Below, in pieces: positions 1-64,000 of a stretch of DNA of 64,000 nt. The stretch's first letter is position 1. Every line of letters begins with the position of its first letter. Source of the stretch: Phycicoccus sp. HDW14. GTDB lineage: Bacteria; Actinomycetota; Actinomycetes; Actinomycetales; Dermatophilaceae. The stretch spans positions 3,782,001 to 3,846,000 of the forward strand of contig NZ_CP049935.1 in the NCBI RefSeq assembly GCF_011383005.1. Reading direction: 5' to 3'. The notes beneath the pieces are model-generated. The model saw only the letters and a program-made list of their open reading frames with translations. It was not told where the DNA came from and did no database searches. A program made the position numbers and the translations under genes.

Positions 1-636
1 GTCCTCATCGGGGCGAGCGGGTCGGGCAAGTCGACCCTGCTGCGCTGCGTCAACCTGCTCGAGGTCGTCGACGACGGCCGGATCACGCTCGAGGGCGACG
101 ACGTCACCGACCCGCGCGTCGACGCCGACGCCGTCCGGGCCCGGATGGGCGTCGTCTTCCAGGCCTACAACCTCTTCCCGCACCTGTCCGTGCTCGACAA
201 CATCACCCTCGCGCCGGTCCGCGTGCACAAGGTGCCGAAGGCCGAGGCCACGGAGCGCGCGATGGCGATGCTCGAGCGGGTCGGGTTGCCGGAGAAGGCA
301 TCCGCTCGACCGGACGACCTCTCCGGGGGCCAGCAGCAGCGGGTGGCGATCGCCCGCGCGCTGGTCAACCAGCCGCGGCTCATGCTCCTCGACGAGGTCA
401 CCTCGGCCCTCGACCCCGAGCTCGTCGGCGAGGTCCTCGACCTGCTGCGCGAGCTCAAGGACGAGGGGATGACGATGGTCCTCAACACCCACGAGATGGG
501 GTTCGCCCGGCAGGTCGCCGACACCGTGTGCTTCCTACACGGCGGCGTCGTCCACGAGCAGGGGCCGCCCGCACAGGTCCTCGACGACCCACGCCAGGAG
601 CGCACCCGCCGCTTCCTCGCCCGCGTGCACGCCTAG
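1..636 (+). CDS. Polar amino-acid-type ABC transporter ATP-binding protein, 5' truncated by window edge
   Basis: The reading frame is open from base 1, so the start lies outside the window. Visible in order: Walker A GASGSGKST (codons 4-12), Q-loop FQAYNLFPHL, signature LSGGQQQRVAIARAL, Walker B LMLLDEVTSALD and the H-loop NTHEM. The SALDPELVGEVLDLLREL stretch and short C-terminus match the GlnQ/HisP-type ATPases that power import of polar amino acids. The substrate cannot be told because the permease and binding protein are outside the window. ATP hydrolysis at the cytoplasmic face of the membrane is the family role. Confidence 0.93.
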   Translation, partial: VLIGASGSGKSTLLRCVNLLEVVDDGRITLEGDDVTDPRVDADAVRARMGVVFQAYNLFPHLSVLDNITLAPVRVHKVPKAEATERAMAMLERVGLPEKASARPDDLSGGQQQRVAIARALVNQPRLMLLDEVTSALDPELVGEVLDLLRELKDEGMTMVLNTHEMGFARQVADTVCFLHGGVVHEQGPPAQVLDDPRQERTRRFLARVHA

Positions 637-646
637 CCTCGGGTCC

Positions 647-1288
647 GTGGAGGAGCGTCCGGAGGCCGAGGTCGGGGTCGGCCCGTGGGAGGGTCCGTGG
701 CCCGAGGGCGCGCACTGGGACCCCGAGCTGCTGCGCGACGGCGACCGCCGCAACGTCGTCGACCGGTACCGGTACTGGTCGATGGAGGCCGTCGTCGCCG
801 ACCTCGACACCCGCCGCCACCCGTTCCACGTCGCGATCGAGAACTGGGGCCACGACTTCAACATCGGATCGGTCGTGCGGACCGCCAACGCGATGGGCGC
901 CGCCGCCTTCCACGTCGTCGGCCGGCGGCGGTGGAACCGGCGGGGCGCGATGGTCACCGACCGGTACCAGCACGAGCACCACCACGCCGACGCCGCGGGG
1001 CTCACGGCATGGGCGGCGACGGCCGGTCCGGACGGAGGGCGGCTGCCGCTCGTCGGCATCGACAACCTGCCGGGGTCGGTGCCGCTGGAGACCCACGACC
1101 TGCCGCGCGCGTGCGTCCTCGTCCTCGGCCAGGAGGGGCCCGGGCTGACCCCGGCGATGCAGGAGGCCTGCGACGTCGTGCTCCACATCGCGCAGTTCGG
1201 CTCGACCCGCTCGGTCAACGCTGGGGCCGCGGCGGCCGTCGCGATGCACGCCTGGGTCCGACGGCACGTCTTCGACCAGCACCCGTGA
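647..1288 (+). CDS. SpoU/TrmH-family RNA 2'-O-methyltransferase
   Basis: A 213-residue protein with the three motifs of SPOUT methyltransferases. Motif 1 is FNIGSVVRTANAMGA (about residues 71-85, with the conserved N and R). Motif 2 is VLGQEGPGL (about 142-150). Motif 3 is STRSVNAGAAAAVAMH near the C-terminus, which forms the SAM-binding knot. It would methylate a ribose in tRNA or rRNA; the exact site cannot be read from sequence. The GTG start is only 10 bases after the previous stop and has no Shine-Dalgarno. Instead TAGCCT at 634-639, overlapping the upstream stop codon, ends 7 bases before GTG, which fits a leaderless transcript. Confidence 0.88.
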   Translation: MEERPEAEVGVGPWEGPWPEGAHWDPELLRDGDRRNVVDRYRYWSMEAVVADLDTRRHPFHVAIENWGHDFNIGSVVRTANAMGAAAFHVVGRRRWNRRGAMVTDRYQHEHHHADAAGLTAWAATAGPDGGRLPLVGIDNLPGSVPLETHDLPRACVLVLGQEGPGLTPAMQEACDVVLHIAQFGSTRSVNAGAAAAVAMHAWVRRHVFDQHP

Positions 1289-1342
1289 CCCCCGCGGGCC
1301 GGCACCCGGAATAGCGCCGGCGTCCCGGCCGCTGGACCTCGG

Positions 1343-2391
1343 GTGAGCACCCCCGCGCTGTCCGTCCTCGACCTCGTCCCCGTCCGGTCCGACCAGCTGA
1401 CCTCCGACGCCGTCGCCGCCACCCGGTCCCTGGCCCGGGTCGCCGACGGGCTGGGCTACCGCCGGTACTGGCTCGCCGAGCACCACAACATGCCGGCCGT
1501 CGCGGCGACCAACCCGCCGGTGCTGGCCGCCGTCGTGGCCGCGGCCACCGACCGGATCCGGGTCGGCTCCGGCGGCGTCATGCTGCCCAACCACGCACCC
1601 CTGGTCGTCGCCGAGCAGTTCGCCCTCCTCGAGGCGGCCTTCCCCGGCCGCGTCGACCTCGGCATCGGGCGGGCGCCGGGCACCGACCCGGTCACCGCCT
1701 GGGCGCTGCGCAGCGGCACGGGCCAGGCCGACGGCGACGCCGTCGACCGCTTCCCCGACCACGTCGACGCCGTCATCGCGATGATGTCGCCCGCCGGCGC
1801 CGCCCTGCGCCTCGCGACCGGCGACCACGTCCTGCGCGCGACGCCGCGCGCCGCCTCGGTGCCGACGCTCTGGCTGCTCGGCTCGTCCGACTACTCCGCG
1901 CGGCTGGCCGCCTCGCGTGGGCTCCCGTACGTCTTCGCCTCGCACTTCTCCGGGCGCGGGACGGCCGAGGCGCTGGCCCTCTACCGCGGCGGGTACCAGC
2001 CGTCCGAGGAGCACCCCGAGCCCCGGACCCTGCTCACCGCCAACGTCGTCGTCGCCGAGGACGCCGCCGTGGCCCGCCGCCTCGCGCTGCCGAACATCCG
2101 CTCCATGGTCGCGCTGCGCACCGGTCAGCCGCTCGCGCCGCTCGCGTCGGTGGAGGAGGCCGAGGCCCGTCCGCTCCCCCGGCCCACGAGGCCCTGGCCG
2201 AGGAGATGCTCTCGCGCTGGCTCGTCGGCACCCCCGACGACGTGGCGGCCCGCCTCACCGCGCTGGCCGCCGAGCACGGCGTCGACGAGGTGATGGTCAG
2301 CCCGGTCGCCGGCGCCCTCGCCGGGACACCGGTCGACCGCTCGCCCGCCCGCGAGGAGACCCTCCGCCTGCTGGCCACCGCCCTCGCCTGA
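1343..2391 (+). CDS. LLM-class flavin-dependent oxidoreductase, frameshifted in this sequence
   Basis: A bacterial luciferase-like monooxygenase: the start SVLDLVPVRSDQ, then RYWLAEHHNMP, VGSGGVMLPNHAPLVVAEQF and GRVDLGIGRAPGTDP are hallmarks of the LuxA-like subgroup. The frame breaks in the CCCCC run at 2176-2180. Downstream the protein continues in the -1 register (PAHEALAEEMLSRWLVGTPDDVAARL) to the stop at 2391. One added C restores a 349-residue protein of normal family length. I therefore treat it as one gene with a probable sequencing error. The substrate is unknown; FMN- or F420-dependent oxidation is the family role. Confidence 0.85.
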
Positions 2392-2421
2392 GGGGCCCCG
2401 CTCAACTAGGTTCGGTGGACC

Positions 2422-2448
2422 TGTCGAATCGTGGCCCGCTCGCGCGTC
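2422..2448 (+). promoter_or_regulatory. Candidate ECF42-type promoter of the YCII operon
   Basis: TGTCGA at 2422-2427 is followed by a 17-base spacer and CGTC at 2445-2448, 47 bases before the first YCII start. As I recall the published work on ECF42 sigma factors, their targets carry TGTCGA at -35 and a CGTC-like -10. The ECF42 sigma gene is the last gene of this operon, so this would be autoregulation. The match is seen in the sequence; its use by this sigma factor is inferred. Confidence 0.6.
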
Positions 2449-2494
2449 ACGGGGGTGAGGTCGCAGTCGCGGCCCGGGACCGAAGGAGCAGCAG

Positions 2495-2855
2495 ATGACC
2501 GAGTACGTCGTCCTCATCGTCGGCGACGCCGACCGCTGGTGGACCACCATGGACGCCGACCAGCGCACCGCCGGCTACGCCGAGTACACCCGCTTCGGTG
2601 AGGAGCTGGGTCGTCGGGGCACCGCATCACCGGTGGCGCCGAGCTGCACGCCACGAGCGAGGCCAAGCGCATCCCGGGCGGCGGCGGACCGGTCACCGAC
2701 GGGCCGTTCGCCGAGACCGCCGAGCAGGTCGGCGGCTTCTACCAGGTGGAGACAGACGACCTCGACGACCTGCTCGAGTGCTGCCGGATCATCGCGGCGG
2801 TGGGGACTCCGTCGAGGTCCGCCGGACGGTGCAGCCCGAGGACCGGCCCGCATGA
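2495..2855 (+). CDS. YCII/DGPF-domain protein 1, two frameshifts in this sequence
   Basis: The protein starts MTEYVVLIVGDADRWW in one frame and switches at the GGGG run 2616-2619 to give ELHATSEAKRIPGGGGPVTDGPFAE. It switches again at GGGG 2802-2805 and ends DSVEVRRTVQPEDRPA at the TGA 2853-2855. Adding one G at each run restores a 120-residue protein with the VTDGPF signature (DGPF) of YCII-related proteins. AAGGAG lies just upstream of the ATG. The stop overlaps the next start (ATGA). DGPF proteins are the established genomic partners of ECF42 sigma factors; their biochemical role is not settled. Confidence 0.82.
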
Positions 2856-3228
2856 GCCGCCACCTCGTCCTGCTGCCCGCCCCGAGGCCGAGTGGGCCCT
2901 GCTGCCGCCGGAGGAGCACGAGAAGGGGATGCGCTCGCACGGCCAGTTCCACCGCGACCTCGCGGCCGGCGGCCACCGCATCCTCGCCGCCGGCCCGCTC
3001 ACCCCGTCTGCCGAGGCGACCTCGATGCGTCCCGACGGCTCGGGCGGCGCACTGGTCACCGACGGCCCGTTCACCGAGTCGGTGGAGCAGGTCGTCGGGT
3101 TCTTCCTCCTCGAGACCGACGACCGGGCCGACCTCGTCCGCATCCTCACCGAGTTCGCCGCCCGCGGTGAGCTGATCGAGCTGCGCGACATGGTCGCCGA
3201 CGACGAGCACGACCACGGCGCGTCGTGA
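2852..3228 (+). CDS. YCII/DGPF-domain protein 2, frameshifted in this sequence
   Basis: It begins MSRHLVLLPA at the ATG overlapping the previous stop, then shifts at the CCCC run 2880-2883 into EAEWALLPPEEHEKGMRSHGQ and on to VTDGPFTESVEQVVGFF and the stop at 3228. One added C gives 125 residues. The TDGPF motif and the following hydrophobic strand are the YCII core. The stop overlaps the next GTG (GTGA), so the three DGPF genes and the sigma factor are translationally coupled. It probably acts in the same unknown process as its two neighbours. Confidence 0.82.
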
Positions 3229-3581
3229 AGCGCTACCTCGTCCTCATCGCCTACGAGCCGGGGGACTGGGAGCACGTCGACGAGGACACACGCCAGGAGG
3301 TCTTCACCGCCCACCGCGCCTTCGAGGCCCACGTCGCCGAGCACGGCGAGAAGGTCGCGGGCGCCGCGCTCGGTGACGCCGACACCGCCACGACCCTGCG
3401 CGGGCCCGAGCGGACGGTGACCGACGGGCCGTTCGTCGAGTCCGTCGAGCAGGTCGGCGGCTACTACGACGTCCGGCTGCCCGACCTCGACACCGCCATC
3501 GCGGCGGCCCGGCTGCTGCCGGCGTCGTACACGGTCGAGATCCGGCCGGTCGTCGGCGTCGAGGGGTACGACGAGGCGTGA
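3225..3581 (+). CDS. YCII/DGPF-domain protein 3, intact
   Basis: An intact 118-residue protein, MKRYLVLIAYEPGDW through TVTDGPFVESVEQVGGYYDVRL. It carries the same TDGPF signature as the two preceding genes, so this is a tandem triplication of diverged paralogues. It starts at a GTG that overlaps the upstream stop and ends in a TGA that overlaps the GTG of the sigma-factor gene. Being intact, it shows what the two disrupted paralogues should look like, which supports reading their breaks as sequence errors. Confidence 0.9.
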   Translation: MKRYLVLIAYEPGDWEHVDEDTRQEVFTAHRAFEAHVAEHGEKVAGAALGDADTATTLRGPERTVTDGPFVESVEQVGGYYDVRLPDLDTAIAAARLLPASYTVEIRPVVGVEGYDEA

Positions 3582-4821
3582 CCCCCGACGAGGTCCTGGC
3601 CACCACCGTGCGCGAGGAGTGGGGGCGGCTCGTCGCCCTCCTCCTCGGCCGGTTCCGGCGGCTGGACCTCGTCGAGGACGCCCTCGGGACGCGGTCGAGG
3701 CGGCCGCGCGCCGCTGGCCCGCCGACGGCGTCCCCGACTCGCCGGCGGCGTGGCTGCACACCGCGGCCCGTCGGCGGCTGCTCGACCGGCTGCGGGCCGA
3801 GGCGATGGCGGCCCGCAAGGCACCCCTGCTCGTCGTCGACGCGGACCCGGAGGGAGGTGCGGGCGTCATGGCCGACCCCGGCGACCTCGTCGAGGACGAC
3901 GTGCTGCGTCTCGTCCTCATGTGCTGCCACCCGGCGCTCGGGCCCGAGGTGGCCAGCGCCCTCGCCCTGCGCCTCGTCGTCGGTGTCTCGACCGCCGACA
4001 TCGCGCGGCTCTTCCTCGTGCCCGAGCCCACGATGGCCGCGCGGATCACCCGCGGCAAGAAGAAGATCGCCGCGGCCGGCATCCCGTTCACGGTGCCGGC
4101 CGCCGACGACCTGCCCTCGCGGCTGCGGGTCGTCGCCCAGACCGCCTACCTCGCCTTCACGGCCGGGTACGCGCCCGGCTCCGGGCCCGACCTGCTGCGC
4201 GCCGACCTCGCGGGCGAGGCCGTGCGGCTGGTCCGCGTGACCCTGGCCGTACGGCCCGACGAGGCGGTGCTGCGGGCGCTGCTGGCCCTCGTCCTGCTCC
4301 AGCACTCGCGGCGGGACGCCCGGGTCGGCGCGGACGGCAGCCTCGTCCTCCTGCCCGACCAGGACCGCTCCCGGTGGCACCGCGGCGAGGTCGACGAGGC
4401 GGTGCGGGTGCTGGCCGGGCTCGGGCCGTCGGCGGACCTGCTCACCGAGTCCTACCGCCTCCAGGCCCTCATCGCCGCCGAGCACGCCCTCGCCCCCGCG
4501 GCGGCCGACACCCGGTGGGACCGGATCTGCGCGGCCTACGACGCCCTGGCCCGGGTCAGCCCGTCCCCGATGGTCAGGCTCGCCGCCGCGGTGGCCGTCG
4601 CCGAGCGGGACGACCCCGCGGCAGGACTGGCCGCGCTCGACGGGCTGGACGCCGAGCTGCCCGGGAGCCATCGGCTGCCCGCCGTCCGCGGTGAGCTGCT
4701 GGCCCGGCTGGGCGACGACCGTGCCGCCATCGCCGCGCTCGACGAGGCGATCCGGCTGTGCGGCAACGAGGTCGAGCGCGCCCACCTCATCGAACGCCGG
4801 GACGGCCTGGCGTCCGACTGA
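3578..4821 (+). CDS. ECF42-group RNA polymerase sigma factor (DUF6596), frameshifted in this sequence
   Basis: The N-terminus TTVREEWGRLVALLLGRFRR is sigma region 2. The frame breaks at GGG 3686-3688; one added G joins it to DAVEAAARRWP, giving about 414 residues. Region 4 with its DUF6596-type sequence follows: LMCCHPALGPEVASALALRL and TADIARLFLVPEPTMAARI. A long alpha-helical C-terminal extension of about 200 residues follows, as in ECF42 sigmas, which lack a classical anti-sigma factor. The GTG start overlaps the last YCII stop. It is expected to direct RNA polymerase to the YCII promoter at 2422-2448 and so to its own operon. Confidence 0.88.
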
Positions 4822-4832
4822 CCCGAGGGGTC

Positions 4833-4879
4833 TGCGGTGATGCACGGGGCGGGACATCCGCCGCGCCTGCATCACCGCA
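4833..4879. repeat. Intergenic hairpin, 12-bp perfect stem
   Basis: TGCGGTGATGCA (4833-4844) is repeated inverted and perfectly as TGCATCACCGCA (4868-4879) around a 23-base GC-rich loop. It lies between the convergent sigma-factor and acyltransferase genes. There is no T-run, so it may be a bidirectional terminator or a member of the hairpin class seen elsewhere in the window (23397-23446, 39467-39513). Confidence 0.6.
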
Positions 4880-4963
4880 CTGCAGCGTGCATCGCCGGTG
4901 ATCGGACACCAACGGGAGGTGCCGACCCACCGCGGCACGAGGTGGGGCCGGGTCGTGCTGACG

Positions 4964-6256
4964 TCAGTCCGTGGGCGGTGCAAGGCGCGGGGAGAGCAGC
5001 GCCACGGCCGCGACCGGCAGCACGGCCCACCACCAGCGCAGCCCGTCGGGCGCGACGAGGCCCTGCCCGGCCATCACGCCCAGGCCCCCGCACCCGAGGG
5101 CCGTCGCGAGCACCGGCCGCCACGCGGGCACCGGGCCGGTCAGTGGTCGGACCTGCTCGAGCCGGCCCACGACGGCGACGACGCCGAGCGTGAGGACCCC
5201 GAGCAGGGCCCACCACAGCGGCCGGGAGAGCCACCACGACGCCGACAGCGGGTCGAGGCCGAGGCCCGCGCCGCCCACCAGCAGACCGGCCCCGATGACG
5301 AGGACCATCACCGTCAGGTGCCAGAGGTAGACGCTCATCATCCGGCTGCCGAGCCGCACCGTGACCGCCCACGGCCGGTCGCGCGCCATCCACCGCGTGA
5401 GCCACGGCTCGACCGCGAGGACGAGCCCGGCCTGCAGCAGCCCGAGGAACCCGAGCGTCACCCGCGTCGGGTAGCTGTTGTTCACGGCCGAGGAGTCGAG
5501 CCCGATCATCGACACCGGGTAGGGGCCGGCCCAGACGAGCGTGACGAGCCCGACCGCGCCGACCGCCGCCATCGCCAGGCGGCGACCGGTGCCGTCGAGG
5601 CGCCCGTCGAGCCAGGCGTACCCGAGCTGGTGCACGGAGCACCACACGACGACGTAGTTGGCGAAGCCGACCCACCACGGCCCGGTCGTCAGGCTCACGA
5701 GGTCGACGAGCCCACCGACCACGAGGCCGCCGACGACCGACGCCCAGCCGAACCGCTCCCACAGCCAGAGGGTCGCCGGGGCCACCGCGCAGACGACGAC
5801 GTACGCCGCGAGGAACCAGGTCGGCACGAGCGCCACCTGGGACGCCGTGCGCAGCGCCGCCCGGTCGACCCCGGCCGCGTCGGCGACGACGAGCAGCGCG
5901 ACCCACACGAGGAGCAGCGGCACGACGGGGGTGAGCAGCCGACGCAGCCGACCGCGCAGCCATCCGGCCCAGGTGGTGCCGCGTTCGCGGGCCCGCCTCC
6001 AGGACAACGCGTTCGCGTAGCCGCCGACGAGGAAGAACACCGGCATCACCTGGAAGACCCAGGTGAGCGGATGCGTCCACGGGGCGAGGTCGAGCAGGGC
6101 GCCGCTGACGAGCCGCCCGTCCCGGACGGTCACGGCGGCGATGAGCCAGTGACCCAGCACGACGACGGACAGGGCGGCGACGCGCAGCAGGTCGACGACC
6201 CGGTTGCGCGAGGTCGGGGTGGCGGCGGCGATGTCGCGCGCCGTGAGGGTCTCCAT
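4964..6256 (-). CDS. Acyltransferase-3 family membrane protein (OafA/YrhL-like)
   Basis: A 430-residue polytopic membrane protein. The start METLTARDIAAATPTSRNRVVDLLRVAALSVVVLGHW contains the family's early R-x10-H: the catalytic-site His lies in the first membrane helix (LGHWLIA). FFLVGGYANALSW follows, then about ten further hydrophobic helices. The family transfers acyl groups to cell-surface sugars or glycolipids. I chose the ATG at 6256 because residues upstream of it are low-complexity, while MPVFFLVGG and the first helix sit at the usual distance from this start. An 8-bp inverted repeat lies just upstream at 6269-6288. Confidence 0.85.
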   Translation of the reverse strand: METLTARDIAAATPTSRNRVVDLLRVAALSVVVLGHWLIAAVTVRDGRLVSGALLDLAPWTHPLTWVFQVMPVFFLVGGYANALSWRRARERGTTWAGWLRGRLRRLLTPVVPLLLVWVALLVVADAAGVDRAALRTASQVALVPTWFLAAYVVVCAVAPATLWLWERFGWASVVGGLVVGGLVDLVSLTTGPWWVGFANYVVVWCSVHQLGYAWLDGRLDGTGRRLAMAAVGAVGLVTLVWAGPYPVSMIGLDSSAVNNSYPTRVTLGFLGLLQAGLVLAVEPWLTRWMARDRPWAVTVRLGSRMMSVYLWHLTVMVLVIGAGLLVGGAGLGLDPLSASWWLSRPLWWALLGVLTLGVVAVVGRLEQVRPLTGPVPAWRPVLATALGCGGLGVMAGQGLVAPDGLRWWWAVLPVAAVALLSPRLAPPTD

Positions 6257-6675
6257 GCGCCCAGCGTGACGGTCGGCGGACCGACCGTGCCTGAGCACTC
6301 GTACCCGGTCCGGCACGGCCACGGAGGGTATCACCGGCCCCATCCGTCCCACGGGTCCGCTCCTGACCCACGGAAACCGTGGTCGACCCTGCGAATCTCG
6401 TCGACGTGGTGGACAGCGAGGCATCGATCGCTGCACACTTGACCCAGCTCGGGACCGGAAACCGTAGGTCTCCACCCGACCCGGTCGGTCCTCGGACCGG
6501 CTGGCCGGCCACCGGGTGTGCAGGGCACCCGCGAGGCCGCCGAACGGGGCGACGCACCAGCGCCGCCCCGTTCGCACGCCCGGGCTACCGATGGGTACGG
6601 ACACCGGTGCACGGGGCCGGCGGACAAGTGGAAGGATCGGGGCGTAGGCACATCCCACGTCACGAGGAGAACACC
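6257..6675. other. Divergent intergenic region between acyltransferase and fbaA
   Basis: About 420 bases with no convincing gene. It holds a palindrome ACGGTCGG-CGGA-CCGACCGT (6269-6288) 12 bases upstream of the acyltransferase start, which could be an operator. It must also contain the promoter of the aldolase gene. TTGACC at 6439-6444 with TAGGTC at 6465-6470 is a possible but widely spaced promoter. Nothing else stands out. Confidence 0.5.
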
Positions 6676-7707
6676 GTGCCCATCGCAACGCCCGAGGTCT
6701 ACGCCGACATGCTGGACCGGGCCAAGAACGGTTCGTTCGCGTACCCCGCCATCAACATCACCTCGAGCCAGACCGTCACGGCCGCCATCCGCGGCTTCGC
6801 CGAGGCCGGCTCCGACGGCATCATCCAGGTGTCCACCGGCGGCGGCGAGTACGCCTCCGGCTCCACGGTCAAGGACATGGTCACCGGCGCGAAGGCGCTC
6901 GCGGCCTACGCCGAGGAGGTCGCGAAGAACTACCCCGTCAACATCGCGCTGCACACCGACCACTGCCCGAAGGACAAGCTCGACTCCTTCGTCCGGCCGC
7001 TGATCGCCGCGTCCACCGAGCGGGTCAAGGCCGGTGGCCTCCCGATCTTCCAGTCGCACATGTGGGACGGCTCGGCCGTGCCGCTCGACGAGAACCTCCA
7101 GATCGCCGAGGAGCTGCTCGCCCAGTGCAAGGCGGCGAACATCATCCTCGAGATCGAGGTGGGTGTCGTCGGCGGCGAGGAGGACGGCGTCGAGAACGCC
7201 ATCAACGACAAGCTGTACTCGACGCCCGCCGACGCCGTCGCCACCGTGCGGGCGCTCGGTTCCGGCGAGAACGGGTACTACATGACCGCGCTGACCTTCG
7301 GCAACGTGCACGGCGTCTACAAGCCGGGCAACGTCAAGCTGCGCCCGGAGGTGCTCAAGGCCGCCCAGGAGGCCGCCGCCGCCGAGCTCGGGGTCGCTGC
7401 CGACAGCAAGCCGTTCCACCTCGTCTTCCACGGTGGCTCGGGCTCGCTCCCGCAGGAGATCTCGGACGCGGTCGACTACGGCGTCGTGAAGATGAACGTC
7501 GACACCGACACCCAGTACGCCTTCACCCGGCCGGTCGCCGACTGGATGCTCAAGAACTACAGCGGCGTCCTGAAGATCGACGGCGAGGTCGGCAACAAGA
7601 AGCAGTACGACCCGCGCGCGTGGGGCAAGGAGGCCGAGGCCGGCATGGCGCAGCGCGTCATCGAGGCCTGCCAGAACCTCCGCTCGGCCGGGACGCACCC
7701 CGCCTGA
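6676..7707 (+). CDS. fbaA: Class II fructose-1,6-bisphosphate aldolase
   Basis: 343 residues, the usual length of the class IIA enzyme. The zinc and phosphate-binding signatures are all present: ALHTDHCPKDK (zinc-ligand and catalytic region), ILEIEVGVVGGEEDG, NVHGVYKPGNVKL (zinc His), VFHGGSGS (zinc His) and KMNVDTDTQ. It cleaves fructose-1,6-bisphosphate in glycolysis and makes it in gluconeogenesis. The GTG at 6676 follows GAGGAG at 6664-6669. It stands alone and is followed by a strong hairpin. Placement a few genes from purA is common in actinobacteria. Confidence 0.96.
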   Translation: MPIATPEVYADMLDRAKNGSFAYPAINITSSQTVTAAIRGFAEAGSDGIIQVSTGGGEYASGSTVKDMVTGAKALAAYAEEVAKNYPVNIALHTDHCPKDKLDSFVRPLIAASTERVKAGGLPIFQSHMWDGSAVPLDENLQIAEELLAQCKAANIILEIEVGVVGGEEDGVENAINDKLYSTPADAVATVRALGSGENGYYMTALTFGNVHGVYKPGNVKLRPEVLKAAQEAAAAELGVAADSKPFHLVFHGGSGSLPQEISDAVDYGVVKMNVDTDTQYAFTRPVADWMLKNYSGVLKIDGEVGNKKQYDPRAWGKEAEAGMAQRVIEACQNLRSAGTHPA

Positions 7708-7722
7708 GCGTCGCGCACGACA

Positions 7723-7764
7723 CGAGGCCCGCCACCTCGTCCAGACACGGGGTGGCGGGCCTCG
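7723..7764. terminator. Bidirectional terminator hairpin after fbaA
   Basis: A perfect 14-bp stem, CGAGGCCCGCCACC (7723-7736) with its exact complement at 7751-7764, and a 14-base loop. It is centred between the convergent fbaA and roadblock genes. No T-tract follows, as is common for terminators of high-GC actinobacteria. Confidence 0.75.
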
Positions 7765-7807
7765 CCGGTTCCGAGCGGGTGCGCGGCAGGGACGCACCCG
7801 CGCGGGG

Positions 7808-8167
7808 TCAGTGGCCGACGGTGTGCTGGTTCACCGCCCGGCGCAGCAGCGCGAGGTTGGTGTTGGCCTTGCTCGCCGCGACGTAGAGGAACGTCGTGCC
7901 GCCGTCCATCACCTTGATGAGGTGGAGCTGGTCGCTCAGGGTGAGGAGCATGTCCTCCAGCTCGGAGTTGAGCTTGAGGGCCTGCATCGTCTTGAACTTC
8001 CCCTTGACCATCTCGCTGTTGTACGCGCTCGCGACGTCGAGGTCGAAGTCGGAGACCGCCGACCGGGAGGCCAGCGACATGCCGGAGTCCAGGTCGACGA
8101 TGGAGGCGCCGATGAAGCCGGTCACGTCGGACTGGATCGCCTCGAGGATGCTCTCGTAGTCAGCCAT
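7808..8167 (-). CDS. Roadblock/LC7-like protein, last gene of GTPase unit
   Basis: A 119-residue protein, MADYESILEAIQSDVTGFIGASIVDLDSGMSLA, with the alternating helix/strand pattern of roadblock/LC7 (MglB-like) domains and no cofactor motif. Roadblock proteins typically act as partners or GTPase-activating factors for small GTPases. It lies 229 bases downstream of a second roadblock gene and the GTPase gene on the same strand, so the three probably form one functional unit. The stretch 8168-8396 between the two roadblock genes is GT-rich on the plus strand and holds no gene that I can support. Confidence 0.8.
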   Translation of the reverse strand: MADYESILEAIQSDVTGFIGASIVDLDSGMSLASRSAVSDFDLDVASAYNSEMVKGKFKTMQALKLNSELEDMLLTLSDQLHLIKVMDGGTTFLYVAASKANTNLALLRRAVNQHTVGH

Positions 8168-8396
8168 TGTCAGTGTTCCTTCGGTGTTGTGACCCGGTGG
8201 GTCGGGTGGTGGTGGTGCGAGGGTGGTGCTGGTCGGTGTGGTGCGGCCCGCCGTGCTCGTCGTGAGGACGATCCCGACCGGTGCGACGCGGGCGCCGGAC
8301 CGGTCGGTCGCGGGGGTGTGGAGGGGAGGGCGGGCTCGGGGTCCGGGCCCGGGAGCGGGTCCTCACGGGACCAGCCAAGGGCCCGCAGGAGGCGGC

Positions 8397-8888
8397 TCAC
8401 CGCCCGCTGGGTGCGAGCTTCTCGGTGATCCGTTCCGCGGCCCGGCGGGTCTCGACGAGGAGCACGGCGTGCTGCACGTCGGTGGCGTGGGCCCCGAGGA
8501 CGAAGCTGCCGACACCGGGCAGCTCCACCGAGACGAGGATGGTGTGCGAGTCCTCCGCCGACAGGTGCACGGTCATGCCGTGCGCCTCCGCCCGGGCCGC
8601 CTTCCGCAGGGCAATCGCGACGCTGAAGATCGAGCTCGTGAGGGCCGAGAGGCGGCCGACGTCGCGCTCGAACACGCCGAGGGTGCAGAGGTTGAGGCCG
8701 TCCGCGGTGCAGAAGAGCACGGCCTCGATGCCCTCGACGGCCTCTCCCAGCGCGACGAGCTCCGGCTGGGCGGCCGACCCGAGGAGGCGGGAGAGGACGT
8801 CCCAGTCCGGCGCACCGTCCGCCCCGTCGCGCGGTGCCTCGTGCGGTTCGACGTGGGACCCGATGGCCGTCTCGACCGTGGCCGTCAC
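8397..8888 (-). CDS. Roadblock/LC7-domain protein
   Basis: 163 residues. After a short acidic N-terminus comes WDVLSRLLGSAAQPELVALGEAVEGIEAVLFCTADGLNLCTLG, then SALTSSIFSVAIALRKAARAE and ILVSVELPGVGSFVLGAHA. This is the roadblock fold seen in MglB-like and Streptomyces CvnB-like proteins. The GTG start overlaps the (restored) stop of the GTPase gene as GTGA, so the two are translationally coupled. I infer that it regulates the GTPase. No histidine-kinase-like gene (CvnA) or DUF742 gene (CvnC) is next to it, unlike in full conservons. Confidence 0.8.
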   Translation of the reverse strand: MTATVETAIGSHVEPHEAPRDGADGAPDWDVLSRLLGSAAQPELVALGEAVEGIEAVLFCTADGLNLCTLGVFERDVGRLSALTSSIFSVAIALRKAARAEAHGMTVHLSAEDSHTILVSVELPGVGSFVLGAHATDVQHAVLLVETRRAAERITEKLAPSGR

Positions 8889-9511
8889 GCGAGGACCACC
8901 TGGGGCAGCGGCGCCTCCCGGCCGATGGCCACGCCGACGACGCGCTGGACGTCGCCGCGGTCGCGCGGGTCGGCGGCGAGCAGCCGGATCCCGGGGCCGA
9001 ACCGGTCGAGGGTCGCCCGGTAGTCCTAGAGGCCGGGGTGGTCTCCGGGCTCGTCGAGGCGGGTCACGGCGACGGTCAGCGTGTCGTAGACCGAGCCGTC
9101 CTGGGCCCCGAGGTAGCGCAGCCACTCCTCGGCCTCCTCGAGCGCGTAGTCGTTCTGCCCGAAGAGCCAGAGGACGACGTGCACGGAGAAGGACATCGTC
9201 GAGGTGCGCACGGTGTCGAAGCGCACCTGCCCGGGCGTGCCGTACACGGCGACGTTCGAGCCGGTCCCCTCGTGCCACTCCCCGTAGTCGATGCCGACGG
9301 TGGTGGTGCGCTTGTCCGAGCGCGACTCCCCTCCGTGCCGGTTCGCGGCCTGGGTGACGTCCGTGTTGGCCACCTCGACGTCGGAGACGGCCCGCACGGC
9401 CGTCGTCTTCCCCACCCCGAGAGGACCGCAGAAGACGACTCTGTCCTGGGCGACGGTGCCGATGACGGCCGCGAGCTGGCGGGGCGTCCGGCGGTTCGTT
9501 TTCTTGGTCAC
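8885..9511 (-). CDS. Small GTPase (CvnD/MglA-like), interrupted by an in-frame TAG
   Basis: The protein begins MTKKTNRRTPRQLAA and carries G1 GPLGVGKTT, a G3-like YGTPGQVRF (Tyr where Asp is usual) and G4 TRLDE. It stops at TAG (9026-9028) after 161 codons. The same frame continues without a break for 46 more codons (DYRATLDRFGPGIRLLAADP) to a TGA that overlaps the roadblock GTG. With the stop read through it is 208 residues, a normal family length. GAG to TAG would explain the stop. It is either a real nonsense mutation that removes the last helix or a base error. Unlike the other breaks in this window it is not in a homopolymer. Confidence 0.8.
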
Positions 9512-9715
9512 GTGGACGAGTTCAGAAGGTCAAGAGGAGGTAAAGACGCAGGTCACGGTCCTGCGTGGACGAACGGTCGGAGGTCGTGTCGCCCGAACGG
9601 CCACCGCTGCCCGGGCGGGCACATCCGCCGTCGGAGCCGCTCCGAACGTGTCGGTCCTCGGGTCCCGGGCGCGGGCGGGCGGGCCGGCGGAGCCCGGCGG
9701 GCTAGCGTGGCGACC

Positions 9716-10123
9716 ATGAGCACCAGCGACCTCCTCGGCATCCCGCCCACGCACCTGCCCGACGACCCCGCGGCCCGCCCGCTCGAGCACGGCGTGGCCC
9801 CCGACCAGGTCGCCGCGGCGCACCCGGCGTCCTCGCTCGCCTGGGCGGTCCTGGCCGAGGACGCCCTCGCCGACGACCGGGCCGTCGAGGCCTACGCCTA
9901 CGCGCGCACCGGCTACCACCGCGGCCTCGACGCCCTGCGTCGCAGCGGCTGGCGCGGGCAGGGCCCGGTGCCGTGGGAGCACGTGCCGAACCAGGGCTTC
10001 CTGCGGGCCCTCGCGGCCCTCTCGAAGGCCGCCGGGGCCATCGGCGAGGAGGAGGAGCGCCACCGCTGCGCCGAGTTCCTCCGGGCCTCCAGCGCCGAGG
10101 GGGCCCGCGCGCTGGGTCTGTGA
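9716..10123 (+). CDS. DUF3151 family protein
   Basis: 135 residues, MSTSDLLGIPPTHLP followed by DDPAARPLEHGVAPDQVAAAHPASSLAWAVLAEDAL, then YAYARTGYHRGLDALRRSGWRGQGPVPWEHVPNQGFLRAL. The helical, TPR-like pattern and the GYHRGLDALR and VPWEHVPNQGFLRAL motifs are those of DUF3151, an actinobacterial family often found beside fba and purA. The function is unknown. The start has no Shine-Dalgarno; TAGCGT at 9703-9708 ends 7 bases before the ATG, so the transcript is probably leaderless. Confidence 0.82.
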   Translation: MSTSDLLGIPPTHLPDDPAARPLEHGVAPDQVAAAHPASSLAWAVLAEDALADDRAVEAYAYARTGYHRGLDALRRSGWRGQGPVPWEHVPNQGFLRALAALSKAAGAIGEEEERHRCAEFLRASSAEGARALGL

Positions 10124-10149
10124 CCTGCGGCGACCCGCGGACGTGGCGA

Positions 10150-10177
10150 AGGGCCCGGGCATCGCTGCCCGGGCCCT
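10150..10177 (+). terminator. Hairpin terminator after DUF3151 gene
   Basis: AGGGCCCGGGC (10150-10160), a 6-base loop ATCGCT and the exact complement GCCCGGGCCCT (10167-10177), 26 bases after the stop. Very stable 11-bp stem without a strong T-run. Confidence 0.75.
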
Positions 10178-10372
10178 CGACAACCGGGGACGTCCACCGG
10201 GACGGCCCACGCCCCGCTCTCGCCGCGGCGTGATCCGGCCGGTGGTCCCCTGCCACCCGGTTGTCCCGATATCGTGCACGGACTGCACGGGTCGATGCGA
10301 CACTTGGCGGCCAGTGACTGCAAATGGCCACACCCGGGGTGATCGCCGGGGCCGACGGGGGACGGTGCACGG

Positions 10373-11163
10373 ATGGCGGGGGAGCCCGGGGAGACCGACG
10401 GCGGGGTGCTGCTCGTCCTCGAGGAGCAGCTGCGCCGCGAGCGCGAGCGGATCGAGGCCCGCCGGCGCGACCTCGAGGAGGCCGAGGACCTGCTGACCCG
10501 CGCGACGAGCCGCAGCCTCGGCGCTCGTGAGACCCCTGTCGAGGAGCTCGGCGACGGCCTCACCACGTCGGTCGTCACGCAGCTGCTCGCCGACAGCGCG
10601 GGGATGGTGCGCAGCTTCGTCCTCACCGTCGAGCAGGGACCGGCCCTCGACGGGTCGACGGTGCGGGCCAACCGCACGCGGATGGAGCGCGGTGACTCCC
10701 AGCGGGCGATCTACCCCGCGGAGGTGCTGACCACCGTGCGCGGCCAGCACTGGCTCGACGTGTGGGCCGAGGCCGGCGAGGACCAGCGGGTGCTGCCCCA
10801 CACGGCAACGGAGTTCGCCGTCTTCGGTGACACCGCGGTCGTGGCCCTCGGGGGTGGGACGACCTCGACGGCGGGTACGTGCTGCTCCGGGACCCACTCG
10901 TCGTCCGGCTGTACTCGGCGTACTTCGACCTCGCCTGGCGGCACGCGGTGCCGGTACCCGGTCCACGCGACGCGGGCGACGCCGGGGACGCCGACCCGCG
11001 CCTCGTCGACCTGCTGGAGCTGGGGCTCAAGGACGAGGCCATCGCCCGGCACCTCGGTGTCAGCCTGCGCACGGTGCGTCGACGGGTGGCCCGGCTGATG
11101 TCGGTCAACGGTGTCGACACCCGGTTCCAGCTCGGGTGGGTGCTCGCGAGCCGCCGGTCCTGA
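10373..11163 (+). CDS. Helix-turn-helix (LuxR-type) transcriptional regulator, frameshifted in this sequence
   Basis: The N-terminal half (MAGEPGETDGGVLLVLEEQL) is a coiled region, EEQLRRERERIEARRRDLEEAEDLL, followed by a sensor-like domain. The frame breaks at GGGGG 10850-10854. One added G joins ALGG to WDDLDGGYVLLRDPLVVRLYSAYFDLAW, then a C-terminal LuxR-like HTH: PRLVDLLELGLKDEAIARHLGVSLRTVRRRV. The restored length is 263 residues. It resembles the TrmB/LuxR-like actinobacterial regulators with a winged N-terminal part. The target is unknown. It lies upstream of purA on the same strand but separated by 132 bases. Confidence 0.78.
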
Positions 11164-11295
11164 GCGGACGCGGCCCGTGGGGTCGGGCGCGGTCGCGGTA
11201 GGGTGGGGTGGAACGAGGCCCCGGCGCGATCCGCGAGGGGCCTTCGCCACGCCGGGGCACCGACGTCCCGGCGCACGCGTTCGGAAGGAGCCGGG

Positions 11296-12600
11296 ATGCC
11301 GGCGATCGTGCTGGTCGGAGCCCAGTGGGGCGACGAGGGCAAGGGCAAGGCCACCGACCTCCTGGGGACCGACGTCGACCTCGTCGTCAAGTTCAACGGG
11401 GGCAACAACGCGGGCCACACGGTGGTCATCGAGGGCGAGGACGGCACGCGCGAGAAGTACGCGCTGCACCTGCTGCCCTCGGGCATCCTCACCCCGTCGG
11501 TGACCCCGGTCATCGGCAACGGCGTGGTCATCGACCTCGAGGTGCTCTTCCAGGAGCTCGACGGGCTCGAGGCGCGCGGCGTCGACACCTCGAAGCTCGT
11601 CGTGTCGGCGAACGCCCACGTCATCGCGCCGTACAACCGCACCCTCGACAAGGTCACCGAGCGCTTCCTCGGGTCGCGCCGCATCGGCACGACCGGTCGC
11701 GGCATCGGCCCGACGTACGCGGACAAGATGAACCGCGTCGGCATCCGCATCCAGGACCTCTTCGACGAGGGCATCCTGCGCCAGAAGGTCGAGGCGGCGC
11801 TGGGGTTCAAGAACCAGGTGCTCGTGAAGATCTACAACACGCGCGCCGTCGACGTCGACCTCGTCGTCGAGGAGCTGCTCGGGTACGTCGAGCGGTTGCG
11901 GCCGATGGTCGCCGACTCGGCGCTCGTGCTCGAGAAGGCGCTGGACGCCGGGCAGAACGTGCTGCTCGAGGCCGGCCAGGCGACGCTGCTCGACGTCGAC
12001 CACGGCACCTACCCGTTCGTCACGTCGTCCTCGGCGACGGCCGGCGGGGCGTGCACCGGCTCGGGCATCCCGCCGACCCGGGTGTCGCGCGTCATCGCGA
12101 TCCTCAAGGCGTACACGACGCGGGTCGGCGAGGGTCCCTTCCCCACCGAGCTGTTCGACGACGACGGCGAGACCCTGCGCAAGACCGGGGCCGAGTACGG
12201 CACGACGACCGGCCGCCCGCGGCGCTGCGGCTGGATGGACACCGTCATCGGTCGCTACGCCACGCGCATCAACGGGGTCACCGACTTCGTCATCACCAAG
12301 CTCGATGTGCTCACCGGGTTCGACCAGGTCCCGGTCTGTGTCGCGTACGAGGTCGACGGCGTCCGGCACGACGAGATGCCGGTGTCGCAGAGCGACTTCC
12401 ACCACGCCAAGCCGGTCTACGAGATGCTCGACGGCTGGTGGGAGGACATCTCCGGCTGCCGCGAGTTCGACGAGCTTCCGGCGGCGGCCCAGCGCTACGT
12501 GCTGCGGGTCGAGGAGCTCATCGGGGCGCGCGTGTCGGCCATCGGCGTCGGGCCGGGGCGGCACGAGATCATCCAGCGCCACCCCCTCCTCGACGCCTGA
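11296..12600 (+). CDS. purA: Adenylosuccinate synthetase
   Basis: 434 residues, the standard length. The GTP loop [16 protein letters not shown] is at the very start, followed by [56 protein letters not shown] and the nucleotide-binding ITKLDVL. It condenses IMP and aspartate with GTP, the first step from IMP to AMP. The ATG at 11296 is preceded by GGAAGGAG at 11283-11290. It appears monocistronic, with a convergent helicase gene immediately downstream. Confidence 0.97.
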
Positions 12601-12601
12601 C

Positions 12602-12641
12602 CCCCGCCTCCCGGGACCCCGAGCCGGGGCGTCAGGCGGGG
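12602..12641. terminator. Convergent terminator hairpin between purA and helicase
   Basis: CCCCGCCT (12602-12609) pairs with AGGCGGGG (12634-12641), with an inner CCCCG-AGC-CGGGG stem inside. It begins two bases after the purA stop and overlaps the last codons of the opposing helicase gene, so it can end transcription in both directions. Confidence 0.55.
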
Positions 12642-14838
12642 CGCAGCACGTGCATCCGGTGCGCCGCCCGGGTCAGCACGACGTAGAGGACGCGCACCCC
12701 GCCGGGCGACTCCTCGGTGACGGCGTCCGGGTCGATGACCACGGTCGCGTCCCACTCCAGGCCCTTGGTCGAGAGCGGGTCGATGACCTGGACGCGCCCG
12801 CCGCCGGCGCCGTCGAGCGCCCCGAGCCGGTCGGCCCAGCGCCGCGGCGTGATGACCGCGATGGACCCGTCGACCTCGCCGAGCAGCACCTCGACGGCGT
12901 CCGCCGCGGCCTCGGCCAGTGACCCGTCGACGACCCGGTCGACCGGCTGGACCCCCGTCTCGCGCACTGCGTCCGGGATGTCTGCGTCCGGCACGAGCGG
13001 CAGGATGACGTCGCGCGCGTGGTCGAAGATCTCGCGGGCGTTGCGGTAGTTGGTGTCCATGTGGAAGGCCCGCCGCTCGAGGCTGGCGAAGGCCTCCTCA
13101 CGGGCCCGGGTGGCCTCGGCGAGGTCGGGCCAGGACGCCTGCGCGGCGTCGCCGACGACCGTCCACGACGCCGACCGCCCGCGCCGGGCGACCATCCGCC
13201 ACTGCATGGGCGACAGGTCCTGCGCCTCGTCGACGAGCACGTGCGCGTACCCCGACGCCCGCTCGAGCCGGCCGGCCATCAGCCGCTCCCGGGCGTCGGC
13301 GGAGGTGACCTCGGCCCGGCTGTCGGCACCCCACGCCACCCGTCGCGCACCGGCCCGGACGTCGGACACCCCGTAGGCGGCGAGGTCGTCGAGCTCCTCG
13401 ATGTCGTAGAAGCCGGAGTCCTCGCGCTCGGCGTCCTGCACCGGCCCGAGCCGGGCGAGCAGGTCGTCGGCGAGGGCGGCGTCCGACACCGACCACTGGC
13501 CGGTCTCCAGCGCCTCCCGGAAGGAGTACGCGACCGCCGCGGCCTCCTCGTGGTCGAGCACCCCGCGCGAGACCCCGTACGCGTGGTCGGTGTCGGCGAG
13601 GGAGAGCAGCAGCTCGCGCGGGTCGAGCTGGCGCCACCACGAGGCCATGAAGTCGTCGACGTCGCGGGAGGCGTCGAAGGCGTCGAGGAAGTCGTCGCGC
13701 TCGCCCTGGCGCACCGAGCGCCAGGCCGCCTCGGCCAGCGCCGAGCGCGCGGCGTCGGTGGCGAGGTTGTGCTGGTGACCCCGCAGCACCTCCGTGCGCA
13801 CGCGGCGCAGCACGTCGTCGTCGAGGCGCACCGCGTTGCCGGCGATGAAGGCGCGGAACGTCATCGGCGAGCCCACGGGCGGACGCGACGCCAGCCGCGA
13901 GAGCAGCCGCCGGATGCGCAGGCCGCCCTTGACCTCCGCGACCTCGGGGTGTCGGCGCGCAGGGCGGTCATGCCGTCGACGACGTCGCCGAGGGCCCGCA
14001 GGGCGACCGACTCCTCACCGAGAGAGGGCAGCACGCGCTCGATGTAGGCCGTGTACGCCGACGACGGCCCGATGACGAGGATGCCGCCGTGCTCGAAGCG
14101 CCGGCGCTCCGCGTACAGCAGGTAGGCCGCCCGGTGCAGCGCGACGACGGTCTTCCCGGTGCCGGGGCCGCCGGTGATCTCGGTGACGCCCCGGGAGGGT
14201 GCGCGGATGGCCTCGTCCTGGTGGCGCTGGATGGTGGCGACGATGTCGCGCATCTGCCGGCCGCGGCTGCGGGTGAGCGCGGCCATCAGGGCGCCGTCGC
14301 CGACGACGACGATGTCGTCCGGGGCGACCGGCACCATGAGGTCGTCCTCGACGCCGACGACGCGGGAACCGGTGCAGCGCAGGACCCGTCGCCGGACGAC
14401 GCCCATCGGGTCGACGGGGGTGGCGCGGTAGAACGCGGCGGCGGCGGGTGCCCGCCAGTCGACGACGAGCGGCTCGTAGTCGTCGTCGCGCACGCCGAGC
14501 CGGCCGATGTGCCGGACCTCGCGCTCGGCGGCGGTGGAGTCCTCGGTGCCGAGGTCGAGCCGGCCGAAGACCAGGCCCTCGTACTGGGTGTCGATCATCG
14601 CCCGCCGGCGGGCGGCCGCGAAGACGAGGGCGTCGCGCTCGAAGAGGCCGGTCATCTCCTCGTCGCGCACGTCTCCGGTGCGGTCGGTGCGCCCGCGGGC
14701 CATGCCGTCGGCCTCGACGTCGGCGGCGCGCAGGCTGGCCTTCTCGAGCTCCGTGTAGACCCGGTCGACGTGGGCCTGCTCGACGGCGACCTCGGCAGCG
14801 ACCTCGGGGGAGGTCTCGGCGGGGTGGTGGGCGGTCAC
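12632..14838 (-). CDS. HelD-like UvrD/Rep-family helicase (RNA polymerase recycling ATPase type), frameshifted in this sequence
   Basis: The N-terminal part has a helical arm (EQAHVDRVYTELEKASLRAADVE), IDTQYEGLVFGRLDLG and YEPLVVDWRAPAAAAFYRATP, then Walker A GGPGTGKTVVALH. The frame breaks in GGGG 13946-13949 (CCCC in the coding strand). One added base joins LRADTP to EVAEVKGGLRIRRLL and the second half, with VLVDEAQDLSPMQW (Walker B) and DTNYRNAREIF. The restored length is about 735 residues. HelD-family proteins strip or recycle stalled RNA polymerase, and the actinobacterial HelR can confer rifampicin tolerance. I prefer the GTG at 14838, which has AGGAG at 14851-14855, to a GTG at 14850. 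Confidence 0.88.
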
Positions 14839-14987
14839 GGGCGGGCGCACTCCTGGGTCGTGGGCGCACGGTCGGCGCAGGTCACGGAACTCACCAGTCT
14901 AGACGCGGCCCGGCGGCCCCGACGCAGGACCGGCCGATCGCGGGCGGCCCGGGCCCGGTGGGGCCGCGACGCCTAGGATCGGGCACC

Positions 14988-16274
14988 GTGAAGGTCCTCG
15001 TCATCGGGTCCGGTGCTCGCGAGCACGCCATCGTCCGCGCGCTGTCGCTCGACCCCGCCGTCGACGCGGTGGTGGCGGCACCCGGCAACCCGGGTATCGA
15101 GGCCGTCGCCCTCTGCGAGCCGCTGCCCGGCGGGGTCACCGACGCCGACGCCGTCGTCGCCCTGGCCCGCCGCCACGAGGTCGGGCTGGTCGTCGTGGGC
15201 CCGGAGGCGCCGCTCGTCGCGGGGGTCGCCGACGCCGTGCGCGCCGCAGGCATCCCCTGCTTCGGGCCGTCGGCGAAGGCCGCCCGCCTGGAGGGCAGCA
15301 AGGCCTTCGCCAAGGAGGTGATGTCGGCGGCCGACGTCCCCACGGGCATGGCCCACGTGTGCACGAGCCTCGACGAGGTGGCCGACGCCCTCGACGCCCT
15401 CGGCGCGCCCCACGTCGTCAAGGACGACGGGCTCGCGGCCGGCAAGGGCGTCGTCGTCACCGACGACCGGGCCGAGGCGCTCGAGCACGCCCGCGGCTGC
15501 CTCGACAAGCCGGACGGCCGGGTGGTCGTCGAGGAGTTCCTCGACGGCCCCGAGGTCTCGCTCTTCTGCATCTGCGACGGCGAGCAGGTCGTGCCGTTGG
15601 TCCCCGCGCAGGACTTCAAGCGGGTCGGCGACGGCGACAGCGGCCCGAACACCGGCGGGATGGGCGCCTACAGCCCGCTCGACTGGGCACCGGCCGGACT
15701 CGTCGACGACGTCGTCGCGCGCATCGCCCGCCCGGTCGTCGCCGAGATGGCCCGCCGCGGGACGCCGTTCAGCGGGGTCCTCTACGTCGGGCTGGCGCTG
15801 ACCGGCCGCGGGCCGCGCGTCATCGAGTTCAACGCCCGGTTCGGCGACCCCGAGACCCAGGTCGTCCTCGACCGCCTGCGCACCCCCCTCGGCGCCCTGC
15901 TGCTGGCCGCCGCGACGGGCGGGCTCGCCGAGCTCGAGCCGCTGCGCTGGTCGGACCAGCACGCGGTCACCGTCGTCGTCGCGGCCCACGACTACCCGGC
16001 GACGCCCCGTACTGGCGACGCGGTGACGGGGGTCGAGGAGGTGCCGGGGGCGCCGGACGCCTACGTGCTGCACGCCGGCACGACCCGCGACGCCGACGGG
16101 GTGCTCGTGTCGTCCGGCGGCCGGGTGCTGTCGGTCGTCGGGCGCGGATCCTCGCTGGCGCAGGCGCGCGAGCGGGCCTACGCCGCGGTCGACGTCGTCG
16201 GGCTCGAGGGGTCGCACCACCGGCGTGACATCGCCGAGAGGGCCGAGCGCGGCGAGGTCACCGTCCCGGCCTGA
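14988..16274 (+). CDS. purD: Phosphoribosylamine-glycine ligase (GAR synthetase)
   Basis: 428 residues. VKVLVIGSGAREHAIVRAL is the N-domain start, with the ATP-grasp motifs VVKDDGLAAGKGVVVTD, VVEEFLDGPEVSLF, QDFKRVGDGDSGPNTGGMGAYSP and VIEFNARFGDPETQ. It makes glycinamide ribonucleotide, step 2 of de novo purine synthesis. TAGGAT at 14974-14979 ends 8 bases before the GTG and there is no Shine-Dalgarno, so it is a likely leaderless transcript. It is divergent from the helicase gene with about 150 bases between the starts. Confidence 0.97.
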   Translation: MKVLVIGSGAREHAIVRALSLDPAVDAVVAAPGNPGIEAVALCEPLPGGVTDADAVVALARRHEVGLVVVGPEAPLVAGVADAVRAAGIPCFGPSAKAARLEGSKAFAKEVMSAADVPTGMAHVCTSLDEVADALDALGAPHVVKDDGLAAGKGVVVTDDRAEALEHARGCLDKPDGRVVVEEFLDGPEVSLFCICDGEQVVPLVPAQDFKRVGDGDSGPNTGGMGAYSPLDWAPAGLVDDVVARIARPVVAEMARRGTPFSGVLYVGLALTGRGPRVIEFNARFGDPETQVVLDRLRTPLGALLLAAATGGLAELEPLRWSDQHAVTVVVAAHDYPATPRTGDAVTGVEEVPGAPDAYVLHAGTTRDADGVLVSSGGRVLSVVGRGSSLAQARERAYAAVDVVGLEGSHHRRDIAERAERGEVTVPA

Positions 16275-16364
16275 GCCCGGCTCCGTGCGAGGTGCGGCTC
16301 CGGGTGCGGTCGCACGCGGACCCGCGCAGATCGCGCGGACACGAGGCGCCGGACGGTCAGGCCG

Positions 16365-17285
16365 TCAGGCGGTCAGGGCGGCGTGCGCGTCGGCGAGGTG
16401 GTCGAGGTCGGCGAGGTCGAGGACCTGGAGGTAGACCCGGCTCGCGCCGGCCTCGGCGAACCGCCCGAGCCGGTCGCGGACCTCCTCGGGGGTGCCGGCC
16501 AGGCCGTTCTCGCGCAGCTCGCCCGGTTCCCGGCCGATGGCCTCGGCCCGCCGGCGCACGGCGGCGTCGTCGGCGCCGACGCACAGGACCTGGGCGGCGC
16601 TGTGGACGAGGCTCAGCGGGTCGCGGCCGTGCTCCTCGCAGACGGCGTCGACCTGCTCGAACAGCGCGCCCGTCTCGGTCGGCGACGCGAACGGGACGTT
16701 GAACTCGGCGGCGTAGCGGGCGGCGAGCGACGGGGTGCGCCGCTTCCCGGACCCGCCGACGACGATCGGCACGCCGCCGTCCTGCACCGGGTGCACGAGC
16801 GCCGGCGAGCCGTGCACCGGGTAGTGCGAGCCGTCGTGCTCGTAGGTGGACCCCGGCGGCGCGGACCACATCCCGGTGATGACGGCCAGCTGCTCCTCGA
16901 GCCGGTCGAAGCGCTCGCGCAGCGGGGGGAAGGGGATGCCGAACGCCCGGTGCTCGGCCTCGAACCAGCCGGCGCCGAGCCCGAGCTCGACCCGGCCGCC
17001 GCTCATCTGGTCGACGCCGGCGACGGTGACGGCCAGCGGCCCGGGCAGCCGGAAGGTCGCCGACGTGACGAGCGTGCCGAGCCGGATGCGGCGGGTGTCG
17101 CGGGCCAGGCCGGCGAGCGTGGTCCAGGCGTCCGTGGGGCCGGGCCCACCGTCACCGGACATGTGGAGGTAGTGGTCGGAGCGGAAGAACGCGTCGTACC
17201 CGAGGTCCTCGGCGGCCCGGGCGACGGCGAGCAGGTCGTCGTAGGTGGCGCCCTGCTGGGGCTCGGTGAAGATGCGCAGGTCCAT
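16365..17285 (-). CDS. LLM-class F420-dependent oxidoreductase
   Basis: 306 residues, MDLRIFTEPQQGATYDDLLAVA and AAEDLGYDAFFRSDHYLHM, IRLGTLVTSATFRLPGPLAVTVA, SGGRVELGLGAGWFEAEHRAFGI and VPIVVGGSGKRRTPSLAARYA. The last motif is typical of actinobacterial F420-dependent luciferase-like reductases. The substrate is unknown. On the minus strand TAGCGT (17293-17298 on the plus strand) ends 7 bases before the ATG, indicating a leaderless start. It is convergent with purD. Confidence 0.87.
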   Translation of the reverse strand: MDLRIFTEPQQGATYDDLLAVARAAEDLGYDAFFRSDHYLHMSGDGGPGPTDAWTTLAGLARDTRRIRLGTLVTSATFRLPGPLAVTVAGVDQMSGGRVELGLGAGWFEAEHRAFGIPFPPLRERFDRLEEQLAVITGMWSAPPGSTYEHDGSHYPVHGSPALVHPVQDGGVPIVVGGSGKRRTPSLAARYAAEFNVPFASPTETGALFEQVDAVCEEHGRDPLSLVHSAAQVLCVGADDAAVRRRAEAIGREPGELRENGLAGTPEEVRDRLGRFAEAGASRVYLQVLDLADLDHLADAHAALTA

Positions 17286-17295
17286 GGGCCCCACG

Positions 17296-18725
17296 CTACG
17301 CAGGGGCGCCGGCACCCTCGGCCCGGGCGTGCCGGCGAACCCGTCCGGCCCCCGCGGCGACGAGCAGGGCCACGGCACCCCCGACGGCCATGAGGGCGGC
17401 GAACCGCGGCCCGTCCATCGTCGGTCCGTACCAGGCGACGACGCCTCCGACGAGGGCGGTCTGGAGGGCGACACCGGTCGAGATGGCCAGGCCCTGAGCA
17501 GCACTGGCCCGACCACGCTCGCTCGCGGGGGTCAGGTCGAGCAGCTCGGTCGAGAGCACCGGGGAGAGGATGCCCATCCCCGCCGCGGAGGCCGCCCAGC
17601 CGACCATCCCCTGCGCGAGGGGCACGGCGTCGAGCGCGAGCAGGACCGGTCCGAGGGAGCCGACGGCGATGAGGAGGCCGCCGACGCGGATGCGCGTCGC
17701 GGCGCTGGTCCGCGACTCGGCCCACCCGGTGCTGTTGAGCCAGGACCCGAACGCCCAGAGGACACCGGTGACCGAGAGCGAGATCCCGGCCACCGCGGCG
17801 CTGACGTGGTGCGTGGTGACGAGCATCAGCGGCAACACGGCCCCGACCCCGGTGAAGGCGGCGGAGGTGAGCATCCGCAGGCCGACGACGGCCGGCACGC
17901 CCGCGCGCAGCGTCGCGGTGCCGCGGGGCAGGGCCCGGGCGGCGGACAGGACGACGACGACCGCCCCCGCGAGCACGGCGGCCAGGCCGGCGGCGCGGGT
18001 CCCCGGGGCCTCGAGCAGCGGGGCCGCGAACGTCGTCACCGCGAGCCCCGCGGCGAGGGCGAAGGACGCCGCGAGCCGCCCGCCGACACCGTCGTCGGCA
18101 GCGGGCACGTCCGGCGGCGGGGCGCTGCGCAGTGCGGGGCGCAGCAACCAGAGGGCGACCGGCACGACGAGCAGGGGTCCGGCGAAGACCCAGCGCCACC
18201 CGGCGAGGGCCTCGACCCCGCCCGCGAACCCGGGGCCGAGGAGCGACGGCAGGATCCAGGCGGCCGCGAACGACGCGAACACCTTGGCGCGCAACGACTC
18301 CGGGAGGGCCTGCGCCACGAGCACCAGCAGGGTGGTGTCGATGAGCGCCTCGGCCGCCCCCGACAGCGCCCGGCCGGCGACGAAGACCAGCATCGTGGGC
18401 GCGAGCGCGGAGACGACCTGGGCGATGCCGAACAGGCCGATGCCGGCGAGCAGCACCGGCCGCGGGCCGACACGGTCGGTCCACCCCCCGGAGAGGGCCA
18501 TCCCGAGGGTGAACGTGACGAGCGAGGCGCCGGTGGAGGCCCCGAACAGGGCCCAGCCGTCGAGGTCGCGGACGACGACGGGGAGGACGGTCTGCACGGC
18601 GCGGTTCTCGAACGCGGCCAGGGTCACGAGCGCGACGACCCCGACGACGACCGGCAGGTACCGGCGGTCGAGGAGGCGCTCGCGGGGGTCGAGGGGGGCG
18701 CGTCGGCGCGGCCGGTCGTCGTCAC
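17296..18725 (-). CDS. MFS multidrug-type transporter, SoxR-controlled, frameshifted near the start
   Basis: About 476 residues when restored, with some 12-14 hydrophobic helices. YLPVVVGVVALVTLAAFENRAVQTVLPVVVRDL is helix 1 and its exit, and SGGWTDRVGPRPVLL is the conserved MFS loop 2-3. The likely start is the GTG at 18725 (VTTTGRADAPP). The GGGGGG run at 18693-18698 (C run in the coding strand) lacks one base, which separates the start from LDPRERLLDRRYLP. The promoter lies in a SoxR box, so I infer export of redox-active compounds or dyes. Confidence 0.83.
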
Positions 18726-18731
18726 CAAGTC

Positions 18732-18762
18732 ATCCTCATACCTCAAGTTCGCTTGAGGTCAA
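18732..18762 (-). promoter_or_regulatory. SoxR box inside a 19-bp-spaced promoter
   Basis: ACCTCAAGTTCGCTTGAGGT (18740-18759) is a perfect 20-bp dyad. It is nearly identical to the E. coli SoxR site, which has TTAA in place of TTCG at the centre. On the minus strand it lies between TTGACC (18757-18762) and GAGGAT (18732-18737) with exactly 19 bases of spacer, the long spacing that MerR-family activators need. It therefore drives the MFS gene. The soxR start lies 20 bases past the other side of the dyad, so autoregulation is possible. Confidence 0.9.
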
Positions 18763-18778
18763 GCGGTAGGGTCGAGCC

Positions 18779-19234
18779 GTGGACCGACTCGACCTGCTGC
18801 CCATCGGCGAGGTGGCGCGCCGCTCGGGCGTGAGCGTGCCCACGGTCCGCTTCTATGAGGAGCGCGGGCTCATCACGTCGGTCCGGACCACCGGCAACCA
18901 GCGGCGCTTCGAGCGGCACGTCCTGCGGCGGATCGCCGTGGTCCGGGCCGGGCAGCGGTTCGGGATGGGGCTGGCCGAGATCGGTGAGGCGCTGGCGACC
19001 CTCCCCGCCGACCACCCGCCGACCAAGCGCGACTGGGTGCGGATGTCCTCGCGCTGGCACGCGCTGCTCACCGCCCGGATCGAGGCGATGGAGCGGGTGC
19101 GCGACGGGCTGTCGTCGTGCATCGGCTGCGGGTGCCTCTCGCTGCGCTCCTGCCCGGTCTACAACCACGACGACGAGCTGGCCGCCGAGGGTCCCGGGCC
19201 GCGACGGTGGCCGCCGGCGGCCCGGGACGCCTGA
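18779..19234 (+). CDS. soxR: Redox-sensing MerR-family regulator SoxR
   Basis: 151 residues. The MerR-type HTH is LPIGEVARRSGVSVPTVRFYEERGLI (residues 7-32). The C-terminal cluster-binding motif is C114-x2-C117-x-C119-x5-C125 (CIGCGCLSLRSCP), the [2Fe-2S] ligand set that defines SoxR. Oxidation of the cluster makes the bound regulator twist the over-long promoter spacer and activate transcription. In actinobacteria SoxR usually controls pumps and redox enzymes, which fits the divergent MFS gene. TAGGGT (18767-18772) ends 6 bases before the GTG, so its own transcript looks leaderless. Confidence 0.95.
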   Translation: MDRLDLLPIGEVARRSGVSVPTVRFYEERGLITSVRTTGNQRRFERHVLRRIAVVRAGQRFGMGLAEIGEALATLPADHPPTKRDWVRMSSRWHALLTARIEAMERVRDGLSSCIGCGCLSLRSCPVYNHDDELAAEGPGPRRWPPAARDA

Positions 19235-19247
19235 GCGCCGCCCGGGG

Positions 19248-20459
19248 TCACGCGCCCAGGGTGACGGCCTCGGCCTCGGTCTCGGAGTCGACCGGCTCGG
19301 CGCCGTGGTCGGGCTCGGCGTCGATGGTCCGGACGAACGAGTGCCCGGTCGAGAGCACCGCGACGGCCAGGACGACCGCCCCCGCACCGACCCAGAACGG
19401 GATGTGCACGGAGCGCTCGCCCAGCGTGCCGGCCAGCCAGGGCGCGACGGCCCCGCCGCTGAACCGGACGAAGCTGTAGGCCGCCGAGGCCACGCCTCGC
19501 TCGACCGGCGAGACCTTCATGACCGTCTCGGTGATCAGCGTGTTGTTGACCCCGAGGAACCCGCCGGCGAGGACGACGCCCACGACGAGCACGGTCTTGT
19601 TCTCGGTGTACACGGCCATGACGGCGAGGATCGCGGCGAACCCGAGGAGGGCGACGACCATCCCGGTGAAGGTTCCGAGGTGCTTCTGGATCCACGGCGC
19701 CGCGACGACCGAGGCGAACGCGAGCAGTAGGCCCCAGCCGAAGAAGACCAGCCCGGTGCCGTGCGCCGACATGTCGAGCGGGAACGGCGTGAAGGCCAGC
19801 AGCGTGAAGAAGCCGAAGTTGTAGAGCAGCGCGGTGAGGCCCACGGTGAGCAGGCCGCGGTGCCGGAGGGCCTTGAGGGGCGCGCTGATCGGCGTCGGGT
19901 GCGGACGCTCGCTCGCCGCCGGGAGGGTGACCCAGGTGGCCACGAGCGCGACGAGCATCAGGGCGCTGACGCCGAAGAACGGTCCGCGCCAGGAGATCCC
20001 GCCGAGCGCGCCGCCGACGAGCGGACCCGCGGCGATGCCGAGGCCGAGCGCGGCCTCGTAGAGGATGATCGCCTGCCCGACCGAGCCGCGCGCCGCGTTG
20101 ACGATGGTCGCGAGGGCGGTGGCGATGAACAGCGCGTTGCCCAGGCCCCAGACGGCGCGGAAGCCGACGATGCCGTTGACGGAGTCCATCGTCCCGGCCA
20201 GGCCGGCGCCGACGATGATGATCGCCAGGCCGAGGAGCAGGGTGCGCTTGGCGCCGATGCGGCTGGAGACCCAGCCGGTGACGAGCATCGCGACGCCCAT
20301 GACGGCCATGTAGCTCGTGAAGAGCAGGGAGACCTGGGACGGGCTCGCGCCGAGGTCGTCGGCGATGGGCTTGAGGATGGGGTCGACGAGGCCGATCCCC
20401 ATGAACGCGACGACGCAGGCGAACGCCACGCTCCAGACGGTCTTGGGTTGACGCCACAT
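19248..20459 (-). CDS. MFS transporter in a MarR-controlled operon
   Basis: 403 residues with 12 predicted membrane helices. It starts MWRQPKTVWSVAFACVVAFMGIGLVDPILKPIADDLG, with TGWVSSRIGAKRTLLLGLA as the loop 2-3 signature and GLGNALFIATALATIVNAARG in helix 4. It resembles drug/proton antiporters of the YceL/Bcr type. The substrate is unknown. The gene starts 29 bases after the stop of the MarR-family gene on the same strand and has GAGAGGA upstream, so the two form an operon that the repressor probably controls. A long acidic tail ends the protein. Confidence 0.87.
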   Translation of the reverse strand: MWRQPKTVWSVAFACVVAFMGIGLVDPILKPIADDLGASPSQVSLLFTSYMAVMGVAMLVTGWVSSRIGAKRTLLLGLAIIIVGAGLAGTMDSVNGIVGFRAVWGLGNALFIATALATIVNAARGSVGQAIILYEAALGLGIAAGPLVGGALGGISWRGPFFGVSALMLVALVATWVTLPAASERPHPTPISAPLKALRHRGLLTVGLTALLYNFGFFTLLAFTPFPLDMSAHGTGLVFFGWGLLLAFASVVAAPWIQKHLGTFTGMVVALLGFAAILAVMAVYTENKTVLVVGVVLAGGFLGVNNTLITETVMKVSPVERGVASAAYSFVRFSGGAVAPWLAGTLGERSVHIPFWVGAGAVVLAVAVLSTGHSFVRTIDAEPDHGAEPVDSETEAEAVTLGA

Positions 20460-20488
20460 GGGCTGGTGGTTCCTCTCGGTGGTGGTGG

Positions 20489-20941
20489 TCAGGAGGTCGC
20501 GCCGGCGGGCTGCGGGGCCGCGGTGCGGGTCGCCTCGACGAGCCGGACGAGCAGGTCGACGGCGGTGCGCACCTGCTCGGGGTCGGCGTCGAGGTCGGCG
20601 AGCACCGGCTCGAGCGTGCGGGCGCGGGCCCGTCGGGCGCTGGTCAGCGCCTCGGTGCCGGCGGTGGTGAGGACGACGAGGCTGGCCCGGCCGTCGGCGG
20701 GGTCGGGGGTGCGGGTGACGAACCCCTCGGCCTCGAGGCGCTGGACCTGGGTGGTCATCGTCGGCTGGCTCGTGTCGTCGGCCTCGGCCAGCGTGGTGAT
20801 GCGGGCCGGGCCGAGCTCCTCGACGAGGGACAGGACGCGGGCCTGGGCCCACGGCAGCTCGTGCGCGGCGTGCCGGCTGGCCCAGCGGGACAGGCGGGCG
20901 GCCGAGCGCAGCAGGTCGTCGGCGAGGTGGTCGGTGGTCAC
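20489..20941 (-). CDS. MarR-family transcriptional regulator
   Basis: 150 residues with the winged-helix core LPWAQARVLSLVEELGPARITTLAEADDTSQPTMTTQVQRLEAEGFVTRTPDPADGRASLVVLTTAGTEAL. The DxRxxxVxLT-like wing is that of MarR/SlyA proteins, which sense small phenolic or lipophilic ligands and repress their own operon. The downstream MFS gene is the obvious target. The start is taken as the GTG at 20941, twelve bases from a dyad operator. Confidence 0.88.
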   Translation of the reverse strand: MTTDHLADDLLRSAARLSRWASRHAAHELPWAQARVLSLVEELGPARITTLAEADDTSQPTMTTQVQRLEAEGFVTRTPDPADGRASLVVLTTAGTEALTSARRARARTLEPVLADLDADPEQVRTAVDLLVRLVEATRTAAPQPAGATS

Positions 20942-20951
20942 GGGTTCCACG

Positions 20952-20972
20952 ATACATAGGTCACCTATGCAT
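20952..20972. promoter_or_regulatory. Dyad operator for the MarR-type regulator
   Basis: CATAGGT-C-ACCTATG (20955-20969) is a perfect 15-bp palindrome, and two flanking positions also pair. It lies immediately upstream of the regulator's start, where MarR proteins bind their own promoters. Its AT content stands out from the surroundings. Confidence 0.7.
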
Positions 20973-21019
20973 ATCAAGTCGCGCGCTGGTGACCCCGTCG
21001 GGGCTGGAAGGATGGGCGC

Positions 21020-21982
21020 ATGGCCGACGCCCCGACGCCCTCGCCCGACGCCGCCCTCCGGCTCGACGGGTACGCGCACGTCTACTCGGGCAAGGTGCGC
21101 GACCTCTACGCGCCCCTCGACGACGCCGGCTCCCCCCGCGACGACCTCCTGCTCCTCGTCGCCTCCGACCGCATCTCGGCCTTCGACTTCGTCCTCGACA
21201 CCCCGGTGCCCGACAAGGGCGAGGTGCTGACCCGGATGTCGCTCTGGTGGTTCGAGCAGCTCGCCGACCTCGTGCCGAACCACGTCGTCTCCACCGACGT
21301 GCCGGATGCGGTGCGCGGTCGGGCCGTCCTCGTCCGACGCCTCGAGATGCTGCCCGTCGAGTGCGTCGCCCGGGCCTACCTCACCGGCGGCGGCCTGCGC
21401 GAGTACCGGGCCGACGGCACGGTCAGCGGTCTGCGCCTGCCCGAGGGGCTCACCGACGGCTCGCGCTTCCCCGAGCCGCTCTTCACCCCGTCGACCAAGG
21501 CCCCGCGCGGCCAGCACGACGAGCCGATGACCTACGCCGAGGTCGAGGCCGCCGTCGGGCCCGACCTCGCCGAGCGAGCCCGCGACCTCACGACGCGGAT
21601 CCTGGCCCGCGGCAACGAGATCGCCCAGGCGCGCGGCATCATCGTCGCCGACACCAAGGTCGAGTTCGGCGTCGAGGACGGCCGGCTGGTGCTCGCCGAC
21701 GAGGTGCTGACCCCCGACTCCTCACGCTTCTGGCCCGCCGACCAGTGGGAGCCCGGCCACCCCCAGCCGAGCTTCGACAAGGAGTTCGTCCGCGAGTGGC
21801 TGCTGTCGCCGGCCAGCGGCTGGGACAAGGCGTCCGGGCAGGCCCCGCCGCCGCTGCCCGACGACGTCCTGGAGCGGACGCGGGCCAAGTACGTCGAGGC
21901 CTACGAGCGCCTGACCGCGTCGACCTTCCGACCCACGGGGGAGGGCGATGAGCGACCAGCCCGCACCGCAGCGGGGCCCTGA
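21020..21982 (+). CDS. purC: Phosphoribosylaminoimidazole-succinocarboxamide synthase (SAICAR synthetase)
   Basis: 320 residues, the longer actinobacterial form. HVYSGKVRDLY (N-terminal ATP loop), LLVASDRISAFDFVL, PVECVARAYLTGGGLREY, FTPSTKAPRGQHDEPMTY, IIVADTKVEFG and SFDKEFVREWLLSPASGWDK are all family motifs. It joins aspartate to CAIR in purine synthesis. It is divergent from the marR gene across 78 bases. AAGGAT ends 6 bases before the ATG, a weak leaderless-type match. The next gene starts inside its 3' end. Confidence 0.97.
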   Translation: MADAPTPSPDAALRLDGYAHVYSGKVRDLYAPLDDAGSPRDDLLLLVASDRISAFDFVLDTPVPDKGEVLTRMSLWWFEQLADLVPNHVVSTDVPDAVRGRAVLVRRLEMLPVECVARAYLTGGGLREYRADGTVSGLRLPEGLTDGSRFPEPLFTPSTKAPRGQHDEPMTYAEVEAAVGPDLAERARDLTTRILARGNEIAQARGIIVADTKVEFGVEDGRLVLADEVLTPDSSRFWPADQWEPGHPQPSFDKEFVREWLLSPASGWDKASGQAPPPLPDDVLERTRAKYVEAYERLTASTFRPTGEGDERPARTAAGP

Positions 21983-22334
21983 CTGGCGCACGGCCGGCTG
22001 GCCGATCCCCGTGACGACGGCCTTCGACTTCCCCGACCTCGAGGTGCGCACGACGATCGGGGCCGTGTCCGGCGTCTACGCGACGAGTCTCGGCCTCGCG
22101 CGCGGCGTCTCGGCGTCCTTCTCGGCGCTCGCCCGCGGCGAGGTCGTCGACATGACGGCGCTCCTCGCCGAGGCCCGCCACCACGCGCTCCAGCGGGTCG
22201 TCGGCGAGGCGCAGCGGCACGGCGGCAACGCCCTCCTCGGGGTGCGCTTCGACTCCAACGAGGTCGGGCAGGGCCAGATCATCGAGATCCACTGCTACGG
22301 GACGGCGGTCGTCGTCGGGGCCCGCCGGCCCTGA
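21948..22334 (+). CDS. YbjQ/UPF0145 family protein
   Basis: 128 residues, with VTTAFDFPDLEVRTTIGAVSGVYATS, ARHHALQRVVGEAQRHGGNALLGVRFDSNEV and IHCYGTAVVV. The pattern of a first strand leading to G-x-V-x-G and the A-x-x-x-GANALLGVRF-like helix-strand is that of YbjQ, a pentamer-forming family of unknown function sometimes called heavy-metal binding. The start overlaps the last 35 bases of purC in another frame, so it is translated from the same message. Confidence 0.82.
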   Translation: MSDQPAPQRGPDWRTAGWPIPVTTAFDFPDLEVRTTIGAVSGVYATSLGLARGVSASFSALARGEVVDMTALLAEARHHALQRVVGEAQRHGGNALLGVRFDSNEVGQGQIIEIHCYGTAVVVGARRP

Positions 22335-22357
22335 TCGCCCGCCCCGGCCGGAGGCGG

Positions 22358-22915
22358 TCACGGGGCCTCGAGCTCACGCCGCACCATCGCGGTCCACCGG
22401 ACCATCGCCGTGTCGGCCGCGGCCCGGTCGCCGGTGACGGCGACCTCGAAGAGCAGGCCCCGGGCCATCGCGAGGGACTGCAGGGCGAGGGTGGCGGCGC
22501 GGTCCTCGTCGACGCCGAGCCGGCGGTAGCCGTCGGCCAGCGCGTCCGACCAGCCCTCCGCGAACCAGCGCCGCAAGAGGGCCGCGTGCGGCTCGCCGCG
22601 CATCGCGTGCGTCGACAGCTCGAAGAACAGCGGGGCGAAGACCGCCGCGCGGTCGGCGACGTGCTGCCAGAACAGCGCGCCCGCCTCGAACGGGTCCTCG
22701 TGCGTGGCGACCAGCTCACGCAGCGCGTCCTGCTCCGCGCGCTCGACGGCCTCGACGACTGCCCCGAGCAGGCCTGCGCGGGAACCGAAGTGGTAGTTGA
22801 GCATCCGGTGGCTGGTGCCGATGCCCGCGGCCAGCGTGCGCAGGCTCGTGTCACCGACCCCGTGCTCGGCGAACCAGGCGACCGACCGCCCGAGCAGCTC
22901 GTCGCGGGCGGTCAC
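22358..22915 (-). CDS. TetR-family transcriptional regulator
   Basis: 185 residues. The N-terminal HTH is DELLGRSVAWFAEHGVGDTSLRTLAAGIGTSHRMLNYHFGSRAGLL, with the usual NYHFGSRAGLL recognition-helix ending, and a helical ligand-binding domain follows. The GTG start overlaps the stop of the upstream SRPBCC gene (GTGA), so the two are co-transcribed. A perfect palindrome at 23338-23357 over the SRPBCC start is the probable operator, which implies autorepression of the pair. Confidence 0.87.
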   Translation of the reverse strand: MTARDELLGRSVAWFAEHGVGDTSLRTLAAGIGTSHRMLNYHFGSRAGLLGAVVEAVERAEQDALRELVATHEDPFEAGALFWQHVADRAAVFAPLFFELSTHAMRGEPHAALLRRWFAEGWSDALADGYRRLGVDEDRAATLALQSLAMARGLLFEVAVTGDRAAADTAMVRWTAMVRRELEAP

Positions 22916-23340
22916 CGGGTGAGGCGCCCCGTCGCCGTGGCCTCGAGCGCCTCGGCCTCGCGGGTCACGTACTGGCGGGTGCGGCGTCCCAGGAGCAGCC
23001 GTACGGCTCCCGCGAACGGTCCGGCCCAGGCGATGCCGAGGCGGATGCCCGTGCCGTCCGGACCCGGGAGCAGCTCGTGCGTGCCGGTGCTCCGGACGCC
23101 CGGGCTGCGCGACTCCCACGTGAAGGTCCGGCCGGGGACCCACTCGGTGACCGTCCACGTCGCCCGGGGCAGGCCCGGCTGGAGGACGACGTAGGAGGCG
23201 CCGACCTCCTCCGGGCGACCGGGCTCCACCGGCGTCACCGACCGGACGGTCGGCAGCCACGAGCCCCACGCGCGGACGTCGGACAGCACGGGCCAGAGCG
23301 CGTCGGCGGGAAGTCGGGTCCCGCGCACCACCTCAATCAT
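22912..23340 (-). CDS. SRPBCC-family (START-like) protein
   Basis: 142 residues, MIEVVRGTRLPADALWPVLSDVRAWGSWLP and VEPGRPEEVGASYVVLQPGLPRATWTVTEWVPGRTFTWES. This is the polyketide-cyclase/START-like helix-grip fold, with the typical W-x-x-W/LP start and W-x-V-x-x-W centre. The family binds hydrophobic ligands; no enzyme class can be assigned. It is the first gene of a two-gene unit with a TetR regulator, suggesting ligand handling under TetR control. The ATG lies inside the operator palindrome. Confidence 0.8.
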   Translation of the reverse strand: MIEVVRGTRLPADALWPVLSDVRAWGSWLPTVRSVTPVEPGRPEEVGASYVVLQPGLPRATWTVTEWVPGRTFTWESRSPGVRSTGTHELLPGPDGTGIRLGIAWAGPFAGAVRLLLGRRTRQYVTREAEALEATATGRLTR

Positions 23341-23357
23341 GTACCAGATGGTACATG
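23338..23357. promoter_or_regulatory. 20-bp perfect palindrome, probable TetR operator
   Basis: CATGTACCAGATGGTACATG is an exact inverted repeat (9-bp arms, GA centre). Its first three bases are the complement of the SRPBCC start codon. This is the size and position expected for a TetR dimer-pair site that blocks transcription start. Confidence 0.8.
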
Positions 23358-23396
23358 CGCCGGCCCGGTGAGGAAGGGGCCGTGGTCGCTCTCGAC

Positions 23397-23446
23397 AGTA
23401 GGCAACACGCACAGATCCGGGCCCGACCGCCTGCGTGTTGCCTACT
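23397..23446. repeat. Intergenic hairpin, 15-bp perfect stem
   Basis: AGTAGGCAACACGCA (23397-23411) and its exact complement TGCGTGTTGCCTACT (23432-23446) flank a 20-base loop containing CCGGGCCC. It lies between the stop of the VOC gene and the start of the SRPBCC gene, both on the minus strand. It could be a terminator or a dispersed hairpin element: the loop size and its CCGGGCCC core resemble the 39.5-kb hairpins. Confidence 0.7.
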
Positions 23447-23488
23447 CTCGGGGCCGGGTGGCGGGGGGTCTCGGACGCCGGGCGGTCG

Positions 23489-23870
23489 TCAGCCCCGGCG
23501 GATCTCCTGGAGGGACCAGCCGTTGCCGTCGGGGTCGGCGAAGAAGGCGAAGCGGCTGCCGGGCTGGCCCTCGGCCCCGAGCTGCTGGACCTCGCTGATC
23601 TCGACCCCGCGGCCGGCCAGCTCGGCGCGTGCGGCGTCGATGTCCTCGACGACGAGCTGCACGCCACGGGTGGAGCCGGGCTCGCCGAGCGGCATCCCCA
23701 CCCGAGGACGACGGAGGCAGGGGAGCCCGGGGCGTCAGCTGGACCACCCGCATCCCCGGCGCGGGGGAGATGTCGTGGTCGAGGTGGAAGCCGACGCGCT
23801 CGGTGTAGAAGGCGAGGGAGGCGTCGACGTCCGAGACGCTCAGCCCGACGACCTCGAGTCGCATGTCCAT
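23489..23870 (-). CDS. VOC (glyoxalase/bleomycin-resistance) family protein, two frameshifts in this sequence
   Basis: It begins MDMRLEVVGLSVSDVDASLAFYTERVGFHLDHD, a classic VOC first module. It breaks at the runs 23729-23732 (GGGG) and 23701-23703 (CCC). One added base at each restores TPPGSPASVVLGVGMP and then GEPGSTRGVQLVVEDIDAARAEL and FAFFADPDGNGWSLQEI. The restored length is 127 residues. VOC proteins are metal-dependent isomerases, dioxygenases or antibiotic-binding proteins. It is divergent from a TetR gene with operators between them, so that regulator probably controls it. Confidence 0.82.
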
Positions 23871-23888
23871 GGTGGTCTCCTCATGTAG

Positions 23889-23937
23889 CGGAATGTTCCG
23901 TTCCGTAAATGTAGCAGAACGGAACGGACCGTTCCAG
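23889..23937. promoter_or_regulatory. Paired TetR operators between divergent VOC and tetR genes
   Basis: Two related dyads: CGGAA-TG-TTCCG (23889-23900) and GGAACGG-A-CCGTTCC (23921-23935), both built on GGAAC/GTTCC half-sites. They lie between the divergent starts and next to the -10 of the tetR gene (TATCCT, 23941-23946). This arrangement suggests that one repressor controls both genes. Confidence 0.7.
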
Positions 23938-23953
23938 AGGTATCCTCGAGACC

Positions 23954-24586
23954 GTGACCGAGACCCCGAAGCTCGACGGACGCCGCCGGCAGGCCGCCCG
24001 CAACGACGACCGCATCCTCGAGGCGGCCCGCGCGGTCTTCCTCGCCGACCCGGACGCCCCCATCGCCGAGGTGGCCCGCCGCGCAGGGGTCGGTATCAGC
24101 GCGCTCTACCGCCGGCACCCGAGCAAGGAGGCGCTCCTGCGCGAGCTGACCCGCGACGGGCTCGAGCGGTTCGCGGACGCGCTCGACGCGGGCCTGGCCG
24201 ACGAGCGTGACCCGTGGACGGCCTACGGCGCCACCCTCGAGGCCGTCGTCGAGGGCGGCAGCCAGGCGCTGGCCCAGCGGCTGGCCGGGAGGTTCGCCCC
24301 GGACGCCGGGCTCACTGAGGCCGCGGCCCGTGCCGACGACCTGTACCGCGCCCTCGACCACCGGGCCCGCGAGGCCGGCGTCCTGCGCGAGGACGTCAGC
24401 GCGGCGGACGTCATCCTGCTGCTCGAGATGGTCATGCTCGTCGACCTCCCCGACCCCACCCGCATCGGTGAGCTGCGGCGGCGCTACCTCGCGCTCGTGC
24501 TCGAGTCGCTGCGTGCCCCCGGTGCCGGGCCCCTCCCCGGCGCCCCCGCTGACGGCGCCGAGCTCGCGTCCCGCTGGCAGCGCTGA
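23954..24586 (+). CDS. TetR/AcrR-family transcriptional regulator
   Basis: 210 residues. The HTH is RRRQAARNDDRILEAARAVFLADPDAPIAEVARRAGVGISALYRRHPSKEALL, where YRRHPSKEALL is typical of a large actinobacterial TetR subgroup controlling VOC, SDR or oxidoreductase genes. The C-terminal domain (LLLEMVMLVDLPDPTRIGELRRRYLALVLESL) matches the SbtR-like ligand domain of that group. TATCCT (23941-23946) ends 7 bases before the GTG, indicating a leaderless transcript. It is divergent from the VOC gene. Confidence 0.87.
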   Translation: MTETPKLDGRRRQAARNDDRILEAARAVFLADPDAPIAEVARRAGVGISALYRRHPSKEALLRELTRDGLERFADALDAGLADERDPWTAYGATLEAVVEGGSQALAQRLAGRFAPDAGLTEAAARADDLYRALDHRAREAGVLREDVSAADVILLLEMVMLVDLPDPTRIGELRRRYLALVLESLRAPGAGPLPGAPADGAELASRWQR

Positions 24587-24681
24587 CCCCGCGGACGCGG
24601 AGGACGCCCTGCCGCGCCGCGCCGGTAGCCTGAGCACCGGCACCTCGCCCGCCGCGCCGCACCCCACGGGAGACCCGCACC

Positions 24682-27600
24682 ATGGCCTCGTCGCACGACC
24701 TCGTGCTGACCACCGTCCCCGGGGGCGCCGCCCTCTCCTCGTTCCGCGCCGCCGGCGTGCTCGCCCGGCTGCGCGTCGTCGCGCCGTCGGTCACGGCCGT
24801 CGCCGCGCAGCACGTGCACTGGGTGGCGAGCGCGCAGCCCCTCGGCGACGTCACCGCCGCCACCGTGCAGCGCCTGCTCACCTACGGCGACCCGTTCGTC
24901 CCCGCCGACCCGGCCGGCCCGCACACCGCGCTCGTGGTCGTCGCCCCGCGCCTCGGCACCCTCTCGCCGTGGGCGTCCAAGGCCACCGACATCGCCCACA
25001 GCTGCGGGGTCGACGTGCGGCGGGTCGAGCGCGTCACCGAGTTCCACGTCGTCTCGGACGAACCGCTGACGGACGAGCAGTGGGCGGCCTGCGCCGACCT
25101 CCTCCACGACCGGATGACCGAGTCCGCGCTCCCGGGCCGCGACGCCGCGGCGCACCTCTTCGACGAGCGCGCGGCCGAGCCGATGGCCCACGTCGACGTC
25201 CTCGGCCGGGGGCGCGAGGCCCTCGAGGAGGCCGACCGGTCCTTCGGGCTGGCCCTGTCCGACGACGAGGTCGACTACCTCGCCGAGGCCTTCACCGGCC
25301 TGCGGCGCAACCCCACCGACGTCGAGCTGATGATGTTCGCGCAGGCCAACTCCGAGCACTGCCGTCACAAGATCTTCAACGCAGACTTCGTCATCGACGG
25401 TGAGCCGCAGCCTCGTTCGCTGTTCGGGATGATCCGGCACACCGAGGAGGTCTCGCCCGCGGGCACGGTCGTCGCCTACTCCGACAACGCCTCGGTGATG
25501 GAGGGCGGACGGCGGGTGCGCTGGCTGCCCGAGTCGACCGAGGGCCCGAGCGCGTACCGCGGGCGCGAGGACGACGTGCACGTCCTCATGAAGGTCGAGA
25601 CGCACAACCACCCGACCGCGATCAGCCCCTTCCCCGGGGCGGCCACCGGTGCGGGCGGCGAGATCCGGGACGAGGGGGCGACCGGTCGCGGGAGCCAGCC
25701 CAAGGCCGGGCTCACCGGTTTCGCCGTCTCCAACCTCCACCTTCCTGGGCTCGAGGAGCCCTGGGAGAGTGAGGAGTACGGCGCACCGCCCCACATCGCC
25801 AGCCCGCTCGAGATCATGCTCGACGGTCCGATCGGCGCGGCCGCGTTCAACAACGAGTTCGGGCGCCCGGGCATCGGTGGCTTCTTCCGCGTCTACGAGC
25901 AGACCGTCGACGGCGTCCGCCGGGGGTTCCACAAGCCGATCATGTCCGCCGGTGGGCTCGGCACCATCAGCGCCGACCTCACGCACAAGGTCGTCTTCAC
26001 CGCGGGCACGCTGCTCGTCCAGCTCGGCGGTCCCGGCATGCGCATCGGGATGGGCGGTGGCGCGGCCTCCTCGATGGCCGCGGGCGCCAACGCCGCCGAC
26101 CTCGACTTCGACTCCGTCCAGCGCGGCAACCCCGAGATGGAGCGCCGCGCCCAGGAGGTCGTCAACCACTGCTGGAGCCTCGGCCCGGACGACAACCCCA
26201 TCCTCGCCATCCACGACGTCGGCGCCGGCGGCCTGTCCAACGCCTTCCCCGAGCTCGTCGACGGTGCCTTCCTCGGGGCCCGCTTCGACCTCTCCGCCGT
26301 CCCGCTCGAGGAGTCGGGCCTGGCGCCGAAGGAGGTGTGGTGCAACGAGTCCCAGGAGCGGTACGTCGTCGCCATCGCCCCTGAGTCGCTGCCCCGGCTG
26401 GCCGCCCTCTGCGAGCGGGAGCGCTGCCCGTACGCGGTCGTCGGCGTCGCCCGTGACGACGGGCAGCTCGTGCTGGCCGACGGCCCCGACGACGTCGACG
26501 GCGAGGACCGCCCGATCGACATGCCGATGGAGACCCTGCTCGGCAAGCCCCCGCGGATGACCCGCGACGTGACCCGGGTGCAGCGGCACGGCGACGACCT
26601 CGACCCGGACGCGCTCGACCTGCGCGAGGCCGCGTACGCCGTCCTGCGCCACCCGACCGTCGCGTCCAAGCGCTTCCTCGTGACCATCGCCGACCGCACC
26701 GTCGGCGGCCTGACCCACCGCGACCAGATGGTCGGGCCCTGGCAGGTGCCCGTCGCGGACGTCGCGGTCACCCTCGCCGACCACGTCGGCTTCGCGGGCG
26801 AGGCCATGGCGGGCGGCGAACGGATGCCCCTGGCCGCCGTCGACGCCCCCGCCTCGGGCCGGATGGCCGTCGGGGAGGCGCTGACCAACCTGCTCGCCGC
26901 CCCGGTGGCCGACCTCGCGCGGGTCAAGCTGTCCTGCAACTGGATGGCGGCCTGCGGCGAGGACGGTGAGGACGCCGCGCTCTACGACACCGTGCACGCC
27001 GTCGGCATGGAGCTCTGTCCCGCCCTCGGCATCTCGGTGCCGGTCGGCAAGGACTCGCTCTCCATGCGCACGCGCTGGACCGACCCGGTGTCGGGCGACC
27101 CGAAGCAGGTGACGTCGCCGGTGTCGCTCGTCGTCACCGCGTTCGCGTCGCTGCCCGACGTGCGCGGCACGTGGACCCCGCAGGTGGCCGAGGGCGCCGA
27201 GCTGCTCCTCGTCGACCTCGGGGCCGGCCGCGACCGCCTCGGTGGCTCGGTCCTCGCCCAGGTCTCCGGGACGTTCGGGCGCGAGGTCCCCGACCTCGAC
27301 GACCCGGCACACCTGACGGCCCTTGCTGCCGCCCTGTACGAGATCCGTTCCCGGGGAGTCGATCTCGCCTACCACGACCGCTCCGACGGCGGCCTCTGGG
27401 CGGTCGTGTGCGAGATGGCTTTCGCCGGCGGCACGGGGCTCGAGGTCGACGTCCCCTCCGTCGCGGCCCTCTTCGCCGAGGAGCTCGGGGTGGTCCTCGG
27501 CGTCGACCCGGCGGACGTCGGGACCGTGCGCGACGTCCTCGCCGACCACGGCCTCACCGACCTGACCCGGACCGTGGGACGCGCCACGTCCGGGCGCCGG

Positions 27601-28587
27601 GTCCGGGTGACGGTCGCCGGTGCCCCCGCGCTCGACGAGCCCCTCCGCGACCTCGCGCAGGCCTGGGACGAGGTGTCGTGGCGCATCTCGGTCCTGCGCG
27701 ACAACCCCGGCTGCGCCGACGAGGAGCACGCCGCGTTCGGCGCCGACGACGACCCCGGCCTCGTCGTCGAACCGACCTTCGACCCCACCGACGACGTCGC
27801 CCTGCCGTACCTCTCCACCGGTGTGCGCCCGAAGGTCGCCGTGCTGCGTGAGCAGGGCGTCAACAGCCACGTCGAGACGGCGTTCATGCTCGACCGGGCC
27901 GGCTTCGACGCCTACGACGTGCACATGACCGACCTCCAGGCCGGGCGCATCGACCTCGCGGACGTCCAGGGGCTCGTCGCGGCCGGTGGCTTCTCCTACG
28001 GCGACACGCTCGGCGCCGGTGAGGGCTGGGCCCGCTCGGTCCTGTTCTCGCAGAGGCTGACCGACCAGTTCCGCACGTTCTTCCACCGCGACGACACCTT
28101 CGGCCTGGGCATCTGCAACGGGTGCCAGATGTTCGCCGCGCTCGCCGACCTCGTCCCCGGCGCCGAGGCGTGGCCGCGGTTCACGCGCAACCGTTCCGAG
28201 CAGTACGAGGCCCGGCTCACGCTCGTCGAGGTGCTCGACAGCCCGTCGGTGCTCACCACGGGGATGGCCGGCAGCCGCATCCCCATCGCGGTGGCCCACG
28301 GTGAGGGCTTCGCCAACTTCTCGGCCCGCGGCGACCTCGCGTCGGTGGCCAAGGTCGCCCGCTTCGTCGACCACCACGGTGCGCCGGCGACCCGGCACCC
28401 GCACAACCCGAACGGCTCGCCGGGCGGCCTCACGGCGGTGACCACCACCGACGGCCGGTTCACCGCGATGATGCCGCACCCCGAGCGGGTGTCCCGCAAC
28501 CTCCAGATGTCCTGGACGTCCGGGGACCTCGACGACGAGAGCCCGTGGTTGAGGATGTTCCGCAACGCCCGCGTCTTCGCGGGCTGA
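24682..28587 (+). CDS. purL: Phosphoribosylformylglycinamidine synthase, large single-chain form
   Basis: 1301 residues, intact. The order is an N-terminal PurS-like domain, linker ([17 protein letters not shown]), two AIR-synthase halves ([79 protein letters not shown]) and a C-terminal class I glutamine amidotransferase. The last has its nucleophile C1145 in GICNGCQM and the [11 protein letters not shown] motif. It converts FGAR to FGAM using glutamine. This large fused form is typical of proteobacteria and eukaryotes; most actinobacteria use separate PurS, PurQ and small PurL. TAGCCT at 24627 suggests a short leader. Confidence 0.97.
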
Positions 28588-28601
28588 CGAGAGGGGGACC
28601 G

Positions 28602-29038
28602 GTGCTGACACCGGAGGACGTGCTGAACACGAGCTTCACCCAGACCCAGTTCCGGGAGGGGTACGAGGAGCGGGAGGTCGACGAGTTCCTCGACGACGTC
28701 GTCGCCTCGCTGCGCCACCTCGACGGTGCCGGCGGGTCGGGCGGGGCCAGGCCGCGGCGGCTCCTCACGGCCGACGCGGTCGGGGCGGTGCGCTTCACCC
28801 CGACCCGCTACCGGCGCGGCTACGACATGGCCGAGGTCGACGCCCTCCTCGAACGGGTCGTCGCGGAGCTGGCGACCCGTGAGGGCGGAGGGCATCCGTC
28901 TCCCGCGCCGGTCGACGGACGGGCCGCGGCCCCGGCGGCTGCGACCGCGACGACGACCGCCACCGGACCCACCCCCGCATCCGGCGGCGGACTCGGTGCC
29001 CGCGTCCTGCGCCTGCTGCGCGGGACCCGAGGCCGTGA
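28602..29038 (+). CDS. DivIVA-domain protein, frameshifted near its end
   Basis: VLTPEDVLNTSFTQTQFREGYEEREVDEFLDDVVASLRHL is the DivIVA N-terminal signature. A second, similar stretch follows (LTADAVGAVRFTPTRYRRGYDMAEVDALLERVVAEL), so the protein has two tandem DivIVA-like motifs. An Ala/Thr-rich tail ends in ARVLRLLRG. The frame stays open past the next gene unless one G is added at GGG 29022-29024, which gives DPRP and a TGA overlapping the next GTG, as elsewhere in this window. The restored length is 145 residues. DivIVA domains bind curved membrane at poles and septa. Confidence 0.82.
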
Positions 29039-30168
29039 GCCCGCACGCCGTCGACGACCGGGCGGTCGCGCGGTGGCGGTTCCGGACCCAGCTGCTCGAC
29101 GGCCGGTCCGCGCCCGACGGACCGGCGGCGGTCCGCTCGCTGCTGGCCGTGCAGGCCGAGAACCTCGACCAGACCGGATGGGCCCTGGCCTCGCGCAGCG
29201 CCGCGGGCCTGCCGCCCGCGACCATGGCCGGCCTGCTCGCCGACGGCACGCTGGTGCGCACGCACGTCCTACGGCCCACCTGGCACCTCGTGCACCGCGC
29301 CGACCTGCGCTGGCTCCTCGAGCTCACCGGCCCCCGGGTGCGCCGGCAGGTGGGCCGCCAGCTGGAGCGCGACCTCGGCCTCGACCCGGCGACCGTCGCG
29401 GCCTGCACCGACGTCGTCCTCGCCGCGCTCGCCGAGACGCCCGACCTCACCCGCGACGAGCTCGGGGCGGCGCTCGAGTGGGCCGGACGACCCCTCGACG
29501 GGATGCGGCTGATGGTCCTCCTGGCCCACGCCGAGATGGGCCTGCACCTCGGCAGCGGCACCCCCCGCCCCGAGCCCGCCACCGCCACCGGCACCGGTTC
29601 CGCCACCCAGACCTACCGGCTCCTCGACGGGCGGCTCGACCCCTCGCCCCACGCAGACCGCGACGAGGCGCTGGCCGCCCTCACCCGCCGCTACGTCCTC
29701 GGCCACGGGCCGGCGACCGAGCGTGACCTCGCCTACTGGGCCACCCTGACGCTCACCGACGTCCGGGCCGGGATCGCCTCCGCGGCAGCGGAGCTCGAGT
29801 CCTTCGAGCACGACGGCCGCACCTTCTGGCACGCGCCCGGCGAGACGCCGCCGCCTCGACCTCGCACGCCGCGCGTCCACCTGCTGCACCTGCTCGACGA
29901 GTGGTACCGCGGTCACCAGGACTCCCGGCTCGTCGTCGACGCCGACGGCCTGCACCCGGTCGGGCGCGAGCCGTCCATCGGGCTGCTCGCCGTCGACGCG
30001 CAGATCGCGGGCACCGTGCGGCGCACCGTCCGCCCGGCGTCCGTGGCGTTCGACGTCACCCCCTACCGCCCGCTCACCGCGGCCGAGCGTCGTGCCCTCG
30101 ACGAGGAGGCGGCCCGCTACGGCGCCCACCTCGAGCGGACCCCCGTGCTCACCGTCGCCGGCGGCTGA
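29035..30168 (+). CDS. Winged-helix DNA-binding protein (HTH_42, AlkZ/YcaQ superfamily)
   Basis: 377 residues. LLAVQAENLDQTGWALASRSAAG, GTLVRTHVLRPTWHLVHRADLRWLLELTGPRV and LLDEWYRGHQDSRLVVDADGLH are family features: the QAQ-like motif (here QAEN) and the TWHL strand. AlkZ/YcaQ-type proteins excise cross-linked or alkylated bases; this actinobacterial branch has no confirmed activity. The GTG overlaps the DivIVA stop. The next gene but one is a distant paralogue, so the pair may have arisen by duplication. Confidence 0.83.
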   Translation: MSPHAVDDRAVARWRFRTQLLDGRSAPDGPAAVRSLLAVQAENLDQTGWALASRSAAGLPPATMAGLLADGTLVRTHVLRPTWHLVHRADLRWLLELTGPRVRRQVGRQLERDLGLDPATVAACTDVVLAALAETPDLTRDELGAALEWAGRPLDGMRLMVLLAHAEMGLHLGSGTPRPEPATATGTGSATQTYRLLDGRLDPSPHADRDEALAALTRRYVLGHGPATERDLAYWATLTLTDVRAGIASAAAELESFEHDGRTFWHAPGETPPPRPRTPRVHLLHLLDEWYRGHQDSRLVVDADGLHPVGREPSIGLLAVDAQIAGTVRRTVRPASVAFDVTPYRPLTAAERRALDEEAARYGAHLERTPVLTVAGG

Positions 30169-30228
30169 CCCCCAGCCACAGCGCGAACCGGACGGCGGTC
30201 GTCCGGAACCCGTGCGAGGCTGCCGGGC

Positions 30229-31344
30229 ATGGGGACGACCGAGCTCTCGACGACCTGGGACCGTGCGCTGGCGTGGCGGCTGCAGCGGCACCTGCTGGCG
30301 CCACCGGGCGACGAGCCGGTGGCCGACGTCGTCCGGCGGCTCGGCGCCGTGCCCTCGATGGACCCCGGCCTCGCCGAGCTGGCGGTTCGGTCCCGCCGCC
30401 GGTCCTCGCGGCCGGATGAGCTGGCACAGGCCGTGGCCGACGGGTCCGTCGTCATGGCCTACGCCTTCCGCGGTGCGGTGCACCACCTCTCGGCGGAGGA
30501 CGGCGGCGCCTACCTCACCCTGCGGGCGGCCGGCCGGCAGTGGGAGCGGCGCAGCTGGGTCGAGTACTACCGGCTGACCGCCGAGGACTGGCCGGACTTC
30601 CGGGCCGCCGTGCGCGACGCGCTGGCCGACGGGCCGCTGACCGTGCAGGAGCTCGGCGAGGCCCTCACGCGCCGGACGGCCTACCGGCACCTCGCGCCGG
30701 TCTTCGCCGAGGGCGCCGGCACGCTCGTCAAGCCGCTCCACTGGCAGGGCGACATGGTCTTCGGGCCGCCCCGGGACGGCAGGCCCACCTTCCAGCGGGC
30801 CGACACCAACCCGCACTGGCGCGGCCTGCCCGACCTCGACGCGGCGGGCGAGCACGTCGTCACGGCGTACCTGCGCAGCTACGGCCCCGCCACCCCGGCC
30901 CACGTCCATCGCTGGCTCGGCGACGGGCTGAGCGCCGGTCGGCGGCGCATCGACGGCTGGCTGTCCGCGCTCGCCGACCGCCTCGCCACCGTCGACGTCG
31001 AGGGCACTACCGCGCTCGTGCTGGCCGAGGACGTCGCGGCCCTCGAGGCGGCCGAACCCTCCGGTGCCGTGTGCCTCCTCCCGGGGCACGACCAGTGGGT
31101 GATGGGCCCCGGGAGCCAGGACGAGCACGTGGTCCCGCCCGCGCGCCGGGAGGCCGTGACGCGCAAGGCCAACCTCGTGGTCGTCGGCGGGGTGGTCCGC
31201 GGGACCTGGGCGCGCCGGGGCGGGGACCTCACCCTCACCTGGCTCGACGAGGGGCCGCGACCCGATGCCGCGCTGTCCGAGGCGGGTGACCATCTCGCCG
31301 GCCTGCTCGGCGGAGACCTGCGCGTGCGGCTCGACTCCGCCTGA
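30229..31344 (+). CDS. AlkZ-like DNA glycosylase/winged-helix protein (HTH_42)
   Basis: 371 residues, intact. ALAWRLQRHLLAPPGDEPVADVVRRLGAVPSMDPGLAELAVRSR, VVMAYAFRGAVHHLSAEDGGAYLTLRAA and TAYRHLAPVFAEGAGTLVKPLHWQGDMVFG fit the HTH_42 superfamily. LLPGHDQWVMGPGSQDEHVVPPARREAVTRKANLVVVGGVVRGTWAR matches the C-terminal domain of the AlkZ-like group. It probably acts on damaged DNA, but the catalytic activity is inferred only from the superfamily. It is a diverged paralogue of the upstream gene, with 60 bases between them. Confidence 0.83.
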   Translation: MGTTELSTTWDRALAWRLQRHLLAPPGDEPVADVVRRLGAVPSMDPGLAELAVRSRRRSSRPDELAQAVADGSVVMAYAFRGAVHHLSAEDGGAYLTLRAAGRQWERRSWVEYYRLTAEDWPDFRAAVRDALADGPLTVQELGEALTRRTAYRHLAPVFAEGAGTLVKPLHWQGDMVFGPPRDGRPTFQRADTNPHWRGLPDLDAAGEHVVTAYLRSYGPATPAHVHRWLGDGLSAGRRRIDGWLSALADRLATVDVEGTTALVLAEDVAALEAAEPSGAVCLLPGHDQWVMGPGSQDEHVVPPARREAVTRKANLVVVGGVVRGTWARRGGDLTLTWLDEGPRPDAALSEAGDHLAGLLGGDLRVRLDSA

Positions 31345-31346
31345 GC

Positions 31347-32150
31347 TCAGCGCCGACGCCACCCGGAGGGGTCGGGCGCCTCCGGGGAGGGTGACTCGTC
31401 GACGCCGGCCCGCATCGCCCGGGCGGCCGGCACCCGGCGGGCCACGTCCGTCCCCGGCAGCACGCCGGTGGGCAGGGCGGCCGACGCCGCCGCCCGGCGC
31501 AGCGTCCAGAGGTCGAGCGGGGAACCGCTCGCGACGAGCACGAGGTTGCCGAACCGCCGCCCCTTCAGTACCTCGTGGAGACCGACGATCGCGGTGTGCC
31601 CGAACGACTCCCGGGCGCCGGCGACCACCCGCGCGACGTAGCGCATCCCGGGCTCGTCGGTGAGGTTCGCGAGGAGGAGGCCGCCGTCGCCGAGCACCCG
31701 TCGGGCGTCGGCCAGCCACTCGACGGTGGTCAGCCCGGCCGGGACCCGGCCGCCGTCGAAGGCGTCGAGCACGACGAGGTCCGCGCTGTCGTCGGCGAGG
31801 GCTGCCATCCCCTCCTCGCCGCGCACGGGACGCACCCGGATGCGGTGGCCGCGCGGCAGCGGGAGCTCGCGGCGGACGGCCTCGGTGAGCGCCGTGTCGG
31901 GCTCGAGCACGACCTGGGGCGACCCCGGCCGGGTGTGGTGCACCCAGCGGGCGAGGGTCAGGCCGCCGCCCCCGACGTGCGTGACCCGCAGCCGACCGTC
32001 CGGGGCCAGCGCGTCGACGGCCAGGGCCAGGTGCTGGACGTACTCGAAGTGCAGGACTGCCGGCTCGTCGAGGTCGACCGCCGACTGCGGCAGGCCGTCG
32101 AGGAGGACCGTGACGGCGCCCCCGTCCTCCTCGAAGCGCACCTCGGCCAC
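31347..32150 (-). CDS. Spermidine-synthase-like SAM-binding protein
   Basis: 267 residues. MAEVRFEEDGGAVTVLLDGLPQSAVDLDEP, FEYVQHLALAVDAL, RVTHVGGGGLTLARWVHHTRPGSPQVVLEPD and DDSADLVVLDAFDGGRVPAGLTTVEWL follow the aminopropyltransferase Rossmann fold (glycine loop, acidic end of strand 2, D-x-x-D near the active site). Actinobacterial members of this group are annotated as spermidine-synthase-like, but most lack proven polyamine activity. TAGCCT ends 6 bases before the GTG on the minus strand, so it may be leaderless. Convergent with the AlkZ-like gene. Confidence 0.8.
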   Translation of the reverse strand: MAEVRFEEDGGAVTVLLDGLPQSAVDLDEPAVLHFEYVQHLALAVDALAPDGRLRVTHVGGGGLTLARWVHHTRPGSPQVVLEPDTALTEAVRRELPLPRGHRIRVRPVRGEEGMAALADDSADLVVLDAFDGGRVPAGLTTVEWLADARRVLGDGGLLLANLTDEPGMRYVARVVAGARESFGHTAIVGLHEVLKGRRFGNLVLVASGSPLDLWTLRRAAASAALPTGVLPGTDVARRVPAARAMRAGVDESPSPEAPDPSGWRRR

Positions 32151-32211
32151 GGCAGCAGGCTACGGGGCGCACCGGGAGCCGGGGTCGGCGCCCGCGGGTA
32201 GCGTCGGGCCC

Positions 32212-32589
32212 ATGCCACCCCGCCGCCGCACCGACCCCCTCGCCGGCCGGGCCGCCCTGGCCGCCTGGCACGCCGACCCCGAGGGCACCGACCGCGCCAC
32301 CCGGGCCACCGCCGTCCGGCACACCCTCGACGAGCTCGCGGCGCGCGCGCCCGGCAACAGCGTCGAGGTGCGGGTGCCCCCGTACGGCGTCACCCAGTGC
32401 GTCGAGGGTCCGCGGCACACGCGGGGCACCCCGCCCAACGTCGTCGAGACCGACGCCGAGACCTGGCTGCGCCTGGCCACCGGCACCACCGGGTGGGCCG
32501 CGGCGCTCGCCGAGGGTGTCCTGCGGGTCAGCGGCACCCGGGCCGACCTCTCGCCGCTCCTGCCGCTGACCCGCGAGGAGGCCCGGTGA
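32212..32589 (+). CDS. Sterol-carrier (SCP2-like) family protein
   Basis: 125 residues, MPPRRRTDPLAGRAALAAWHADP, then RATAVRHTLDELAARAPGNSVEVRVPPYGVTQCVEGPRHTRGTPPNVVETDAETWLRLATG. This is the actinobacterial bacterial-SCP family: the TRGTPPNVVETDAETWLRLATG stretch is highly typical. It binds a hydrophobic ligand; the role is unknown. TAGCGT (32199-32204) ends 7 bases before the ATG, a leaderless-type start. The stop overlaps the GTG of the LLM gene, so the two are coupled. Confidence 0.82.
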   Translation: MPPRRRTDPLAGRAALAAWHADPEGTDRATRATAVRHTLDELAARAPGNSVEVRVPPYGVTQCVEGPRHTRGTPPNVVETDAETWLRLATGTTGWAAALAEGVLRVSGTRADLSPLLPLTREEAR

Positions 32590-33446
32590 GCGCCCTGCGG
32601 CACGGCGTCGTCCTGCTCACCGACGAGCCGTGGCGGCAGATGGCCCCGCGCTGGCGGGCCGTCGAGGAGCTGGGCTTCGACCACGCGTGGACCTACGACC
32701 ACCTCGTGTGGGGCGGCCTGCCCGACAGCCCGTGGTTCAGCGCCCTGCCCACCCTCGCCGCGGCGGCCGGCGTCACCGAGCGGATCGGGCTCGGCACGTT
32801 CGTGTCCTCGCCGAACCAGAACCACCCGTACACGTACGCCCGCGACGTCATCACCCTCGACGACCTCACCGGCGGGCGCTTCCTCTGCGGGCTCGGCACG
32901 GGCGGCGACCTCGACTCGCGGCTGCTCGGCGCCGAGCTCGTCCTGCGCCAGCGCGTCGAGCGCTTCCACGAGTTCGTCCCGCTCCTCGACCGGCTGCTGC
33001 GCGAGGACCACGTCGACCACGAGGGCGACTGGTACCGCACCCGCGACGCCCGGACCCTGCCCGGCCCCGTGCGCCACCGGGTGCCGCTGCTCGTCGCCGC
33101 CAACGGGCCGCGCTCCATCCGGCTGGCCGCGACGCACGCCGACGGCTGGGTCACCTACGGCGGACGCGGCGACACCCTCGACGAGTGGTTCGCCCACGTC
33201 GCCGAGCTCGTCGAGCGCTTCGACGACGCCGTCGGGGAGGCCGGTCGGGGTCCGCTCGACCGCTATCTCTCCCTCGACTCCTCACCGCGGTTCTCGCTCG
33301 AGTCCGCCGGCCTGCACGCCGAGATGACCGGTCGGGCCGCGGCGCTCGGCTTCACCGACGTCGTCGTGCACTGGCCGCGCGAGGAGGGCCCGTACGCGGG
33401 CGACCCCGCCGTCCTCGAGGAGGTGGCGGGGTCGCTCGGCGGCTGA
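32586..33446 (+). CDS. LLM-class F420-dependent oxidoreductase
   Basis: 286 residues, VSALRHGVVLLTDEPWRQMAPRWRAVEELGFDHAWTYDHLVWGGLPDSPWF, RIGLGTFVSSPNQNHPYTYARDVITLDDLTGGRFLCGLGTGGDLD and VPLLVAANGPRSIRLAATHADGWVTYG. The GLG-x-G-x-D and AANGPRSIRLAA motifs are those of F420-dependent luciferase-like enzymes. It is coupled to the SCP-family gene by a GTGA overlap, so it may act on a ligand that the carrier binds (inference). The electron carrier is inferred from its actinobacterial relatives. Confidence 0.86.
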   Translation: MSALRHGVVLLTDEPWRQMAPRWRAVEELGFDHAWTYDHLVWGGLPDSPWFSALPTLAAAAGVTERIGLGTFVSSPNQNHPYTYARDVITLDDLTGGRFLCGLGTGGDLDSRLLGAELVLRQRVERFHEFVPLLDRLLREDHVDHEGDWYRTRDARTLPGPVRHRVPLLVAANGPRSIRLAATHADGWVTYGGRGDTLDEWFAHVAELVERFDDAVGEAGRGPLDRYLSLDSSPRFSLESAGLHAEMTGRAAALGFTDVVVHWPREEGPYAGDPAVLEEVAGSLGG

Positions 33447-33498
33447 CGCCGGGTCCGGCTGACGCCGTTCCGGCGGAGGCCGGTCGGGTGGTGGGTCG

Positions 33499-34263
33499 TC
33501 AGGCGACGGCCATCACCATGATCGGTGCCGAGGTCGGCGCGGCGGACCCGCCGGCCGGCTCGACGGTGACGCCGACGGCGGCCGCGCCGTCGATCCGGCC
33601 CTCGAGCGCGGCCTCGGCCCGCCCGTCCGTGCCGGCGGTGAGGAACCCGGCGGGCCGGGCGACCTCGTCGGAGCCGACGTACCAGAGCTGGTAGGTCTTG
33701 CCCTGGGGCGCCTGCGGCATGCCGCTGACCGTGATGGCCGAGCGGCCGAGCGTCCGGCTGTAGGCGAGCGTGGCCGTGGTGTCGCCCTTGTGGCTCGTGA
33801 CCGTCGCGGCGTCGGCGGCCCGCTCGACCTGCTGGACGGCGGTGAGCTGCGGGGCGTCGGTCGACCACGGGCTCCAGGCGACTCCACCGACGACGATCGC
33901 GGCGGCGGCCGCGGCCGCGGCGAACCACGTGCTCGTGCGTCGGACGAACGGGATGACCCGGGCGCCGGGCTGCTCGGCGGTCGGCGCCTCGGACGCCAGG
34001 GCCTCGGGGGCGGGGGTCTCGTCGGCGACGAGCGGCGGCAGCGGCCGGACCTGGGCGATGCCCGCGAGCACGGAGGCGCGCAGCGAGGCCGGTGGCGTGG
34101 CGTCGTTGAGTGAGGTGAGTGCGTGGGCGGCGTCCGACAGCTCGGACACCTCGGCGCGACACGAGTCGCAGGCGGCGAGGTGCTGCTCGAAGGCCGATCG
34201 CTCGGCGGGGTCGAGGGCGTCGACCGCGTACGCACCGCTGAGGTGGTGCAGATCGGGGCTCAT
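33499..34263 (-). CDS. rskA: Anti-sigma-K factor, RskA-like
   Basis: 254 residues. The N-terminal zinc-associated anti-sigma domain has H-x3-C-x2-C (HLAACDSC, preceded by LDPAERSAFEQ), then a single membrane helix STWFAAAAAAAAIVVGGVAW and an extracytoplasmic domain ending TSAPIMVMAVA. The outer domain contains MPQAPQGKTYQLWYV and DGAAAVGVTVEPAGGS, as in RskA. It holds SigK at the membrane and is degraded in steps on signal. The ATG overlaps the sigK stop (ATGA). Confidence 0.92.
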   Translation of the reverse strand: MSPDLHHLSGAYAVDALDPAERSAFEQHLAACDSCRAEVSELSDAAHALTSLNDATPPASLRASVLAGIAQVRPLPPLVADETPAPEALASEAPTAEQPGARVIPFVRRTSTWFAAAAAAAAIVVGGVAWSPWSTDAPQLTAVQQVERAADAATVTSHKGDTTATLAYSRTLGRSAITVSGMPQAPQGKTYQLWYVGSDEVARPAGFLTAGTDGRAEAALEGRIDGAAAVGVTVEPAGGSAAPTSAPIMVMAVA

Positions 34264-34873
34264 GCCGGTACTCCCAACGTGTCCCGGAGACGGATGAGAC
34301 CGTCGCGGATCCTGGTCTTGGCGGTTCCGAGGGGCAACCCGAGGAGGCTGGCCACCTCGGTGTGCGTGTAGCCGCCCAGGTAGGCCAGCTCCACGGCGCT
34401 GCGCTGCGCCTCGGTGAGGGTGAGGAGGGCCTTGCGGACCCGTTGTGCCTCGAGCGAGCTCGAGGCGGCCTCGGCGGTCTGGTCGAACTCGACCGGCTGG
34501 TTGGCGGCCGCGTGCGCGTCGTCGCGGCGCCGGGAGGCCTCGCTGGAGCGGACCCGGTCGACCGCCGCGCGGTGCGCGATGGTCATCAGCCACGAGAGGG
34601 CGCTGCCCCGGGCCGAGTCGAACCGGGCGCTGGTGCGCCAGACGTCGAGGTAGACCTCCTGGGTGACCTCCTCCGACATCGCGGGGTCCCGGACGATCCG
34701 CAGGACGAGTCCGTAGACCCGGCGCGAGGTGGCGTCGTAGAGCTCGGCGAAGGCCGCCTCGTCACCCCTGGCCGAGCGGCGCAGGAGCTCCGCGAGGTCG
34801 GCCGCGGAGGCAGCCGCCCCCCGGACGCGGAGGTGCGTGGTCCGGGGGAAGCGGCTGTCATGTCATCCATCAT
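34260..34873 (-). CDS. sigK: ECF sigma factor SigK, frameshifted near the start
   Basis: Restored length about 204 residues. Region 2 reads RGDEAAFAELYDATSRRVYGLVLRIVRDP then AMSEEVTQEVYLDVWRTSARFDSARGSALSWLMTIAHRAAVDRVR. Region 4 is LTEAQRSAVELAYLGGYTHTEVASLLGLPLGTAKTRIRDGLIRLRD. No start codon lies in this frame upstream. The likely start (MTAASPGPRTSASGG, ATG at 34861 or 34873) is in the next register, joined by one G missing from the run at 34817-34822. Only 11 bases separate it from the fasciclin gene, so it shares that SigK-type promoter and would be autoregulated. Confidence 0.9.
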
Positions 34874-34884
34874 GGCTGATCAGG

Positions 34885-35523
34885 TCACATCGCCGGGACG
34901 AGAACCTTGTCGATGATGTAGACGGTGGCGTTGGCGGTCTGCACGTTGCCGCAGACGACCTTCGCGTCACCGGGGGTCACGGTGAAGTCCTCACCGGAGC
35001 CGGAGACCGTGATCGACTTGCCCGAGAGGGTCTTGTGCTCGCCGGCGACCTGGTCCGGCGAGAGCCGGCCCTCGACGACGTGGTTGGTCAGCACGGTGGT
35101 CAGCAGGCCCTTCGGGTCCTTCATGGCCGCGTCGAGCGTGGCCTTCGGGAGGGCGGCGAACGCGTCGTCGGTCGGCGCGAAGACGGTGATGTCCTTGGCC
35201 GAGTTCAGCGTGTCGCCGAGGCCGGCCTCGCCGACGGCGGTGACGAGGGTCTTGAGGGCCGGGTTGTTGCTCGCCGCGGTGGCGACCGGGTCCTTGGCCA
35301 TGCCGTCGAACGAACCGGCGCCGCTGGTGGGCACGCCGGCGCAGGCCGAGCCGAAGGGCTTGTCCATCGACGCGGTCGACTCCGACGGGCTGGCCGCGGG
35401 GGCCGAGGAGCTCGCGGTGTTGCTGGAGCCGGAAGCGGAGGTCGTGTCGTCCGAACCGCAGGCGGCGAGGGTGAGGGGCAGGGCCAGCGCCAGGGCGGCG
35501 ACCGTCAGGCGGGTGGAACGCAT
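34885..35523 (-). CDS. Fasciclin-domain lipoprotein (MPT70/MPT83-like)
   Basis: 212 residues. The signal peptide ends in the lipobox LTLAACGSDD (Cys acylation site near residue 22), followed by a Ser/Ala linker. The fasciclin domain runs to the end, with ITVFAPTDDAFAALP (H1 box) and KSITVSGSGEDFTV-x-ANATVYIIDKVLVP (H2 box). AAGGAG precedes the ATG. In Mycobacterium the homologues MPT70 and MPT83 are the main SigK targets, and here the gene sits directly upstream of sigK. It is presumably a surface-anchored adhesion or envelope protein. Confidence 0.92.
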   Translation of the reverse strand: MRSTRLTVAALALALPLTLAACGSDDTTSASGSSNTASSSAPAASPSESTASMDKPFGSACAGVPTSGAGSFDGMAKDPVATAASNNPALKTLVTAVGEAGLGDTLNSAKDITVFAPTDDAFAALPKATLDAAMKDPKGLLTTVLTNHVVEGRLSPDQVAGEHKTLSGKSITVSGSGEDFTVTPGDAKVVCGNVQTANATVYIIDKVLVPAM

Positions 35524-35837
35524 GGGAGGTGCTCCTTGCAGAAGGTGGGTCTTGTGCTTCGTACACATGTCGTTCGGTACCTCGCGCGGGGTGGATTGGC
35601 TGCGGGGCAACTTTTTTCCGGGATGTCCGGTCACGAATCGGTCACGGCCCGTGGGCCGGCGGCCCGGGCGGCGTTCCGGGCCGCACGGGAGGCCGTCTCG
35701 GGCGCCGTGCTGCCCCGGCACGGACGCCCCGCGGTCCTGCCACGGACGCCCTGCTGCTGCCGGCCGCCGCCGGGGGACACGACGACGCCCACCGGCCGCA
35801 GGGGAGGCCGATGGGCGCCGCGTGCAGGGCGGTCCCG
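35524..35837. other. Intergenic region upstream of the fasciclin gene
   Basis: A 314-base gap on the minus-strand operon. Its right-hand part in transcription order contains the promoter at 35571-35598. The remaining bases, to the molybdopterin-oxidase stop, hold a short T-rich stretch near 35612-35617 that could end transcription of that gene. I see no gene here. Confidence 0.5.
35571..35598 (-). promoter_or_regulatory. Candidate SigK promoter of fasciclin-sigK-rskA
   Basis: On the minus strand CAATCC (35593-35598) and CGAACG (35571-35576) are separated by 16 bases, and the first C is preceded by another C. The SigK consensus known from mycobacteria is CCATCC at -35 and CGAA(T) at -10. It lies 47 bases upstream of the fasciclin start and matches the element at 37428-37456. 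Confidence 0.6.
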
Positions 35838-37421
35838 TCACTCGACGGTGACGATCACCGAGTGCCACCCGGTTGCTCCGCGGGGAAAGGGGGTCTGCCG
35901 CTTGTCGGTCTGGGCCTTGCCGTCCTCGTCGGTGGCGCGCACCTCGAGGGTGTGGCGACCGGGCAGGGCGTCCCAGGGCAGGTACCACTGGCGCCAGTAG
36001 TCGATGCCGGCGTCGGGACCGAGCTTGGTCTCCTGCCACTGGCCACCGTCGACGCGGACCTCGACCTTCGCGACGCCGCGCTGCTGGGCCCAGGCGATGC
36101 CGCCGATGACGGTGCGTCCGGCCTTGAGGGTCGAGAGCGGCTTCGGGGTGTCGATCCGGCTCTCGGTGTAGATGGGGCCGTCGATGGCCCAGTCACGGCC
36201 GGTCCAGTACGCGGTCTTCTTCGCGTACGTCGTCGCGGTGAGCTTCGTGAGCCACTTCGTCCCGCCGACGAACCCGTACAGGCCGGGGGTGATGAGCCGC
36301 GCGGGGAAGCCGTGGGCCGGCGGCAGCGGGGTGCCGTTCATCCCGACGGCCACGAGGGCGTCACGGTCGTCCATGAGCGCCTGGACCGGGGTCGAGATGG
36401 TCATGCCCTCGGTGGAGGTGCTGAAGATCTGGTCGACGCCGGACTGCACGCCGGCCCGCTCGAGCAGGTCGCGCACCCGCACACCGAGCCAGCGGGCGCT
36501 GCCGACGTAGGGGCCGCCGACCTCGTTGGACACGCAGGTGAGCGTGACGTCCTTCTCGATCATCGGGAGCTTGAGCAGCTCGTCGAAGGTCAGCGTGAAC
36601 GGCTTGTCGACCATCCCGTCGATGGTGAGCTCCCATCCGGTCGTGCTGACCCGGGGGATGACGAGGGCGGTGTCGATCCGGTAGAAGGCGTCGTTCGGCG
36701 TCCGAAAGGAGGACACCCCCCGCACCATCTCCTCCAGCCCCTGCGGGAGCGGCTCGAGCGTGGTCGCGGGCGTGGGCAGGACGACGTCGCTGACCGACGT
36801 GGCGCTGCGCACGAGCGACTGGCCGATGGCCCCGCCCGTGGCGGCGACGGCCCCGAGGCCGGCCGCGGCGACGATGACGGTGCGCCGGCCGCTGGTGCCG
36901 TCTCCGGCCGCACTGCGGTCGGGACCCGCGCCGGACGTGGGGTCGGCGTCGGCCGCGGCCCAGCGGTCGAGGGAGCGCAGCAGCCAGGAGGCGCCGAGCA
37001 CCCCGACGATCGCCGTCACCGCGCCCGGGAAGAGGTCGACCGGCTGGGCGGTGGGGCGCAGGGCGGCGGCGACGGCCGCGAGCAGGGCGAGGGCGCCGAG
37101 CAGGGCCAGGCCGAGGGTGCGGCGGGTCCGGGCGACGAGGCCGATGACCGCCGCGGCGACGAGCGTCACGAGGGCGACCGAGCCGATGAGGATCGGCTTG
37201 TCGGCCGTGCCGAAGTGGGCGACCGCCCACTCCTTGACCGGCGTCGGGGTGGCGTCGATGACGGTGGAGCCGACGGCGAGCACGGGCGAGGCCTCCGGGG
37301 AGACCAGCCCGGCCACGAGGTGGCCGGCGCCGGCGCCGGCGGCCGTGGCCAGCAGGGTGCCGGCCGCGTACCAGCCCTTCCGGGAGTGGCGGCCTGCTGA
37401 GGTCTGCTGGGTATCGGTCAC
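35838..37421 (-). CDS. Membrane-anchored molybdopterin-dependent oxidoreductase (sulfite-oxidase family)
   Basis: 527 residues. The N-terminal third has about five hydrophobic segments (GWYAAGTLLATAAGAGAGHLV, ILIGSVALVTLVAAAVIGLV, LGLALLGALALLAAVAAAL). The molybdopterin domain follows, with the cofactor ligand Cys in VTLTCVSNEVGG and the HGFPARLITPGLYGF loop. A Mo-co dimerisation domain ends the protein (VEVRVDGGQWQETKLG, TLEVRATDEDG). The catalytic side faces outwards. Mycobacterial SigK regulons contain a related gene. A SigK-type promoter sits 6 bases before the GTG, which links it to the adjacent sigma operon. The physiological substrate is unknown. Confidence 0.88.
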   Translation of the reverse strand: MTDTQQTSAGRHSRKGWYAAGTLLATAAGAGAGHLVAGLVSPEASPVLAVGSTVIDATPTPVKEWAVAHFGTADKPILIGSVALVTLVAAAVIGLVARTRRTLGLALLGALALLAAVAAALRPTAQPVDLFPGAVTAIVGVLGASWLLRSLDRWAAADADPTSGAGPDRSAAGDGTSGRRTVIVAAAGLGAVAATGGAIGQSLVRSATSVSDVVLPTPATTLEPLPQGLEEMVRGVSSFRTPNDAFYRIDTALVIPRVSTTGWELTIDGMVDKPFTLTFDELLKLPMIEKDVTLTCVSNEVGGPYVGSARWLGVRVRDLLERAGVQSGVDQIFSTSTEGMTISTPVQALMDDRDALVAVGMNGTPLPPAHGFPARLITPGLYGFVGGTKWLTKLTATTYAKKTAYWTGRDWAIDGPIYTESRIDTPKPLSTLKAGRTVIGGIAWAQQRGVAKVEVRVDGGQWQETKLGPDAGIDYWRQWYLPWDALPGRHTLEVRATDEDGKAQTDKRQTPFPRGATGWHSVIVTVE

Positions 37422-37427
37422 GACGGG

Positions 37428-37456
37428 TGTTCGGAACGGCGGGCCCGGTCGGATGG
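37428..37456 (-). promoter_or_regulatory. Candidate SigK promoter of the molybdopterin oxidase gene
   Basis: On the minus strand CCATCC (37451-37456), a 17-base spacer and CGAACA (37428-37433), ending 6 bases before the GTG. The -35 hexamer is the exact mycobacterial SigK consensus, and the spacing to the start implies a leaderless message. Confidence 0.7.
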
Positions 37457-37543
37457 AGCGGGGCGGGCGGTGGGAGGGGTCACCTGTCCAGTGTGGGTGG
37501 GCCGGGCCCGCCGCGGCGCCCCCGTCCCCGTACCGTAAGGAGT

Positions 37544-37785
37544 GTGAAACCTGCTCGGCGCCCCGCTTCCTCCCGTTCATCCTCACGGGTGCGGTCATCG
37601 GCTTCGCCCTGGGCGCGGCCGTGGCCGACTTCGGCTGGCTCGAGGACCCCGACTCGGTGCTCGCCCAGTACCAGTACTCGGCCACGTCGGCCATCGGCTA
37701 CCTGGGGCTGCTCGGCGCCGCCCTGTTCGCCCTCGTCGCCGCGGTCCTGGCCCTGCTCGTCGAGCGGTCGTCCCGCCGCTCCTGA
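37544..37785 (+). CDS. Small two-helix membrane protein upstream of purF, frameshifted
   Basis: Restored length 80 residues: VKPARRP, then (one C missing in CCCC 37561-37564) RFLPFILTGAVIGFALGAAVADFGW and IGYLGLLGAALFALVAAVLALLVERSSRRS. Two membrane helices are separated by an acidic loop (LEDPDSVLAQYQYSA). I do not recognise a named family; similar small membrane proteins often precede purF in actinobacteria. TACCGT (37531-37536) ends 7 bases before the GTG, and AAGGAG also lies in that gap. The purF start follows 25 bases after its stop. Confidence 0.75.
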
Positions 37786-37810
37786 CCGACGCCGTGAGAG
37801 GATGGAGCAC

Positions 37811-39439
37811 GTGCCACACGGAGACGGACGCCTCAGCCACGACCTGATTCCCGGTGAGAAGGCCCCCAGGACGCCTGCGGGGTGTTCGGGGTCTGGGCCC
37901 CCGGCGAGGACGTCGCCAAGCTCACCTACTACGGCCTCTACGCGCTGCAGCACCGCGGGCAGGAGTCCGCGGGCATCGCGACCTCCGACGGCAAGCGCCT
38001 CCTCGTCTACAAGGACATGGGGCTGGTGTCGCAGGTCTTCGACGAGCGCTCGCTCGCCTCGCTGACCGGCCACCTCGCCGTCGGGCACTGCCGGTACTCC
38101 ACGACCGGCGGCTCGACCTGGGAGAACGCCCAGCCGACCCTCGACGGGCACGACGGCTCGACCGTCGCGCTGGCCCACAACGGCAACCTCATCAACGCCG
38201 CCGACCTGCGCGACCTCGTCGCCGGCCACCGGGTCGAGGGCCACCGCGGTGAGATCGCCCGGGCAACACCACCGACACCGCGCTGGTCACCGCCCTCCTG
38301 ACGCACGACCCCGACCGCACCCTCGAGGCCGCCGCGCTCGACGTGCTGCCGATGCTGCGGGGCGCGTTCTGCTTCGTGTTCATGGACGAGCACACGCTCT
38401 ACGCCGCGCGCGACCCCAGGGGTTCCGCCCGCTCGTCATCGGCCGGCTCGAGCGGGGGTGGGTCGTCGCCTCGGAGACCGCCGCCCTCGACATCGTCGGC
38501 GCCTCGTTCGTCCGGGAGGTCGAGCCCGGCGAGATGATCGCGATCGACGAGGACGGCCTGCGCTCGCAGCGCTTCGCCCCGGCCGCGCCGCACGGCTGCG
38601 TCTTCGAGTACGTCTACCTCGCCCGGCCGGACACGACGATCGCCGGTCGCGGGGTGCACGAGGCCCGCGTCGAGATGGGCCGCACGCTGGCCCGCGAGCA
38701 CCCCGTCGAGGCCGACATGGTGATGCCCACCCCGGAGTCCGGCACGCCGGCCGCCATCGGGTACGCGCAGGAGTCCGGCATCCCGTACGGGCAGGGGCTC
38801 GTCAAGAACTCGTACGTCGGGCGCACCTTCATCGCCCCGTCGCAGACCATCCGGCAGCTGGGTATCCGGTTGAAGCTCAACCCTCTTCGCGAGGTCATCA
38901 AGGGCAAGCGGCTCGTCGTGGTCGACGACACCATCGTCCGCGGCAACACGCAGCGCGCGCTGGTGCGGATGCTGCGCGAGGCCGGGGCGGCCGAGGTGCA
39001 CGTGCGGATCTCCGCGCCGCCGGTGCAGTGGCCGTGCTTCTTCGGCATCGACTTCCCGACGCGCGCCGAGCTGATCGCCACCGGCCTGGCCGTCGAGGAG
39101 GTGTGCACCTCGATCGGGGCCGACTCCCTCGGCTACATCTCCGAGGAGGGGATGGTGGCCGCCACCCGTCAGCCTCCCGAGCGGCTGTGCACGGCGTGCT
39201 TCACGGGCGTCTACCCGGTCGCGATGCCCGAGGACGGCCGGCTCGGCAAGGGCGTCCTCGAGCTCGAGCTGCCGCTGGGCGGCGGGGGTCGCGGTGGCGG
39301 TGGCGACTCGGACCCGCGGGCCGTGGGGGAGCGGCACCCGCACCGCCAGGCGCCGCTCGTCGACGTGCCCGTGCTCGACGTCGACGGCGTGCCGACCTCC
39401 GCCGGCGGTGGCGCGGCCGAGGCCGTCCTCCGCCCCTGA
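37811..39439 (+). CDS. purF: Amidophosphoribosyltransferase, three frameshifts in this sequence
   Basis: Restored length 543 residues. The short propeptide MPHGDGRLSHDLIPGEKAP-QDA precedes the catalytic Cys of CGVFGVWAPGEDVAKLTYYGL. LQHRGQESAGIA, HCRYSTTGGS, LAHNGNL, the ESGTPAAIGYAQESGIPYG region and the PRPP loop VVVDDTIVRGNT follow. Bases are missing at CCCCC 37863-37867, GGG 38261-38263 and CCCC 38413-38416, each restored by one base. It starts purine synthesis by transferring ammonia to PRPP. purF is essential without purine supply, so three real null lesions are implausible. GAGGAT ends 7 bases before the GTG. Confidence 0.93.
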
Positions 39440-39466
39440 CCCCGCCGTTCTCCCCCTCTCACCCCG

Positions 39467-39513
39467 GTTCGAGGTGAAACCGGGCCCTCTCGTGGTCCGT
39501 TTTCACCTCGAAC
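39467..39513 (-). repeat. 49-bp hairpin family, copy 1
   Basis: GTTCGAGGTGAAA (39467-39479) pairs perfectly with TTTCACCTCGAAC (39501-39513) around a 21-base loop. The family orientation is read from the asymmetric loop; copies 1 and 2 lie one way, copies 3 and 4 the other. It begins 27 bases after the purF stop. Confidence 0.8.
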
Positions 39514-39540
39514 GGCGGCGAGGCCGATGTCTGATGTGCG

Positions 39541-39588
39541 CGTCGAGGTGAAGCCGGGCCTTCTGGTGGTCTGCTTTCACCTCGAACC
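39541..39588 (-). repeat. 49-bp hairpin family, copy 2
   Basis: TCGAGGTGAA (39543-39552) and TTCACCTCGA (39576-39585), with the same loop order as copy 1 (GCCGGGCC then GGTGGTCTGC). It follows copy 1 in tandem, 29 bases on, just before the stop of the nuclease-like gene. Confidence 0.78.
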
Positions 39589-39606
39589 CGACGGGGTACC
39601 GGGTCA

Positions 39607-40548
39607 TCAGGCGGCCGACCGACCGACTCGCAACCGGTAGGCGGTGCAGATCTGGTCGAGGTAGGCGTCTCTGGACAGTCTCCAGCCCAGCAGTGCGACC
39701 CGGAGCACGAGCTCGTCGCCGAGCTGGATGTCGTTCTGCCGCATCGTGTCGTCGAGCATCTGCAGCCCTGCGAGGTGCCCCGACCCGTCGACCTCGACGA
39801 CGAGCCGGGCCTCCGCCCACTCGAGGTCGAGGTAGGCCTTCCCGCCCGGCAGGCGTCGGACGGCCTGCCGGGTCGGTGGGGGCAGGCCCCGACGGCGAAG
39901 TGCCTCGACCACGTCGATCTCGCCCAGCGAGTGCGCACCGTCCGCGATGTCGGCCACCACGGTGCGGATGAAGGCGCGCCGCGTGCGGCCCCGCACGACG
40001 GTGACGGCCTCGAGGAGCTGGGCGCCCGTGCAGAGGCGCTGCTGGACCGGTAGGACCAGGAGCAGGGCCGCCTGCCGGTCGCTCACCGCCCAGTGGGCTG
40101 CTCGGACGGCCGCAACCGCGGGGACCGTCCGGGGGAGGCCGGCGCCCACGACCTCGTGGGGGACGCGCCGGATGACCTTGTGGATGACGACTCCCTCGAC
40201 GTCCTCCACCTCGGTGGTGTGCCGGACGGAGACGTGGACGCGGTCGTCCTCGAAGCCGGTCATCCCCGCGTGCTGGAGGGCGGTGACACCGTCGACGGCC
40301 GCGACCCGCGCGCCGACCTCCCAGACTGCGCGCCAGCGCCGGGCAAGGGGGTCGAGCGCGCCGTTGGTCGTCGACACGGTCTGCACCCCGTGGCGGACCC
40401 ATCGCCCGGCCTTGACCTCGCGCCCGACCATCCGCCGGTCGACGCCGGCCTCGCGCAGCCTGCGCCGCGAGAGCACTCCGCCGTGCTCGAGCGAGAGGGC
40501 GGCGGCGCGGGCCCGTCGAGCCGCCACCGGGTCGCGAGGGTCGGACAT
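39607..40548 (-). CDS. AbiEi-like HTH plus DUF559/PD-(D/E)XK nuclease-like protein, bracketed by hairpins
   Basis: 313 residues. The N-terminus resembles AbiEi-type antitoxin domains: ALSLEHGGVLSRRRLREAGVDRRMVGREVKAGRWVRHGVQTV, then DGVTALQHAGM. The C-terminus looks like a DUF559/Vsr-type nuclease fold: GEIDVVEALRRRGLPPPTRQ, KAYLDLEWAEARLVVEVDGSGH (candidate E-x-n-D/E-x-x acidic cluster) and DELVLRVALLGWRLSRD. No AbiEii toxin gene is adjacent. Two hairpins lie after its stop and one, in opposite orientation, 105 bases upstream of its start. Such genes are numerous in actinobacteria and their role is unknown. Confidence 0.75.
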   Translation of the reverse strand: MSDPRDPVAARRARAAALSLEHGGVLSRRRLREAGVDRRMVGREVKAGRWVRHGVQTVSTTNGALDPLARRWRAVWEVGARVAAVDGVTALQHAGMTGFEDDRVHVSVRHTTEVEDVEGVVIHKVIRRVPHEVVGAGLPRTVPAVAAVRAAHWAVSDRQAALLLVLPVQQRLCTGAQLLEAVTVVRGRTRRAFIRTVVADIADGAHSLGEIDVVEALRRRGLPPPTRQAVRRLPGGKAYLDLEWAEARLVVEVDGSGHLAGLQMLDDTMRQNDIQLGDELVLRVALLGWRLSRDAYLDQICTAYRLRVGRSAA

Positions 40549-40652
40549 GGAGGCAGCGTCGCAGTGGCCGGTGGCGGGTCGACAGGGCCGGTGGGCCGCC
40601 TGTGGACGGTTCGCCGACGGCGGCCTCCTGTGGACGAACCGCCGACCAGCGT

Positions 40653-40703
40653 CGGTTCGAGGTGAAGGTGCACCACGAGAGGGCCCGGTTTCACCTCGAA
40701 CCG
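40653..40703 (+). repeat. 49-bp hairpin family, copy 3
   Basis: CGGTTCGAGGTGAA (40653-40666) pairs perfectly with TTCACCTCGAACCG (40690-40703), loop 23 bases. The loop is the reverse complement of copy 1 (ACGAGAGGGCCCGG against CCGGGCCCTCTCGT), so copies 1 and 3 are inverted relative to each other across the nuclease-like gene. Confidence 0.82.
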
Positions 40704-40737
40704 GGGACCGAGGAGGTCGAACCGGCGAGAGGGAGGC

Positions 40738-42234
40738 TCAGGAGGAGGTGGTCTCCTCCTGCTCGGCGGGGTGGTTGTCGTCCTTGCCCATCGCGAGCCG
40801 GCTGCGGCGCACGCCGTAGGTGAAGTAGATGACGAACCCGATGGCCATCCAGATGAGGAACCGCAGCCAGGTCTCGACCGACAGGTTGATCATCAGGTAG
40901 ACGCTGATCAGCGCGGCGGCGACCGGCAGCACCGGCGAGAACGGCACCCGGAACGCCCGCTCGAGGTCGGGCCGCCGAGAGCGCAGCACGGGCACGGCCA
41001 GCGACACCAGCGCGAACGCCGACAGGGTGCCGATGTTGACCATCTCCTCGAGCTTGCCGATGGGCGTCAGCGAGGCGATGAGGGCGACGGCGGTGCCGAT
41101 CATCAGGGTGAGCCGGATGGGGGTGCCGGTCTTCGGGTGGGTGCGGGCCAGGCTGCGCGGCAGCAGCCAGTCGCGGGCCATCGCGAAGGTCACGCGGGTC
41201 GCGCCGATGATCAGCGTCATGACGACGGTCATCAGTCCGGCGACCGCCCCGGCCGCGATGAGCGTCGCGTACCCCGGTTTCCCGACCGACTCGAACGCCG
41301 ACGCCAGCGCGGCCTTCGGGTCGATCTCCGAGTACGGCACCATCCCCGTGATGACGAGCGTCGTCGCGACGTAGAGCACCGTGCAGATGACGAGCGAGGC
41401 GATGATGCCGATCGGCAGGTCGCGCTGCGGGTTCTTCGCCTCCTCGGCGGTGGTGGCGACGACGTCGAACCCGATGTAGGCGAAGAAGACGATCGAGGCG
41501 CCGGAGACGATGCCGAGGATGCCGTAGGTCGTCGGCTCGAGGCCGAAGAGCACCTGCACGAGCGGCGCCGCCAGGCCGTCGACCGACTCGCCCGCCTTGG
41601 CCGGCGGGATGAACGGGCTGTAGTTGGACGTGCTGACGAACGAGATGCCGGCGACGATGACGAACAGGACGATGAAGAGCTTGACCCCGACGAGCACGAG
41701 GTTGACCCGCAGCGACTCCTTGATGCCGATGGCGATGAGCGCCGTGAGCACGAGGATGAGCACGAAGGCCGGCAGGTCGAAGTGCGACCCGGGCGCGACC
41801 GACGCCGGCACCGTGATGTCCAGCTTCCCGAGGAAGAGCGTCGCGTACTGCGACCAGCCCTGGGCCACGACGCTGGCGCCGAGCATCAGCTCGAGGAGCA
41901 GGTCCCATCCGATGATCCACGCGACGAGCTCGCCGAGCGACGCGTACGAGAACGTGTACGCCGAGCCGGACACGGGCACGGTGGAGGCGAACTCGGCGTA
42001 GCAGAGGGCAGCCAGGCCGCAGCAGATCGCGGCGAGGACGAACGAGATGGCGATCGACGGGCCCGCGTAGTCGGCGGCGGCCCGGCCGGTGAGGGTGAAG
42101 ATGCCGGCGCCGATGATGACGCCGATGCCGAAGACCGTGAGGTCGAGGGCGGTGAGCTTCTTCTTGAGCTGGAACTCCGGTTCGTCGGTCTCGCGGATGG
42201 ACTGCTCGATCGACTTGGTGCGCATGACGCCCAC
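40738..42234 (-). CDS. APC-family amino-acid permease
   Basis: 498 residues with 12 hydrophobic helices. LKKKLTALDLTVFGIGVIIGAGIFTLTG is the APC helix 1 with the GAGIF substrate motif, followed by ALCYAEFASTVPVSGSAYTFSYASLGELVAWIIGWDLLLE and FFAYIGFDVVATTAEEAKNPQRDLPIGI. It resembles cationic amino-acid transporters (CAT/YfnA). The GTG at 42234 is preferred because AGGAGG lies 5 bases upstream; an ATG at 42225 is the alternative. The substrate is inferred only from the family. Confidence 0.9.
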   Translation of the reverse strand: MGVMRTKSIEQSIRETDEPEFQLKKKLTALDLTVFGIGVIIGAGIFTLTGRAAADYAGPSIAISFVLAAICCGLAALCYAEFASTVPVSGSAYTFSYASLGELVAWIIGWDLLLELMLGASVVAQGWSQYATLFLGKLDITVPASVAPGSHFDLPAFVLILVLTALIAIGIKESLRVNLVLVGVKLFIVLFVIVAGISFVSTSNYSPFIPPAKAGESVDGLAAPLVQVLFGLEPTTYGILGIVSGASIVFFAYIGFDVVATTAEEAKNPQRDLPIGIIASLVICTVLYVATTLVITGMVPYSEIDPKAALASAFESVGKPGYATLIAAGAVAGLMTVVMTLIIGATRVTFAMARDWLLPRSLARTHPKTGTPIRLTLMIGTAVALIASLTPIGKLEEMVNIGTLSAFALVSLAVPVLRSRRPDLERAFRVPFSPVLPVAAALISVYLMINLSVETWLRFLIWMAIGFVIYFTYGVRRSRLAMGKDDNHPAEQEETTSS

Positions 42235-42349
42235 GTCGTCCTCCTCGCCTCGCAGTGGTCGGTCGAGCGATGACGCTAGCGAACTCTCGGGGCGCGAGAG
42301 ACGGCTGGTGCGTACGGTTTCACGGTCGGAGACGGGGTGTCCGGACCCC

Positions 42350-43318
42350 TCAGTGCTGCTCGTCGACCCACTCGCGCGGCGGGTACAGCGGGATGGCCCG
42401 CACGTCGTCGTCGCGCTCGACCGACGACCGCGCGTCCTCCGCCCGGACGACGGGGATCTCGCCGGTGTCGCCGAGCCGGCCGAGCGGGCGCAGGTTGGAC
42501 GAGCGGTACCAGGTCTCGGGGCTGGTGCGCGGCATCGGCGGGTGGCCCGACGGGGACACCTCGACGCCGCCGGTCCCGGGGTCGAGCGGACCGGGGGCCT
42601 GGGGGCCGGGACCGCGTCCGCGCGGTGGACCGCCGTCGCCGCCCCCGCCGCCGTCGCCGCCCCCGCCGCCGTCACCACCGTCGTCGGGGCCGTCGTCCCT
42701 GCGCCGCGGCCGGCGGGGCAGCTTCGGCCAGGAACGCCCTGTGTCGGACCGGCGTTCGCGCGGCTTCTCCCCGAAGATCTCGGAGTTGAGCGCCGCGTTG
42801 ACGTGGTCGGGCTCGGGGATGAAGGTCAGCTCGCGGATGGCCTGCTGCTGCCCCGCGCTCTCGATGATGATCGTGCCGAACCCGAACAGCTCACCGAGCA
42901 GGGTGCGCCGGTAGGTCATGTCGGTGACCTTGGTCAGGCGCATCATCGGCACGCTGACGTCGAGGACGCCCTCGTGCTTGAGGATGCGCTTGTTCGTCAC
43001 GACGATCCACCGGTAGCGGCGCTGCAGCTCGGCCCACCCCAGGCGGGCCAGCCCGATGAGGAGCACGACGCCGGTCAGCCGCAGCAGGGGCTCGGCGACG
43101 TGCAGCCCGGTGTCGAACCAGAGGTAGACGACGAGGGCCGCCACCGGCCAGACCGCGCGGCGGACGAGCACGGCCGGGTGCTGGCGGGTGCGGATGACGA
43201 TGCGCTCGCCCTCGGCGAGCTGGCGCTCGAGGCTGCGGGCGACCCGCCCGGGCATCGCCTCGAGGTCGACCTCGACGCTGTCCGGGGTCCCGTCCGTGAC
43301 GGAGTGGGCCCGGCGCAC
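42350..43318 (-). CDS. PH-domain (bacterial YdbS-like) membrane protein with Gly/Asp tail
   Basis: 322 residues. SLERQLAEGERIVIRTRQHPAVLVRRAVWPVAALVVYLWF contains one membrane helix and VVLLIGLARLGWAELQRRYRWIVVTNKRILKHEGVLDVSVPMMRLTKVTDMTYRRTLLGELFGFGTIIIESAGQ is the bacterial PH domain (DUF304-like). A Gly/Asp repeat region follows, coded by an 18-base tandem repeat near 42630-42673, and then a Pro-rich C-terminus. The role is unknown; such proteins often sit in the envelope. It begins 3 bases after a tiny membrane-protein gene. Confidence 0.83.
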   Translation of the reverse strand: MRRAHSVTDGTPDSVEVDLEAMPGRVARSLERQLAEGERIVIRTRQHPAVLVRRAVWPVAALVVYLWFDTGLHVAEPLLRLTGVVLLIGLARLGWAELQRRYRWIVVTNKRILKHEGVLDVSVPMMRLTKVTDMTYRRTLLGELFGFGTIIIESAGQQQAIRELTFIPEPDHVNAALNSEIFGEKPRERRSDTGRSWPKLPRRPRRRDDGPDDGGDGGGGGDGGGGGDGGPPRGRGPGPQAPGPLDPGTGGVEVSPSGHPPMPRTSPETWYRSSNLRPLGRLGDTGEIPVVRAEDARSSVERDDDVRAIPLYPPREWVDEQH

Positions 43319-43321
43319 GGG

Positions 43322-43488
43322 TCAGCCTCTCAGCAGGCTGTCGAAGAACCGCCCGATGTTGCTCACGCCGCCGGCGATGACGTCCCAGGCCGAGCCGAAG
43401 ATGTTCGCGGCCGAGTCGGGCGAGGTGAGGATGGCGTAGAGGAGGAAGACGACGACGAGCCACATCACGATCTTCTTGACCGGGGCAT
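43322..43488 (-). CDS. Small single-helix membrane protein, frameshifted after its start
   Basis: The ATG at 43488 has a perfect AAGGAGG 7 bases upstream, yet as written it stops after seven codons. Adding one C to the CCCC at 43482-43485 gives MPPVKKIVMWLVVVFLLYAILTSPDSAANIFGSAWDVIAGGVSNIGRFFDSLLRG, 55 residues with one membrane helix. Small proteins of this type (a helix followed by SPDxAAxI...) are common beside PH-domain genes in actinobacteria. The strong ribosome site is what argues for the correction. Confidence 0.72.
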
Positions 43489-43616
43489 GGCGGGTCCTCC
43501 TTGCGGGCGCACCCTGTGCACGCCTCGCCGTCGATGGTCCCAGATGTGACTCGTGTGACGGATGAGGCCGTGCGCCGGGCGTGTCGGGCGCCGGCCGGGA
43601 CGACGGGGCCCCTCGG

Positions 43617-44258
43617 CTACTGGGCGACGCCGTAGAGCCGGTCGCCGGCGTCGCCGAGGCCCGGCACGATGTAGCCGACCTCGTTGAGCCTCTCGTCGAT
43701 GGCCCCGGTGACGAGGGTGACCGGGCAGCCGATGTCGGCGACCGACTCCTCGAGGTGCGCGATGCCCTCGGGGGCGCTGAGCAGGCAGACGGCGGTGATG
43801 TCGTCGGCGCCGCGGACGCGCAGGTAGTGGATGGCGTCGGCCATCGAGCCGCCGGTGGCGAGCATCGGGTCGAGGACGTAGACCTGCCGGCCGGACAGGT
43901 CGTCGGGCAGGCGGTTGGCGTAGGTGATCGCCTGGAGGGTCTCCTCGTCGCGCTGCATCCCGAGGAACCCGACCTCGGCGCTCGGCAGCAGCCGGACCAT
44001 GCCCTCGAGCATCCCGAGGCCGGCGCGCAGGATGGGCACGATGAGCGGCTTGGGGTTGGAGAGCTTGATGCCGGTGGTCGGCGCGACCGGGGTCTCGATC
44101 TCGAACGGCTCGATGCGCACCTCGCGCGTCGCCTCGTAGGCGAGGAGGGTCATCAGCTCCTCGGCGAGGCGGCGGAAGGTGGGGGAGTCCGTGCGCTTGT
44201 CCCGGAGGTAGGTCAGCTTGTGGGCGATGAGCCGGTGGTCCGGGTTGATGACGCGCAT
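43617..44258 (-). CDS. upp: Uracil phosphoribosyltransferase
   Basis: 213 residues. [71 protein letters not shown], the PRPP-binding [14 protein letters not shown] (about residues 125-138) and [17 protein letters not shown]. It salvages uracil to UMP with PRPP. TAAGTT on the minus strand (44265-44270) ends 6 bases before the ATG, so it is probably leaderless. Divergent from tadA across 16 bases. Confidence 0.95.
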
Positions 44259-44274
44259 GGGTGAAACTTAGCGC

Positions 44275-44742
44275 GTGAGCCCGCCCGCCGACCCCGCCGA
44301 CCTGGCGCTGATGCGCCGTGCGCTCGGGCTCGCCGAGCGGGCGGCGGCGGCCGGCGACGTGCCGGTCGGGGCGGTGGTCGTCGGGCCGTCCGGGGAGGTG
44401 CTGGGCGAGGGCTGGAACGTCCGCGAGGCCGACGGCGACCCCACCGGCCACGCCGAGGTCGTCGCGCTGCGGGCCGCGGCGCGGGCGCTCGGGACGTGGC
44501 GGCTCGAGGGGTGCTCGCTCGTCGTGACGATGGAGCCCTGCCCGATGTGCGCCGGCGCCCTCGTGCTGGCCCGGGTGGCCCGCGTGGTCCTCGGCGGCTG
44601 GGACCCGAAGCTGGGCGCCTGCGGCTCGGTCTGGGACGTCCCGCGCGACCGCCGGGTCACCCACCGGGTCGAGGTCGTCGGCGGCGTGCTGGAGGAGGAG
44701 TGCGGGGCGCTCGTGCGCGACTTCTTCGCCGGGCACCGCTGA
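44275..44742 (+). CDS. tadA: tRNA-specific adenosine deaminase
   Basis: 155 residues. Catalytic zinc motif HAE (H59-A60-E61) and PCPMCAGA (C89, C92), with VGAVVVGPSGEVLGEGWNVREADGDPTGHAEVVALR and GACGSVWDVPRD. It deaminates A34 to inosine in tRNA-Arg(ACG). The start is a GTG 16 bases from the divergent upp start, so the two promoters overlap. Confidence 0.92.
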   Translation: MSPPADPADLALMRRALGLAERAAAAGDVPVGAVVVGPSGEVLGEGWNVREADGDPTGHAEVVALRAAARALGTWRLEGCSLVVTMEPCPMCAGALVLARVARVVLGGWDPKLGACGSVWDVPRDRRVTHRVEVVGGVLEEECGALVRDFFAGHR

Positions 44743-44877
44743 CCTGCGGGAACATGGCGTCGGGGTGGGCCCGAAACCCGTCTGCTCCTTCGTCCGGTCC
44801 GCGTCGGCGGCTCCGCTAACGTCGAGACGCGCCGGCCCCAGATCGGGGTCGGTCTCTCGACGAAAGGCCACACCCCC

Positions 44878-45132
44878 ATGGGCATCATCGGTTGGATCAT
44901 CATCGGCGGCCTCGCCGGCTGGATCGCGAGCAAGATCATGAACACCGACGCGCAGCAGGGCATCATCCTCAACATCGTCGTCGGCATCATCGGCGGCCTG
45001 CTCGGTGGCTTCCTCCTCGGTGTCTTCGGTGTCGACACCAAGGGGAGCGGCATCATCATCAGCTTCATCACCGCGCTCGTCGGTGCATGCATCCTGCTGT
45101 TCATCGTCAAGGCCGTCACCAAGCGCGCCTGA
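44878..45132 (+). CDS. GlsB/YeaQ/YmgE-family membrane protein (transglycosylase-associated)
   Basis: 84 residues almost entirely hydrophobic: MGIIGWIIIGGLAGWIASKIM, then ILNIVVGIIGGLLGGFLLGVFGV and ISFITALVGACILLFIVKAV. Three helices with the G-x-x-x-G patterns and NIVVGIIGGLLGG core of the YeaQ/YmgE family, often stress-induced. GAAAGG lies upstream of the ATG. The molecular function is unknown. Confidence 0.9.
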   Translation: MGIIGWIIIGGLAGWIASKIMNTDAQQGIILNIVVGIIGGLLGGFLLGVFGVDTKGSGIIISFITALVGACILLFIVKAVTKRA

Positions 45133-45263
45133 CGACCCCCCGACGCCGGCGCCTCGCCGGACGCTGCCGACGCCGCCCCTCACCCCGGGGCGGCGTCGTC
45201 GCGTCCGGGGATGGTCCGGTGCCGATTTCGGGCCGCCGCTCGGGCTCGGGTAACCTCTCCGGC

Positions 45264-45353
45264 GGTGGCGTGTCCGAGCGGCCTAAGGAGCACGCCTCGA
45301 AAGCGTGTGACGGGGCAACCCGTCCGTGGGTTCAAATCCCACCGCCACCGCCA
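45264..45353 (+). tRNA. tRNA-Ser (CGA anticodon)
   Basis: The acceptor stem GGTGGCG (45264-45270) pairs with CGCCACC (45343-45349), then discriminator G and an encoded CCA. The anticodon stem CACGC/GCGTG has loop CTCGAAA, anticodon CGA, reading UCG. A long variable arm (GACGGGGCAACCCGTC-like stem) marks class II serine tRNA. The T arm is GTGGG-TTCAAAT-CCCAC. TAACCT (45251-45256) ends 7 bases before it and is its -10. Confidence 0.95.
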
Positions 45354-45358
45354 GACGG

Positions 45359-45388
45359 AATCCCCCGGGAGCTTGCGACCGGGGGATT
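45359..45388 (+). terminator. Terminator of tRNA-Ser
   Basis: AATCCCCCGG (45359-45368) pairs exactly with CCGGGGGATT (45379-45388), 10-base loop, followed by TTCCGTT. It begins 6 bases after the CCA end. Confidence 0.85.
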
Positions 45389-45518
45389 TCCGTTGGCGGG
45401 TGGCCGGGGGATGCCGGGAGCGGGTCGCGCGGGTGAGGGACGAACCCGCTCGCCCCTCGGAGTCCCACCGCCATCGCACGCCACTCCTACCGCCGCCCCC
45501 GCGGCACCCGCCCCGTCG

Positions 45519-46443
45519 TCAGCCCGAGCCGAGACCCTCGAGCGACGTCGCGGCCTCCTGGACCCGCAGGTTCGGCTCGGGGAGGTCGAGCGCCGCCCCG
45601 TCGACCGGACCCGAGGGGAAGAGCGCCTGGGCGACCTGGAGCGTGCTGCGGCCGGTCCGCAGCAAGGCGTCGGCCACGCCCTCGGGCAGCAGGCGGGCCA
45701 CGACGTGCGATGCCGCCGCGCCGCCGCTGACGCCCGCCGCCTCCGCGGACGGCCCGGCGAACGGGTACGTCCGGGAGAGCTCGTCCGCGAAGGTGTGCAC
45801 GAGGTAGGCGTCGTCGAGGAGGCCGAGCAGGCCGAGGCGGGCCTCGGGGAGGAGATCCTCCTCATCGAAGAGGTAGGCGAGCACCGTGCCCGCGGCGAAG
45901 GTGACGGCGCGCGTGCAGCGGGGGTCGCGGGCCGTCGCGAAGATCTGGTCGAGCGCGTCGGGGACGCTGGCCAGGTAGGGCGTCAGGACCGCCGCCAGCC
46001 GCTCGACCTCGTCCCCCGGGACGTCCGGCGCATGCGCCCGGAGGGCGGCGAGCACCATCGGCACCGTCACCTGGGCGTCGAGGCCGGTCCGGAGCAGCGC
46101 GATCACCGGTTCCCCCGAAGGCCGCGTCCAGCAGCCCGCTCCCCACAGCCTGACCGGCTGCCGTGACGAACGACTTCGCGAGGCTCTCCGGGGACGCGCC
46201 GGGCTGGGCCTGGACCACCGGTGCGCACGGGTAGCCCGGCTGCGGGACCCAGCTCGAGCCGGGCAGGGACAGGTACTGGGTGTGGAAGGAGGGGCAGGTG
46301 AAGATCGGCGGGAGGGGCCCGCACATCGGGCACGTGGCTCCCGCGCCGGTCCGGGCGACCGGGACCGGCGGGTGGGGCATGAACGCTCCGGAGCAGGTGA
46401 GGGCGGCGGTGTAGCCACAGGTCGAACAACGCGCGTAGAGCAT
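45519..46443 (-). CDS. Zinc-ribbon hypothetical protein, one indel in this sequence
   Basis: The ATG at 46443 has GAGGAGG upstream. The N-terminus MLYARCSTCGYTAALTCSGAF and ATCPMCGPLPP has CxxC pairs of a zinc ribbon. A linker (LAKSFVTAAGQAVGSGLLDAAFG) leads to a break at CCCCC 46112-46116; removing one base or adding two joins EPVIALLRTGLDAQVTVPMVLAALRAH and the helical C-terminal domain ending LEGLGSG. About 308 residues. I recognise no named family. It is the only break here that needs a base removed rather than added, or two added. Confidence 0.65.
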
Positions 46444-46562
46444 CGGTGCCTCCTCGGTCCACTGATGAGGACACGCGGACGGGTGCGGTGATACATCGGG
46501 TCGGCTCCGACCACCACGCCCCGGCACAGCGCGCACCCAGCCGCGACGGGCAGGATGTCCCC

Positions 46563-47246
46563 GTGCTCTCCAGCCTCCTCGAGCAGATCCTCGGCCAGCC
46601 CGCCTGGGTCGTGTACGTCGTCGTCGGCACGCTCGTCTTCGTCGAGGACGCGCTCTTCGTCGGCTTCGTCGTGCCGGGCGAGACGGCGGCCATCCTCGGC
46701 GGGGTCACGGCCGCCCTCGGCCACACCTCGCTGACGTGGGTGGCCGTCATCGTCGTGGCGACGGCGATCATCGGCGACTCGGTCGGCTACGAGGTCGGTC
46801 GCCACCTCGGCCCGCGCCTCGTCGAGCTGCGGCCGCTGCGGAAGGCCCGTCCACGGGTCGAGGCGGCCCAGGCCTTCCTCGTCCGGCGCGGCGCGGCCTC
46901 GGTGTTCCTCGCCCGCTGGACGGCGTTCCTGCGGGCGGTCGTCCCGGCGCTGGCCGGCTCCTCGCGCCTGCCGTACCCGACCTTCCTGCTGTGGAACTCG
47001 ATCGGTGGCCTGGCGTGGGGCCTGACGTGTGTCGTCGGTGGCTACCTCGCCGGGCGGTCCTACCAGCGGCTGGAGTCGTGGCTCGGAACCGGTGCCCTGG
47101 TGGTCGTCGGGGTGGTGCTGCTCGTGGCCGTCGGGCTGCACCTGCGCCGCCGCCGGGCCGATCGCGCGGCGGACGCCGCGGGTGCTGCGGAGGTCGCAGG
47201 CACCTCGGGCACCAGCGAGGCGCCGGAGGCGAGCGGGAGGGCCTGA
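46563..47246 (+). CDS. DedA-family membrane protein
   Basis: 227 residues. LSSLLEQILGQPAWVVYVVVGTLVFVEDALFVGFVVPGETAAILGGVTAALG is the DedA start, with the E and F-x-P-G-E motif. IIGDSVGYEVGRHLGPRLV and FLARWTAFLRAVVPALAGSSRLPYPTFLLWNSIGGLAWG (family F-x-R-x3-P-x2-R region) follow. The tail is low-complexity. DedA proteins are half-conserved membrane transporters linked to undecaprenyl phosphate and lipid recycling. Divergent from the zinc-ribbon gene; 120 bases separate the starts. Confidence 0.85.
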   Translation: MLSSLLEQILGQPAWVVYVVVGTLVFVEDALFVGFVVPGETAAILGGVTAALGHTSLTWVAVIVVATAIIGDSVGYEVGRHLGPRLVELRPLRKARPRVEAAQAFLVRRGAASVFLARWTAFLRAVVPALAGSSRLPYPTFLLWNSIGGLAWGLTCVVGGYLAGRSYQRLESWLGTGALVVVGVVLLVAVGLHLRRRRADRAADAAGAAEVAGTSGTSEAPEASGRA

Positions 47247-47250
47247 GCGG

Positions 47251-47796
47251 TCAGGTCGCCGACGGCGCGGGGCACATCGGCAGCTCCTGCGAGGGCGCGG
47301 TGGCCGGCTTGAGGGCCTTGAACTTCGTGCCGAGGGCGACGTCGACCCCCGTGCCCTTGCGCTTGTCGTTGACCAGCTTGGTGCCGGACGGCATGACGGA
47401 GGCGACGAGCTTGGCGGCCGCGGCGCCGGCCGGGCCGAAGCGGACCTCGGCCACGGCGGGGGTCTTGCGGGTCGACGGGTCGTTCGAGACCTTGTCGACG
47501 ACGAAGCCGCGGTCGGTGATGAGCTTGGCGGTGCTGCCGGCCAGCCCGGTGCGGCTCGTGGCGTTGTAGACGTTGACGGTGACCTCGGCCGGCGTCACCT
47601 CGGTGGCGTCGAACGGCCGGCAGGTGGGGGCCGGTGGCCGTGACGCGCGGGCCTTGTTGTCGGCCTCGTAGTACGACAGGCCGTACCAGAACGCGAAGAA
47701 GAGCCCGAGGAGGATGACGCCGATGGTCAGCAGCGAGCGACGGCGGCGCTGGCGCGCGGCGACCGATGCGGGGGACTCCGTCGTGTACTCGCTCAT
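47251..47796 (-). CDS. LytR_C-domain protein
   Basis: 181 residues. A short N-terminal tail, one membrane helix (RRRSLLTIGVILLGLFFAFWYGL) and an outer LytR C-terminal domain: VTPAEVTVNVYNATSRTGLAGSTAKLITDRGFVVDKVSNDPS. It ends five bases from the convergent DedA stop. Its start is 8 bases after the stop of the VapB-like gene, on the same strand. Proteins of this type are typical cell-envelope factors of actinobacteria; their precise role is unknown. Confidence 0.82.
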   Translation of the reverse strand: MSEYTTESPASVAARQRRRRSLLTIGVILLGLFFAFWYGLSYYEADNKARASRPPAPTCRPFDATEVTPAEVTVNVYNATSRTGLAGSTAKLITDRGFVVDKVSNDPSTRKTPAVAEVRFGPAGAAAAKLVASVMPSGTKLVNDKRKGTGVDVALGTKFKALKPATAPSQELPMCPAPSAT

Positions 47797-47804
47797 CGTG
47801 GGTC

Positions 47805-48095
47805 CTAGAGGGTGAGGACCCGGGCGTGGAGGGTGGGGCGCTGGTGCAGCGCGGCGCGCAGGGCGCGGTGCAGACCGTCCTCGAGGTAGAGCGTGCCCTC
47901 CCACTCGACGACGTGGGCGAACAGGTCGCCGTAGAAGGTGGAGTCCTCGGCGAGCAGCTGGTGCAGGTCGAGCTCGCGCTTGGTCGTCACGAGCTCGTCG
48001 AGGCGCACCAGCCGCGGCGGCACACCCGACCACTGCCGCCCCGAGTACCCGTGGTCGGGGTAGGGGCGCGAGTCGCCGACGGCCTTGAAGATCAC
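47805..48095 (-). CDS. Conserved actinobacterial small protein, often labelled VapB-like
   Basis: 96 residues: VIFKAVGDSRPYPDHGYSGRQWSGVPPRLVRLDELVTTKRELDLHQLLAEDSTFYGDLFAHVVEW then LYLEDGLHRALRAALHQR. The family is conserved across actinobacteria and frequently annotated as a type II antitoxin, but there is no ribbon-helix-helix or AbrB motif that I can see and no toxin gene. I treat the function as unknown. On the minus strand TAGAGT ends 7 bases before the GTG at 48095, so it is probably leaderless and first in a unit with the LytR_C gene. Confidence 0.75.
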   Translation of the reverse strand: MIFKAVGDSRPYPDHGYSGRQWSGVPPRLVRLDELVTTKRELDLHQLLAEDSTFYGDLFAHVVEWEGTLYLEDGLHRALRAALHQRPTLHARVLTL

Positions 48096-48167
48096 GCGCT
48101 CCACTCTAGGGTGACGCCACCGTGGGACGCCGGTGCGAAACCCCGGGCGAGCACTACATTGACGCTC

Positions 48168-49811
48168 GTGAGCGACGACAGCACCCTCATCGACGAGATC
48201 CGCACCGGCTACGCGTTCGAGGGCCCGGCGCTCGAGTTCGGGGCCGCCGTGGTCGACGGCACCGCGCACCCGGACGCCCCGGTCCGCATCCCGATGGCGG
48301 CGATGAACCGGCACGGGCTCGTCGCGGGCGCCACCGGCACCGGCAAGACCAAGACCCTCCAGCTGATGGCCGAGCAGCTCGTCGAGCAGGGCGTGCCGGT
48401 CTTCCTCGCCGACATCAAGGGCGACCTGTCGGGGATGGCCAGCCCCGGGCAGCCGAACGACAAGGTCACGGCGCGCTCGCAGGACATCGGGATGACGTGG
48501 GAGGCGACGGCCTACCCGGTCGAGTTCTACTCGCTCGGCGGGCAGGGCAAGGGTGTGCCGATCCGCGCGTCGGTGTCGACGTTCGGGCCGACGCTGCTCT
48601 CGAAGGTGCTGGGGCTCAACGCGACCCAGGAGTCGAGCCTCGGCCTGGTCTTCCACTACGCCGACGCGCGCGGCCTCTGGCTCGACACCATCGCCGACCT
48701 GCGCGCGGTGGTGCAGCACCTCACGTCCGACGAGGGGAAGGCCGACCTCAAGGAGCTCGGCGGCCTGTCGTCGGCGACGGCGGGGGTCATCCTCCGAGAG
48801 CTCATCACCTTCTCCGACCAGGGTGCCGACGCGTTCTTCGGGCTGCCCGAGTTCGACACGGCGGCGCTGCTGCGCACGGCCCCCGACGGTCGCGGCCTCG
48901 CCTCGATGCTCGAGCTACCGGCCGTGCAGGACCGCCCGCAGCTCTTCTCGACCTTCCTCATGTGGCTGCTCGCGGACCTGTTCCACGACCTGCCAGAGGT
49001 CGGCGACCTCGACAAGCCCAAGCTCGTCTTCTTCTTCGACGAGGCGCACCTGCTCTTCAACGACGCGAGCAAGGACTTCCTCGACGCGATCCAGCAGACC
49101 GTGCGGCTCATCCGCTCCAAGGGCGTCGGCGTCTTCTTCGTCACCCAGTCGCCGAAGGACGTGCCGACCGACGTGCTCGCCCAGCTCGGCAACCGCGTGC
49201 AGCACGCGCTGCGCGCCTTCACCCCCGACGACGCCGCGGCACTCAAGGCCGCCGTCAAGACCTACCCGAAGACGGGGTACGACCTCGAGGAGCTGCTGAC
49301 GACGCTCGGCACGGGCGAGGCGGTCGTCACGGTCCTGTCCGAACGAGGCGCGCCGACGCCGGTGGCCTGGACGCGGATGCGCGCGCCCGAGTCGCTGATG
49401 GCCCCCTCGCCCGACGCCCTCATCGACTCGACGGTGGCGGCGTCGCCGCTCAACGCCCAGTACGGCACGGCCGTGGAGCGCGAGTCGGCGGCCGAGATGC
49501 TCGGCAAGGCGACCCAGGAGAAGGCGGCGGCGGACGCGGCGGCTGCGGCGGCGGCCGCCAAGGCCAAGACCGACGCCGCCGCGGCCGCCGAGGCCGAGAA
49601 GGCCCGGGTCGCGGCGGAGAAGGCCGCCGAGAAGGAGCGCGCCGCCGCCGAGAAGGCCGCTGCGGCCGAGGAGCGCCGCAAGGCCGCCGAGCCCGGGATG
49701 GTCGAGCAGGTCGTCAAGTCCTCCGCGTTCCGCTCGATGCTCCGTTCGGCCGGAACCGTGCTGGGCCGCGAGATCACCCGCTCGGTCTTCGGCACGAGCC
49801 GCAAGCGCTGA
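48168..49811 (+). CDS. HerA-like ATPase (DUF853)
   Basis: 547 residues. Walker A GATGTGKTKTLQ, then FLADIKGDLSGMA, Walker B KLVFFFDEAHLLFNDA and VFFVTQSPKDVPTDVLAQLGNRVQHALRAFTPDD (sensor/arginine-finger region). A long Ala/Lys/Glu-rich coiled coil precedes a C-terminal VVKSSAFRSMLRSAGTVLGREITRSVFG. These are the marks of the DUF853 group of HerA/FtsK-like hexameric pumps, whose substrate is unknown. TACATT (48155-48160) ends 7 bases before the GTG. Downstream is the palindrome with the insertion sequence. Confidence 0.9.
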   Translation: MSDDSTLIDEIRTGYAFEGPALEFGAAVVDGTAHPDAPVRIPMAAMNRHGLVAGATGTGKTKTLQLMAEQLVEQGVPVFLADIKGDLSGMASPGQPNDKVTARSQDIGMTWEATAYPVEFYSLGGQGKGVPIRASVSTFGPTLLSKVLGLNATQESSLGLVFHYADARGLWLDTIADLRAVVQHLTSDEGKADLKELGGLSSATAGVILRELITFSDQGADAFFGLPEFDTAALLRTAPDGRGLASMLELPAVQDRPQLFSTFLMWLLADLFHDLPEVGDLDKPKLVFFFDEAHLLFNDASKDFLDAIQQTVRLIRSKGVGVFFVTQSPKDVPTDVLAQLGNRVQHALRAFTPDDAAALKAAVKTYPKTGYDLEELLTTLGTGEAVVTVLSERGAPTPVAWTRMRAPESLMAPSPDALIDSTVAASPLNAQYGTAVERESAAEMLGKATQEKAAADAAAAAAAAKAKTDAAAAAEAEKARVAAEKAAEKERAAAEKAAAAEERRKAAEPGMVEQVVKSSAFRSMLRSAGTVLGREITRSVFGTSRKR

Positions 49812-49829
49812 CCCTCGCCGAGGAGTCCC

Positions 49830-49862
49830 CGAACGTGTGTGAAGACCGTCGGCATCCCGACT
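49830..49862. repeat. Left arm of a 33-bp palindrome split by the insertion sequence
   Basis: This arm starts CGAACGTGTGTGAAGACCGT, and its reverse complement with 31 of 33 matches lies at 51160-51192. Each arm also contains GTCGG-CATC-CCGAC, a small hairpin by itself. Before the insertion the two arms would have formed one long hairpin at the 3' ends of two convergent genes. Confidence 0.8.
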
Positions 49863-49868
49863 GTCATG

Positions 49869-51153
49869 TGACAGGACGTTTCGGACGGGGTGTGTCAGGA
49901 CCTTTCGGACAGTGTGGGTTTCCAGGTGCTGCGGTTTTGGTAGCGGTGGCGGGGGTCGATCCGTATCCGCGCGATGACGAGGGTGTCGTGGGTGATGACG
50001 GCGTCGTGGCCGTCCCGGACGATGGTGACGGTGGCTGCGGCCCAGGCGCTGCCGATGCTGGTGACCGCGTCGCCGCCGAGGTTGACGTGCCCGTTGGCAG
50101 CCACGACGCGCCGGGTGACGGTGGCCCTTCCGGGCAGTGGGGTCGGGGCGGGAGTGGCCTTGGGGCTGGCGGTGTACCGCTCGTGGGGGTTTGGTCGGGG
50201 TCCAGGCCTTGGTGAGGGCGGTCGGTGTTGAAGAGCAGGTCGTAGGCGTCGACGAGCCGTTGCAGCGCCTCGATGGTGGTGGCCGGGTCCCGCGCGGTCA
50301 GCCACCGGCTCAGTGGTTGCCAGTCGCGTTCCTTCTTGCCCAGGGTTTGCGGGTGGCCCGCAGTGGAGCTGACGGTGTGAGTGCCCACGGCGTGGACCTG
50401 GGCCTCGAACGTGCCCATCGCCCCGGTGATCCGGCGGGCATTGAACGCCAGCGAGTTGTCGGTGAGCAGCATCGCCGGTGGGCCGTGGCGGGTGGCGCAC
50501 CTGCTGAACAAGGTCCAGGCGTCGGCGCTGTTCTCTGACCTGGCGACCCGGGTGCCCAGGATGAACCGGGAGTGGTCGTCGATGATCCGCAGCAGGCACA
50601 CCGTCCTACCGTCGGCCAGGAGCCACTGCTTGCCGTCCAGCTGCCAGCACGCGTTCGGGCGTGGATGCTCAAAGCGGCGGAAGGACGCCCGGGGCCGCTT
50701 CGCCGGTTGGGGATCGACCAGCCCGGCGCGGACCAGGACCCGGTGGATGGTCCGAGCGTCGGGGACGGCGGGGACCTCACGGCGCCTGAGCCGCGAGCCG
50801 ATGCTGCGTGCCCCATCGTCCCAGCCGGCCCTCCTGAGCGCGTCACGCTCGGCGACGATCAGGTCCACCATCGGTTGGGGTGTCGCTGTCGGAGAGAAAT
50901 GAGGCCGGCTGGAGTCATCGAGCAACCCCTCCAGGCCGCGTTCCCTGAAACGGCGCCGATACCGGTAGTACGAGTCCCGGCTCAGGCCCAGCTCGGCGCA
51001 CTTCGCGCTCACCGTGCCTCCCGCCTCCACGGCGTTCAAGAACGCCACCGCCAAGCGTGCATCCATCGCCACCGACTTCCCGGCCATGAGCAATGCTCGG
51101 CCAACTCGGTGTCCGAAAGGTCCTGTCACATACCTGTCCGAAAGGTCCTGTCA
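49869..51153 (-). mobile_element. IS481-type insertion sequence with doubled terminal repeats
   Basis: About 1.28 kb. Each end has two tandem copies of TGACAGGAC(C/G)TTTCGGAC. On the left they lie at 49869-49886 and 49893-49911 (the inner copy differs by one base). On the right the complement lies at 51111-51128 and 51135-51153. One transposase gene fills it. The flanks show no clear target duplication. It separates the two arms of a 33-bp palindrome. Confidence 0.85.
49895..51087 (-). CDS. IS481-family transposase, frameshifted in this sequence
   Basis: Restored length 397 residues from the ATG at 51087 (or 51066). It has an HTH, NAVEAGGTVSAKCAELGLSRDSYYRYRRRFRERGLEGLLD, and an rve integrase core with acidic residues in CWQLDGKQW, LLTDNSLAF and QTLGKKERDW. 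The GGGGG at 50185-50189 (C run in the coding strand) lacks one base. Beyond it HERYTASPKATPAPT and ANGHVNLGGDAVTSIG form the C-terminal strand-rich domain of the family. The stop codon is inside the inner left end repeat. The same kind of run error as in the host genes makes it hard to call it truly dead. Confidence 0.87.
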
Positions 51154-51159
51154 CTCAAT

Positions 51160-51192
51160 AGTCGGCATCCCGACGGTCTTCACACACGTTCG
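51160..51192. repeat. Right arm of the split 33-bp palindrome
   Basis: Reverse complement of 49830-49862 with two mismatches, both in the central CATC core. It begins 6 bases after the outer right end of the insertion sequence and precedes the stop of the barstar-like gene. Confidence 0.8.
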
Positions 51193-51218
51193 CGTGAGGT
51201 CGGGGCCGTTCGGGGCGG

Positions 51219-51563
51219 TCAGCGGTCGACGACGGTGACGCGCAGGTGCGGCTTCTCCTCCTCGGCGTCGCCGAGGATGCGCAGGACCATCTCGTAGACG
51301 TCGGGGTGCTCGGCGCGCAGCGGGGCGGTGCCGTCCCAGACGAGGTGCACCACCCCGTCGACCCCGTGCACGTGCTGGAGCAGGCAGTCGAACATCGCGT
51401 CGTAGTTGAGGCCGTACCAGTCCGGGAAGCCCAGCGCCTCGCCGAAGCGCGCGAGGGTCTCGGCCTTGTCGATGCCGGCGGGCACGAGGTCGACCCGGCC
51501 GTCGGCCCGCAGCGAGCGGACGAGCGGGGCTATCTCGGTGTCGGGTCCGAGCACGGTGGTCAC
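51219..51563 (-). CDS. Barstar-family ribonuclease inhibitor
   Basis: 114 residues: DLVPAGIDKAETLARFGEALGFPDWYGLNYDAMFDCLLQHV is the barstar helix-loop with the conserved W-x-G-x-N-x-D/W-D, the RNase-binding surface. It binds the active site of a barnase-type ribonuclease in the cytoplasm. The GTG overlaps the ribonuclease stop (GTGA). It lies 27 bases from the right arm of the palindrome. Role is immunity to the enzyme encoded just upstream. Confidence 0.9.
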   Translation of the reverse strand: MTTVLGPDTEIAPLVRSLRADGRVDLVPAGIDKAETLARFGEALGFPDWYGLNYDAMFDCLLQHVHGVDGVVHLVWDGTAPLRAEHPDVYEMVLRILGDAEEEKPHLRVTVVDR

Positions 51564-52054
51564 GGGTCCTCCTCGACGACGCTGAACGTCGCGTAGTGGT
51601 CGGGCGACCAGTAGGCGACCCCGTCCCGGCCGGTGACGATGCGCCGCGCGCCGCGGTCGCCCTCGCCCGGCGTCGGCACGGTGTACTCGTGGTACCAGCC
51701 GCGCGCCTGCGGGGGCAGGATGCGCTCGCGGTTCTGGAACACGACACCGTCGCGCTCGTAGGGGAAGGGTCCGCCGGCCGCGATGAGGTCGAGGGTGCGG
51801 CGGGCCTCGCGCGGCAGGTCGGCCCGGGCGACGGTCGGCAGCCCGGATGCCGGGTCGGTCGTGCTGCCGCTCCCGGACCGGGACGCGGAGGATGCGGAGG
51901 GTGCGGAGGACGAGGATGCCGTGGTCCCGGGCCGGGCGGCGGACGGGTCACCGGCCTCGGACGACCCGCGCCCCAGCCACCACACCGCGGCCAGCACGAC
52001 GACCGCGACGACGAGCAGCCCGACGGCCCCGGATGAGCGGGTTCGGTTGCGCAT
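51560..52054 (-). CDS. Barnase-type ribonuclease with N-terminal membrane signal
   Basis: 164 residues. The N-terminus RSSGAVGLLVVAVVVLAAVWWLG is a signal or membrane anchor, followed by a Ser/Ala/Gly linker. The N1/barnase domain is GLPTVARADLPREARRTLDLIAAGGPFPY, FQNRERILPPQARGWYHEYTV (general-base Glu), RIVTGRDG (Arg) and YWSPDHYATF (general-acid His). It cleaves RNA after guanosine and is exported. GGGAG precedes the ATG. Barstar follows, as expected for self-protection. Confidence 0.9.
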   Translation of the reverse strand: MRNRTRSSGAVGLLVVAVVVLAAVWWLGRGSSEAGDPSAARPGTTASSSSAPSASSASRSGSGSTTDPASGLPTVARADLPREARRTLDLIAAGGPFPYERDGVVFQNRERILPPQARGWYHEYTVPTPGEGDRGARRIVTGRDGVAYWSPDHYATFSVVEEDP

Positions 52055-52071
52055 CAACGACTCCCGACCGA

Positions 52072-52464
52072 TCAGAGGCTCAGGACGGCGCGCGCGTAGG
52101 CGCACTCGATGTCGGGGTCGGTGACGCTCTGCACGTACCCCGGCCGCACCGCGTAGGTGACCTCCCAGCCGGCCTCGGTGCGGCGGACGGCCTCGAGCCG
52201 GTCGCCGAGCAGCTCGCGCAGCTGGTCCTCGCGCGGGAGCCACAGCGCCTGGTCGAGGGTCACCGAGTCGAGGGCCCACTCGGTGGTGCCGTTGAAGCCG
52301 AGCAGCGACTGGTCGCGGTAGGTCTGCACCTCGACGGTCAGGTCGGAGATCCAGAAGACCTCGCCGGTGAGCAGCTGGGCGTCGATGACGAACCGGTCAC
52401 CGGCCGCCGGCGCCCACAGCACGCCGGCGCCGACGAGGTCGCGGGCGAGGTCGACGGAGATCAC
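52072..52464 (-). CDS. Conserved hypothetical actinobacterial protein
   Basis: 130 residues: MISVDLARDLVGAGVLWAPAAGDRFVIDAQLLTGEVFWISDLTVEV, then GFNGTTEWALDSVTLDQALWLPREDQLRELLGDRLEAVRR. The FNGTTEWALDSV and WLPREDQLRELLG stretches are strongly conserved in a family found across actinobacteria, sometimes labelled CpaE pilus-assembly protein without real ATPase motifs. I see no Walker box, so that label is not supported. It starts at a GTG 10 bases after the stop of the AEC transporter gene on the same strand. Confidence 0.7.
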   Translation of the reverse strand: MISVDLARDLVGAGVLWAPAAGDRFVIDAQLLTGEVFWISDLTVEVQTYRDQSLLGFNGTTEWALDSVTLDQALWLPREDQLRELLGDRLEAVRRTEAGWEVTYAVRPGYVQSVTDPDIECAYARAVLSL

Positions 52465-52474
52465 GGGTCCATCC

Positions 52475-53398
52475 TCACCCGAGGAGGGCGGTCAGCGCGA
52501 CGATGAGGGGCACGCATCCGACGGTCGTCACGAGGATGGTGTCGCGCGCCAGCGTCGTCGCCCGCTGGTAGCGGGTCGCGTGGACGAAGATGTTCTGCGC
52601 CGTCGGCAGCGCCGAGCAGACGACGACGGCGAGCAGCGGGTGCCCGTCGAGCCCGAGCAGCAGGTGCGCCACGGCCCAGACCACGAGGGGCTGCACCCCG
52701 AGCTTGAGGGCCGACGTCAGCCCGACCTCCCCGAGCGGCACCCCGCCCCCGAAGCCCGGCCCGAGCCGCAGTGCCACCCCGTACGCCAGCAGCATCGCCG
52801 GGACGGCCATCGCCCCGACGAGCTCGACGGGGGACTCCACCAGCTCGGGCAGCCGCCACCCCGTCACCGAGAGCACCACACCGACGAGGGTGCCGATGGT
52901 CAGCGGGTTGGTCACCGGCCGACGCAGCAGCTGCCCCACCGAGGGACGCGTGCCGCGGACGTCGCCGTCGAGCAACGCCAGGGCGAGCGGCTGGAGGACG
53001 AGCAGCTGGAGCAGCAGGGTCGGCGCCACGAACGCCGCGTCGCCGAGCATGTAGGCCGCCACGGGCAGCCCGAGGTTGCCGGCGTTCACGTACGAGGAGG
53101 CCAGCGCCCCGATGACGAGCTCGCCCGTGCTCCGCCGCCACCGCCGCCGGGCCACGACCACGTACAGGCCCGCCGCCACCGCGACCCCGGCCGCCGTGGC
53201 GACGAGGTTGCGGGACAGCACGTCGTGGACGTCGGTGCGCGCCAGGGTCGTGACGAGCAGCGCCGGCGACGCGACGAAGAAGGCGACCTTGCTGAGCACC
53301 ATCTGCGCCTCGATGCCGACGACCCCGAGGTGTGCGACGAGGGCGCCGAGGCCGATGACGGCGGCGATGGTGACGAATCCCAGGAGGACGCCCTGCAC
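52475..53398 (-). CDS. AEC-family (auxin-efflux-carrier-like) transporter
   Basis: 307 residues with ten hydrophobic helices. MQGVLLGFVTIAAVIGLGALVAHLGVVG, SKVAFFVASPALLVTTLA (helix 2), SSYVNAGNLGLPVAAYMLGD (the family's N-x-G-x-x-GLP motif) and CSALPTAQNIFVHATRY (the second half of the duplicate). AEC proteins export organic anions such as malate or malonate; the substrate cannot be told. The gene stands between the CpaE-labelled gene and the acyl-CoA synthetase. Confidence 0.88.
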   Translation of the reverse strand: MQGVLLGFVTIAAVIGLGALVAHLGVVGIEAQMVLSKVAFFVASPALLVTTLARTDVHDVLSRNLVATAAGVAVAAGLYVVVARRRWRRSTGELVIGALASSYVNAGNLGLPVAAYMLGDAAFVAPTLLLQLLVLQPLALALLDGDVRGTRPSVGQLLRRPVTNPLTIGTLVGVVLSVTGWRLPELVESPVELVGAMAVPAMLLAYGVALRLGPGFGGGVPLGEVGLTSALKLGVQPLVVWAVAHLLLGLDGHPLLAVVVCSALPTAQNIFVHATRYQRATTLARDTILVTTVGCVPLIVALTALLG

Positions 53399-53451
53399 GA
53401 CCCCATGCTGCCCCGCGACACCGTTGTGCCGCAGCGCGGTCCGTCAGCCGG

Positions 53452-55358
53452 TCAGCCCTGCGGCCGCAGTACCCCGGCCAGCGCGTCGAGCACCGAGACG
53501 TCCTCGATGGTGCCGGGCACGTTCGGTGTCTTGCCGTCGGCGAGCTCGCGCATCGTCTTGCGGAGGATCTTGCCCGAGCGCGTCTTCGGCAACCCGCCGA
53601 CGATGTCGACCTGCTTGAGGCTGGCCACCGCACCGACCTCGTCGCGCACCCGCTGCACGAGCTCGGCCCGGATGCGCTCGCCGTCGGCGTCGGCGTCGAT
53701 GCCGCCCTTGAGGACGACGAGCCCGCGCGGCACCTGGCCCTTGAAGTCGTCGGCGACCCCGATGACGGCGCACTCGGCGACGGCCGGGTGGCCGGCGAGG
53801 GCGGCCTCGATGGAGCCGGTCGACAGCCGGTGGCCCGCGACGTTGAGCACGTCGTCGGTGCGGCCCATGACGTAGACGTAGCCGTCCTCGTCGACCATCC
53901 CGCCGTCGCCGGTGAGGTAGTAGCCGTCGTAGACCGACAGGTAGCTCGCGACGTAGCGCTCGTCGTCCTGCCAGAGCGTCGGCAGGGTGCCCGGCGGCAG
54001 CGGCAGCCGGATGGCGATGGCGCCCTCCGTGCCGGGGGCACGGGCTGCGCCGACTCGTCGAGCACCTGGACGTCGTAGCCCGGTACCGGTACCGACGGCG
54101 AGCCGGCCTTGATCGGCATCGGTTCCAGCCCACGCAGGTTCGCGGCGATCGGCCATCCGGTCTCGGTCTGCCACCAGTTGTCGACGACCGGCACGCCGAG
54201 GACCGAGGAGGCCCACTCGTAGGTGTCGGGGTCGAGGCGCTCGCCGGCGAGGAACACGGTCTCGAGCGAGGAGAGGTCGTACTGCGCCATCAGCTCACCG
54301 GCGGAGTCCTCGCGCTTGATGGCGCGGTAGGCCGTCGGGGCGGTGAACATCGCCTTGCACCGGTACGAGCTGATGATCCGCCAGAACGCACCGGCGTCGG
54401 GCGTGCCGACCGGCTTCCCCTCGTAGAGAACGGTGGTCGCGCCGGTGAGCAGCGGCGCGTAGACGATGTAGGAGTGGCCGACGACCCAGCCGACGTCGGA
54501 CGCGGTGAACCACACGTCGCCGGGGCCGATGTCGTAGACGTTCTCCATGGACCAGCGCAGCGCGACCGCGTGGCCGCCGTTGTCGCGCACGATGCCCTTG
54601 GGCCGGCCCGTCGTGCCGGAGGTGTAGAGGACGTAGAGCGGGTCGGTGGCCGCGACGGGCACGCAGTCGGCCGGCTCGGCGTTGGCGTCGACCTCGTCCC
54701 AGGTCATCTCCTCCCAGTCGGTGTCGCGCACACCGACCTCGGCCGGGGCCTGCGGACGCTGGAGGACGATGACCGACTCGGGCTTGTGGCTGCTGCGGTC
54801 GAGGGCGCCGTCGAGCATCGGCTTGTACTCGACGACCCGGCTCGGCTCGATGCCGCACGACGCGGAGACGATGACCTTCGGCTCGGCGTCCTCGATGCGG
54901 GCCGCGAGCTCGGCGGGAGCGAAGCCCCCGAAGACGACCGAGTGGACGGCCCCGATGCGCGCGCAGGCGAGCATGGCGATGACGGCCTCGGGGACCATCG
55001 GCATGTAGACGATGACCCGGTCGCCCTTCTCGACGCCGAGGGAGGCCAGGGCCCCGGCGAAGCGCGCCACCCGCTCGAGCAGCTCGGAGTACGTGAAGGT
55101 CTGGGCCGCCCCGGTGACGGGGGAGTCGTAGTGCAGGGCCGCCTGGTCACCGCGGCCGTCGCGCACGTGCCGGTCGAGGGCGTTGAAGCAGGTGTTGAGC
55201 GTGCCGCCGCGGAACCAGCGGTAGAAGGGCGGGTTCGAGTCGTCGAGGACGGCCTCCGGCTCGGAGACCCACTCGATGCCGGAGGCCGCCGCGCCCCAGA
55301 ACGCGGTGGGGTCGCTGATCGACTGCTCGTGGGCCGCTGCGTAGGCGCCGGTGCTCAT
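53452..55358 (-). CDS. prpE: Propionyl-CoA synthetase (PrpE-type), frameshifted in this sequence
   Basis: Restored length 635 residues. FWGAAASGIEWVSEPEAVLDD, RVIVYMPMVPEAVIAMLACARIGAVHSVVFGGFAP, the P-loop VLYTSGTTGRPKGIVRDNGG, VVDNWWQTETGWPIAAN and the C-terminal KTRSGKILRKTM (acyl-AMP lysine, later acetylated for control). YKPMLDGALDRSSHKPESVIVLQR is typical of PrpE rather than AcsA. One base is missing at GGGGG 54034-54038 (C run in the coding strand). It activates propionate to propionyl-CoA. Confidence 0.9.
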
Positions 55359-55479
55359 GGCGCCATCGTCGCGGCCGGGCGCACCGGCCGTCCACGGGTC
55401 GTGACCGACGTCTCCGTGGACGGCCGCTCGCGTGCGCCGAGCGGGGGAGCGGCGCGGGCTGTGGGGGCCGTGCGGCCGC

Positions 55480-55851
55480 TCAGCCCCAGTTCGCCGCCTG
55501 CGTGAGGCAGAAGGGGTGGCCGCTCGGGTCGAGCAGCACGCGCCAGGTCTCGCCCGGCTGCTCGTCGGGCAGCGTGCCGCCGAGGCCGACGACCTCCTGC
55601 GCGGCGGCGTCGAGGTCGTCGACGGCGAGGTCGAGGTGGAACTGCTTGCTGCCGTGCTCGTTCGGCCACCCCGGCGCGACGTGGTCCTCGACGAGGCCGA
55701 GCCCGAGGGCGATGCCGCCGGGGCCGGTGAGCATCGCGTACTCGTCCTGCTCGTGGGCGACGTCCCAGCCGAGCACGCCGGACCAGAAGGCGCAGTCGCG
55801 GCGGACGTCGGAGCTGTCGAGGGTGAGCATCTTGAGGGTGGCGGTGGCCAT
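55480..55851 (-). CDS. VOC-family protein (glyoxalase-like)
   Basis: 123 residues, MATATLKMLTLDSSDVRRDCAFWSGVLGWDVAHEQDEYAMLTGPGGIALGLGL, then QFHLDLAVDDLDAAAQEVVGLGGTLPDEQPGETWRVLLDPSGHPFCLTQ. A single glyoxalase-I-like domain with H-x-D and the D-P-x-G-x-x-F-C-L-T ending. GAGAGGA is 9 bases upstream of the ATG; an earlier ATG at 55890 adds an unlikely tail. The function is unknown. Divergent from the AraC gene, with 61 bases between the starts. Confidence 0.85.
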   Translation of the reverse strand: MATATLKMLTLDSSDVRRDCAFWSGVLGWDVAHEQDEYAMLTGPGGIALGLGLVEDHVAPGWPNEHGSKQFHLDLAVDDLDAAAQEVVGLGGTLPDEQPGETWRVLLDPSGHPFCLTQAANWG

Positions 55852-55912
55852 CGTCGGGGGTCCTCTCGTCGGGAGCGGTGGCTGTGTCACCCATCGTCCC
55901 TAGGCTGGCGCG

Positions 55913-56755
55913 GTGCCGGCTAGGACAAACGCGACGGCCTCGACGGCGGGCGTGCTGCGCCCCGACGAGTTCGCGCGCCACGTGCGCCTCGAGCGGTCGG
56001 CGGCGGGGGCGGCCGTCGCGCCGTGGGTCGAGAACCACTGGGGGCTGGCCTGGGCGCTGCCCGCCGGGCGGTGGTTCGCCAGCGAGGTGCTGCCGCACCC
56101 CACCTGCTCGCTCACCGTCGAGGTCGGCACGCACCGGCGGGCCGGGGTGCCCGAGGGTGAGTCGGTCGTCGTCACCGGGGTCTGCACGCGGCGCTTCGAC
56201 GTCGAGATCCGGGGTGAGGGCGTGGTCCACGGGGTCCGGTTCCGGCCCGGCGGGCTGGCCGCGCTCACCGGGCGGGCGGCGTCGGGATGGGTCGACCGGT
56301 CGGTGCCGGCACGCGGGCTGCTGCCCGACGACGTGGTGGACGCGCTCGCCGACCCCGTGCTGGTGCAGGACGCCCCGGCCTGGCGGGCGGCGGTCGAGCA
56401 CGGCCTCGCGGCGTCGGCGCCCGGTCCGGACGCCCGGTACGAGGGGCTCCTGGGCATCGTCGCCGACGTGCTCGAGGACCGCTCGCTGCTCACCGTGGCC
56501 GACGTCGCCGCCCGGCACGGCACGACGCCCCGCAGCCTCCAGCGGCTCTTCACCCACTACGTCGGCGTCGGCCCGAAGTGGGTGCTCGCGCGCTACCGGA
56601 TGCACGACGTCGTCAGCGCGCTCGACGACGGCTACGACGGCACCCTCACCGACCTCGCGCACCGCTTCGGGTGGTACGACCAGGCGCACTTCACGCGCGA
56701 CTTCACGGCGCTCGTCGGGGTGACACCGGGCCGCTACCGCGACCGGCGGGCCTGA
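55913..56755 (+). CDS. AraC-family transcriptional regulator
   Basis: 280 residues. An N-terminal ligand domain of the DUF6597-like type (VENHWGLAWALPAGRWFASEVLPHPTCSLTVEVG, VVHGVRFRPGGLAALTGR) precedes two AraC HTH units: SLLTVADVAARHGTTPRSLQRLFTHYVGVGPKWVLARYRM and DLAHRFGWYDQAHFTRDFTALVGVTPGRYR. TAGGCT (55901-55906) ends 6 bases before the GTG, so it is likely leaderless. It may control the divergent VOC gene. Confidence 0.88.
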   Translation: MPARTNATASTAGVLRPDEFARHVRLERSAAGAAVAPWVENHWGLAWALPAGRWFASEVLPHPTCSLTVEVGTHRRAGVPEGESVVVTGVCTRRFDVEIRGEGVVHGVRFRPGGLAALTGRAASGWVDRSVPARGLLPDDVVDALADPVLVQDAPAWRAAVEHGLAASAPGPDARYEGLLGIVADVLEDRSLLTVADVAARHGTTPRSLQRLFTHYVGVGPKWVLARYRMHDVVSALDDGYDGTLTDLAHRFGWYDQAHFTRDFTALVGVTPGRYRDRRA

Positions 56756-56774
56756 CCGACCCCGCACCCCACCC

Positions 56775-56823
56775 GGGTTCGAGGTGTTACCGACCCGCGA
56801 GGGGGCCCACTGTCACCTCGACC
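56775..56823 (+). repeat. 49-bp hairpin family, copy 4 (diverged)
   Basis: GGTTCGAGGTG near 56776 and TCACCTCGACC near 56812, with CGAGGGGGCCC in the loop. It has the same orientation and element order as copy 3 but several mismatches, and lies 20 bases after the AraC stop. Confidence 0.65.
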
Positions 56824-56856
56824 GGCGGCTCCCGTTGCCGGATCCGCGATGCGTGA

Positions 56857-56910
56857 CTAAGTTACGTCGTGTTGCACGACGACGTGAACAAGTTACGCAC
56901 TGGAGGAACC
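56857..56910 (+). promoter_or_regulatory. Operator-like region before nagZ
   Basis: AAGTTACG occurs at 56859-56866 and again at 56890-56897, 31 bases apart (three helical turns). Between them is the perfect dyad CGTCGTG-TTG-CACGACG (56865-56881). Then TGGAGGA leads to the GTG. A related AAAGTAAC lies just before murQ (62735-62742). MurR-family binding is a reasonable guess, not shown. Confidence 0.5.
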
Positions 56911-58731
56911 GTGACCTCGACCCTCTCCCGCCGCAGCGCCCTCACCGGCTCGATGGCCCTCGCCCTCGCCGGGGCCGGGGTGCCGATCGCCGACGCCGGT
57001 GGCCGGCGCCCCGGCCACGGCCACCACCACGGGCAGCACCACGGCTGGGTCACCGCGACCCTGGCGCGGATGACGTTGCGCGAGAAGGTCGGCCAGCTGT
57101 TCGTCCAGCAGGTCTACGGCGACACCGCGACGACCGCACGCACCGAGAACACCGCGCTGTACGGCGTCGCCACGCCTGCCGAGGTCGTCCAGAAGTACGC
57201 ACTCGGCGGTGTCATCTACTTCGCGTGGACCGACAGCGTCAAGGACCCCGACCAGATCACCGCACTGAGCAACGGCCTCCAGAAGGCCGCCCTGACCCGC
57301 CGCACGAAGGCCCGCATCCCGCTGACCGTCGGCATCGACCAGGAGCAGGGTGTCGTCACCCGCATCGGCCCGCCGGCCACGCAGTTCCCGGGGTCGATGG
57401 CCCTCGGCGCCGGCCGCAGCACGAAGGACGCCCGCAGCGCCGCCGCCATCACCGGCCAGGAGCTGCGCGCGATGGGCGTCACGACGAACTTCGCCCCCGA
57501 CGCCGACACCAACGTCAACCCGCTCAACCCGGTCATCGGGACCCGGTCGTTCTCGTCCGACCCGACCCTGGCCGCGCAGATGGTCGCCGCCCAGGTCACC
57601 GGCTACCAGCGGGACGGCGGCGTGATGTCGGCCGCCAAGCACTTCCCGGGCCACGGCGACACCGCCACCGACAGCCACGTCGCCTTCCCCGTCATCACGC
57701 ACACGCGCGAGCAGTGGGAGAGCATCGACGCCCCGCCGTTCCGGGCCGCGATCGAGGCCGGCATCGACATGGTGATGACCGCGCACCTCTCCTTCCCGGC
57801 GCTCGACGACAGCGGCGACCCCGCGACCCTCAGTCGGCCGATCCTCACCGGCCTGCTCCGCGAGGAGCTCGGGTTCGAGGGCGTCATCATCACCGACTCC
57901 CTCGAGATGCAGGGCGTGCGCGACACGTACGGCGACGAGGAGGTCGCCGTCCGCGCCCTGGCCGCCGGCGCCGACCAGCTGCTCATGAGCCCGGCGCTGC
58001 CGAAGGCCTTCGAGGCCGTCGTCGCGGCCGTCGAGTCCGGCCGGATCAGCCGGCGCGACCTCGATGCCAAGGTCCGCCGCGTCCTCACCCTCAAGGCCGA
58101 GCGCGGCGTCGTGCAGCGCCCGTGGTCCGACCCGCGCCACGTCGACCGCGTCGTCGGCACCGCCGCACACCTCGCCGTGGCCGACGCGGTGTCGAACCGC
58201 ACGACCACCCTGGTCCGCAACGACGACGGCGTCCTCCCGATGAGGACCGCCGGCAAGAACCTCCTGGTCACCGGGTACGGCGACACGACGACGAAGACGC
58301 TGGCCGACGGCCTCACCGCCCAGGGCGCGAGGACCACGGTGCTCACGACCGGTGCCGCGCCCACCGACGCACAGGTGGCCGCCGCCGTCGCCGCGGCCGC
58401 CGGGCGCGACGCGGTCGTCGTCACGACGATGAAGGCCTGGGACACCACGGTCACCGACAAGAAGGCCGGACAGCAGAAGCTGGTCGCCGCCCTGCGCGCC
58501 ACCGGCGTCCCGGTCGTCGTCGTCGCCACCCGCGACCCGTACGACATCGCCTACCTCGGCGACACCGAGACCTACCTCGCGACCTACAGCTACAGCCCCG
58601 TGGCCCTCCAGGCCGCGGCCCGGGTCATCGCCGGCGCGGTGCAGCCCACCGGCAAGCTGCCCGTCGACATCCCGGCCGCCGGCGACCCGGCGACCGTCCT
58701 CTACCCGTTCGGCTTCGGCCTCCGCTACTGA
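56911..58731 (+). CDS. nagZ: Exported beta-N-acetylglucosaminidase (GH3, NagZ-type)
   Basis: 606 residues. The signal peptide SRRSALTGSMALALAGAGVPIADA carries the twin-arginine pair, so export is through Tat. The GH3 barrel contains MTLREKVGQLFVQQVYG, TVGIDQEQGVVTRIG, AAKHFPGHGDTATDSHVAFP (the NagZ catalytic His loop, about residue 243) and IITDSLEMQGV (nucleophile Asp328). The C-terminal GH3_C domain shows that it is the two-domain form, as in Bacillus NagZ. It releases GlcNAc from muropeptides. TGGAGGA precedes the GTG at 56911. Confidence 0.93.
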   Translation: MTSTLSRRSALTGSMALALAGAGVPIADAGGRRPGHGHHHGQHHGWVTATLARMTLREKVGQLFVQQVYGDTATTARTENTALYGVATPAEVVQKYALGGVIYFAWTDSVKDPDQITALSNGLQKAALTRRTKARIPLTVGIDQEQGVVTRIGPPATQFPGSMALGAGRSTKDARSAAAITGQELRAMGVTTNFAPDADTNVNPLNPVIGTRSFSSDPTLAAQMVAAQVTGYQRDGGVMSAAKHFPGHGDTATDSHVAFPVITHTREQWESIDAPPFRAAIEAGIDMVMTAHLSFPALDDSGDPATLSRPILTGLLREELGFEGVIITDSLEMQGVRDTYGDEEVAVRALAAGADQLLMSPALPKAFEAVVAAVESGRISRRDLDAKVRRVLTLKAERGVVQRPWSDPRHVDRVVGTAAHLAVADAVSNRTTTLVRNDDGVLPMRTAGKNLLVTGYGDTTTKTLADGLTAQGARTTVLTTGAAPTDAQVAAAVAAAAGRDAVVVTTMKAWDTTVTDKKAGQQKLVAALRATGVPVVVVATRDPYDIAYLGDTETYLATYSYSPVALQAAARVIAGAVQPTGKLPVDIPAAGDPATVLYPFGFGLRY

Positions 58732-58763
58732 CGCCGCCCACCCCGAGACCCAGGAGACACCGC

Positions 58764-60074
58764 ATGACCTCGCTGGACCGACGCACCCTCTTCGCGGCCA
58801 CCGCCCTCGGTGCCACCGCCGCCACGGCGGGGGCCGCCGCCCCCGCCTCCGCGAGCCCCTCCGGGCACGGCCACGAGAAGGGTGTCCTCCCCGGCGCCGA
58901 CCGCGCGGCCGCCGACCACTGGAAGGTCCTGCGCGGCCGGAAGGTGGGGGTGGTCACCAACCCGACCGGCATCCTGCGCAACCTCCACAGCATCGTCGAC
59001 GAGATGCACGACTCCGGCGCCGTCGACCTGCGTGCGGTCTTCGGGCCCGAGCACGGCTTCCGCGGCACCGCGCAGGCCGGCGACGCCGAGGAGACCTACA
59101 CCGACCCGCGCACCGGCGTCACCGTCTACGACGCGTACGGCGCGACCGCCGACTCGCTGACCCGGATGGTGCGCGAGGCCGGCGTCGACACCGTCGTCTT
59201 CGACATCCAGGACGTCGGCGCCCGGTTCTACACCTACATCTGGACGATGTACACGGCGATGCGGGCCGCCCTGCGCGCCGGTGCGTCCTTCGTCGTCCTC
59301 GACCGGCCGAACCCGATCGGCGGCACCGCCCGCGGCCCGATGATGACGACGGCCTTCACCACGGGCGTCGGCGCCAAGGAGATCGTCCAGGCCCACGGCA
59401 TGACCGTCGGCGAGCTGGCCCGCTTCTTCGACGGCGAGTTCCTCGAGGCCGAGGAGGGCAGGACCCTCGGCGACCGGCTCGAGGTCGTCCAGGTGTCCGG
59501 CTGGAAGCGCGACACCGTGTTCGCCGACACCGGCCTCACGTGGGTGCTGCCCAGCCCGAATATGCCGACGCCGAACACGGCGCTCGTCTACCCCGGCACC
59601 TGCCTCTTCGAGGGCACCAACCTCTCCGAGGGGCGGGGCACGACGGCGCCCTTCGAGCTCATCGGCGCACCGTTCGTCGACCACCGCTGGGCCGAGCGGC
59701 TCCAGGCCCGTGACGTGCCCGGGGTCGAGTTCCGCGAGGCGTACTTCAACCCGGTCGTCAACAAGCACGTCGGCGTCGTCTGCGGCGGGGTCCAGGTGCA
59801 CGTCACCGAGCCCGGCCGGCTCGACGGCCCGCGCCTCGGCGCCGAGATGCTCGTCGCCGCCAAGGCGCTGTACGGCGAGTTCGCCTGGCGCAAGGACAGC
59901 TACGACCCGGCGCGGCCCTACTGGGTCGACAAGCTGACCGGCTCCCCGCGCCTGCGCGAGATGGTCGACGCGGGCGCCTCCGCCGACGAGGTGGTCGGCG
60001 CGTGGAAGGCCGAGCTCGCCGCCTTCGACCGCCGGCGGAAGCAGTACCTCCTCTACCGCGGCGGCCGCCGGTGA
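58764..60074 (+). CDS. namZ: Exo-beta-N-acetylmuramidase (DUF1343, GH171)
   Basis: 436 residues. Tat-type signal MTSLDRRTLFAATALGATAATAGAAAPASA. The mature part has WKVLRGRKVGVVTNPTGIL, RAVFGPEHGFRGTAQAGDAEETY, VDTVVFDIQDVGARFYTYIWTMY, LDRPNPIGG, PSPNMPTPNTALVYPGTCLFEGTNLSEGRGTTAPFELIGAPF and DARPY-like end, all typical of NamZ. NamZ removes MurNAc from the non-reducing end after NagZ has removed GlcNAc. AGGAGA is upstream, and the stop overlaps the next GTG. Confidence 0.92.
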   Translation: MTSLDRRTLFAATALGATAATAGAAAPASASPSGHGHEKGVLPGADRAAADHWKVLRGRKVGVVTNPTGILRNLHSIVDEMHDSGAVDLRAVFGPEHGFRGTAQAGDAEETYTDPRTGVTVYDAYGATADSLTRMVREAGVDTVVFDIQDVGARFYTYIWTMYTAMRAALRAGASFVVLDRPNPIGGTARGPMMTTAFTTGVGAKEIVQAHGMTVGELARFFDGEFLEAEEGRTLGDRLEVVQVSGWKRDTVFADTGLTWVLPSPNMPTPNTALVYPGTCLFEGTNLSEGRGTTAPFELIGAPFVDHRWAERLQARDVPGVEFREAYFNPVVNKHVGVVCGGVQVHVTEPGRLDGPRLGAEMLVAAKALYGEFAWRKDSYDPARPYWVDKLTGSPRLREMVDAGASADEVVGAWKAELAAFDRRRKQYLLYRGGRR

Positions 60075-61818
60075 GCCGGGCGACCGCTCGCGGCACGCGA
60101 CGCCGGGCCTGGGCCGTGCTCGCGTCCTCGGGGGTGCTGGCCGCCTCCGTCGTCACCGCCTCGCCCGCGAGCGCCAACGACTTCGACCGACCCGAGAAGG
60201 GGTTCATGCCCGCCAGTACCGTCCTGCGCGACCGCGCACCACAGAAGGTCGGGCTCGACCCGGCCCCATCGCGGAGGCCGGGCGGCTCATCGCGTCCCAC
60301 GAGGAGGCGCCGGCACCCGGCGGCCACCCGATGTACGGCGGCGCGGTCGGGGTCATGGGTCACGACGGCGCGGTCGTCGCGAGGCACGCCAGCGGCTGGG
60401 CCTCGCGCTGGAAGGACGCCACGACCGAGCTGCCCCGCGACCAGTGGGTCCCCATGCGCGAGGACACCGTCTTCGACCTCGCCTCGGTCAGCAAGCTCTT
60501 CACCTCGCTCGTCACCGTGCAGCTCGTCGAGCAGGGGAAGGTCCGCCTCGACGCCCCGGTCGCCACCTACCTCCCGGAGTTCGCCGCGAACGGCAAGGAG
60601 GCGGTGACCGTCCGGCAGCTGCTGACCCACACGTCGGGCTTCACGTCCTGGCTGCCGCTGTGGTCGAAGTACCCCGACAAGGCCTCGCGCATCAAGGCCG
60701 TCATGGACCAGCCGCCGACCAACGCCCCCGGCTCGACCTACCTCTACAGCGACCTCAACCTCATCACCCTCGGCGTGATGGCCGAGCGGCTCACCGGCAA
60801 GACCCTCGACCGCCTGGTCCACGACCGCATCACCGCACCGCTCGGCATGCGCGACACCGGCTACAACCCCACCGACAAGCAGCGCACGGCGGCCACGGAG
60901 TTCCAGACCGCCCCGCCGCGCGGGCTCGTGTGGGGGGAGGTGCACGACGAGAACGCCTGGTCGCTCGGGGGCGTCGCCGGGCACGCGGGCGTGTTCTCCA
61001 CCGCCGACGACCTCGGCGTCCTCGCCCAGGCGCTGCTCAACGGCGGCACCTACCGCGGCCACCGCATCCTCGCGACGAAGAGCGTCGAGCTGCTGGTCAC
61101 GAACTTCACCGAGGCCTTCCCGGGTGACGCCCACGGCCTCGGCTTCGAGCTCGACCAGCGCTGGTACATGGACGGCCTCTCCGGGCCACGGACGGCCGGC
61201 CACACGGGCTACACCGGCACCTCCATCGTCATCGACTTCGACTCCCGGTCCTTCGCGGTCCTGCTGACCAACCGGGTGCACCCCTCGCGCGACTGGGGCA
61301 GCAACAACCAGGCCCGCCGCGAGTGGGCGCGCGGGCTGGCCCTCGCGATGCCGGTCGACCCGCGCCGCGGGCGCACCGCCTGGGAGTCGGGCCACGCCGA
61401 CGCCTCGACGGCCACGCTCACCGCACCGGTCACCGTGCCGGCCGGCGGCGGACGCCTCGGGTTCGACCTGTTCGTCGACACCGAGGACACCGACGTCCTC
61501 ACCCTCGAGACCTCGGCCGACGGCGGCGCCACGTGGGCGCCGCTGCCCTTCGACCTGCGCGAGCGGGGGACCACGACGCACACCGACGGCACCGTCTCGG
61601 GCTACCACGAGCGGCGCTGGGCCCAGGCCCGGGCCACGCTCCCGGGGGGCGACCTGCTCCTGCGCTGGCGGATGACGACCGACGCCCAGTACCTCGGGCG
61701 CGGGGTCCTCGTCGACGGCGTGCGGGCCACCGCGGGCCACCGGGTGCTGCTCGACGGAGAGCGCCACGCCGACGCCTTCGGGACCCGCGGGTGGAGCGTC
61801 GTGCACCGGGGGACCTAG
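60071..61818 (+). CDS. AmiE-like serine hydrolase (beta-lactamase fold), frameshifted in this sequence
   Basis: Restored length 582 residues. The signal peptide AVLASSGVLAASVVTASPASA is followed by MPASTVLRDRAPQKVGLDPAP. One C is missing from CCCC 60264-60267, then IAEAGRLIASHEEAPAPGGHPMYGGAVG. The catalytic SVSK motif (DLASVSKLF), YSDLN and HTGYTGTSIVIDFDS follow. A C-terminal discoidin-like strand domain ends it. In Bacillus the AmiE of this fold cleaves MurNAc-L-Ala in the same pathway. It sits between namZ and murR, with the GTG overlapping the namZ stop. Confidence 0.85.
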
Positions 61819-61827
61819 GTTGTGCGC

Positions 61828-62706
61828 ATGGCCAGCCAGCCGCTCGACGGCGCCCCCTCGCTCCTCGTCCGGCTCCGCGGCGTCCGTCCCTCGCTCTCAC
61901 CGGCCGAGGACCGCGTCGCGGAGCAGGTCCTCGCGAACCCCCGGGCCGCGGCAGGGCTGACCATCAGCGAGCTCGCGGTCGCGGCGACGACGTCCGAGAC
62001 CACCGTGCTGCGCTTCTGCAAGCGGCTCGGCCTGCGGGGCTACCCACAGCTGCGGCTCGCCCTCGCCGAGGCCTCCACGGGTGGTCGCCCGACGACGGCG
62101 CCCACGAGCGACATCAGCGACGGCGACTCCGTCGACGACGTCATCGCCAAGGTCGCCCACGCCGACGCCAGCGCCGTCGACGAGACCGCCCAGACCCTCG
62201 ACCGCGGCGCCCTCGCGGCGGCGGCCGAGGCCATCTCGAAGGCCACGCGGGTCGACGTCTACGGCATCGCCGCCAGTGCGCTCGTCGGGATGGACCTCCA
62301 GCAGAAGCTGCACCGCATCGGCTCGATGACGTTCTGCTGGAGCGACCCCCACATCGCCCTGACGAGCGCGACGCTGCTCGGGCCCGGCGACGTCGCCATC
62401 GGCATCTCGCACTCGGGCACGACCAAGGAGACGGTCGAGGCCCTCGAGCTGGCGCGCACCCGGGGCGCGACCACCGTGGCCATCACGAACTTCCCCGTCT
62501 CGCGGCTGGCCGAGGTCGCCGACCACGTCCTGGCCACCGCGGCCCGTGAGTCGAGCCTGCGCTCGGGGGCGACGGCGAGCCGGATCGCGGCCCTCACGGT
62601 CGTCGACTGCCTCTACATCACCGTGGCGCAGCACGACCTCGCCCGCGCCCGCTCGGCCGTCGAGGCCACCCGCCAGGCCGTCGCCGGGCACCACATGCGT
62701 TACTGA
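61828..62706 (+). CDS. murR: MurR/RpiR-family transcriptional regulator
   Basis: 292 residues. The N-terminal RpiR HTH is RPSLSPAEDRVAEQVLANPRAAAGLTISELAVAATTSETTVLRFCKRLGLRGYPQLRLAL. The SIS sugar-phosphate domain has VDVYGIAASALVGMDLQQKLHRIG and AIGISHSGTTKETVEAL. In known pathways it senses MurNAc-6-phosphate and represses salvage genes. TAGGTT (61816-61821) ends 6 bases before the ATG, which fixes the start at 61828. The start lies 10 bases after the serine hydrolase stop. Confidence 0.92.
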   Translation: MASQPLDGAPSLLVRLRGVRPSLSPAEDRVAEQVLANPRAAAGLTISELAVAATTSETTVLRFCKRLGLRGYPQLRLALAEASTGGRPTTAPTSDISDGDSVDDVIAKVAHADASAVDETAQTLDRGALAAAAEAISKATRVDVYGIAASALVGMDLQQKLHRIGSMTFCWSDPHIALTSATLLGPGDVAIGISHSGTTKETVEALELARTRGATTVAITNFPVSRLAEVADHVLATAARESSLRSGATASRIAALTVVDCLYITVAQHDLARARSAVEATRQAVAGHHMRY

Positions 62707-62751
62707 TTCACGGGATTGCGGACTCGGGCGGAGGAAAGTAACATCGTCCGG

Positions 62752-63744
62752 GTGAGCACCGAGGCCACCGTCATCGCCCCCACCGAGGAGCGACACCCCG
62801 GCACCGTGGGCATCGACGCCCTCGGCACCCTCGACGTGCTCCGGCTGCTCAACGCCGAGGACGCGCTCGTCGCCCCGGCCGTGGCCGAGGTCCTCCCCGC
62901 GCTGGCCGCCCTCGTCGAGTCCGCCGTCGCGGCCATCCGGGCCGGCGGCACCGTGCACTACGTCGGCGCGGGCACCTCGGGACGGCTGGCCGTCCTCGAC
63001 GCCGCCGAGCTGCTCCCCACCTTCAACGCCCCGCCCGGGCTCGTCGTCGCCCACCACGCCGGGGGCGCCGAGGCGCTGCTGCGGGCGGTCGAGAACGTCG
63101 AGGACGACGCCGACCGGGGGAGGGTCGACCTCGACGTCGTGGGCGGGGGCGACGTCGTGGTCGGCCTCACCGCGTCCGGTCGCACGCCCTACGTCGCCGG
63201 CGCCCTGGCCCTGGCCCGTGAGCGCGGGGCCGTCACGGCCCTCGTCACGGCCAACCCGCACCCCGAGCTCGCCGCCCTCGCCGACCACCTGCTCGCCGTC
63301 GACACCGGCCCCGAGGTGATCACCGGCTCGACGCGGCTCAAGGCCGGCACGGCGCAGAAGCTCGTGCTCAACGCCTTCTCGACCGCGGTGATGATCCGCC
63401 TCGGTCGCACCTGGTCCAACCTCATGGTCGACGTCGTCGCGACGAACGCGAAGCTGCGCGGGCGCATCGTGCGCATCCTGCGCGAGGCGACCGGTGCCGA
63501 CGAGGCCGAGGCGCGGGCCGCCCTCGAGGCCGCCGGCGGCGAGCTCAAGCCCGCGCTCGTCACCCTGCTGGCCGGTGTCGACGCCCCCACCGCCCGGGCC
63601 GCCCTCGACGCCCACGGCGGCTCCGTGGCCCGCGCGCTCACCGCCGTCAGCGGCCTGCCCGCCGCGCCCCCCGGCCGCACCGACCCCGACGACAGCAGCA
63701 CCCCCAGGCCCCTGGCCCACGTCCCGACAGGAGATCACGCATGA
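62752..63744 (+). CDS. murQ: N-acetylmuramic acid 6-phosphate etherase
   Basis: 330 residues. VIAPTEERHPGTVGIDAL (the T-E-x-R start of MurQ), IRAGGTVHYVGAGTSGRLAVLDAAELLPTFN, GLTASGRTPYVAGAL, ALVTANPHPEL, EVITGSTRLKAGTAQKLVLNAFSTAVMIRLGRTWSNLMVDV and the UBA-like tail. It splits the lactyl ether of MurNAc-6-P to GlcNAc-6-P and lactate. TAACAT (62739-62744) ends 7 bases before the GTG. The downstream ABC gene starts on the overlapping ATGA. Confidence 0.96.
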   Translation: MSTEATVIAPTEERHPGTVGIDALGTLDVLRLLNAEDALVAPAVAEVLPALAALVESAVAAIRAGGTVHYVGAGTSGRLAVLDAAELLPTFNAPPGLVVAHHAGGAEALLRAVENVEDDADRGRVDLDVVGGGDVVVGLTASGRTPYVAGALALARERGAVTALVTANPHPELAALADHLLAVDTGPEVITGSTRLKAGTAQKLVLNAFSTAVMIRLGRTWSNLMVDVVATNAKLRGRIVRILREATGADEAEARAALEAAGGELKPALVTLLAGVDAPTARAALDAHGGSVARALTAVSGLPAAPPGRTDPDDSSTPRPLAHVPTGDHA

Positions 63745-64000
63745 CCACCCGAAGCTCCCGGAGCCGGATCGCCCTCGCGCTCGGCGCCGGCGCCCTCGCC
63801 CTCGCCGCGTGCGCGCCCTCGTCGTCCTCGGGCGGTGACGGCGGCGGTGACGGCACGACCCTCACCGTGTGGTCGTGGCGCGTCGAGGACAAGGCCGCGT
63901 ACGAGAAGATCTTCGACGTCTACGAGAAGGCCCACCCGGGCGTCACCGTCGACTTCAAGCCGTTCAAGGCCACCGAGTACAACAAGATCCTCGCCACCGG
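63741..64000 (+). CDS. ABC transporter extracellular solute-binding protein, truncated by window end
   Basis: 86 codons are visible: MTTRSSRSRIALALGAGALALAACAPSSSSGGDGG (signal with lipobox ALAAC), then LTVWSWRVEDKAAYEKIFDVYEKAHPGVTVDFKPFKATEYNKIL, the start of a family-1 sugar-binding protein. It overlaps the murQ stop by four bases (ATGA), so it is translationally coupled. ACAGGAGA is upstream. The permease and ATPase genes should follow outside the window. The position suggests a MurNAc or GlcNAc-MurNAc importer. Confidence 0.9.
   Translation, partial: MTTRSSRSRIALALGAGALALAACAPSSSSGGDGGGDGTTLTVWSWRVEDKAAYEKIFDVYEKAHPGVTVDFKPFKATEYNKILAT

Follow-up and report, generated by a model that had tools for sequence, protein, structure and literature searches.

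A putative nuclease cassette bounded by cognate palindromes in Phycicoccus and related actinobacteria

We analysed a 64,000-nt stretch of the Phycicoccus sp. HDW14 chromosome (the window), in which a gene for a predicted nuclease fusion is bracketed by palindromes, together with homologs of this gene in its own and related genomes. On balance, we consider it probable that palindrome, gene and palindrome form one unit, a palindrome-bounded nuclease cassette with a layout like that of REP elements and RAYT and an enzyme like a homing endonuclease, which would recognise and cleave DNA. Sequence comparison shows that the palindromes flanking a gene share one sequence, also with solo copies elsewhere in the genome where these were searched for, and that this sequence changes with the protein. 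At a fixed chromosomal site the block occurs in both orientations and in several allelic forms, and where the limits of exchange are sharpest they coincide with the palindromes. A package of this sort, exchanged and turned round at fixed positions, suggests selfish or mobile DNA of a kind not yet described.

Predicted protein and palindromes at the window locus

For the product of 313 aa the prediction is a DNA-binding antitoxin of AbiEi type joined to a Vsr/I-Bth0305I-type nuclease (Table 1), in agreement with the AbiEi and DUF559/PD-(D/E)XK architecture that an earlier, sequence-only reading of this DNA had proposed. Pfam returned AbiEi_4 and DUF559 matches that are each under the curated cut-off (12.4 bits for DUF559, PF04480, against a cut-off of 20.6), so that the domain reading rests on the predicted fold. 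The N-terminal part has the predicted AbiEi fold of AbiE type IV toxin-antitoxin systems, and the C-terminal part the predicted catalytic fold of EDxHD/Vsr-type homing endonucleases, with conserved acidic and histidine residues (E210, D241, E252, H258 and D267) unchanged in 73 of 73 aligned proteins. Profile comparison with PDB sequences gave weak matches only, for example PvuRts1I (E 0.005), PADLOC gave weak AbiEi matches, and PHROGs gave none. An HUH match was absent in Pfam and among the fold matches listed for the window protein, and the predicted AbiEi and Vsr/EDxHD folds, which take up nearly the whole chain, would leave no room for an HUH domain, so that one is probably absent. The gene lies directly between purF and an amino-acid permease gene, and neither of these two neighbours is an AbiEii nucleotidyltransferase toxin gene. 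purF itself (37882-39436) carries its N-terminal part in one frame and the remainder in another; the split is due to a frameshift, or to an error of sequencing, at about 38.25-38.42 kb.

Table 1 Features of the nuclease gene locus and its palindromes in the window
Feature	Position	Strand	Remark
Palindrome copy 1	39467..39513	+	Between purF end and 3' end of nuclease gene
Palindrome copy 2	39541..39588	+	Oriented like copy 1; about 20 bp beyond the gene's stop codon
Predicted AbiEi-Vsr fusion gene, product 313 aa	39607..40548	-	From ORF, Pfam, predicted fold and alignment
Predicted Vsr/EDxHD-type nuclease part, residues 205-313	39610..39936	-
Predicted AbiEi-like part, residues 6-202	39943..40533	-
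Palindrome copy 3	40653..40703	-	104 bp 5' of start codon; inverted relative to copies 1 and 2
Degenerate solo palindrome, copy 4	56775..56823	+	3' of another gene's stop codon

The sequence-only reading had described three copies of one hairpin around this gene, the upstream copy inverted, and both points were borne out: copies 1-3 were found again at the coordinates of Table 1 with the common stem TCGAGGTGAA/TTCACCTCGA, and 39452-39513 is 87% complementary to 40655-40716 across 62 nt. Folded as single-stranded DNA, copies 1, 2 and 3 were better than shuffles (z -5.4, -3.0 and -5.6). The fourth copy, described earlier as diverged, has the correct length and partial arms, but its fold is no better than shuffles (z -0.66); we therefore list it as a degenerate member on its length and arms, without a folding signal. 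Occurrence at hundreds of gene ends had been named as an outcome that would count against a link to the gene; counted as exact copies, the arms TCGAGGTGAA...TTCACCTCGA occur five times in the 4.07-Mb genome, three of them at the nuclease gene, and a reversed control pattern does not occur in it at all. Rfam had no match in the window.

In the TCGAGGTGAA hairpin, an internal stretch that is for the most part unpaired lies between the arm and an inner stem, GACC/GGTC, which is conserved. Across the family, 35 of 39 units had at most one pair at three internal positions, where pairing was near the expectation under independence (observed 7 against 11.7, 7 against 10.6 and 18 against 14.1).

Other palindromes and paralogs were present in the same genome (G000). 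A solo palindrome GGTGATGCA...TGCATCACC at 4833-4879 of the window has the outer stem of the palindrome lying 3' of a paralog, L058, and may represent a second gene-palindrome family in the window. L058 (G000:C1:1891554-1892469) was matched as two pieces, with its palindrome still 3' of the gene. For a long palindrome AGTAGGCAACACGC...GCGTGTTGCCTACT at 23397-23446 of the window no cognate gene was identified, and a further paralog, of GTGTGTGAAC type, lies at G000:C1:771894.

Bracketing of homologs and pairing of protein with palindrome

A sequence search of 58 genomes, comprising the window's own and its relatives, found the gene in 31 of them, and a scan of named genomes yielded 80 loci, including ones from Phycicoccus, Intrasporangium, Janibacter, Knoellia, Terrabacter, Humibacillus, Flexivirga, Aeromicrobium and Nocardioides. 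The 66 match rows of the search (E ≤ 1e-10) came to 63 once three homologs, each represented by two pieces, had been counted as single spans; a weak own-genome match at 1695588 lies outside these rows. Together the 143 loci gave 124 after removal of copies and 117 with both flanks. Controls were neighbouring genes from the named loci, called with a crude ORF caller (289 for the hairpin test, 280 for flank alignment).

A matched hairpin pair surrounded the gene in 44 of 117 homologs and in none of the 289 controls, and a flank-to-flank repeat with a score of at least 20 was found in 77 of 117 homologs compared with 0 of 280 controls (85 and 7, respectively, at a score of at least 16), counts that are not independent trials phylogenetically, as the 117 genes and the 12 genomes of the genus are kin. 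Grouped by how closely they match the window protein in identity, these 77 comprised 32 of 39 homologs at 50% or above, 26 of 41 at 45-50%, 9 of 14 at 40-45% and 10 of 23 below 40%. The repeat was missing at this score in 40 homologs, in some of which the palindrome overlaps the stop codon or sits in an over-extended ORF and was trimmed by the flank test. The 5' palindrome ended 50-150 bp upstream of the start codon in 36 of the 44 matched pairs.

The inverted frame, which the sequence-only reading had described at this gene, was not supported as a defining feature of the family; it is one of two layouts. Strong flank pairs were better aligned as direct repeats in 47 cases and as inverted repeats in 30, and hairpin pairs were direct in 33 and inverted in 11, although these calls are partly ambiguous because the repeats are near-palindromic. 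Bracketing may extend to some of the canonical DUF559 genes: class-wide, 30 such loci were fetched, and 6 of the 25 usable ones, taken without controls of their own, scored at least 20, one of them exactly 20. One canonical DUF559 gene, L274 (G141:C17), has a 102-bp imperfect palindrome directly repeated on both sides (score 79.5), far longer than the palindromes of the window gene's family.

Stems vary from gene to gene among homologs, and the pairing of palindrome and gene recurs in other genera with different palindromes, which supports the earlier proposal of such a pairing. Palindrome similarity was correlated with protein similarity (Mantel r = 0.63, 44 genes; reached in 0 of 5000 permutations), and left and right palindromes of the same gene were more similar than permuted pairs (median 0.85 against 0.57, 53 genes). 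Multi-copy intergenic palindromes cognate to a gene, which characterise REP/RAYT systems, were thus found here.

Extra palindrome copies elsewhere in the genome largely track the gene. Within the genus, TCGAGGTGAA palindromes occurred only in the 5 of 12 genomes that have a gene at least 65% identical, with copy numbers of 5 (G000), 14 (G003), 1 (G004), 20 (G005) and 17 (G009), and in none of the other 7. All five genus genomes with the gene at the purF locus have palindromes there, so the gene without hairpins at the same locus, the other outcome named against the pairing, was not encountered. GTGTGTGAA palindromes were present in 9 of the 12 genomes, 8 of which hold a gene that either has this type of palindrome or occupies the same site; the ninth, a 710-contig assembly (G002), has 11 GTGTGTGAA palindromes and no matching gene was found in it. 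As a forward test in another genus, the palindrome TCAGACCATC...GATGGTCTGA, taken from the flanks of the G029 gene, was searched in 27 genomes and gave 10 copies in G029, two of them at the gene, and none in the 26 others. Two further genomes depart from the rule: in G003, which has 14 TCGAGGTGAA copies, the palindromes beside the gene are of the TCGAGGTAT type, and in the genome of the window 9 TCGAGGTAT palindromes were counted but a gene of that type was not found. Three of these nine orphans on G000:C1 are spaced 159 bp apart near 1492058.

Chromosomal sites, allele exchange and solo palindromes

When a site was called shared if at least 900 bp of the flanks were homologous, on either or both sides, 74 of the 124 genes lay at sites common to several genomes, and both orientations were present at 10 of 14 sites. 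The purF site alone accounted for 23 genes, of which 15 point one way and 8 the opposite way, and there was no inconsistency in 217 pair comparisons; one of its members, G017:C88, is joined to it by a single edge of 73% identity. On a protein tree of 110 of the 124 genes, site changed 17 times compared with a shuffled mean of 43.6, indicating that genes cluster by site and that long residence outweighs jumping, and orientation at the purF site changed 6 times. Residence of the cassette is thus long, yet replacement recurs.

The breakpoints of such replacements were sharp at the palindromes on both sides in 2 of 9 same-site pairs examined. Two Humibacillus xanthopallidus strains have flanks of 92% and 97% identity that end within ~10 bp of the outer edges of the palindromes; from one strain to the other the cassette is inverted, the protein is identical at 216 of 304 positions (71%) and the palindromes differ (for L148, a 3' palindrome was identified by visual inspection). 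Between P. jejuensis (G003) and G009, flanks of 92% and 95% identity end within ~13 bp of the palindrome edges, and the cassette is inverted with 73% DNA identity. Flank homology stopped near the cassette, less sharply, in L140/L114, L090/L106 and G025/L097; G025/L104 was colinear all along, and L094/L105, L121/L153 and L109/L116 were not informative on both sides.

Comparing empty with filled sites, as the sequence-only reading had proposed, revealed an empty purF site in P. flavus, where the end of purF is followed directly by the gene found beyond the cassette in Phycicoccus sp. CSK15P-2 (read by eye); the flanks of filled and empty sites are too divergent for exact target-site duplications to be read. 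Different alleles at one allelic site alongside an existing empty site are what homing endonucleases leave, and directed homing is putative here. Carriage by phages or plasmids was considered and set aside, as the plasmid collection and viral contigs contained no homolog and the phage collection a single doubtful record. That record, MT837139.1, is an unannotated 7.6-kb sequence from human faeces labelled phage, with a 46% identical homolog at 3691-4539, and is possibly a mislabelled bacterial contig.

The 71 palindromes in fetched loci, four of which are at cassette genes, stood between convergent genes in 31 cases, tandem genes in 22 and divergent genes in 1, while 14 overlapped a crude ORF call and 3 were at an edge. 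The distance to a gene 3' end was at most 35 bp in 49 of 84 cases. Away from the gene, the eight G029 copies were in six tandem, one convergent and one divergent positions.

Recent spreading of the solo hairpins was not seen in a comparison of G006 with G007. In all, 19 of 20 G006 units were paired, every one at an orthologous position; a single unit from each genome, that of G006 in L209 and that of G007 in L213, was partnerless in the fetched sets. Recent transposition of solo palindromes was looked for at two G006 sites without an exact partner in G007 and was rejected, since both hold a palindrome with a mutated arm in G007. Solo copies are old and stay put, and movement was not seen on the G006/G007 time scale. 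The two genomes differed at 2 of 342 arm positions, 46 of 425 inner positions and 172 of 1982 near-flank positions (arms compared with flanks, Fisher p = 2.5e-10), a contrast from which selection of G006 units for exact arms had removed part of the expected change. This conservation implies that solo arms are strongly constrained or renewed, and suggests that the protein, or host use of the sites, still maintains them. No inner-stem pair was preserved through changes on both sides between G006 and G007, and the inner-stem covariation in the GTGTGTGAA family may stem from two subtypes. Ordinary terminators were rejected as an identity for the palindromes, given a stem that copies within one genome have in common but that changes from genome to genome, and arms that are conserved while the inner part diverges like the flanks.

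Doublets or longer runs of palindromes were common, with spacers of ~20 bp. The gene at L146 (4986-5903) has five palindromes on each side with periods of ~70 bp. In the L242 array two spacers are identical and a third unit has the other stem, which suggests that array units were converted or swapped. P. jejuensis, with its purF-site cassette of TCGAGGTAT type, has 5 other TCGAGGTAT palindromes; four adjoin exact TCGAGGTGAA palindromes and the fifth adjoins two stretches resembling the window palindrome.

Proposed mechanism, rival explanations and known systems

Our wider proposal is tentative, and we regard it as possible rather than established: that these genes form a new class of mobile element, in which an AbiEi-Vsr cassette would home into its own symmetric palindrome either way, swap alleles, shift specificity together with its palindromes and seed solo palindromes, with many further DUF559-type members across Actinomycetota. 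In the cassette reading that we consider probable, the AbiEi-type domain, kin of binders of palindromic promoter sequences, would read the palindrome arms, and the Vsr/I-Bth0305I-type nuclease would cut at or beside the palindrome, whether this is present as an inverted repeat in duplex form or extruded as a hairpin. The donor cassette would then be copied in by repair; the symmetry of the target would allow either orientation, and solo elements would arise from palindromes that stay behind or are copied by themselves. If the extruded hairpin were the form recognised, as in REP processing, the resident genome's own copies could be spared, which is one possibility. Arm recognition is likely by analogy, given the predicted AbiEi fold and the binding of promoter palindromes by AbiEi of Streptococcus suis (PMC11062541), and cutting near a long symmetric site is plausible from the predicted I-Bth0305I fold, since members of that family reportedly form dimers on a target almost 60 bp long (PMC3943268).

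The same predicted AbiEi fold and the same S. suis report (PMC11062541) would also fit a repressor with a regulon, in which the AbiEi-type domain autoregulates through the 5' palindrome, solo palindromes are operators and the nuclease acts elsewhere. The position of the 5' palindrome 50-150 bp upstream of the start in most matched pairs and the conserved solo arms agree with this, but solo copies lie mostly at gene 3' ends, with a single divergent intergenic location among the 71, the 3' copy brackets the gene as well, and the sharpest exchange breakpoints fall at the palindromes; we judge it quite unlikely. The 3'-end locations instead suit domesticated REP-like DNA, in which the palindromes serve as host mRNA 3' ends, barriers or supercoil sites, the nuclease is a hairpin-processing housekeeper, exchange is ordinary homologous recombination through conserved flanks, and divergence reflects fast evolution of gene and palindrome. 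The positional orthology and conserved arms of solo copies, and a tree strongly clustered by site, fit as well. Cassette inversion, however, is unexpected from homologous recombination through flanks, two pairs keep 92-97% flank identity up to the palindromes while the cassette differs, and palindromes track the gene in most genomes searched, which leaves this account unlikely. Still further down we place a defence or toxin-antitoxin module with palindromes as incidental terminators, a very improbable reading despite the predicted AbiEi-type fold and the weak PADLOC matches: purF and the permease gene, not an AbiEii-like toxin gene, are directly adjacent, incidental terminators would not share a stem within a genome yet differ between genomes, and no T tract followed the hairpin in copies inspected by eye.

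The palindrome-bounded cassette that we favour would work as a blend of REP/RAYT with a homing endonuclease of the free-standing kind, a likeness in which membership of either group is putative. It resembles the REP/RAYT (TnpA_REP) REPtron, as described in PMC8266576, in that enzyme gene and cognate palindrome covary and that many solo copies are intergenic and in tandem groups. It differs in that the enzyme is a predicted AbiEi-Vsr fusion with no HUH domain found among the matches listed, that exact copies number 1-33 per genome, and that the cassettes are flanked by palindromes on both sides and occur as alternative alleles at fixed sites in either orientation. Unlike the free-standing EDxHD homing endonuclease I-Bth0305I, the putatively homing cassette has palindromes on both sides, several to many intact putative targets per genome, an AbiEi-type DNA-binding part and a chromosomal actinobacterial host. 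From AbiE type IV toxin-antitoxin systems it is set apart by the nuclease fusion, the palindrome bracketing and a locus with no AbiEii-like neighbour, and from DUF559 (PF04480)/Vsr by a window protein that scores under the Pfam cut-off. Among the matches listed from open-licence papers, preprints not included, none linked DUF559- or AbiEi-type genes to flanking palindromes.

REP/RAYT is a known example of palindromes paired with an enzyme gene. If our reading is true, the cassettes would be a second such pairing, made with an unrelated nuclease of Vsr/homing fold and an antitoxin-type DNA reader, and the strategy would have arisen more than once. A family of actinobacterial genes about which little is known would gain a function as well, and dozens of natural protein-palindrome specificity pairs would become available for studying how such nucleases choose their DNA.
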